A stretch of 31,410 nucleotides of DNA from contig JALOPK010000021.1 in NCBI GenBank assembly GCA_025453925.1, positions 1 through 31,410 on the forward strand, read 5' to 3'. The notes under the pieces are model-generated. The model worked only from the letters and a program-made list of their open reading frames with translations, was not told the DNA's origin and did not search any database. The position numbers and the translations under genes are program-made. The first letter of the stretch is position 1; each line of letters starts with the position of its first letter. Shown here in pieces: positions 1 through 31,410 of this stretch. Source of the stretch: Candidatus Eiseniibacteriota bacterium. Lineage in GTDB: Bacteria; JAFGKV01.

Positions 1-563
1 CGCTCATGCAGATCCAGCACCAGTCCGGCCCGAATGGCGAGATTCGGCAGTTTCATCAGCCGGCGCATTCCCGTCAGCCAGAACACCCACAGGATCACCA
101 GTGCATCGATCATGACGATTCCCGTCACCCGTGCGTCACCAACGACGGCGCCGAGCACGGCCGAGAACGCTGCGATGGCGACATTCAGCATGATCAGAAC
201 GAAACAGCCCATTGGATTCGACGCTTCGAATGCGTCTCGATCCCACTTCTTGGAGCGCTTCCTCAAGTCCTCCAGTTCTCGTATTCTCTCGATGGGGACC
301 GCCTTCCAGGCGGGGTCGATGTCGAAGCCCTTGAGCCGTACGCGGCTGTCATACCCCTTGACGATTACCAGCAGCACCGCAGCGATGAGGAACGGCAGGC
401 CTGAGAAGACATTCAGCGTCGCAATCTGAAGGGCACACGCGAGCACGAAGAGCGCGAGCACGATCCGGATTCTCCTCGAGTACGGCAAGCTCTTCGCCAG
501 ATGGAAACGAACGGTGTCGCGCTGAGAGGGAAGGAGCCCGTGGGACGTCTCAGATTGACTCAT
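1..563 (-). CDS. Multi-pass membrane protein, C-terminus beyond window edge
   Basis: The reading frame opens at ATG 563-561 and stays open for 187 codons to the left edge, so the gene is partial. Hydrophobic segments lie at about residues 33-50, 52-70, 118-141 and 146-166, giving at least four membrane passes. A charged, Arg/Lys/Glu-rich loop (about 71-112) sits between the two hairpins. Its start codon overlaps the stop of the upstream radical SAM gene by four bases (ATGA), which implies translational coupling and a shared operon with the radical SAM enzyme and the Cys-repeat membrane protein. No family is recognised. By position it could be a membrane partner, transporter or assembly factor for the repeat-tail protein; that role is inferred from context only. 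Confidence is high that it is a real gene and low for any function. Confidence 0.8.
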   Translation of the reverse strand, partial: MSQSETSHGLLPSQRDTVRFHLAKSLPYSRRIRIVLALFVLACALQIATLNVFSGLPFLIAAVLLVIVKGYDSRVRLKGFDIDPAWKAVPIERIRELEDLRKRSKKWDRDAFEASNPMGCFVLIMLNVAIAAFSAVLGAVVGDARVTGIVMIDALVILWVFWLTGMRRLMKLPNLAIRAGLVLDLHE

Positions 564-1867
564 GGCGCATTCCTCGTGGTGCAGGTCAAACTCGGCTCGA
601 TCTCTGCATAGTCGTTGGCCTGGAAGTAGAGGGGGCAGGCCCCCTGGCAGAGGGCAAAGTCCTCGCATTCATGGCAACCCTGATGGGCTTCACGCTTCGC
701 CCGGATGTGCCGTGCACGGCTGGTGGACCAGACTGCGTGGAATCCCTCCTCCAAGAGGCTGCCCAAGGGTTCCCGCCAGCTGGAGCAGGGCAGCACCTGT
801 CCCGCGGGATCGATTGAGAGTAGACCCTCGCAGGCTGCGCATCCCTTGTTGCCCAAGCCGTGCTGCACGGGGTTGAACAGGCACGCAGGGGTGGGGGAGT
901 ACCACATGAATCGCGCTCCCTCCTCCCGTGCTGCTGAGGTGATGCGCGGCAGCAGTTCCGCGATATCGCGGTAGGCAACCGCCAGATCGGGATCCAGACC
1001 GCGTCCCGTGGGAATCACGAGATTCGCCGAAAACCTCGTCATGCCCAGGGACCGCGCGAAGGATGCCAGCATCGTCACCGTGTCGAGGTTGGGACGGCAG
1101 ATGGTGGTGTGGGGATGGACATGCACACCCGCGTTTTGCAGGGCACGGAGCCCCGCCACCGACGCGGCATGGGCGCCCCGCTGCCCCACCACGTGATCGT
1201 GGATGCCGGGGTCCGGCGACTCGATGCTCACCTGGGCCGAGGCGAGCCCCTGTTTCTTGAGCAGGGTCGCCATGGCGGGATCAATGAGGGTACCGTTGGT
1301 AATGAGGTTCACCCGCATGCCCAGCGTGTGGGCGTAGCGGATCAAGTCGGGAAGGTCGGGCCGCAGGAGCGGTTCACCGCCGGTGAAGGACACGCTGGGC
1401 ACTTCCGCGTCGAACTTGATGATCTCCAGCACCCGCTCCATCGCCGCGGTATCGAGTTCGGCCTGCACGGGCGTCTCCGACACGTGCCGGCACGCGGCGT
1501 AGCAAAACCGGCAGCGGAGGTTGCAGCGCCATGTCAGGGCAACCTCCGAGAGGATGGGAAGCTCGATGTAGCCCAATGCGAACCGGGTTCGGTGCAGCGC
1601 AGGGGAGGAGTAGTCATCGCAGACGCCGCCACCGAGCACCCGGGAGAGGTCGGTGAAGAACGACTCCAACTGCCTCACCACTTCACCGTTCCCGCTGCCT
1701 CGCGCAAGGGCGTCGACGCGGCCCCCTTCAAGCAGGTAGTGCAGCGCCCGGGCACCGCTTCGATTGACCTTGAAGGCTTCATTTGGCATCCGGATCACGA
1801 CATTATCGGTGAGCCGAACGCGGACATAGGGGCGGATCGATTCGATGAACTCCTCAACCCATGCCAT
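560..1867 (-). CDS. Radical SAM/SPASM protein with N-terminal PqqD/RRE-like region, putative maturase
   Basis: 435 residues from ATG 1867. Residues about 15-80 resemble a PqqD-type peptide-recognition element (a strand-rich start, then an N-x-S-G-A-R-A-L-x-Y-L-L-E-G-G stretch). The radical SAM core has the [4Fe-4S] motif CNLRCRFC (Cys 115, 119, 122) and GGEP at 163-166. The C-terminal SPASM part carries Cys 329, 343, 346, 361, 398, 401, 407, 411 and 429, enough for auxiliary Fe-S clusters. Such proteins usually install crosslinks or other changes on ribosomally made peptides. The start is 17 bases after the stop of the Cys-repeat membrane protein, and the end overlaps the next membrane-protein gene. 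A longer frame to 2005 exists, but it runs through the repeat DNA of the upstream gene as a low-complexity Leu/Pro stretch and is unlikely. The probable substrate is the neighbouring Cys-His-Ser-Ala tail (inference). Confidence 0.87.
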   Translation of the reverse strand: MAWVEEFIESIRPYVRVRLTDNVVIRMPNEAFKVNRSGARALHYLLEGGRVDALARGSGNGEVVRQLESFFTDLSRVLGGGVCDDYSSPALHRTRFALGYIELPILSEVALTWRCNLRCRFCYAACRHVSETPVQAELDTAAMERVLEIIKFDAEVPSVSFTGGEPLLRPDLPDLIRYAHTLGMRVNLITNGTLIDPAMATLLKKQGLASAQVSIESPDPGIHDHVVGQRGAHAASVAGLRALQNAGVHVHPHTTICRPNLDTVTMLASFARSLGMTRFSANLVIPTGRGLDPDLAVAYRDIAELLPRITSAAREEGARFMWYSPTPACLFNPVQHGLGNKGCAACEGLLSIDPAGQVLPCSSWREPLGSLLEEGFHAVWSTSRARHIRAKREAHQGCHECEDFALCQGACPLYFQANDYAEIEPSLTCTTRNAP

Positions 1868-1884
1868 TCCAGCCGGGGAATGCC

Positions 1885-3564
1885 TCAATGCCCGCCCCCG
1901 GACACGCAGGCGGAGTGGCAGGCCGAGTGGCACGCTGAGTGGCACGCCGAGTGACAGGCCGAGTGGCAGGCCGAATGACAGGCGTCGTGGCACGCTGCAT
2001 GACATGCCTGGATGCCCCCCACGTCCTGGGCGACCTGGGCGAAGGAAGGTGCATCGGGGCTCGCGGGCAGCGACGCCTCGAACTCGTACTGGTGGTGCTC
2101 CGGATCGAATGAGCGATGATCACCACCGGTCATGTGATACCAGTACCACCAGCTATCCTCAGGGCGGGAGTCATACACACGACGGCCGGTCGTGGTCGAA
2201 GGGGTAGGCTTTCGACCATCCTCCATGGCGGCGCCGATTCTGTCGCCGTAGAATCGCTTCGTTGCGTCGATGTCGCAGTCCCACGCCTTGTTCTGCACCG
2301 TTCGGACCATCCCCTGCAGCAGCTCTTCCAGTTCCGCAGTATTGAACTGCCCGTCATCCTTGGCCGCCTGCAACAGGGCATATTCATGCTCGCTCAGCGT
2401 GCTCATGGGCGCCGGGGCCGGCTGTGTCACCTCCACGATCAGGGGATCACGGCTCACCACGGTGAGGAAGCGACGGGTTGCCAGTTTCGACAGCATGGTG
2501 GAGAGGATCCGCTTGTAGGGCACGCCCAGAAACAACGCCGCTTCCACGGGATCGAGGTTGTCCGCGATCTTGCCCGGTTTCCTGAACGTTGCCAGCTCGA
2601 TCACCGGGGGTTCCCAGTCTTCCCGCACCCAGCGCACGGCATCCAACTCGGCCTGCGCACGGATCATCGACCGATGCTTGCCGGATACCGCGAACGCGCC
2701 GAAACCCAGCAGCAGCAGCATTCCGACGCCCAGGCCGAAGCGCGAGCGGCTGGTAACTGCCCTCGTCATCTTCTCCGGCTCTGGCTCTGGGGCCAGGCCG
2801 ACAGCCTCCTCCTCCTCGCCAGAGATACTGACTCGCCGGTCCAACTGGCCAAAGACGTCGGCGTCGATGTACTGCTGTATCCGGAAGTGGTAGTTGGCCC
2901 TCGGCCGGTTCTTGTGAAGGAGGACTTCGATGCGCTGCTCATCCTGCACCGGCCTGAGACGATAGTCGATCAGGTACTCCTTGTTCATGAACGGCTCGGT
3001 GGCGAATCCGCGGGCGAGCAGCGCTGCCTCTACCGCGCTTCGCCCCGTGTCGCTCCCGGGGAAGGGGATAGGATAACTGACCCTGACCGTGTAGTGATCC
3101 AGTGCCTCGTCCCATTGAGTCGGGGCCCAGTCAAGCACCACGAGCGGGCGGCCGTCATTGGCGGTGGTCGCCGCCAGATACCCCGCTCCCGCCATATCCG
3201 CCGCGAAGCGGAATCGGTACGTGACCTCGCCGGACGAGACCCCTCGGCCATCGGCCAACACGATGTCCCACTGGTCTGATCCGTACGGGGTGATGCTCAG
3301 GCCGTACGTGCGCCCCTGGCTGTCCACGGCGGATGCGTTCTCGACGTCAAACACCGGCTGGAGCAGGCCGAGTCCGCCGAAGTAGAACCCATGGAACTCG
3401 CCCGAGGTCACCCGGTAGCGAACCACATACTCGATGACCGACTGGCCGCTCTGGGAGAGGATGACATCCGTCTCGACGAAACTGAGTGACCCGGTGCCCG
3501 CAACAGCGTACGATGACAGGCACATGAAAGCCGCGAGCCCGGTGATCGATCTATGAGTGGTCAT
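1885..3564 (-). CDS. DUF2207-like membrane protein with C-terminal Cys-His-Ser-Ala repeat tail
   Basis: 559 residues. ATG 3564 is chosen because AGGAG (3572-3576) lies seven bases upstream; an in-frame ATG at 3570 is too close to it. A signal peptide (about 1-22, ending Ala-Val-Ala-Gly) leads into a strand-rich extracytoplasmic region like DUF2207. One clear membrane segment lies at about 276-294, followed by basic residues, which predicts a cytoplasmic C-terminal half (winged-helix-like stretches around 330-420). The last 39 residues are CHAA, CHDA, six CHSA units, then CVSGGGH, giving nine Cys at every fourth residue from 521 to 553. Outside this tail and the signal peptide the only Cys is at 430. 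It is the first gene of a unit with a radical SAM/SPASM enzyme 17 bases downstream. The tail may be a modification substrate or a metal-binding segment. The DUF2207 assignment is by recollection of the fold pattern. Confidence 0.83.
   Translation of the reverse strand: MTTHRSITGLAAFMCLSSYAVAGTGSLSFVETDVILSQSGQSVIEYVVRYRVTSGEFHGFYFGGLGLLQPVFDVENASAVDSQGRTYGLSITPYGSDQWDIVLADGRGVSSGEVTYRFRFAADMAGAGYLAATTANDGRPLVVLDWAPTQWDEALDHYTVRVSYPIPFPGSDTGRSAVEAALLARGFATEPFMNKEYLIDYRLRPVQDEQRIEVLLHKNRPRANYHFRIQQYIDADVFGQLDRRVSISGEEEEAVGLAPEPEPEKMTRAVTSRSRFGLGVGMLLLLGFGAFAVSGKHRSMIRAQAELDAVRWVREDWEPPVIELATFRKPGKIADNLDPVEAALFLGVPYKRILSTMLSKLATRRFLTVVSRDPLIVEVTQPAPAPMSTLSEHEYALLQAAKDDGQFNTAELEELLQGMVRTVQNKAWDCDIDATKRFYGDRIGAAMEDGRKPTPSTTTGRRVYDSRPEDSWWYWYHMTGGDHRSFDPEHHQYEFEASLPASPDAPSFAQVAQDVGGIQACHAACHDACHSACHSACHSACHSACHSACHSACVSGGGH
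1897..2004 (-). repeat. Nine-unit 12-bp tandem repeat coding (C-H-S-A)n
   Basis: On the minus strand, nine consecutive 12-base units start at the Cys codon at 2004. The commonest unit is TGCCACTCGGCC. Most differences are synonymous (TGT/TGC, CAT/CAC, TCG/TCA/TCC, GCC/GCG), while units 1, 2 and 9 change residues (CHAA, CHDA, CVSG). Third-position drift with protein conservation in the six central units argues for selection on the encoded repeat rather than recent slippage alone. Confidence 0.93.
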
Positions 3565-3581
3565 GATCATTCTCCTGATCC

Positions 3582-3597
3582 GGCGGCAGGGGCCGCC
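3582..3597. other. GC-rich hairpin upstream of the repeat-tail gene
   Basis: A perfect 6-bp stem, GGCGGC / GCCGCC, with a 4-base loop, lies just upstream of the ribosome binding site of the DUF2207-like gene and downstream of the HD-GYP gene on the same strand. No T-tract follows on the minus strand, so it is a weak terminator candidate. It could equally be a leader hairpin. Confidence 0.35.
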
Positions 3598-3651
3598 GCA
3601 CCGTGTCAGTTCGGCATCTCGACGCCGTGCATACAACGACGCGGGAAGTAC

Positions 3652-5505
3652 TCACTGGTCGAGGCTGAAGCCCCGTTGGGTGAAGACCGCGAGGCATGCA
3701 TCCACGACGTCGGCATCATACAGCACGCCGCGGTTGCGGCTTACCTCCTCGAGCGCGCGATCCAGCCCCAAGGCCGGGCGGTACGGCCGGTGGGATGACA
3801 TGGCCTCCACGACGTCCGCGACTCCCAGGATCCGGGAAGGGAGGAGGATGGCCGCGCCGGAAAGGCCTCTCGGATAGCCCGAGCCGTCGATCCGCTCGTG
3901 GTGCTGCAGCACGATCTCGGCGATGGGCCAGGGGAACTCCACCGTCTTCAGGATATCGTACCCGACCGAAGGGTGGGCCTTTATCATGCTGAACTCGATC
4001 TGGGCGAGCCTCCCCGGCCTGCTGAGGATGCCGGGCGGCACGTAAATCTTGCCGATGTCATGCAGAGTGCCGGCCACCCGGATGCATTCGATGTCGTCGT
4101 CCGACTTGCCCATCTCCCGGGCGATAGCACAGCCGAGGCGCGCCACCCGGTACTGGTGACCTGCAGTGTAAGGATCGGTGGTCTCCGCCGTGGCAGCGAG
4201 AGCGTGGACCGTGCCTTCCAGGGTCCGGCGCAACTTCTCGAAGGTCTGCTGGAGCTGTTCAGTACGTCTCTGCTCAGTGACGTCCTCGATGATGCCGTCG
4301 TAGTAGAGGACGGTTCCCTGCTCGTCCTTCACCGCGACCGCGGATACTGACGCGGTGAAAGGCATCCCGTCCTTGCGCTTCAGCCTGAGTTCCTCGTCCC
4401 TGACCATGCCGTCCGTCAACATCCGGGCATTGAACCGCGCACGTTCCTCCGGGTGTTCATACAATTCCGCTACGTCAAGGTTGAGGAACTCCTCACGGCT
4501 GTCATGGCCGAACATGCGGACGATGGCCGGATTGGCCTCGATGAACCGACCACGCGGCCCCAAGGTGTTTCGGTAGATGCCCACATTCAGGTGTTGTGTC
4601 AGGCTGCGATATCGTTCCTCGCTGGCGCGCAGGGCATCCTCAGCCGCCTGCCGATCCGTGATGTCCAGGAAGGCAGCGACCGATCCCTCATACGCGTCCG
4701 AGTTTGAAGGGAGTGGAGAGGCGATGACGCGCACCCGGCGGAGCTGGCCCGAGGCGTGGCGGAAGCTGATCTCGTATTGGCTCGATATGCCACGGCGTCG
4801 CTTGGCAGTCTCCGTGAGGACAGTCGTGAAGTCCTCCTCACTGAGAATGGTGCTGAGGTTGAAACCAGCAACCCCAGTGGAGTCGCACCCGACTATGGAG
4901 CAAAACGCCTGGTTCGCGTAAACGATGTTCTCATCGGCGTCGGCGATGACCAAGCCCTCCTGCACCGTCTCGACGATTGCGCGGTACTTGCGTTCGTTCG
5001 CCTTGAGGGCTTCGCTCGCCTGCCTCTGCTCGGTGATGTCCAGAAGGCTGCCCTCGAACCAGCGGACTCGGCCGGTCTCATCGCGGATGGTGCGAGCCCT
5101 GTCGCGCACCCATATGGCGCGACCGTCCCTCCGCCGGAGCCGGAGTTCGATGTCCCTGATGTGGCCGTTGCTCTCGCGGTCGGCAAGCCAGCGCCACCGG
5201 TCCTCCGGTGCGACATAGAGATCGGCCGCATTGCACGCGATCAGTGCGTCGCGGTCTGGGTAGCCAAGCATCTCCACCAGCGCGGCGTTGGCGTCGACGA
5301 TGGTGCCGTCAGGGGTGCTGCGATACAGCCCCACCGGGATGCCGTCGAAGAGACTGTGATACCGCTTCTCCGACTCCGCGACGACGTCGCGAGCCTGGTC
5401 CGTCCCGCCGGAACCCTCGGCCTCGCCGAGCCTCCGGCACAGCCGCAGGATCTGGGCAACCAGTTCCCCGCGATCCGCGGAATGGGGATGGGGATCACCG
5501 CTCAT
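3652..5505 (-). CDS. Triple-PAS sensor with HD-GYP c-di-GMP phosphodiesterase domain
   Basis: 617 residues with no membrane segment, so a soluble cytoplasmic sensor. Three PAS/PAC modules lie at about 45-158, 170-284 and 297-412, each ending in a D-I/V-T-E/D-Q/R type junction, joined by short helical linkers. The HD-GYP domain (about 425-615) shows His450, the HD pair at 482-483 (LHDIGK) and HHExxDGSGYP at 535-545, the signature of active c-di-GMP phosphodiesterases. There is no receiver or GGDEF domain. The start follows a GGAGGGAG tract with an 11-12 base spacing. It lies between the rhomboid gene and the repeat-tail operon on the same strand; whether it is co-transcribed is not clear. It likely lowers c-di-GMP in response to a small ligand or redox signal sensed by PAS; the ligand cannot be read from sequence. 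Confidence 0.92.
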   Translation of the reverse strand: MSGDPHPHSADRGELVAQILRLCRRLGEAEGSGGTDQARDVVAESEKRYHSLFDGIPVGLYRSTPDGTIVDANAALVEMLGYPDRDALIACNAADLYVAPEDRWRWLADRESNGHIRDIELRLRRRDGRAIWVRDRARTIRDETGRVRWFEGSLLDITEQRQASEALKANERKYRAIVETVQEGLVIADADENIVYANQAFCSIVGCDSTGVAGFNLSTILSEEDFTTVLTETAKRRRGISSQYEISFRHASGQLRRVRVIASPLPSNSDAYEGSVAAFLDITDRQAAEDALRASEERYRSLTQHLNVGIYRNTLGPRGRFIEANPAIVRMFGHDSREEFLNLDVAELYEHPEERARFNARMLTDGMVRDEELRLKRKDGMPFTASVSAVAVKDEQGTVLYYDGIIEDVTEQRRTEQLQQTFEKLRRTLEGTVHALAATAETTDPYTAGHQYRVARLGCAIAREMGKSDDDIECIRVAGTLHDIGKIYVPPGILSRPGRLAQIEFSMIKAHPSVGYDILKTVEFPWPIAEIVLQHHERIDGSGYPRGLSGAAILLPSRILGVADVVEAMSSHRPYRPALGLDRALEEVSRNRGVLYDADVVDACLAVFTQRGFSLDQ

Positions 5506-5575
5506 CGTGCGTCACTCCCTCCGTCATCGTCGCGACCTTCGGCGCCACGCGCCTGTTCGTGACATGGCAGTGTGC

Positions 5576-5603
5576 AACCTATGCATGCCGCAACCAGGGT
5601 CAA
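5576..5603 (-). promoter_or_regulatory. Possible promoter for the PAS/HD-GYP gene
   Basis: On the minus strand TTGACC (5603-5598) is followed after 16 bases by TAGGTT (5581-5576). The -35 box is identical to those of three other candidate promoters in the window; the -10 box is poor. It lies about 70 bases upstream of the start codon. Confidence 0.3.
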
Positions 5604-5692
5604 GCCGGTGATCCTGCCGACGCCCCCACAACTCCATCGCGCCGCGTGCCGGCGTGCGGCGAGTGGGAGCGCGGCGCCTCGAGGCCCGATCG

Positions 5693-6541
5693 TCAGTGAT
5701 CGAAGGCTGCCCACCAGGCCGCACCCGCCAGTCCCACGGCCAGACCGCCCGCTAGTATCTGGGCCACCCGACCGGCCGCAACGGGGGCGAGCCGGGCATG
5801 GGCGCCCCCGACTGCCAGGCCCGCGAGAAGGCCGAAGAAGTGGGCCTTAAGGTCACTGCGGGGGTCCGTGCCGAGCAGGCTCAACAGGGCCAAGGCGGCT
5901 CCCAGGGGAATCCAGGCTCCCAGCCGTCGGGTGGGGACACGAAGCCGTTCAACGTATTGGCGCGCCGCGAGGATTCCCACCCCGGCGAACACCGCGGTGG
6001 ATGCGCCGATCGACAGCCGGTATGAGGTGCCAACCATCCCGCTCAATCCATTGCCCAGGGCACCCGCCGCCACCAGCAGCAACGCGCTCATCCCGGGGCC
6101 CGCCGCGGCGGCAACCCCGGAGCCGAAGACCGCCATTGCCGCCGTATTGCCCAGCAGATGCTGGATGTTGGCATGCACGAACAATGCAGTGATGCTGCGG
6201 TAGACCTCACCCTGCGCCAGGCGGTGCCCCGACACCCCGGCCTGCCGCACCACGGCTTCATGGCCGTGCCACACCGCCCACCCGTGGGCGGCGATCAGTG
6301 CAGCCGCGAAGGCGATGCCAGCCCGCGGCCAGCGGCCGCCCGCCGGAGGTGGCGGGGGCTCCGTTTGGGTGTCGATCGGTTCACGGAGGATCTCCCTCGC
6401 CCGCGGACCGTCCTCCTCAGAAACCTCCACCTCCCACGCGCCGAACCGTTCCACGGCCCATGACTGCACGCCCGCCGCGGCAAGGGTGAGCGTGAGATCT
6501 TCGGCCTCGGTCCGGCCTTCGGCTCGAGCGATGGTAGTCAA
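5693..6541 (-). CDS. Rhomboid family intramembrane serine protease
   Basis: 282 residues. An N-terminal soluble part (about 1-60) resembles the small DUF2007-type signal-transducing domain, followed by a Pro-rich linker and a six-to-seven-helix membrane domain. Rhomboid landmarks are present: HANIQHLLGN with His123, His128 and Asn132; the catalytic Ser181 in GAST (the usual GxSG has Thr in place of the last Gly); and the catalytic His234 in AHFFGLLAG. It cleaves membrane-anchored substrates within the bilayer; the substrate is unknown. The frame begins at a TTG codon with no good ribosome binding site, so the true start may be slightly different. It sits 115 bases downstream of the tRNA-binding-domain gene on the same strand. 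Confidence 0.88.
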   Translation of the reverse strand: MTTIARAEGRTEAEDLTLTLAAAGVQSWAVERFGAWEVEVSEEDGPRAREILREPIDTQTEPPPPPAGGRWPRAGIAFAAALIAAHGWAVWHGHEAVVRQAGVSGHRLAQGEVYRSITALFVHANIQHLLGNTAAMAVFGSGVAAAAGPGMSALLLVAAGALGNGLSGMVGTSYRLSIGASTAVFAGVGILAARQYVERLRVPTRRLGAWIPLGAALALLSLLGTDPRSDLKAHFFGLLAGLAVGGAHARLAPVAAGRVAQILAGGLAVGLAGAAWWAAFDH

Positions 6542-6656
6542 GGGAGAGGCGCAACGACAACGCGCATGAGCGCGTCGCGCTCGTCCGGGCGCGAAGAAAC
6601 GATGGTGCGTGCGGTGGGTTTAACCAGCGAGAATCGACGTGGGCGGACCCTGCACC

Positions 6657-6983
6657 TCAGGAGACGCGTGATCCGTTGGTGACCGGCGCCCGCGGCCCCA
6701 GAAGCACCACGGCCCCGTCTTCCTTGTCCCGGGCGGCCAGCAGCATGCCCTGCGACTCGATGCCCCTGATGTGGGCCGGCTGCAGGTTCGCGACGATGAC
6801 TATCTGGCGGCCGATAAGGTCGTTCACTTCGTAGTACTGCGCGATCCCTGCCACGAGCGTGCGGGTGTCGGCCCCCGTGTCGACGGAGAGCTTCACCAGC
6901 CTGTCGGCATTGGGAACACGTTCTGCGGCTACCACTTGCGCGACCACAAGCTCGATCTTGCCAAAGTCATCGATGGTGATCAT
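6657..6983 (-). CDS. Stand-alone tRNA-binding domain protein (MetRS-beta / CsaA-like)
   Basis: 108 residues forming a single OB-fold tRNA-binding domain of the EMAP-II / Arc1p type. Typical features are an N-terminal F-x-K-I-E-L-V-V-A-Q-V start, the H/R-x-P-N-A-D-R-L segment, the A-N-L-Q-P motif and the S-x-G-M-L-L-A-A segment. The same domain occurs at the C-terminus of methionyl-tRNA synthetase and free as MetRS subunit beta or the chaperone-like CsaA. A GAGG site six bases upstream and a 9-base gap from the radical SAM stop place it third in the PqqD / radical SAM operon. That company is unusual for a translation factor. It may be a passenger gene, or it may act with the modification enzymes. 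Confidence 0.9.
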   Translation of the reverse strand: MITIDDFGKIELVVAQVVAAERVPNADRLVKLSVDTGADTRTLVAGIAQYYEVNDLIGRQIVIVANLQPAHIRGIESQGMLLAARDKEDGAVVLLGPRAPVTNGSRVS

Positions 6984-6992
6984 TCCGAACCT

Positions 6993-8093
6993 CTATGATG
7001 CTGTGGGACCCGGTTCGCGTCCTGCGGCCGCGGCGCGGCTCCGTCTGACTTCGTCCATCAGTCTGGCGCGACGGCAAGCAGTATCGTACGCGGCCAAGTG
7101 GTTTCCCTTCTCTATGGCCGCCGTGGCAGGACAACGAAAACAGAGGGGAAGAAGCTCGCATTCCCGGCATTCGGGCGCGCTGCTGCGCCGCGCGTTGCGG
7201 AGCTCCAGGAGTAGCGGTGCGGCGGACCAGATGGCGGCGAAGGTCTCCCGCCGGAGATTGCCCGCCGGCTGAGGGTATTGCATGCACGGGAGGACATCGC
7301 CATTCCAGGAGATGCTGCAGAAGCTGATCCCGGCCCGGCAGAGGTATCCCCCCAGGCGTCCTTCCCGTGCGTCATGTAACTGCACGTTGTCGAACGACAG
7401 CGAACCAGGTCCCAGTGTCGGATCAGCCACCAACTCCCTGAACTGGTCATCACTGAGCGCCAGGAGGAGCGTGTCGGTGTTTCCGTCGTTTCGGCTGCTC
7501 ACCGTCGGATCGAGGGAGTAGGGGACACCGAGCTCGCTCGCCAAATCCACGACAGACCGGTACTCGGGGAAGTTGGCCTGCATGAGAAGGGTCTTGATCC
7601 GCGTCTTGACGCCATGTTCCCTGAGAGTCCTGATGGCGTGAACGGCCCGGGCAAAAGACCCGTTTCTCCCCGTGATGCCGTCATGCGTCGCGGCGCTCGC
7701 TCCCAGAATGCTCACGCTCACCTGCCAGACCGCCAGTTCCCGCAGCCTGCGGGCCGACTCGGGGCCGATGAGCGTCCCGTTGGTGAAGACCTCGATGCTG
7801 AACGCCCTGCGGCGGGCATGCTCGACGAGGTCGAGGAAGTCGCTCCGCATAAACGGTTCGCCGCCGGAAAACGTGAGCCGAAGCGTGCCGGCCTCGGCCA
7901 GCTGGTCGAGGATTCCCTTGGCCTCCTCCGTGTTCAACTCATCCCGGTGCGCCTCTCGATGGCCGACGACATAGCACATCCGGCAATCCAGATTGCACGC
8001 CTGCGTCACCTCAAAAATGACGTCATGGGGGATGGTTCGGGCAACGACCTCGCGGTCGGCCCGGAAAAGCAGCGGTACGGCGCGGTCGGTCAC
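6993..8093 (-). CDS. Radical SAM/SPASM protein, PqqE-like peptide-modifying enzyme
   Basis: 366 residues. The cluster motif CNLDCRMC gives Cys 33, 37 and 40; GGEP is at 77-80; an EVFTNGT strand follows at 101-107. The SPASM region has Cys 252, 259, 270, 309, 312, 318, 321 and 340. It begins 24 bases after a free PqqD-like gene. This pairing is the standard arrangement for radical SAM enzymes that act on ribosomally made peptides or proteins, with PqqD presenting the substrate. No precursor peptide with an obvious leader is visible beside it. It is distinct from the other radical SAM enzyme in the window, which has its recognition region fused and has different SPASM Cys spacing. The product could be a modified neighbour protein or a substrate encoded elsewhere. 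Confidence 0.9.
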   Translation of the reverse strand: MTDRAVPLLFRADREVVARTIPHDVIFEVTQACNLDCRMCYVVGHREAHRDELNTEEAKGILDQLAEAGTLRLTFSGGEPFMRSDFLDLVEHARRRAFSIEVFTNGTLIGPESARRLRELAVWQVSVSILGASAATHDGITGRNGSFARAVHAIRTLREHGVKTRIKTLLMQANFPEYRSVVDLASELGVPYSLDPTVSSRNDGNTDTLLLALSDDQFRELVADPTLGPGSLSFDNVQLHDAREGRLGGYLCRAGISFCSISWNGDVLPCMQYPQPAGNLRRETFAAIWSAAPLLLELRNARRSSAPECRECELLPLCFRCPATAAIEKGNHLAAYDTACRRARLMDEVRRSRAAAAGREPGPTAS

Positions 8094-8117
8094 TCAGGCC
8101 TCGAAGGTAGCCGCGGG

Positions 8118-8402
8118 TCAGGTTGGATCGCTCAGGAGCAGAAGACGGAGCTTGTCCGACGAGAGATTGGTAATGAACTCCACGACATCAGTCTGGGCCT
8201 GTGCTTCATCCACCTCGAACTCCTCGCAGATGAGCTTGGTGATCGCCCCGACGGTGTTCGCTCCATCCGACAGCTCCCAGATGCGCGTACCGACATCATC
8301 GAGGGAGTGAAGCATGCTGTCCTCCGCGGAGATCAGAATTGCCTCGCCTTCAATCACACGCCATGCCACGTCCTTGTTCCTGGTCACCACTTTGTCGAGC
8401 AT
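8118..8402 (-). CDS. PqqD-family peptide chaperone / RiPP recognition element
   Basis: 94 residues, the normal PqqD size. It shows the typical layout of a strand-rich N-terminus (I-L-I-S motif), the H-S-L-D-D-V-G-T-R-I-W-E-L segment around residues 32-45, and a C-terminal helix bundle (V-V-E-F-I-T-N-L). Such proteins bind the leader of a substrate peptide and hand it to the radical SAM enzyme, here the next gene. ATG 8402 follows a GGAGGATA ribosome binding site. It is the first gene of a three-gene operon with a promoter at 8462-8490. Confidence 0.9.
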   Translation of the reverse strand: MLDKVVTRNKDVAWRVIEGEAILISAEDSMLHSLDDVGTRIWELSDGANTVGAITKLICEEFEVDEAQAQTDVVEFITNLSSDKLRLLLLSDPT

Positions 8403-8461
8403 CGAACACTATCCTCCAGATAGAACACCGGGAGCGGGAGAGTCTGGTCAACAAACGGATA

Positions 8462-8490
8462 AAGTTATGGCCCCAGGGCGCCTTGGTCAA
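8462..8490 (-). promoter_or_regulatory. Sigma70-like promoter of the PqqD / radical SAM operon
   Basis: On the minus strand TTGACC (8490-8485), a 17-base spacer and TAACTT (8467-8462) are seen, about 60 bases before the PqqD start codon. A second TTGACC (8451-8446) lies downstream with a poorer -10. The dense AT stretch at 8458-8468 stands out in otherwise GC-rich DNA. Confidence 0.55.
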
Positions 8491-8631
8491 CGACGCGTGC
8501 CCCGGAATCCGCGGCGCGGCTGGCAGGCACACAGTCGCCGTCTCCCCGTGACGGTCCGTATGGCCGGAGTCCGCGCGAGCCTGCGCCATCGTCGATGAAG
8601 GCTCGCCACGGGAGTTCGTTCTTCTCGCACA

Positions 8632-10674
8632 CTATGGCGCCCCAAGGGCGTCCGGCAGCGATCGGGCCCGATTCACCTCAGGATGCGGGAGCGCCTCCAC
8701 CGCGATCCAATCGAGCCGTACGCCATTGATCCAGGCTCTGCCCTGGTGCTTCCCATCCAGCGGGCTGACCCTAAGCGAAAGAAGCTGGCGTCCGTCAGGG
8801 CGCATGACCGAGGCCGGCGCCACGACACTCACCAGGCTGTCGGACGACCCGAACTGGCCGAGTTTGCGCCCGTTCAGAAACACCTGGGCAACGGACCGCC
8901 CGAACAGTGAGTCCGGATTGAGGCCGAAGGTGATCCTCGTGTCCAGAGCAACCGCATGGAGCTCGATGACCGGCAATTCCCCCGACCACCGCGCCTGCGT
9001 GCCGTCAGCGAGCGGCGCCGAGAACAGATGCCCCTGGCCGCAGGGGCCGAGATCATGGAACGCGACGGTCTCGTCAACCGGTGGAGGAGATTCCCCCAGC
9101 CAGTACCACGTGTGGCTCGCGGCATGCACGATGCGATCGGGCCGCCAGTTTCGTGAGACCAGGATCTTCACACTGCCCGCACGATCGAGAGTGGTCAGGT
9201 CGGCGCTCTGCACGTTCACACTCGGCAGCCAGAACAGACCCGAGTAGAGCGCAGTCCACAGCTCCGGAGTCAGCTCCGACCTGTCCACCATCACCGTCGC
9301 CTTTGGAGGCACCGCTCGATGCAGGCGCCAGAGGCCGCATTCCGAGGCCTCCCGAGCCCTGCTCAGGGCCACCTCATGGGCCAGCGCGTCGTGGGAGACC
9401 AGGAGAAACAACAGTGCGCACACCGCCGCTGCGGCAGTCCTCAGCCTTCTGCTCCCGGTCATGACCAGTAGTCCCGGAGCCGCGGCCAGGACCGCCACGG
9501 CGAGCTTGATGGGGAGCGCCCCGAGGATCGAACCGAAGCTGAGAACGGACAGGCCGAGTCCGGCGGAAGAGAGTGTTTGCCCCAGCTTGTAGCCGCCGCT
9601 GGGCCACGCCAGAACCGCCAGCGCTGCCCCCGCGAGAGGGAGTAGCCAATGCAATCGCCGTGGACGGAACTCCAGCGACAGCAGCCACGGGACCACCGCG
9701 GCGATCCCGGGATCGAGATAGCGGCCGACAACGCGGTACGACTCCGCGTTCGGTCCCGCGGACCCGTATTGCATGTACCCGATGGTCATCAGCGCCTGAC
9801 CGGCGACAATGACCGCGAGGAACCGACGGATGGGTGTGTCACCCGAAGCGGCGCGTCCCCCAAGGCGCCATACCAAGCCGGCCGATCCCACGATCACCAG
9901 GGCAAGCGTGGTGCCGGCATTGCCGAGCAAGGTGCGCCAGCCCTGAATCGAGCCGAGCGTCTTGGCTGCAACCGATGCGGTGGCCAGGGGGTGATAGGTC
10001 TTGAGGATCGATGTCGGGAGGATGGCGAGCAGCAGAACGGTCAGACAGGTCATCCCTACTGCGGTCCCCTGCACCCAGCGGGACAGTGCGCGCCGGTCGG
10101 TCGTGACTCCGATCAGGAACGCACACGGCACAATGATGCCCGTCGCCCGGCAGAAGAGGGCCGCCAGAGACGCGGCCCATCCGACCAAGAGCCATCCGCC
10201 CTTTGGGGCACCAACGGCTCGGTACAGCGAGAATGCCGCCAGCTGCAGAAGAACCAGCGACAGGTTCTCACTCATGACCAAGGGGACATAGCTCACCGCC
10301 GCGGGTATCGCCAAGCAGGCCGCGGCGACCAGCGGCGCCGGCACGACGGACCGTGCACGCCTCGCTATCGCGTACGCCAGGACCCCGCCCAGCAGCCACA
10401 GTGCGACGTTGATCATCTGGTACCCGGCGTACGCGGCGCGGATGTCGGGAATCAGACTGGCAGGAGAGAGAATCGCCGCGTACAGCGGCGGGTAGTTCAT
10501 CGTGCCGGGCACATCAGGGATGAGAAAACGCCGGTGGGCAAGGTTCCAGGCGCCCCGCGCATACATGGTCTCGTCGGCGACCAGCCATGGCGTCCGGTGG
10601 AGAAGGAGAGGGTAGGCGATACCGCCGAGGGCAATGATCAGCACCACCAACAACGCGACGCGTGTCCGGCTCAT
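8632..10674 (-). CDS. Membrane glycosyltransferase-like protein (GT-C / ArnT-PMT type)
   Basis: 680 residues from ATG 10674, whose ATGA overlaps the stop of the upstream methyltransferase gene. The first membrane helix (about 5-22) is followed by a short loop with ADE, the acidic motif GT-C enzymes of the PMT/ArnT class carry after TM1. About ten further hydrophobic helices run to roughly residue 435. The C-terminal 230 residues are soluble and strand-rich, probably extracytoplasmic. These enzymes transfer a sugar from a polyprenyl-phosphate donor to lipid or protein. Acceptor and donor cannot be read here. A longer frame upstream to 10872 overlaps the methyltransferase and is rejected as a start. 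The exact GT family is uncertain. Confidence 0.8.
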   Translation of the reverse strand: MSRTRVALLVVLIIALGGIAYPLLLHRTPWLVADETMYARGAWNLAHRRFLIPDVPGTMNYPPLYAAILSPASLIPDIRAAYAGYQMINVALWLLGGVLAYAIARRARSVVPAPLVAAACLAIPAAVSYVPLVMSENLSLVLLQLAAFSLYRAVGAPKGGWLLVGWAASLAALFCRATGIIVPCAFLIGVTTDRRALSRWVQGTAVGMTCLTVLLLAILPTSILKTYHPLATASVAAKTLGSIQGWRTLLGNAGTTLALVIVGSAGLVWRLGGRAASGDTPIRRFLAVIVAGQALMTIGYMQYGSAGPNAESYRVVGRYLDPGIAAVVPWLLSLEFRPRRLHWLLPLAGAALAVLAWPSGGYKLGQTLSSAGLGLSVLSFGSILGALPIKLAVAVLAAAPGLLVMTGSRRLRTAAAAVCALLFLLVSHDALAHEVALSRAREASECGLWRLHRAVPPKATVMVDRSELTPELWTALYSGLFWLPSVNVQSADLTTLDRAGSVKILVSRNWRPDRIVHAASHTWYWLGESPPPVDETVAFHDLGPCGQGHLFSAPLADGTQARWSGELPVIELHAVALDTRITFGLNPDSLFGRSVAQVFLNGRKLGQFGSSDSLVSVVAPASVMRPDGRQLLSLRVSPLDGKHQGRAWINGVRLDWIAVEALPHPEVNRARSLPDALGAP

Positions 10675-11498
10675 CGCTTTCGCCCCACCAGGCCCGTCGT
10701 CGAGTCGTCCCACACTACGGAGAAGCCCGCTCGCCTCAGCCGCTCGGCCGTGTTGTGCACGAACACCATCCCTTTCCGTTTGCTGTACGGCAGCCCCGTG
10801 TAGTGGTAGATCCGACCTCCCGGGCGGAGGACCCGATGAAGGGAATCGTAGAAAGATCTCCCGTACAGCCATCCTGCCAAGGAGAATCGAGGTGGATCAT
10901 GCACTATGGCGTCGAACACCCCATCGGCGCACCGCTCAACGAGGCGCTCCGCCGGCACGGCATGGAAGAGGAGCCCATGCGACCCTTGCGGCGGACTCCA
11001 CGGGTTGTACCTCCGCAGAACGCGGACCGCGGGATTCGGTTCGGTGCTCACCACCATCCCGGCACCGGCCTCAATCGCCCACGCCGCCGTGTATCCGAGG
11101 CCACCGCAGGTGTCCAGCACCCAATCCCCGCGCCGCACCACACACAATGCTTTGGCCTGCGCGTCACCCCACGGATCCTCCACCCGGTGCATCTGGATTC
11201 CCGCGATGGTCAGAGTCGGTGCACGCCCCGCGAACACCAGCTTGTGGAGCCTTCCCTCGTGGACCATCTGGAGGGGCATGAAGGCCCCGTCCGGGCCGGC
11301 AAAGACAATCAGATCGCGGAACCGCGCGGCGGCCTTGAGGGTCTCATCGGTGAGCTGGTCCTTGTCAAAGGTGACGCCATCATCGACCCGTTGAACTGCC
11401 ACCATGGTGCGACCGAGATCAAGGCTCAGGCTGGTGTGCGTGCCCAGGGGCAGCGTCAGCATGGTTCGGGCGAGGGATGACGGCAACCAGACTCCCAT
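10671..11498 (-). CDS. Class I SAM-dependent methyltransferase (COG2521 / spermine-synthase-like)
   Basis: 275 residues. SAM-binding motif I is VLDTCGGLGYTAA (about residue 126 on), an acidic E-P-N-P end of strand 2 follows at about 152, and the active-site-like HDPPRF segment lies near 199. The N-terminal 110 residues are a strand-rich domain as in the predicted methyltransferases first noted in archaea (COG2521). The substrate is unknown. AAGGAGAT sits four bases before ATG 11498. The end overlaps the glycosyltransferase start by four bases, so the two products are probably made together. The start region overlaps the plus-strand promoter of the divergent operon. Confidence 0.82.
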   Translation of the reverse strand: MGVWLPSSLARTMLTLPLGTHTSLSLDLGRTMVAVQRVDDGVTFDKDQLTDETLKAAARFRDLIVFAGPDGAFMPLQMVHEGRLHKLVFAGRAPTLTIAGIQMHRVEDPWGDAQAKALCVVRRGDWVLDTCGGLGYTAAWAIEAGAGMVVSTEPNPAVRVLRRYNPWSPPQGSHGLLFHAVPAERLVERCADGVFDAIVHDPPRFSLAGWLYGRSFYDSLHRVLRPGGRIYHYTGLPYSKRKGMVFVHNTAERLRRAGFSVVWDDSTTGLVGRKR

Positions 11499-11508
11499 GG
11501 AGATCTCC

Positions 11509-11538
11509 TTGACCGTGAGGATCGACCCAAGCTAATAT
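11509..11538 (+). promoter_or_regulatory. Strong sigma70-like promoter of the plus-strand operon
   Basis: TTGACC (11509-11514), an 18-base spacer and TAATAT (11533-11538), about 90 bases before the GTG start of the Cys4 protein. It overlaps the ribosome-binding region of the divergent methyltransferase gene, so the two directions may interfere. Confidence 0.6.
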
Positions 11539-11626
11539 ATAGAGCTCTTGCCAAATCTCTCGCGACTCTCGTGAGTCGCCGCACTTTCGCAACCTACTGC
11601 GATCATCATCATATTGGAGGACAACG

Positions 11627-11827
11627 GTGGCCAAGGACCGTAGCTTCACTGCGAAACTCGCCCATGAAACCCTTCGACATCGCGTCACCTGCCCCGTCTG
11701 CAACAAGGAACTGGAGCCGTATCTCGTCGTTCGCCCGGCGAGCACAGGCGACTCCAGCGGCCAGCGGTTCCGCAAGCAGCGCGTCAAGGTCTGCGCCTGC
11801 AACCGTGCCGAGTTGGGGCTCTCCTGA
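11627..11827 (+). CDS. Small Cys4 (zinc-ribbon-like) protein
   Basis: 66 residues, very basic. One CxxC pair (Cys22, Cys25 in CPVC) and one CxC pair (Cys56, Cys58) are suited to bind one metal ion, as in small zinc ribbons. The start is GTG 11627 with TTGGAGG six bases upstream. It is the first gene after the divergent promoter, followed 59 bases later by the DUF1844 gene. No function is recognised; nucleic-acid or ribosome association would fit the basic charge but is a guess. Confidence 0.75.
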   Translation: MAKDRSFTAKLAHETLRHRVTCPVCNKELEPYLVVRPASTGDSSGQRFRKQRVKVCACNRAELGLS

Positions 11828-11886
11828 CCATGGAGAGCTCTTCATTCCGGTGACTGGGCGGTTCAGACTCTTCATGGAGGCTCGTC

Positions 11887-12255
11887 GTGGAACATGACAG
11901 CACGCAGGCCGGCCGCGCGGTGAATGACGAACCCCTTCTCATGGCTCTGGTGGGCAATCTACAGGTCATGACCTATGTCTACCTCGGCAAGCTGGCCGAC
12001 CCCGCGGGCGGCGACGCGGTGCGGAATCTGCCCGCTGCGAAGGCCAGCATCGACACTCTGCAAATGTTGCGGCGCAAGACTGCGGGCAACCTCACGGAGG
12101 CGGAAGCACGGCTCCTCGACCACGTCATCTTCGAACTGCAGATGAACTATGTGGACGAATCCTCTCGCCCCGAATCCTCGGCATCCGTCGAGACGCCGGC
12201 CGAGACCGAGGCTGCTCCGAGTGCTCCCAACGGGGACCCCCCTGAGGAGACATAG
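11887..12255 (+). CDS. DUF1844 domain protein
   Basis: 122 residues. The core (about 17-87) matches the DUF1844 pattern: a helical start with LMALVGNLQVMTYVYLGKL, then the A-x-x-S-I-D-T-L-x-M-L segment, then an N-L-T-x-x-E-x-x-L-L-D end. The tail from residue 90 is Glu/Pro/Ala-rich and probably disordered. GTG 11887 has GGAGG six bases upstream. The family is widespread, short and of unknown function. The stop is seven bases before the BamD-like gene, so they are co-transcribed. Confidence 0.85.
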   Translation: MEHDSTQAGRAVNDEPLLMALVGNLQVMTYVYLGKLADPAGGDAVRNLPAAKASIDTLQMLRRKTAGNLTEAEARLLDHVIFELQMNYVDESSRPESSASVETPAETEAAPSAPNGDPPEET

Positions 12256-12262
12256 AGGTCGC

Positions 12263-13030
12263 ATGAGTCTGCGGCTTCTCTGTCTGTCCGGGGTCGGGAT
12301 CGCCAGCGCCATGATTGGGTGTGCATCGGTGCCGTCACCCCCGCCCGCCGGTGGCGCGGAGACCGTCTTGTGGGCCCAGCGCGTCATGGCCACCGGGCAC
12401 TATCGCCCGGCCGCAGAGGAACTCGAACGCTTGGTGCTCAACTTCCCCGACCAGGGCTTCTCCGACCAGGCTCAGTTCCTCTTGGGCGAAGCCCACATGG
12501 GCCTCGGGGAATACCTCGTTGCCGAAAGCGCGTTCCGCATGCTGATCGACAGCTACCCCGCCAGTCAGTTTCGCGATGACGCTGAGCTTGCCATCGCGCT
12601 CTGCTACGCGCGCCAGTCGGTGAACCACCGTCTCGATCAATCGTCCACGGTTGCCGCTGAACGGGCACTGGAGCAATTCGTCGAAGATCACCCCAATGGC
12701 CTCCTGGTACCCCGGGCGCAGCAGGAGCTCCGACACGTGCGGGAGAGGCTGTCACTCAAGCTTCTCGATTCTGCTCGATTCTACCTCAAGCGCGGGAGAA
12801 CCGAGGCGGCGCGGGTGTATGCCGATCAGATCATGGAACGCTACCCGTCGTCCCACGCGGCGCTGGAGGCGCGCTTCCTCAGGGGCCGTTGCGCCGAGAA
12901 GGATGGGAACGCCCAGGAAGCCGCCATTGAGTACGCCGCCCTACTGGAGGATCTGCCTGCCGCCGACCCTCTCCGGAATGAGGCGCTCGAGCGGCTTTCG
13001 GAGATACGCAGCAAGCTTGACGGCGCATAA
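12263..13030 (+). CDS. BamD-like outer-membrane assembly lipoprotein (TPR)
   Basis: 255 residues from ATG 12263. A signal peptide ends in M-I-G-C (Cys20), a usable lipobox, so the mature protein should be lipid-anchored, probably in the outer membrane. The rest is helical repeats with TPR features: A-x-x-E-L-E-R-L-V-L-N-F-P near 58, a second repeat with F-R-M-L-I-D-S-Y-P near 95, and a third with A-D-Q-I-M-E-R-Y-P near 190. This is the layout of BamD/YfiO, which helps the BAM complex insert beta-barrels; the barrels at 28207-29569 would be typical clients. A longer upstream frame overlaps DUF1844 and is rejected. Confidence 0.8.
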   Translation: MSLRLLCLSGVGIASAMIGCASVPSPPPAGGAETVLWAQRVMATGHYRPAAEELERLVLNFPDQGFSDQAQFLLGEAHMGLGEYLVAESAFRMLIDSYPASQFRDDAELAIALCYARQSVNHRLDQSSTVAAERALEQFVEDHPNGLLVPRAQQELRHVRERLSLKLLDSARFYLKRGRTEAARVYADQIMERYPSSHAALEARFLRGRCAEKDGNAQEAAIEYAALLEDLPAADPLRNEALERLSEIRSKLDGA

Positions 13031-13052
13031 GGGCGGCCGGCCGGCCCCCGCG

Positions 13053-14888
13053 GTGCATGCCTCCGCGTCATGCGCGATCCTCGACGACGTGCGGCGGAGG
13101 CCGAGTCTATTGCCTGACCTCCCCGGGATCTACATCTTCAGAGACTCCTCGAACACAATCGTCTACATCGGGAAGGCCGATCGCCTGCGAGATCGCGTGC
13201 GAAGCTATCTCGCCCCCAACGGACCCACGCATCCCCGGACCAGACGCATGGTCGCACGGGCTCGGTCGGTTGAAACCGTCGTGACCGCGAACCGCAGGGA
13301 GGCCTTGGTTTTGGAAGCGACGCTGGTCCGCCGGCACAAGCCAGCCTTCAACGTCAACCTTCGGGACGGTCAGCGTTATCCGTATGTCTGCTTCACAGAG
13401 GGGCCGTATCCGAGGGTTGTCGTCACCCGCGTTCCGGCGGCGTACGCCGGCCCCTGCCACGGCCCCTACACCGAAGTGCGGGCGTTGCGGGAGGCATTAC
13501 GGATCCTCCGGGCGGTGGTCCCTCTCCGGACCTGCACGGACAGTCAGCTCACGTCGAGGCGCACTCCCTGTCTTCTGTTCCAGATGAAGCGATGTCTCGC
13601 GCCCTGCTGCGTGCCGGGGCTTTCTCCACAGTACGACCAACTGGTCCGTCGCGCCTCGGACGTTCTGGAGGGGCGCGTGCGGGCCGTGGTCGCCGATCTG
13701 CGCCATCTCATGGAGGAGCACGCACGGGAACTGCGGTATGAGGAAGCCGCCGTGGCGAGGGACCGAATCGCATCGCTGCTGCGACTGACGCAGCGCCAGC
13801 AGGTGGTGCTGCGCGCTCCCCGTTCTCTGGACGCCGTGGCAATCGCCCACGCCGGCCCGGTCGCGGTGGCTGCGGTGCGGCGCGTCAGGGAGGGCGTGCT
13901 GGTGGGGCAACTGGTGTTGCCCCTCAAGGGCGTGGACGCCGAAACCGCAGCGCCGGAGCTCCTCGACGCGTTTCTCTCTCACTACTACGCCACCGCACCC
14001 GTGCCCCCGGTGATTCTCGTGGCCGAACCCCCCCGTGACGCCTCGACGCTGGAGGGCTTCCTCAGCGAGGCGCGGTCCGGCCGGATGCGGCTTTGTGTTC
14101 CCCGGCGGGGCGTGGGCGCGGAGCTGGTTCGCGGGGCACAACGAAACGCGGCCAAAGCGTTGGAAGAGGAGTTGACCACTTCCCAGGACTGGGAACGTCG
14201 GGTGCCTCCCGCCCTTGTGAGGCTCACCGAGGTGCTGGCGCTGGCGGCGCCCCCCCGGCGTGTGGTCGGGATGGATGCGTCGCATCTCGGCGGCGGGGAA
14301 CGGGTGGCATCTCTTGTGGTCTTTGTCGAGGGGCGTGCCCGCGCGTCTGCGTATCGGCGTTATCGAATCAGGGGGGATGCCCGGGATGACGCCAACATGC
14401 TCGGCGAGGTCGCGGAACGCTGGAGTCTCCGGGTGGCGACGGGAGAGCTGGAACGGCCCGATCTGCTTCTGGTCGACGGGGGACCGGTGCAGGTCGAAGC
14501 AGTGGCCCGCGTCCTTGCGACTCATGACCTGACAGCGGACATCCCGATTGTCGGGTTGGCCAAGAGGGAAGAGACTCTGCACAGGCAGACTCCGCTCCCG
14601 CCGCTGCGACTCACCAGGAGTGATGCCGGCCTTCAGCTCCTGCAGCGGATCCGGGATGAAGCCCACAGGTTTGCCGTGGGGTACCACCGCGCGCGGCGTC
14701 GCCGTAGGGTTCTCCACACCGCCGTGGAGGATCTCCCGGGGATCGGCCCGCGGCGTGCCGCGGCACTTCTCGCGCGGTTCGGCGGCATTGAGGGATTGCG
14801 CGCGGCGTCGCGAGATGATATCCTGAAGACGCCAGGATTCGGGTCTCGGCTCGCGGATGATATCCTGCGGGCCCTTCGGAGGAGGTAG
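13053..14888 (+). CDS. uvrC: Excinuclease ABC subunit C
   Basis: About 611 residues from GTG 13053, close to the usual UvrC length. Order of domains: a GIY-YIG nuclease (LPGIYIF, then VYIGKA, with catalytic Arg and Glu following); the Cys-rich segment RTC...PC...RCLAPC typical of UvrC; a UVR/UvrB-binding helix pair; the RNase H-like second nuclease (GMDASH, DLLLVDGG and the late His in FAVGYH); and a C-terminal helix-hairpin-helix (LPGIGPRRAAALL). It makes the dual incisions in nucleotide excision repair with UvrB. No good ribosome binding site is visible. TTG 13017 (overlapping the upstream stop) and GTG 13089 are alternative starts. ogt follows directly, making a DNA-repair pair. Confidence 0.95.
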   Translation: MHASASCAILDDVRRRPSLLPDLPGIYIFRDSSNTIVYIGKADRLRDRVRSYLAPNGPTHPRTRRMVARARSVETVVTANRREALVLEATLVRRHKPAFNVNLRDGQRYPYVCFTEGPYPRVVVTRVPAAYAGPCHGPYTEVRALREALRILRAVVPLRTCTDSQLTSRRTPCLLFQMKRCLAPCCVPGLSPQYDQLVRRASDVLEGRVRAVVADLRHLMEEHARELRYEEAAVARDRIASLLRLTQRQQVVLRAPRSLDAVAIAHAGPVAVAAVRRVREGVLVGQLVLPLKGVDAETAAPELLDAFLSHYYATAPVPPVILVAEPPRDASTLEGFLSEARSGRMRLCVPRRGVGAELVRGAQRNAAKALEEELTTSQDWERRVPPALVRLTEVLALAAPPRRVVGMDASHLGGGERVASLVVFVEGRARASAYRRYRIRGDARDDANMLGEVAERWSLRVATGELERPDLLLVDGGPVQVEAVARVLATHDLTADIPIVGLAKREETLHRQTPLPPLRLTRSDAGLQLLQRIRDEAHRFAVGYHRARRRRRVLHTAVEDLPGIGPRRAAALLARFGGIEGLRAASRDDILKTPGFGSRLADDILRALRRR

Positions 14889-14890
14889 CC

Positions 14891-15490
14891 GTGTCTGTTG
14901 ACCCTATCCTCCACTTTGCGACGGTCGACGTTCCTCAGGGGCACATTCTTCTCGTGGCCACGTCCAGGGGACTGGCACGGGTCGTACTGGGGCCTGATCC
15001 CCCGGTCACCTCACGCCTGGAGGAACTCGCTGCCTGCATGCCGGCCCTCATCATGAACCGCGGCAACTCGCTGCTTGCCGGGCTCGCCGGCAGCATGCGG
15101 CGCTACTTCATGGGGCGGAGAGTCGATTTCGGCCGTCTTCCGCTGGATCTTGGCCACGCCACCGCGTTCCAGGAGGCGGTATGGCGGATCACATCGACCA
15201 TACCCTATGGGAGCGTGCGGACCTATGGCTGGCTTGCTTCCCACCTGGATGGACGCGGGTGTGCCCGCGCGGTCGGTCAGGCCCTGGCCCGGAATCCTGT
15301 GCCGGTGGTCGTCCCATGCCATCGCGTGATCGAGGAATCGGGAGCGCATGGCGGGTTCACCGCGGGCGAGCGATGGAAGGGAATCCTCCTCGAGATCGAG
15401 GGAGGAGAGCAACGCTTGAGACTTCGAGAATGCCGGGCGCGGCCTCTCACCAAAGCCGCGCCGCACCATGGAGGACTCGAGGCAGAGTAG
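14891..15490 (+). CDS. ogt: Methylated-DNA--protein-cysteine methyltransferase
   Basis: 199 residues. The suicide-acceptor motif VPCHRV gives Cys143, preceded by the helix-turn-helix recognition region (residues about 100-135, IPYGSVRTYGWLA, then RAVGQAL with the Arg finger region). The N-terminal ribonuclease-like domain (1-85) is present. It removes alkyl groups from O6-alkylguanine, irreversibly alkylating its Cys. The start is GTG 14891, with GGAGG overlapping the end of uvrC. The C-terminus carries a basic tail of about 28 residues beyond the normal domain end. Confidence 0.93.
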   Translation: MSVDPILHFATVDVPQGHILLVATSRGLARVVLGPDPPVTSRLEELAACMPALIMNRGNSLLAGLAGSMRRYFMGRRVDFGRLPLDLGHATAFQEAVWRITSTIPYGSVRTYGWLASHLDGRGCARAVGQALARNPVPVVVPCHRVIEESGAHGGFTAGERWKGILLEIEGGEQRLRLRECRARPLTKAAPHHGGLEAE

Positions 15491-15513
15491 GAGAGGCACG
15501 AAAGGAGGACCCT

Positions 15514-16380
15514 ATGAAGCGTGCCGGATGTGTTGGTTTGTGTGTAGCGGCGATGTTCGCCGTGTGGGGATGCAGCAGCGAAGACGTGGTGAATCCCACG
15601 GAGCTTGAGCCCCCAACGAACTTTCGCGTGACCGCGCTGCCAGCGGATGGTGGGCAGGTCGCTTTGGCGTGGGATGGCGCCGTCGGTGAGTACGTCGGGT
15701 ACCGGATCTACGCGGACACGCAGAGCAGACAGAGTCTCGACGATGCCGAGCAACTCGCCCCCTACCTCGTGGACGACGTCGGATCCGCCACGCAGGCCGC
15801 CACCATCTTCCTGCCCGATTCGCATACGTACTATTACATTCACGTGCGCGCCTACACAGATGACAACGATCTGTCCCGCGCATCCAATGAGCTCCATGTG
15901 ATCGCGCGCCCGCAGGGCCAGAACGCCGTTATCTACGAGTTCCTCGCCGCATCGGGCAACCCTAGTGGGTTTGACCTCTCCACGGGCGAGGCGATCTCCA
16001 TGAGCGTGACCAATGATGAGCGGCACGACCGCGTCGACTTCTTCGTTGGCTACGCCGGAGGTACCGCTGGTGGCGGCGATCTCTATCTCTGGGATCCCCG
16101 AGAGGCGTCCGACCAGTACGAGAACACCGCGGGATTCGCAGGGATGACACAGTCATTCGATAATCTGGAGATCATCCCGGCGGGTACCTCGTTCTCCGAT
16201 CGCGTCTCGGTTTCCGTCGGCAAGGTCGTGGCAGTCAAGGTGACGGACGAGAACGCCATCACCCACTATGCCAAGCTGGAGATCGCCGCGATCGGCGGCA
16301 CCACGCCAAATCGCACCGTGACATTCGAGTGGGCGTATCAGCCGGAGCCGGATCGGCCGGAGCTCGTACCGCAACCCTGA
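15514..16380 (+). CDS. Lipoprotein with Fn3-like domain
   Basis: 288 residues from ATG 15514, with AAAGGAGGA just upstream. A signal peptide ends in AVWGC (Cys20), a lipobox, followed by Ser-Ser-Glu-Asp. Residues about 32-125 look like a fibronectin type III module (P-P-T-N-F-R-V-T-A, then V-A-L-A-W-D, then Y-V-G-Y-R-I-Y, ending S-N-E-L). The second half is strand-rich and unassigned. It is probably an envelope-bound surface or periplasmic protein of unknown role. It is 23 bases after ogt and may share its transcript. Confidence 0.82.
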   Translation: MKRAGCVGLCVAAMFAVWGCSSEDVVNPTELEPPTNFRVTALPADGGQVALAWDGAVGEYVGYRIYADTQSRQSLDDAEQLAPYLVDDVGSATQAATIFLPDSHTYYYIHVRAYTDDNDLSRASNELHVIARPQGQNAVIYEFLAASGNPSGFDLSTGEAISMSVTNDERHDRVDFFVGYAGGTAGGGDLYLWDPREASDQYENTAGFAGMTQSFDNLEIIPAGTSFSDRVSVSVGKVVAVKVTDENAITHYAKLEIAAIGGTTPNRTVTFEWAYQPEPDRPELVPQP

Positions 16381-16446
16381 ACCGGACCGTCAGGCATCCC
16401 GGGGCAGACATGAGACCCTCTCGGCGATGCCGGGTAGACACGTCGA

Positions 16447-16475
16447 AGGGCGGCTCGCACATAGCGGGCCGCCCT
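16447..16475 (+). terminator. 12-bp perfect hairpin before serS, terminator or attenuator-like
   Basis: AGGGCGGCTCGC (16447-16458), loop ACATA, then GCGGGCCGCCCT (16464-16475). All twelve positions pair, one of them G-U. It lies after the lipoprotein stop and only 20 bases before the serS start. The T-rich tail is poor (TCGTTGG), so termination efficiency is uncertain. Confidence 0.5.
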
Positions 16476-16494
16476 CGTTGGATGAGGAGCGTGC

Positions 16495-17802
16495 ATGCTT
16501 GATCTACGGCGTTTACGACAGGAACCCGAACGGATTCGCGCGGCCCTCCAGGCAAAGGGTAGTATCGCATCGCTTGAACGGGTTCTCGAGCTGGACGCGA
16601 CGGTTCGCAAGGCCACGTTCGACACCGACAACCTGCGGGCCGAGAAGAACGCCCTCACGGAGAAACTGGCCCATGGTGGGTTGGCCGGGGAGGGCGCCGC
16701 GGGCCTCCGCCAGTCAGTGAAAGATCTCAACGGGCGTCTGAAGACTGCCGAGGAGACGCTTCGATCCGAGAAGGAGGAACTCGACCGGCTCGTACTCTGG
16801 CTCCCCAATATCCCCCATGAATCTGTCCCCCTCGGCGGCGGCCCTGAGGGGAATGTCGTCGTCAGGACCTGGGGTGAACAGCCGTCCTTCGCGTTCACTC
16901 CAGCCCCCCATTGGGATCTCGGGGCGGCGATGGGGATTCTGGATCCCCGCCGCGCAGCCCGGATCTCCGGGAGCAATTTCCCGCTTTTCTCCGGTGATGG
17001 CGCGTTGCTGGTCCGTGGACTGATCACTTTCATGCTCGATCTTCATACGACGGAACACGGGTACAGAGAGCACTGGGTTCCTTATCTGGTGAACCGTGAT
17101 GCCATGACGGGGACAGGACAACTCCCGAAGATGGAAGAGGATATGTACGTCAGCGCAGATCCCGAGCTCTTCCTCATCCCGACCGGGGAGGTGCCGCTGA
17201 CCAATCTCTGGCGCGAGGAGATCATCCCTGAGGAACGTCTTCCGGTGCGCATGGTCGGCTACACCCCGTGCTTCAGGAAAGAAGCGGGCGCCTATGGCAA
17301 GGAGACCCGAGGACTCAATCGCGTCCACCAGTTCGACAAAGTGGAGCTGGTCAAATTGGTGGAGCCTCACCAGTCATATGATGAGCTCGAGAGCCTGGTG
17401 GCGGACGCAGAAGAGGTTCTGCAACGCCTCGAGCTTCCCTATCGTGTCGTCAGCCTGTGCACGGGAGACCTGAGTTTCTCGGCCGCCAAATGCTACGACC
17501 TGGAGGTCTGGGCCGCGGGCCAGCAGCGGTGGCTGGAGGTTTCGTCGTGCAGCAATTTCGAGGACTTTCAGGCCAGGAGGATGGGAATCCGTTACCGGCC
17601 GCGCGCGGGGGGAAAGCCGCAACTCGTGCACACCCTGAACGGGTCGGGCCTGGCGCTCCCCCGGATCATCGCCGCTTTGATCGAGAACGGGCAAACGGCC
17701 GAAGGGATGGTACAGCTTCCTGAGCCGCTCTGGCCGTATCTGCGGGGCCGCCGCTCGTTGGGTCCGCAGGGTGAGAATCAGGGCTCAACGACGGAGGGTT
17801 GA
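16495..17802 (+). CDS. serS: Serine--tRNA ligase
   Basis: 435 residues, the normal SerRS length. An N-terminal coiled-coil arm (about 30-100) is followed by the class II catalytic core: IPTGEVPLTN (usually TAEVPLTN, here with Gly), the motif 2 region FRKEAGAYGKETRGLNRVHQF, the SSCSNFEDFQARR loop, and motif 3 NGSGLALPR near the end. It charges tRNA-Ser (and tRNA-Sec) with serine. GAGGAG lies five bases before ATG 16495. It is placed between a lipoprotein gene and the porY-like kinase gene. Confidence 0.97.
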   Translation: MLDLRRLRQEPERIRAALQAKGSIASLERVLELDATVRKATFDTDNLRAEKNALTEKLAHGGLAGEGAAGLRQSVKDLNGRLKTAEETLRSEKEELDRLVLWLPNIPHESVPLGGGPEGNVVVRTWGEQPSFAFTPAPHWDLGAAMGILDPRRAARISGSNFPLFSGDGALLVRGLITFMLDLHTTEHGYREHWVPYLVNRDAMTGTGQLPKMEEDMYVSADPELFLIPTGEVPLTNLWREEIIPEERLPVRMVGYTPCFRKEAGAYGKETRGLNRVHQFDKVELVKLVEPHQSYDELESLVADAEEVLQRLELPYRVVSLCTGDLSFSAAKCYDLEVWAAGQQRWLEVSSCSNFEDFQARRMGIRYRPRAGGKPQLVHTLNGSGLALPRIIAALIENGQTAEGMVQLPEPLWPYLRGRRSLGPQGENQGSTTEG

Positions 17803-17895
17803 ACCCATCGGTCCCGAGGCAGGCGCGCGCACGGCATCACGAGCCCATTCCCCCGGAGGCGCACTACGGCCTACCTCCGCGGTGGACCGGAGAGG

Positions 17896-19111
17896 ATGAG
17901 AATGCCGCGCCGCGGGTCTTCGCCACGCCGCGAGCCTTCATGGCTCTGGCCTTCGAGCCTTCTGCGGGGCTATCTGGTGGGAGGTTCGCTTCTGCTGGCC
18001 TTCGCCTTTCTGGTCTACACGCAGTCGGTCGTCAATCGGATGGAGCGCCAAGGCGTTGCCCTGATCAGAATGCTGAGAAGCATCCTGGAGACCGAGGCGG
18101 CCGACACGACCGACGCGGTCTCTTCCCGGTTGGAGCCGCTCTTTGGCGAGATCCGAACCACCCTTCATGCAAGCCTTCCCGTCGTCGTGACCGATGTGGA
18201 GGATACCGTGCTCTTCGCCGCAGGCCTCCCGGCAGTGGTGGGCCGCACCTTGAGCGACCAGCCCGAACCCGTGCGCGTGGCGGTCTGGAACATGGACCGA
18301 GCCCGCAGCCGGCTCCCGTTGCGACTTGAGCCGGATGGCGAGACCTTGGGGTACATCCATTGGGGTGAACACCGCGTCATCAGGGAACTCAGGTGGATTC
18401 CTCCGCTGGAAATCGTCATCGTGGGGGTGTTCGTGCTGTTGGGACTGCTCGGGCTTCGCCGCCTCAAGGCGGCGGAACAGAGGTCCCTCTGGTATGGGAT
18501 GTCGCGGGAGGCGGCCCATCAGATGGGTACGCCGATTTCATCCCTGATGGGGTGGGTCGACCTTCTCAGATCCCGAGACGCGGCGGCCGGGGTTCCTCCG
18601 CTTGAAATCGAGCGGGTGGCCGCCGAGATGAGCCGTGACGTGGAGCGTCTGTCCAAGATAGCCCGACGATTCGAACGCGTCGGGCAGCTGACGAGCCTGG
18701 AGATCATGGATGTGCGCCCGATCATCGAGGAGACGGCACACTACTTCCGCGCCAGGGTCCCACAGAAGGACCCCGGCATACGCATCTGCGAGGAGTATGG
18801 CAAGTTGTTGCCGGTAAAAGCCAACAGGGAATTGCTGACGTGGGTCCTGGAGAACCTCATTCGGAACAGCCTGGAAGCGCCGCATCCAGGTTGAGGACAC
18901 GGGACGGGGCATGACGGGACGGGTTCGGAGCAGGGTGTTCCGGCCGGGGTTCTCCACCAAGGAACGGGGCTGGGGTCTCGGGCTCGCCATGGCCAAGCGG
19001 ATCATCGAGGAGGGGCATGGAGGAAGACTCCGGATCGTCCGCAGTCATCCCGGCCGAGGCACAGTCATGGAGATCGCACTCCCAGGATACGAACGAGGGC
19101 AAAGGGAATGA
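17896..19111 (+). pseudogene. PorY-like sensor histidine kinase, frame broken in the ATP-binding domain
   Basis: The first frame (ATG 17896, or 17902 with better spacing to AGAGG) encodes 332 residues: TM helices at about 22-42 and 171-187 around a periplasmic sensor region, then the dimerisation/phosphoacceptor box EAAHQMGTPISSL with His208, then the N-box NLIRNSLEA, ending at TGA 18892-18894. The conserved remainder (VEDTGRGM, then the G-box KERGWGLGLAMAKRI and the final strands) continues in another frame, from about 18886 to the stop at 19111. About 20 residues that normally link the N-box to the DTGxG box are missing, so this is a deletion plus frame change rather than a simple slip. The second frame ends with an ATGA overlap onto porX. 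It is either a true pseudogene or a sequencing/assembly deletion. Confidence 0.82.
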
Positions 19112-20670
19112 CAACGCCGCGCGCATACAGGGTACTGTGGGTGGACGACGAAATCGACATGCTCAGACCCCATCTCATCTTCCTTGAACAGAAGGGCTAC
19201 ATCGTCCGGTCGGCGACCAATGGAGACGATGCGATTCACTACGTTCAGCGGGAGTCGTTCGATCTGGTGCTGCTCGATAAGATCATGGCGGGACGAGACG
19301 GGCTCAGCACGCTGGAGGAGATCAAGACGGTCAATTCGAGCTTGCCAGTCATCATGATCACCAAGAGTGAAGACGATGTCGTCATGGATCAGGCAATCGC
19401 CAAGCGCATCGACGATTTTCTCATCAAGCCCCTCAACCCGATGCAGGTGTATGGGGCCTGTCGTCGCATCCTCGAGCGTGCCCGCATCAGGGAGACCACC
19501 ATCGCCGGTGAGTTCGCCAAGGCATTCGGAGAAATGCAGAGCCTTCGTCGGACCGCGGCGGCGCCCAACGACTGGATACGACTGGCGGTGCTTCTGGCCG
19601 AATGGGATCTCCGGCTCGACGGGAGCACCGATGAGGCGATGAAGCAGGCTCAACGGGAGCATCGCCGCGAGTGCAACCTGGAATTCTGCAACTACGTCGC
19701 CGACCATTATGCCAACTGGACCCGGGGCAGGGACGCTCCCGTCTTTTCCGTTGATCTCGTCCGTCAGTTCGTCGCGCCCCACCTCAAGGCGGGCCGGCGT
19801 GTCGTCCTTGTCATCATCGATGGGTTGAGGCTTGACCAGTGGATGGCCGTCGAGCCCCTCCTCCGGCCCTTCTACAACATCAAGCGGCACGACTACTACT
19901 CGGTGCTGCCCACCGCCACGCCCTACGCCCGGAACGGCATCTTCTCGGGCCTGTTCCCCGCCGAGATCGCCGAGCAGTACCCTGCCTTCTGGCCCGATGC
20001 CTCGGCTGATGAGAGCTCGAGAAACCGTTTCGAGCGCGAGCTGCTGGGGGAACTCCTCCGGAGACTCGGCATCAAGCTGCGGCAGGAGCCTCACTACCAG
20101 AAGGTGTTCACGGCCCAGGAAGCCGAGGTCGTGCGCAGATCAGCGAGGCAGATCCTCGGGCGCGAACTCTCGACGCTGGTGTACAGCTTCGTCGACATCC
20201 TCACCCACGGGCGATCCCAGTCGGAGATCCTCAAGGAGATCGTTCCTGACGAGACCGCATTCAGGAGTCTGACTCGGTCGTGGTTCAGCCACTCGGCTCT
20301 GTTCGAGTTCCTGAAGGATCTTTCCGAGAAGGATAACCTCGTGGTGGTGACATCGGACCATGGGTCCATCCTTTGCCTGCGTTCCACAAAGGTCTTCGGC
20401 AACAAGGACACGTCCACCAATGTTCGGTACAAGTACGGCCGGAACCTCGGCTGCAACGATCGCCAGGCGGTGCATGTCACGCATCCGCGGGAGTATCGTC
20501 TCCCCACCGACAACCTTGTGACAGACTACCTCATTGCCAGGGAAGACTACTACTTCGTGTATCCGACTCGTTTTCGAGAGTTCGAGCGGCAGTACTTCGG
20601 TGGTTTCCAGCACGGCGGCATATCGCTGGAGGAGATGATCGTCCCCCTCGCAGTGATGGAATCCCGGTGA
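19108..20670 (+). CDS. porX: PorX-type response regulator with PglZ alkaline-phosphatase-like domain
   Basis: 520 residues. The receiver domain (1-120) has Asp13/Asp14, phosphoacceptor Asp57, Thr85 and Lys107. A helical linker leads to a PglZ/alkaline phosphatase-superfamily domain: metal ligand Asp238 (IIDGL), nucleophile-position Thr271 in TATPYARNGIFSG, SDHG near 415 and a late HGG. In Bacteroidota PorX pairs with the kinase PorY and controls the type IX secretion system; its PglZ domain is a zinc phosphodiesterase acting on small oligonucleotides. Homologues also occur outside Bacteroidota, where their targets are less clear. The start overlaps the kinase remnant by ATGA and the end overlaps rimI by GTGA, indicating tight coupling. 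Confidence 0.9.
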   Translation: MTTPRAYRVLWVDDEIDMLRPHLIFLEQKGYIVRSATNGDDAIHYVQRESFDLVLLDKIMAGRDGLSTLEEIKTVNSSLPVIMITKSEDDVVMDQAIAKRIDDFLIKPLNPMQVYGACRRILERARIRETTIAGEFAKAFGEMQSLRRTAAAPNDWIRLAVLLAEWDLRLDGSTDEAMKQAQREHRRECNLEFCNYVADHYANWTRGRDAPVFSVDLVRQFVAPHLKAGRRVVLVIIDGLRLDQWMAVEPLLRPFYNIKRHDYYSVLPTATPYARNGIFSGLFPAEIAEQYPAFWPDASADESSRNRFERELLGELLRRLGIKLRQEPHYQKVFTAQEAEVVRRSARQILGRELSTLVYSFVDILTHGRSQSEILKEIVPDETAFRSLTRSWFSHSALFEFLKDLSEKDNLVVVTSDHGSILCLRSTKVFGNKDTSTNVRYKYGRNLGCNDRQAVHVTHPREYRLPTDNLVTDYLIAREDYYFVYPTRFREFERQYFGGFQHGGISLEEMIVPLAVMESR

Positions 20671-21182
20671 CGAAGCCGCAGGGGGTCATCCGGCCGGCCA
20701 CGGCCTGCGACGTGCAGCGCATCCATGAGGTGGAGCGAGCGTGCTTCTCCGACCCGTGGAGCACCGGCCTTTTCGCGGGCCTCCTCGCGGGAGAGGAAAG
20801 CGGGATGGCCCGTGTTTTCGTAGCAGACGTCGAGGGCCGTGTTCTCGGTTTCATTGTCGCCGAGCGCGCCGACCCCGAGGTCCACATCACGAACGTCGCG
20901 GTGCACGAGGAGTGTCGTCGGACAGGGATCGCCCGGCGGCTCCTGGATGCCGCGCTGAGCTGGGCCCGCAGCCTGGGGCTGGAAGAGGCGTGGCTGGAGG
21001 TGCGGGAGAGCAATGCCGCCGCCCGAGGCCTCTATCGCGAGTTCGGGTTCGTGGTGGCGAACCGGCGTCGGGCCTACTACCGCCACCCCACGGAGGATGC
21101 GCTGGTCATGGTGCTGGTGCTTCATCGCGGCGCGACGTTGCCCGAGCCGCTGGTCGCTGCTTCATTGGCAGGAGGTGCATGA
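20667..21182 (+). CDS. rimI: Ribosomal protein S18-alanine N-acetyltransferase (RimI-like)
   Basis: 171 residues, a single GNAT domain. The acetyl-CoA loop is ECRRTGIARRLL (R-x-x-G-x-A form) near residue 92. E-V-H-I-T-N-V-A-V precedes it, and the S-N-A-A-A-R-G-L-Y-R-E-F-G-F segment is characteristic of RimI. It acetylates the N-terminal Ala of S18 in the classic case. The start is GTG 20667, overlapping the porX stop by four bases. The extra 20 residues at the C-terminus are not part of the GNAT fold. Confidence 0.88.
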   Translation: MTKPQGVIRPATACDVQRIHEVERACFSDPWSTGLFAGLLAGEESGMARVFVADVEGRVLGFIVAERADPEVHITNVAVHEECRRTGIARRLLDAALSWARSLGLEEAWLEVRESNAAARGLYREFGFVVANRRRAYYRHPTEDALVMVLVLHRGATLPEPLVAASLAGGA

Positions 21183-21229
21183 GGAGCCCCCGGACGCTGT
21201 CTGTCAAGGGAGATGCATCGGAATCGGCC

Positions 21230-21259
21230 TTGACCCAGGCGGTGCCGCGGGAGTATGCT
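21230..21259 (+). promoter_or_regulatory. Sigma70-like promoter of accD
   Basis: TTGACC (21230-21235), an 18-base spacer and TATGCT (21254-21259). It lies in the 235-base gap between rimI and accD, leaving a leader of about 150 bases. It overlaps a 42-codon frame (21179-21307) that is probably not a gene. Confidence 0.5.
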
Positions 21260-21417
21260 GTTTTCCAGAAGGGGGCCGTGGGTGAGGGCGACCATCCCAC
21301 GGCGTGATCCATCCGGATTCAGGCCAGTGAGCTGTCTCTGGAGCGCGCGTGACGGCGTGCACCCGGCCGCGCACGTGTTGACGGCGAGGATGCAGGTTGG
21401 GAGGGAAGTGACGACTC

Positions 21418-22320
21418 ATGAGTGAGCCATGGTACAAACGTATCACGAGGGGACCCGCAACTCAGAAGAAGCGTGACATCCCGGAGGGTCTCTGGGTGAA
21501 GTGCTCCGACTGCGGTGAGATCCACTACGAGGGTCAGTTGCGGCGGGCGTCGTGGGTATGCAGGAAATGCTCCTTCCACTTCAAGATCCCTGCCCGGGAT
21601 TACTTCGATCTCCTTCTGGACCCGGGTTCATTCCAAGAGTTGTACGCCGATGTGGGCCCGGTCGACTTCCTTGGATTCCGCGACACGAGGTCATACAGCG
21701 ACCGGCTGAAGGCGACCCAGAAGAAGACCGGACTCACCGACGCTGCAATCGTGGGCAGCGCGGCCATCGAGGGGATGCCGGTGGCGATCGGTGCTTTGGA
21801 GTTCGGCTTCATGGGGGGCAGCATGGGAAGTGTGGTGGGAGAGAAGATTGCACGAATTCTCGACTTCGGCCGCCTGCGCGGGTGGCCCGCAGTGACCATC
21901 ACCGCCACGGGCGGCGCTCGGATGCAGGAAGGAATACTCTCGCTCATGCAAATGGCGAAGACGGCCGGCGCCGTGGCGCGAATGAACCGGGACGGCGTCC
22001 CCTTCATCTCCATTCTCACCAATCCTTCGACCGCGGGCGTCCTGGCATCCTACGCCAGTCTCGGTGATGTCATCATCGCCGAACCAAAGGCGTTGCTTGG
22101 GTTCGCCGGGCCGCGGGTCATCCAGCGCACCATCCGCCAGGAACTGCCCCCCGGTTTTCAGAGCTCGGAGTTCTTCCTCGGCCACGGGATGGTGGATATC
22201 GTCGCGCCTCGCCACGAACTTCGATCGGTGCTCGGACGGCTGCTGCGCTTCTTCGGGGCCGCTCGCCCCTCAACGGAGCCCGCCGGACAGGACGGGGTTA
22301 TCGCGCAACCGGCGGAATAG
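21418..22320 (+). CDS. accD: Acetyl-CoA carboxylase carboxyltransferase subunit beta
   Basis: 300 residues, the normal AccD length. The N-terminal zinc ribbon has Cys29, Cys32, Cys48 and Cys51. The crotonase-fold core shows the ATGGARMQEGI and S-L-M-Q-M-A-K segments and the T-N-P-S-T-A-G-V segment that bind the CoA substrate. It transfers the carboxyl group from biotin to acetyl-CoA, the first step of fatty acid synthesis, with AccA. GAGGGAAG lies upstream of ATG 21418. accA is not in the window. Confidence 0.96.
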   Translation: MSEPWYKRITRGPATQKKRDIPEGLWVKCSDCGEIHYEGQLRRASWVCRKCSFHFKIPARDYFDLLLDPGSFQELYADVGPVDFLGFRDTRSYSDRLKATQKKTGLTDAAIVGSAAIEGMPVAIGALEFGFMGGSMGSVVGEKIARILDFGRLRGWPAVTITATGGARMQEGILSLMQMAKTAGAVARMNRDGVPFISILTNPSTAGVLASYASLGDVIIAEPKALLGFAGPRVIQRTIRQELPPGFQSSEFFLGHGMVDIVAPRHELRSVLGRLLRFFGAARPSTEPAGQDGVIAQPAE

Positions 22321-22343
22321 CCGGGGCAACGGGGAGTCACGTC

Positions 22344-22991
22344 GTGCGCCTTCTGGACCGGCTGCTGCCCGGCACGCCCATCCCCCAACAGCGGATTGCC
22401 AACGCCCCGGTTGACGGGGCGCTGGTGCGTGAGTCGCTCTCCCGACACGGGCGCTTCACTCTGACTGCCCGTGGGGGCAGCATGAACCCCGCCGTCCCCG
22501 ACGGTTCAGTGGTCGTGGTAGAACCGGCAGCGTTCAGCCTTGCCCGCTATGGCGAGATCGTGATGGCCACCTACGGCGGCACATGGCACGTCATCCATCG
22601 CATCGTGGGTCGCGATCGACGCGCCGGCATGCTCCTGACCAAGGGAGACAGTCTCGACGGTCTCGATCCGCCGGTCGACGAAGCCATGTTCCTCGGCCGT
22701 GTCGCAGGCTACTCACGAGGAGCGAGGAGAGTGGCGTTGGACAAGGGTCTGATGCGGCGGGCGGGACCTTTGCTGGCCACGCTCTCAATTGGATCGCTCG
22801 CGCTGGTCGCGATCCCGGTCCGGGTTCTCAGAGGCATCCCGTGGGGAACCAGAATCGCCCGCCTTCTGGCCCGGGTCGCCCGGGGGCCTGCGTGGGTCCT
22901 GGCGTGGGTGCTGGTTCGGCTCAGTGCGCGGCCCTGCGGGCCGCGAAGCAGTGGTCGAGGTACAGATCGTAGTGACGATCGCTTGCCCTGA
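22344..22991 (+). CDS. S24/S26 signal-peptidase-like protein, Ser-His type
   Basis: 215 residues from GTG 22344. The catalytic Ser46 sits in GGSMNPAVPDG. The second conserved block has His85 in WHVIHRIV rather than the Lys of bacterial signal peptidase I, and KGDS at 100-103 supplies the Asp. This Ser-His-Asp arrangement is that of ER, archaeal and SipW-type signal peptidases. Hydrophobic stretches follow at about 143-160 and 178-192, so the membrane anchors are at the C-terminal side. The last 24 codons overlap the end of the convergent methyltransferase gene by 71 bases. The substrate is unknown; it is the last gene of the plus-strand run after accD. Confidence 0.75.
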   Translation: MRLLDRLLPGTPIPQQRIANAPVDGALVRESLSRHGRFTLTARGGSMNPAVPDGSVVVVEPAAFSLARYGEIVMATYGGTWHVIHRIVGRDRRAGMLLTKGDSLDGLDPPVDEAMFLGRVAGYSRGARRVALDKGLMRRAGPLLATLSIGSLALVAIPVRVLRGIPWGTRIARLLARVARGPAWVLAWVLVRLSARPCGPRSSGRGTDRSDDRLP

Positions 22992-24027
22992 GAAGCCAGG
23001 GCACCTTCGCTCGCTCCTCGATGACCTCGAATCCGGGGAGATGGTCCAGCACCACTTTCCTCGGATCCCCGGTTCCCGCTTCCAGGTGCTGCGTGACCGC
23101 CGTGGCGTGATCGAGATAGGGCGTTGACATTGCGAGCACGCCGTGGGCGGAGAGGGCACGCACTTTCTCCGCGAGCACCTCGAATGGGTCGTTCACGATG
23201 TCGATGAGGTTGCAGCTTGTGATCACGCCCGCGCTCGCCGAATCCAGGGGGACATCACTTCCCGTGGCGACCACGAACTCGATGTTGCCGACGGAGAAAT
23301 CCGGAAGCGGCTCCGAGTCATAGCTGATCCCCTCGCGGTAGATCCGAAGCGGGGCGGGACCGCACGGCTCGCGCAGGAGCGTCCGCCGGGCAGTGATGAT
23401 CTTCTCGAAACTCAAGTCCACGCCGATCGCCCGCCTGCAGAACCCCGCCAGACGCAGCGTGAGACCACCTACCGAGCACCCCATGTCGAGGCCAAGCTCC
23501 GGACTGCCCGCCCACTTTTCGGCCATGTTGCCCAGCACGCGCACGGGCCCCTGCCGATGGCATGCCCCCAGGAGATCGTCGAGGATGGCGTCTCCCGATG
23601 GCAGCGGGGGGAAGTAGTGAGTGAGGAGATACGTGCCCAGCCACTTGTGCAGCGGGTGGGCAATCCGTTCGTCATACGTCTGAGGCTTTGGGAACAGCTT
23701 GTCCTTCTTGCCCTCCAAGTCGGCCAGCATCCGGTTGTGCAGCCATACTTCAAAAGGCGTGCTCATCCCCCCGATATCGGCGAGGTAGCCCTTGGCGAAC
23801 GGGTAGAATCCGCGGAAGTACCGGAATGGGTTTCGGACCAGAACGGCCACACCAGCAACCACCGGATAGGATGCCCCGCACGATTCGCACCGTACCGCGC
23901 CCTCGCGGAGCTCGCCTCCGGCCTCGCGTGGCGGCGGTTCCGCGGCGATTGCGAGGCGACCCCGGCAGGGACCGGCGTCAGCGTTCCGGCCGACGCACCG
24001 AAGTTGGGAGAGCGCCCAGATCCTCAT
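22921..24027 (-). CDS. SAM-dependent methyltransferase with N-terminal zinc-ribbon-like segment
   Basis: 368 residues. The N-terminus has Cys11, Cys21, Cys47 and Cys50 (CESC followed by A-S-Y-P-V-V-A-G-V), similar to Trm112-like or UbiE-associated zinc ribbons. The Rossmann methyltransferase core has motif I LDMGCSVGGLT at about 180, an acidic strand-2 end IGVDLS near 201, and the C-N-L-I-D-I segment at the motif IV position. The substrate is not apparent. It starts two bases after the stop of the sulfatase-like gene (TAG CC ATG), so translation is probably coupled. Its last 71 bases overlap the convergent signal-peptidase-like gene. Confidence 0.83.
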   Translation of the reverse strand: MRIWALSQLRCVGRNADAGPCRGRLAIAAEPPPREAGGELREGAVRCESCGASYPVVAGVAVLVRNPFRYFRGFYPFAKGYLADIGGMSTPFEVWLHNRMLADLEGKKDKLFPKPQTYDERIAHPLHKWLGTYLLTHYFPPLPSGDAILDDLLGACHRQGPVRVLGNMAEKWAGSPELGLDMGCSVGGLTLRLAGFCRRAIGVDLSFEKIITARRTLLREPCGPAPLRIYREGISYDSEPLPDFSVGNIEFVVATGSDVPLDSASAGVITSCNLIDIVNDPFEVLAEKVRALSAHGVLAMSTPYLDHATAVTQHLEAGTGDPRKVVLDHLPGFEVIEERAKVPWLLRASDRHYDLYLDHCFAARRAAH

Positions 24028-24029
24028 GG

Positions 24030-26171
24030 CTAGTTCAGGTACCCGAGGGCCCGGAGCTGCGCTTCCGTGTCTGCGTCGATGCGCGCCTTGTTGCCGCCCG
24101 CCGAGTGGGGGAGCGACTCAGCCAGTGCCGCGGAGGTCTCCATCCAGCCGTGGAGTTCCGCAAGCATCGACTGGACGCGGGCGGTGTCGGCCCGGGCAAG
24201 GTCCCACCGCTCGGCGGGATCGTTCTCCAGGTCGAACAGCATGGTCTTCCCCGTGGTGGGGTTGAGGACGAGTTTGAACCCGTCATCGGTGATCGACTTC
24301 AGCTCGTCGTAGTACAGAAGCGCTTCAGCGAAGGCCGGTGCCGGCGGCGGGCCGGATGCGGCACCGTGGATCAAGGGTACGAGGCTGTGGCCCTCCATCT
24401 CGGATGTTGCCGGCACACCCCACATGTCGAGTATCGTCGGCATCAGATCCAGGAGTCTGACGTAATCTCGAACCACTTTGCCGGCGGGCACCTTCCCGGG
24501 CATGCGGAACACAAGCGGCACCCGCAGATTCTCGTCGTACAGCGTGTGCCCGTGCATGACCCCGTCGTGATCCCAGAACTCTTCGCCATGGTCAGCGGTG
24601 AGGATGAACAGAGTCTGATCCCAGATTCCCGCCTCGCGGAGCGTCTGCACCAGCCGCCCTATCTGGTCATCGGTGTAGCGGATCTCACGGTCATACAGCA
24701 CCTGGAGGTGCGCTTTCTCCTCGGGCGTCACGCGGGCGCCGGTGCGAAGGCTGTTGATCAGCCCGGATGTTTCCCTGAACCGCCCCCTATATGGGGTGTC
24801 CTCGAACAGACCCTTGTATTCGGGGGGGGGTTGGTAGGGATCGTGCGGATCCACCGTGTGAATCCAGAGGAAGAAGTCGCGGTCGTGGTGCATCCTGATC
24901 CAGTCGATGGCGCGGTCTACCGCGTCCTTCGCCAGGAAGGTCTGGTTGAGGGGGAAGAGATCCGGCCAGAAACGCCGGGCGAGGCGCATCCACAGCATGC
25001 GCTGGTAGCGGCCCCAGTTGAACACTTCCCCGGAATGGTGATACCCGTCATAGCCCTGGGCCATCCCAAAGGTGTCCTGCAGCCAGCCGTTGGTCACGAC
25101 GGCCTGCGTGAGGATCCCGTGTTCCTGGAGTTGCTCCGCCAAGGTGATGCGGGTCTCCTCCAGCTTGTTGTTGCCCGAGAGCACTGCATTCACCGTCGGG
25201 TAGGTGCTGGTCATGAAGCTGGATATCGAAGACAGGGTCCAGGGTGACTGGGAGCGGGCATTCCAGAACAGCGTTCCCTGGGTGGCGATAGAGTCCATGA
25301 CCGGCGAGGTGGCGCGGTGATACCCGTAGCAGCCAAGGTGATCCGCACGGAGCGTGTCGATGCTGAACAGGATGGTCTTCGAGCCCTTGCCGCCACGGCC
25401 GCCCTCGAGGAGGTGAGGACGGGGGGTCGCGTAGGAGGCCAGTGCGGCGACTGAACCGGCACACAAGACGACCGGCAGGGCGAGCCTTCGGAGTACCCCT
25501 GCGTGCTCGCGGTAGATGACGGCGAGGGCTCGTTTTGACACGAGGGTCAAGACGACGAACGCAACGGCAACCAACGCGACGGCGGCCAGGATCTTCCAGG
25601 TCGTGTGCCAGAGGGGGAGGTTGCGTTTGGCCCACAGGAACAGAACTGCCGAGATAACCGTCGAAGGCCACACGGCGCCGAACGTCAGCCCCACGTTTCC
25701 CGGCGAGAACCGCAGGCACAGGGCATGCACGACCAGCCCGATGCCGACACCGGCCAGAACCCCGATGGCGACTGTCTGGAGGTTGAACAGGATGCGGCTG
25801 GCCGAGATGAGACTGGCGAGGTTCAGGAACGGGTTGCTGGTCATCAGCGCCCACATCCCCACGCCCGCCGCAGCCACCGTGCCGGCCACGAGCCCCGTGA
25901 GGCCCGCCGGAGACGCGGAGCGGGCACGCCGGGCCAGCAGAGGAAACAGCAGCACGCACACGAGGATCGCTGCCACGCATCCCAGCACGGGGTAGGCGGC
26001 CAAGGGCACTGCAAGAGACATGCTGATATCGCGCCACGATTTCAGGGTCTTGCTGGCGGGCCCTAGCTGGATCGCCAGCACAGCCTGTAGCCCTTCGATC
26101 CCGGCGAATGCCAGGCCGCCCAAGTAGCCAACGGCCACGGAAGTCTTGACGAAGCGCTTGAAGACGGACAT
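24030..26171 (-). CDS. Membrane-anchored sulfatase-like hydrolase/transferase
   Basis: 713 residues from ATG 26171. The first 250 residues hold about seven hydrophobic helices. The soluble domain (from about 263) is alkaline phosphatase-superfamily: SIDTLRADHLGCYGY (metal-binding Asp272), SPWTLSSISS with Thr312 at the nucleophile position, later TADHGEEFWDHDG and HGHTLYDE metal ligands. The Cys/Ser-x-Pro-x-Arg motif needed for formylglycine in true sulfatases is absent. It may therefore hydrolyse or transfer another phospho- or sulfo-group, as LtaS/phosphoethanolamine-transferase relatives with Thr do. The longer frame to 26393 overlaps the divergent gene and is not used. It is followed by a methyltransferase two bases downstream. 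Confidence 0.87.
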   Translation of the reverse strand: MSVFKRFVKTSVAVGYLGGLAFAGIEGLQAVLAIQLGPASKTLKSWRDISMSLAVPLAAYPVLGCVAAILVCVLLFPLLARRARSASPAGLTGLVAGTVAAAGVGMWALMTSNPFLNLASLISASRILFNLQTVAIGVLAGVGIGLVVHALCLRFSPGNVGLTFGAVWPSTVISAVLFLWAKRNLPLWHTTWKILAAVALVAVAFVVLTLVSKRALAVIYREHAGVLRRLALPVVLCAGSVAALASYATPRPHLLEGGRGGKGSKTILFSIDTLRADHLGCYGYHRATSPVMDSIATQGTLFWNARSQSPWTLSSISSFMTSTYPTVNAVLSGNNKLEETRITLAEQLQEHGILTQAVVTNGWLQDTFGMAQGYDGYHHSGEVFNWGRYQRMLWMRLARRFWPDLFPLNQTFLAKDAVDRAIDWIRMHHDRDFFLWIHTVDPHDPYQPPPEYKGLFEDTPYRGRFRETSGLINSLRTGARVTPEEKAHLQVLYDREIRYTDDQIGRLVQTLREAGIWDQTLFILTADHGEEFWDHDGVMHGHTLYDENLRVPLVFRMPGKVPAGKVVRDYVRLLDLMPTILDMWGVPATSEMEGHSLVPLIHGAASGPPPAPAFAEALLYYDELKSITDDGFKLVLNPTTGKTMLFDLENDPAERWDLARADTARVQSMLAELHGWMETSAALAESLPHSAGGNKARIDADTEAQLRALGYLN

Positions 26172-26186
26172 CGGGGAACCTATCCT
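26158..26186 (+). promoter_or_regulatory. Possible promoter of the FG-GAP-like gene
   Basis: TTGAAG (26158-26163), a 17-base spacer and TATCCT (26181-26186). It overlaps the start codon of the divergent sulfatase-like gene and lies about 50-65 bases before the secreted-protein start. Confidence 0.4.
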
Positions 26187-26235
26187 GGGTATTGAGAGGG
26201 GGAGAGAACACGCGGATTCGGCAGTCACACCGATC

Positions 26236-28101
26236 ATGAAAGCTGGTACAATGAACACGCGCTTCACCGTCCTGGCAACCCGGCTGGCCCTCGCGATGGC
26301 GGTGTGGCAGTGCGCGGTGTTCGCGCAATGGCCGTCACCACGCCAGAACCCGCGGAACACCGCGTTTTCGGGACGTTCGGCCTCTCTGGCCATGACACCC
26401 GTGCGACGGTGGCGGTACGTTCCGCTCCAGGGGTCGATCTCCAGCTCCTACCTCGCGGTGGGTGATCTCGATGGCGACGGTCGCCCCGAAATCGCCGCCG
26501 GGTCGTCGCCCATGGGGGCGGGCAACGAGAATGCGGGGGCTGTCTGGGTGATTGACCGTCTCGGGCAGGAGCGCTGGTGGGCGCCTCTGGATGGCTATGT
26601 CAAGTGGGCCTCGCCGGCAATCGCGAGACTCGACGCGGATACCCTGCACGACGTGGTGGTCGGGTCGTCATGGTGGTCGAGTCTCTTCGCCTTCCGAGGC
26701 ACAGACGGCGATACGCTTTGGACCGCTCTCGAGGGCCTCTCCCAGGTGGGAATGAACGCGGGCGACCTGGAGGGCGACAGCGTCATCGACGTCGTGGTCG
26801 CGGACTACCAGAGCCCGCGGCATGTCCGCTCCGTGAATGGGAGCGGTCAGGTTGAGTGGACGGCCGCTACCTCCGGGACCACCTACAACATCCCGGCCAT
26901 CGGCACCCTGGGCGACAACCGGGGAGTCGCGTTCACCGCGCATGCCCCGGCGTGGAGGGAGCAGCTCTACTTTCTCGATCCTGATGGTGATGAGATCTGG
27001 ACCTACCCGGCAGCACCGACCGCGGAACAGCTCCAGTTGACTCCACCCGAGCTCGGGTATCTCGCCGACTATGGCTATGTCTCCGCGGTGCTGGATGACT
27101 TTGATTGCGATGGTCAGAACGAGGTGGGATTCGGAACCGATCTGAACTACTATGTCGTCGAACCGCGCGGCGGCCTGCGATGGAGGCAGCCCACAGGACT
27201 CGCGGGCAATGGATTCACGGCCTTGCTGGACGGTGTCGGCGATACTCTTTCATGCGTGGATCATCACTACCAGGTCATGGATGCTGCAGTGGCGGACCTC
27301 AACGGCGACGGGGCCAGCGACGTCGTGTACGGTCTCATGAGCGACTGGTGGGGAAACCAGGTTCAAGGCGACCCCTCCAGTCTCGACATCACGGCCATCA
27401 CGTACCGGAACGCCTTGGTCGCGCGAAGCGGGGTTGATGGTTCGCTGCTGTGGCGTTTCGATGCCCGCCACCCGTGTATCGAATCCAGGGGGATTGGCAG
27501 GATGGGCGAGCCGGTGGCGTGCCTCGTGGGAGACGAGGTCGTGGTGATCGCGGGCAGCAATGACGGGTATCTCTACGCGGTGCGAGGCTCCGATGGCCAG
27601 ATGCTCTGGGAGCTGTGGGGGAACTGGTACCTCTGGCAGCGGGGGATGGCGTTGGCCGACCTGGACGGCGATGGATCGGATGAACTGCTCGTCGTGCACC
27701 AGGGAGGCATAGAGGCGTGGTCATCACTCGCGCAGCCGACGCTGTGGGCAACGGCAGATGCCTCGGGAGTGCACCTCGCCTGGTCAGGCGATCCGGTTAC
27801 CCAGGCCTGGAAGGTCTACCGTGGGAGCGCGGCGTGGTTCAGCATCGGAGAGGCGGAACTCCTCGCCCAACTTTCCGGCGCGGAGATGTCACTGATCGAC
27901 CCCGCGGAAGGGTTCCTCCACAACCCTGCGATGAATGCCTACTATCGCGTCGTGGGGATGGCGGGTACCGCCGCGTCGGTTCCATCCCGGGCGTCAGGGG
28001 AGTTCGACTGGGCCCTTGATGATTCACGGTGCGTGGTGCACAGTCCACAACCGGCAGGTGCCCATCCTCGCCGGGTGGGAGCGGCCTCCCGTCACGATTG
28101 A
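26236..28101 (+). CDS. Secreted FG-GAP/VCBS-like repeat protein
   Basis: 621 residues from ATG 26236 (ATG 26251 is equally possible; neither has a strong ribosome binding site). A signal peptide ends near A-V-F-A-Q. The body has at least six beta-propeller-type calcium-loop units with D-x-D-x-D cores, such as GDLDGDGRPEI, GDLEGDSVIDV, DDFDCDGQNEV, ADLNGDGASDV and ADLDGDGSDEL, plus WD/PQQ-like strands (Y-L-Y-A-V-R-G-S-D-G). A C-terminal Fn3-like part follows (H-L-A-W-S-G-D, then W-K-V-Y-R-G-S). It is probably exported to the cell surface or outside. No sorting domain typical of type IX secretion is obvious at its end. Confidence 0.85.
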   Translation: MKAGTMNTRFTVLATRLALAMAVWQCAVFAQWPSPRQNPRNTAFSGRSASLAMTPVRRWRYVPLQGSISSSYLAVGDLDGDGRPEIAAGSSPMGAGNENAGAVWVIDRLGQERWWAPLDGYVKWASPAIARLDADTLHDVVVGSSWWSSLFAFRGTDGDTLWTALEGLSQVGMNAGDLEGDSVIDVVVADYQSPRHVRSVNGSGQVEWTAATSGTTYNIPAIGTLGDNRGVAFTAHAPAWREQLYFLDPDGDEIWTYPAAPTAEQLQLTPPELGYLADYGYVSAVLDDFDCDGQNEVGFGTDLNYYVVEPRGGLRWRQPTGLAGNGFTALLDGVGDTLSCVDHHYQVMDAAVADLNGDGASDVVYGLMSDWWGNQVQGDPSSLDITAITYRNALVARSGVDGSLLWRFDARHPCIESRGIGRMGEPVACLVGDEVVVIAGSNDGYLYAVRGSDGQMLWELWGNWYLWQRGMALADLDGDGSDELLVVHQGGIEAWSSLAQPTLWATADASGVHLAWSGDPVTQAWKVYRGSAAWFSIGEAELLAQLSGAEMSLIDPAEGFLHNPAMNAYYRVVGMAGTAASVPSRASGEFDWALDDSRCVVHSPQPAGAHPRRVGAASRHD

Positions 28102-28206
28102 GCGAAGCGGACGCCTCAGCCGCTGTTCGAGTTGCCTCCGCGGCGGCATCGAAGGAACTGTGTCGGCGATTGCGGGATGGCCATGTCGACGTGTGGCCAC
28201 TCGGCC

Positions 28207-28863
28207 TCAGAAGCGGCGGCCGACCCCGATCTGCGCGCCGCAGTTATGCGCCCGCCAGCTCTTATATCCTTCAACGTTCAGTGTCCGCCGCACTGCGTGG
28301 AACACCGCTTCACCGAACCAGAACTTGTCCGGCCCGATCCTGCCCTGCACGCCCGCGGCGGCACTCATCCCGAGACTGCGCCGGAAGCTGAGGCTCTCAT
28401 CGGGATACAGCGTCGTGTCTCCCTGCAGCCCTGCGGCGCCCGCGTATAGCCCGAGTCCGGCGCGAAGGTAGGGGAGCGTCGGCCCCCTGCCGAAGTCGTA
28501 CCGCACCAGTGCGGAGACGACGTTTTGCGAGACCGTGGCTTCGCCCACGGGTTCGTCGGAGAGCCGGTAGTCCCACCTGAAGGGAAGAAGGGAGACTCTC
28601 AGTTCGACCCCGGCGGAGATGTGTGCCGTCAGGGGCGCCAGCACCGTCACGCCGATCGGCACTTCCTTGCCGTGCGCGGTGGTCCCCAGGAAACGCATGA
28701 AGTCATCGTCGAAGAACGAGAGACCGTATCCCGTCAGCACGGCTGTGTTGATGCCGGCATGGCATGGAGCGGCCAGGGAGGTCGCCCCGCAGAGGATCGT
28801 GCCGGCGAGCCGGAGGCGCAGCGTGCGGCGGTGGGAAACGGCGGGAGGTGGATGCGGCATCAT
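28207..28863 (-). CDS. Small outer-membrane beta-barrel protein, paralogue 1
   Basis: 218 residues with a signal peptide (about 15-37, ending C-H-A-G) and alternating strands consistent with an eight-stranded barrel, ending in Arg-Phe, the C-terminal aromatic expected for BAM-inserted barrels. It shares GYGxSxF, PFxWxY and PxLRxGxGLY with the gene at 28979-29569, so the two are tandem paralogues. No enzymatic motif is seen. It is separated from its paralogue by an intrinsic terminator, so it needs its own promoter. Confidence 0.75.
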   Translation of the reverse strand: MMPHPPPAVSHRRTLRLRLAGTILCGATSLAAPCHAGINTAVLTGYGLSFFDDDFMRFLGTTAHGKEVPIGVTVLAPLTAHISAGVELRVSLLPFRWDYRLSDEPVGEATVSQNVVSALVRYDFGRGPTLPYLRAGLGLYAGAAGLQGDTTLYPDESLSFRRSLGMSAAAGVQGRIGPDKFWFGEAVFHAVRRTLNVEGYKSWRAHNCGAQIGVGRRF

Positions 28864-28920
28864 GCGTGGGGGCGCCTCTCTCCGGTGAAACGTGGCCCGT
28901 GATCCGCGCGGGTCTTCAAT

Positions 28921-28961
28921 GCGGAGAAAGAAACAGGGGCCGCGACCGAGCTCGCGGCCCC
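28921..28961 (-). terminator. Intrinsic terminator after outer-membrane paralogue 2
   Basis: On the minus strand a perfect 10-bp stem GGGGCCGCGA / TCGCGGCCCC (28936-28945 with 28952-28961) and a 6-base loop are followed by GTTTCTTTCT, a U-rich tract. It starts 18 bases after the stop of the gene at 28979. Confidence 0.8.
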
Positions 28962-28978
28962 CTGATCCTCCACAGGGA

Positions 28979-29569
28979 CTAGAACTTCATTCCCGCGCCG
29001 AGATGGATCGCCCAGTTGTTGGCGCCAAAGCTCTCGGCATCCTCAACATCCGCCTCGCGGCTGACGATGTGGTAGACGAACTCGGCCATCCAGATCTTGG
29101 TGTCGCCAAAGTCGGCGGTGAGACCGCCGCCCACGTTGAACCCGATGGCGTTCTTGTAGTCAGTCTCAGAGTCCAGAAGGCCAGAGCCGGCCTCGGCCTC
29201 GAACTCAGCCTTGCCCATGTAGAGGCCCGCGCCTCCTCGAAGATGTGGTCGCACGGACCCCTGACCCATCTCGAATCGAGCCAGCCCGCCAAGGATCATC
29301 TGGCCGATCTTCGTTTCGCCGACCTTGGTCCCCGCGTACTCGTACTCCCAAGTGAATGGCACAACTGCATAGTTGACTTCTGCTCCGACCGACAGGCCGG
29401 GGCTCAACTCGACCAGAAGCTCGGCACCGACCGGAATGTAGCCGGCGGCATCCTCTTGGTCTTCGAACGCCGACTGGCCGTAGCCAGCGAAGCCCAGTAG
29501 AGTCGTCTGGGCTGAGGCGCCGGCAGCGACGAGCGCCAGCGCCAGGAGTGTGATGAACACCTTGTTCAT
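28979..29569 (-). CDS. Small outer-membrane beta-barrel protein, paralogue 2
   Basis: 196 residues from ATG 29569, with GGAGGATC upstream. The signal peptide is M-N-K-V-F-I-T-L-L-A-L with a cut after A-S-A. The mature protein alternates hydrophobic and polar residues in about eight strands and ends in Lys-Phe, as outer-membrane barrels do. It shows GYGQSAF, PFTWEY and RGGAGLYMG, shared with the downstream paralogue. It is likely a porin-like or structural envelope protein. It has a good promoter (29653-29681) and terminator, so it can be made as a single-gene transcript. Confidence 0.85.
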   Translation of the reverse strand: MNKVFITLLALALVAAGASAQTTLLGFAGYGQSAFEDQEDAAGYIPVGAELLVELSPGLSVGAEVNYAVVPFTWEYEYAGTKVGETKIGQMILGGLARFEMGQGSVRPHLRGGAGLYMGKAEFEAEAGSGLLDSETDYKNAIGFNVGGGLTADFGDTKIWMAEFVYHIVSREADVEDAESFGANNWAIHLGAGMKF

Positions 29570-29652
29570 GCTGATCCTCCTGAGAAAAGTGGACACGCGG
29601 GTGGGCGGCCCCGCCGAGGGTGTCCGTGACTCGGCAGGTGAGACTTCGCACG

Positions 29653-29681
29653 ATCTTAACGTCGAGCCCGATGAAAGGCAA
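29653..29681 (-). promoter_or_regulatory. Sigma70-like promoter of outer-membrane paralogue 2
   Basis: On the minus strand TTGCCT (29681-29676), a 17-base spacer and TAAGAT (29658-29653) lie about 84 bases before the ATG at 29569. The -10 box matches five of six consensus bases. Confidence 0.6.
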
Positions 29682-29794
29682 ATGCCGCGCACGCGGCCAT
29701 GGGCTGATCGCAGGGAAAGGCAGAGGCGAGCACCTCCTGAAGGAGGCCCGGATACCTGAGTACTGCCTCAACCCCCGTCTGACCAATCGACGGA

Positions 29795-29812
29795 TATAGG
29801 ACATGTCCTATA
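29795..29812. promoter_or_regulatory. 18-bp perfect palindrome, candidate operator
   Basis: TATAGGACATGTCCTATA reads the same on both strands. It is AT-rich in a GC-rich neighbourhood and lies about 115 bases upstream of the -35 box of the outer-membrane gene promoter. It could bind a dimeric regulator; which one is unknown. Confidence 0.5.
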
Positions 29813-29949
29813 GCTCCGGCCGCCGGCCTCGCGCCGGAGGGTGCCATCGCCGCGTATCCCCGTCACGATAGGGGCGAATGGTACCGGGAAGGGGGGCCGC
29901 GACACACGCGACGCAGGGGTTCCGGTATCCGGTCAGACTCCTGGAGGGG

Positions 29950-30876
29950 TCACTGAGGAGGGATCAGCCGCTCGGGGTTCCAGTGATCGTGCAATTCCCT
30001 CCTGAGCAAGGCGATGAAGTCGCGCTCGGTGACGATCCCCTCGAGCTTCTTTCCCCCACCGGTGAGGATGAGAAGCGCCCCGGTGGGTTCGTCCAGCAGG
30101 CGTTGCGCAGCCTCCGAGATCAACATGGAGGGTGTGACACTCGGCATCACCGCGGACATCACCGATTCGACGTCAACCACCCCGTCCAGGAATTGCCACT
30201 GCTCGGCCTCGCTGAGGCCGAATGTCGCCGAGTAGCTGAATCGAAGGATATCGTGCTGGGTGAGAAGACCCACCGCAGTACCGTTGGTTACCACCGGAAG
30301 GTGGCGGAAGCCGCCCTGCTCCATCAACGCCAGCGCGTCGGACAGGGTGGCGGTGACGCCTACGGTCGTCGGGTCGCGGGTCATGATCTCGCCGACCGAG
30401 ATCCTCTTCCGCGCGATCGCCGTTTTCTGAGGTCTGCCGAAGCGATCCCGGCTGTGGGGGATGTCCGCCAGGTAGGTGAGCGCTTCTCGGACGGTGGCCA
30501 CGCCCAGGAGCTGGTATGCCTCGTCGACGACCGGCACACAGTAGTGGCCGACGGTTTCCATCGCCGCCAGCGCGTCGAGGAGGGTTGCGGCAGGTGAAAG
30601 AGAAATGTAGTCACTCCTGCAGACGTCATTCAGTCGAACGACATGGTCCAGGAACACCGCATTGATGTTGGGCCTGTCCTGGAAGAGGGCGGATAGGGAG
30701 TACTTCAGCAGTTCCCTGTCGCTGAGGAGGCCGATCAGTCGCCTTCCCTCGCATACGGGAACATGGCGAACGTGCCGTTCGTGGAAGAGCTTAAGCACGG
30801 TGCTCAGGTGTTCGTCGCGATTCACGACGGGCGGGTTCCCGTCCATGATCTGTGACAACCTGGGATTGGGCAGCAC
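29950..30876 (-). CDS. Protein with four CBS domains
   Basis: 308 residues made of two Bateman modules: CBS repeats at about 8-60, 78-130, 160-215 and 238-290, each with the h-P-V-V/C-x-x-x-x-x-L-I/V-G-L/I core. The third has the classic M-T-R-D-P-T-T-V start. No catalytic or DNA-binding domain is attached. CBS pairs bind adenine nucleotides and usually regulate a partner enzyme or channel. The start is GTG 30876 with AGGAGG seven bases upstream. The protein is soluble. It stands alone on the minus strand between two spacers. Confidence 0.9.
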   Translation of the reverse strand: MLPNPRLSQIMDGNPPVVNRDEHLSTVLKLFHERHVRHVPVCEGRRLIGLLSDRELLKYSLSALFQDRPNINAVFLDHVVRLNDVCRSDYISLSPAATLLDALAAMETVGHYCVPVVDEAYQLLGVATVREALTYLADIPHSRDRFGRPQKTAIARKRISVGEIMTRDPTTVGVTATLSDALALMEQGGFRHLPVVTNGTAVGLLTQHDILRFSYSATFGLSEAEQWQFLDGVVDVESVMSAVMPSVTPSMLISEAAQRLLDEPTGALLILTGGGKKLEGIVTERDFIALLRRELHDHWNPERLIPPQ

Positions 30877-31269
30877 GGCGTCCCTCCTGAGGGAAATACC
30901 TACTCAGAGAGTCACCAATATAGCCTGGTCCGTTGCTCGAGGCCAGAACGGCATTCCGGGGCCGACTCGCGTGGTCAGCGCTTCACGGCGTCGGCAGAAG
31001 CGACATCATGAACGCCAGCTCTGGTGTGCCACGCTCCTTACGTTGCCCAGTTCTCAGGGCATTCCAGGGTGCGCGCGCCGAGTGCCGGACGGCCCGGGTT
31101 CCGTACGACCCGGCGTGGGAGGTCGCAGGGGAACCCATCCGGCAGGGTGCCTTGCCTTTGGTATTGACGGACCGCCTGTCCCTGCTCTTATTCTTCAACT
31201 TGCTGGCTATTTCTGCAACCAGGCCAGCTCAACCCGAAGCCCCAAGTTTGCCCGAAGCAAGGGGGAACA
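30877..31269. other. 393-base spacer between the CBS gene and the right-edge gene
   Basis: No gene is supported on either strand. The frames present lack ribosome binding sites and family features. The DNA becomes less GC-rich towards 31160-31230, where a possible plus-strand promoter lies. An AT-rich TATATT on the minus strand near 30920 could be part of the CBS gene promoter, but no good -35 box accompanies it. Confidence 0.5.
31164..31191 (+). promoter_or_regulatory. Possible promoter of the right-edge gene
   Basis: TTGACG (31164-31169), a 16-base spacer and TCTTAT (31186-31191), about 80 bases before the ATG at 31270. The -35 is good, the -10 moderate. Confidence 0.35.
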
Positions 31270-31410
31270 ATGTTTAGGACGAGGAAGCGCTCGGACGAGG
31301 AGAACGGCCAGCAGTTGGGAAGGGTGCCGCCGGCTCCTCAGGAACTTCTTGCCAAGGAGGCCGCCATGGCTGAGAGGCTGCTGGAGGACCTGATTCCAGA
31401 AGAGCCTCCG
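31270..31410 (+). CDS. Start of an unknown gene, truncated at the right edge
   Basis: ATG 31270 follows AGGGGGA with suitable spacing, and the frame stays open for 47 codons to the window end. The visible N-terminus is highly charged (M-F-R-T-R-K-R-S-D-E-E), then Pro/Ala/Leu/Glu-rich with no hydrophobic segment, so it is a cytoplasmic protein start with probably disordered or helical character. No family can be named from 47 residues. Confidence 0.55.
   Translation, partial: MFRTRKRSDEENGQQLGRVPPAPQELLAKEAAMAERLLEDLIPEEPP

Follow-up and report, generated by a model that had tools for sequence, protein, structure and literature searches.

Radical SAM maturases are known mainly as makers of small peptides. 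PapB, from the freyrasin (ranthipeptide) system, joins cysteine to the aspartate or glutamate of CX3D/E motifs (PMC9413430, PMC8326336). TIGR04222 membrane proteins carry a cysteine-bearing, low-complexity C-terminus that has been proposed as the substrate of an adjacent RiPP-type enzyme, often an MNIO (DUF692), and MNIO is absent from 490 of the 1372 genomes with TIGR04222 (PMC12452194). The NCBIfam family TIGR04117 (Syntroph_Cxxx) comprises Cys-Xaa-Xaa-Xaa radical SAM targets in which cysteine recurs every four residues at the C-terminus.

The locus described here lies at the start of a 31,410-nucleotide stretch of DNA from a Candidatus Eiseniibacteriota bacterium (contig JALOPK010000021.1; hereafter the window). 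Three genes on the minus strand encode, in order, a membrane protein with a repetitive C-terminal tail (the tail protein), a radical SAM/SPASM enzyme, and a membrane protein with four transmembrane helices. Its nearest relatives are the CXXX-repeat targets of TIGR04117 and the MNIO-linked TIGR04222 proteins. The spacing and C-terminal position of the cysteines are as in TIGR04117, but that model has 98 positions and describes the repeat region only, whereas here the repeat terminates a 559-residue membrane protein. As in the TIGR04222/MNIO system, a membrane protein with a cysteine-rich tail sits beside its presumed modifying enzyme; here, however, the enzyme is a radical SAM protein rather than an MNIO, the tail is a strict CHxA repeat rather than Gly/Ser-rich and is predicted to be cytosolic rather than periplasmic, and the linkage of tail and enzyme is complete rather than loose.

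The three-gene unit spans distantly related bacteria, and no name for it turned up in the searched family libraries and papers. In the literature searched, no paper joined DUF2207 with radical SAM, and none was found for "CXXX repeat" with radical SAM or for the string CHSACHSAC. The original proposal of a candidate new system is supported. The unit recurs across phyla and is not captured at cut-off by any present model of NCBIfam or Pfam; for the tail protein and the third gene, no model of either library reaches its cut-off.

Gene layout

The gene anatomy is exactly as originally described (Table 1). An intergenic gap of 17 bases (1868-1884) separates the tail protein gene from the ATG of the enzyme gene at 1867, and the ATG of the third gene (563-561) overlaps the enzyme stop codon (562-560) as ATGA. 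As the window starts at contig base 1, the third gene crosses the contig edge and only part of it is present.

Table 1. Features of the three-gene cassette in the window
Feature	Position	Strand	Description
Tail protein gene	1885..3564	-	559 aa, with a signal peptide, an outer domain resembling DUF2207, a single TM, a TIGR04222-like region in the cytosol, a linker and the CHxA tail (topology predicted)
DUF2207-like N-terminal domain	2923..3477	-	Residues 30-214; outside by predicted topology; PF09972 below gathering score
Single transmembrane segment	2683..2739	-	Residues 276-294; from hydropathy
Pre-tail motif	2011..2046	-	Residues 507-518, SFAQVAQDVGGI region; candidate enzyme-recognition sequence
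Repeat tail	1888..2004	-	Residues 521-559: CHAA-CHDA-(CHSA)6-CVSGGGH; presumed substrate
Radical SAM/SPASM enzyme, RRE-like N-terminus	560..1867	-	435 aa; PF04055 and PF13186 matches
RRE-like region of enzyme	1634..1867	-	Residues 1-78; from AlphaFold model
Third gene	1..563	-	187 codons; remainder beyond contig edge

An invariant repeat at the C-terminus

The window tail has the form (CHxA)8-CVSGGGH, with nine cysteines, one per four residues. Across 33 distinct tails, every repeat unit (266/266) reads C-H-x-A followed by Cys, where x is S, D, G or A, so that C, H and A are the sole invariant residues. Tail codon usage is varied: each of the four Ala codons occurs, as does each of the six Ser codons. 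A reversed-pattern control gave 0 matches in every genome searched. Because the repeat is kept at the protein level across freely varying codons and the control was empty, chance and a DNA-level tandem repeat are ruled out. Conservation of the tail (p-distance 0.14) far exceeds that of the rest of the tail protein (0.61) or the enzyme (0.47); the third gene stands at 0.63.

The freyrasin system also combines a radical SAM/SPASM enzyme with repeated cysteine motifs of X3 spacing, and the tail had originally been likened to the CX3D repeats on which PapB acts. This analogy is not supported: the +4 residue, Asp or Glu in PapB motifs, is Cys here, and x may be any of four residues. With Cys at +4 and nothing beyond C, H and A invariant, the Cys-X3-Asp chemistry of PapB is not transferable, and on the statistics of the 266 units PapB-like Cys-Asp cross-linking is rejected as a general chemistry. 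Against the PapB-type model NF047865 the enzyme scores 74.1 bits, below the cut-off of 340. In every unit His shows the same invariance as Cys, which would also suit tail cysteines that serve lipidation or disulfide cross-linking while the enzyme modifies only His, Ser or Asp. However, the cassette holds no conserved acyltransferase or oxidoreductase, and stable disulfides are not expected in a cytosolic tail, making this reading highly improbable.

Upstream of the tail, after a variable linker, F508 and G517 are invariant in aligned homologues. The surrounding motif takes the form SFxxFRTSxxCYEGAF in Elusimicrobiota and FxSxxDxxxGxF in Clostridia.

Domains and topology of the tail protein

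Profile searches placed the tail protein near several families, each time below the cut-off. The DUF2207 label given to it originally corresponds to a sub-threshold match (PF09972, E 0.0016, 19.1 bits, gathering score 24.4); this model matches five of 14 family members, with a best E of 0.00046. TIGR04222 matches weakly in 3/14 members, at residues ~339-443, the best score being that of the homologue from locus L013 (23.3 bits, E 4.1e-5; curated cut-off 43 bits), and does not match the window's own protein. Weak TIGR04117 matches occur in 11/14 tails (best E 5.2e-6). The window protein scores 12.1 bits against a cut-off of 50, and other members viewed singly give 11-14 bits (E 0.06-0.4).

Hydropathy places a transmembrane segment in each of the 14 homologues aligned. 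Together with a signal peptide, this single segment predicts a cytosolic tail, the topology being assigned from hydropathy only. The tail is therefore probably membrane-anchored and in the cytosol, as originally proposed, although the accompanying positive-inside argument is weak, with four K/R before the segment and three after it in the window protein.

A radical SAM/SPASM enzyme resembling peptide maturases

The enzyme matches PF04055 (radical SAM, E 4.8e-24) and PF13186 (SPASM, E 1.6e-7). Its CX3CX2C motif lies at residues 115-122, with C115-C122 invariant in 15 sequences, and CX9GX4C (346-361) and CX2CX5CX3C (398-411) form the SPASM motifs; it has both the radical SAM and the SPASM hallmarks of radical SAM/SPASM peptide maturases. 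In the AlphaFold model (overall pLDDT 73, N-terminal blocks 67-90) the N-terminus is ordered b3-a3 as in an RRE, with strands at residues 15-18, 23-26 and 30-33 followed by helices at 36-46, 51-56 and 61-78. The closest PDB structures to this model are SkfB (Z 24.1) and SuiB (Z 21.8), and it aligns to their RRE-bearing ends from residue 13 for SkfB and residue 6 for SuiB. The enzyme is thus predicted to fold like the peptide maturases SkfB, SuiB and TigE, and its N-terminus appears RRE-like. Its overall fold is also shared with CteB; these four maturases work on small precursor peptides and are 16-22% identical to the enzyme. Pfam gave no PqqD match on the N-terminus, and comparison with a PqqD profile built from two sequences was uninformative (hhalign probability 1%). 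For the original assignment to the RRE-type radical SAM/SPASM enzymes, the radical SAM/SPASM part is supported by Pfam domains and cysteine motifs, and the RRE part is suggested by the model of the whole enzyme. Compared with the His-Xaa-Ser system, the enzyme reaches 71.1 bits against NF038332 (HxsC4; cut-off 500), and other Hxs models are absent among the 25 matches listed.

Distribution and linkage

All 14 loci found through the enzyme alone, in Elusimicrobiota, Kiritimatiellota, Lentisphaerota, "Clostridiaceae" and CSSED10-310 genomes, have the three genes in unchanged order, and the third gene is present at every additional locus read. Among 538 sampled genomes (247 Elusimicrobiota and 291 of a clostridial class), the array and an enzyme orthologue coincide in 25, always adjacent. 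In Elusimicrobiota the array, enzyme and tail protein occur in the identical 14/247 genomes; in the clostridial class the enzyme occurs in 11/291 and arrays in these 11, plus one lone two-unit match. The tail protein is present in 3/240 genomes of the class of a Kiritimatiellae carrier, each with the enzyme, and linkage holds in 3/3 genomes examined from the window's phylum. Tail proteins usually lacking a radical SAM neighbour, the pattern named at the outset as speaking against the idea, were thus looked for across genomes, and the linkage proved strict.

Distances of the tail-protein body, enzyme and third gene correlate at 0.96-0.97, uncorrected for shared ancestry, and such correlation is also expected from the shared ancestry of neighbouring genes. 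Co-occurrence would likewise be expected of an enzyme and a tail protein that act in one pathway, with no modification of the one by the other.

Clostridial loci have a P-type ATPase and an HMA protein as neighbours, NifU and NifS lie downstream in many Elusimicrobiota loci, and a rhomboid protease is found nearby in the window's genus only.

An unmodified tail could be a Cys/His comb that binds metal or Fe-S, with the enzyme acting elsewhere or as a partner in a metal or redox pathway. Nine Cys and nine His within 39 residues would suit such a comb, as would the metal-related neighbours, but these are limited to some clades. By class (SkfB/SuiB-like, with an RRE-like N-terminus) the enzyme groups with the peptide maturases, the cassette conserves no alternative peptide substrate, and invariant Ala and exact four-residue spacing go beyond usual metal-binding needs; we consider this explanation unlikely. 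A conserved pre-tail motif, a C-terminal repetitive cysteine core and an RRE-type maturase also resemble a precursor layout, as if the tail protein were an oversized precursor whose modified tail is later cleaved and released, as is usual for RiPPs. Yet across phyla neither a peptidase nor an exporter recurs beside the cassette (33 loci), which rejects a dedicated released-RiPP cluster; the rhomboid protease is confined to one genus, and the 500-residue membrane protein that precedes the tail is maintained in conserved, folded form. Release of the tail is thus quite unlikely.

Proposed mechanism

The shared unit joins a near-invariant repeat tail to a cross-linking-type radical enzyme and a second membrane protein, so modification of the membrane-bound tail by the enzyme is very probable; the tail is very likely its substrate. 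Beyond the established gene anatomy, conservation, strict linkage and enzyme class, we think it probable that the cassette is self-contained and that the enzyme modifies a CHxA tail which stays on the membrane protein. The signal peptide and single transmembrane segment would insert the tail protein in the membrane with its final ~260 residues, tail included, on the cytoplasmic side. The RRE-like domain may recognise the conserved segment preceding the tail, after which the enzyme would move from one CHxA unit to the next and, with SAM and its auxiliary Fe-S clusters, place an identical cysteine-centred modification in each. The likeliest product would be a ladder of sulfur-to-carbon (thioether) cross-links; since the units are invariant in C, H and A alone, an adjacent His or Ala is a more probable partner than x. 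The modified tail would remain attached to the membrane protein. The Cys/His comb most naturally suggests a function linked to metals or redox, which is only a guess. The full picture, a three-gene system over several phyla in which permanent, repeated radical SAM modification (possibly Cys-His or Cys-Ala cross-links) makes the cytosolic tail a metal- or redox-sensing comb, is tentative and somewhat doubtful.

If the tail is the substrate, RiPP-type chemistry would extend to resident membrane proteins, and the cassette would be a radical SAM counterpart of the proposed MNIO-TIGR04222 pairing. The regular four-residue repeat suits tests of processivity and new cross-link chemistry.

The third protein

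The third protein probably either keeps the tail protein or its tail near the enzyme or acts as a functional membrane partner. Full-length homologues of ~340 aa have four transmembrane helices and a cytosolic a/b domain. A transporter, protease or known family was rejected, as 15 members gave no Pfam match above noise. With the model of the homologue from locus L003 (pLDDT 86), Foldseek returned nothing at E <= 0.001. For the cytosolic domain, VIA-align matched type III secretion chaperones and YbjN-like proteins with Z of at most 7.6. Such values are too low to exclude a common arrangement and no more than hint at peptide binding.

A conserved three-gene cassette

The window is the beginning of contig C247 from a 3.9 Mb draft genome. 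The cassette was confirmed in every element originally described: the tail protein ends in CHAA-CHDA-(CHSA)6-CVSGGGH, 17 bases separate its gene from the enzyme gene, and the latter overlaps the third gene at ATGA.

Features of the cassette and its surroundings
Feature	Location	Strand	Remarks
Tail protein gene	window, 3564-1885	-	559 residues
Radical SAM/SPASM enzyme gene	window, 1867-560	-	435 residues
Third gene	window	-	membrane protein; frame runs off contig at base 1
Triple-PAS HD-domain (HD-GYP-like) protein	window, 3652-5505	-	just upstream of tail gene
Rhomboid-family protease	window, 5693-6541	-	PF01694, E 1.5e-19; near cassette
Second radical SAM/SPASM gene	window, 6993-8093	-
Separate PqqD gene	window, 8118-8402	-	PF05402, E 6.1e-16; precedes second radical SAM/SPASM gene
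P-type ATPase (CPG motif), small HMA protein, ~103-residue protein	L002, 9467-11883; L006, 9584-12351		clostridial; downstream of cassette
860-residue fusion	L063, 11387-13969		downstream of cassette
Altered cassette, clostridial genome G770	L070, 6929-9094; L061	- (L070)

A search of public genomes using only the enzyme as query returned 14 clear homologues (42-58% identity) in MAGs labelled Clostridiaceae, CSSED10-310, Elusimicrobia, Kiritimatiellae and Lentisphaerae; a fifteenth match was rejected as an orthologue (23% identity). All 14 loci have a CHxA-tailed protein directly upstream of the enzyme and a ~340-residue membrane protein directly downstream, and the third gene was found in every cassette locus read. 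In the sample of 247 Elusimicrobiota genomes, matches to the array pattern, the enzyme (E <= 1e-60) and the tail protein (E <= 1e-10) fall in one and the same set of 14, and are adjacent in every one. Within the class of a clostridial carrier, 11 of 291 genomes encode the enzyme, each with the tail protein and third gene, and the array pattern matched those 11 plus one lone two-unit site elsewhere. Three of 240 genomes from the class of a Kiritimatiellae carrier have the tail protein, adjoined each time by the enzyme. There is one array per genome in the three genomes examined from the window's phylum and in the ten reached via cassette loci, while a reversed control pattern gave zero matches in the genomes searched. 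This association was the check proposed with the original prediction, and the linkage in the Elusimicrobiota, clostridial and Kiritimatiellae samples did not refute the idea.

The distances of enzyme, tail-protein body and third gene match (r 0.96-0.97), and the enzyme tree clusters the window sequence with CSSED10-310 and clostridial sequences on long branches. These sequence comparisons are consistent with a cassette that moved or was inherited as one unit.

The repeat tail

The 266 units in 33 distinct tails (excluding two units from a spurious frame) comprise CHSA (192), CHDA (52), CHGA (17) and CHAA (5), with no departure from C-H-x-A. Tails usually have 8 or 9 units, with a range of seven to nine apart from one three-unit tail, observed in Elusimicrobiota (L005 and genome G040). 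Asp is enriched in the first four units and Gly toward the end, and every tail closes with CVS, then a brief Gly-rich run capped by H, R or K. WHSA lies ahead of the opening Cys unit in a single clostridial tail (L055). No part of the cassette is as conserved as the tail, whose mean p-distance is 0.14; the values are 0.61 for the remainder of its protein, 0.47 for the enzyme and 0.63 for the third gene. Codons vary freely within the repeat, Ser using both TCN and AGY, which places the selection at protein level. Ahead of the tail come a variable linker rich in aromatic residues and His and then a short conserved segment with invariant Phe and Gly, which we propose as a candidate enzyme recognition sequence.

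The tail protein has a signal peptide, an outer domain, one TM helix (276-294) and a C-terminal half that weakly matches TIGR04222 in three homologues. The DUF2207-like label given to the outer domain reflects a sub-threshold match. A single signal peptide combined with a single TM helix would put the tail in the cytosol, as predicted, but the charge bias around the TM helix of the window protein is not decisive.

The enzyme and its putative product

The enzyme certainly contains radical SAM and SPASM domains, and does not reach the cut-off of any named NCBIfam maturase family among the matches listed. The N-terminus of its AlphaFold model (pLDDT 73, pTM 0.78) has three strands then three helices, the order of an RRE. 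Among solved structures the model most resembles SkfB and SuiB, with alignments beginning at residues 13 and 6, respectively; viperin, PqqE, anSME, TigE and CteB come next. The proposed RRE is thus supported by the modelled fold but not proved by sequence. SkfB and CteB have N-terminal RREs and form thioether products (PMC8326336).

The simplest interpretation is that the enzyme would modify the tail in place. The CHxA tail is very probably its substrate, and an enzyme-modified tail that stays in place is, as a whole, the explanation we moderately favour; thioether cross-links are a more tentative suggestion for the product. The analogy to PapB did not hold: its Cys-to-Asp linkage cannot be carried over, since each Cys is followed four residues later by another Cys, and x may be Gly. 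Because His and Ala never vary, they may be cross-link partners or structural requirements.

The closest relatives are TIGR04117 CXXX-repeat targets and TIGR04222 proteins with Cys-rich tails, the latter proposed as MNIO substrates (PMC12452194). The cassette unites both themes, with a different enzyme and strict linkage; no description of it was found in the literature searched, of which coverage was limited.

Third gene and surroundings

The third gene has no Pfam match above noise across 15 members. In the model of its L003 homologue (pLDDT 86), four TM helices accompany a cytosolic a/b domain resembling type III secretion chaperones and YbjN, a similarity below significance.

No other gene is conserved beside the cassette across phyla in the loci read. 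NifU/NifS occur nearby only in Elusimicrobiota, and the P-type ATPase and HMA protein only in clostridial loci (the set is partly visible in L001 too); these neighbours hint at Fe-S or metals, without proof. The rhomboid-family protease recurs in G001, from the same genus, and not in the other loci read. G001 lacks the triple-PAS protein at the corresponding place (L034) and retains the second radical SAM/SPASM and PqqD pair (6993-8402) at 75% identity. The fusion beside one cassette joins a xylose-isomerase-like barrel to an AMP-binding enzyme. In G770, the enzyme match ends at model position 375 and its frame continues into the third gene as a single 722-residue frame; the tail-protein frame is broken and the array itself intact, reflecting either decay or assembly error.
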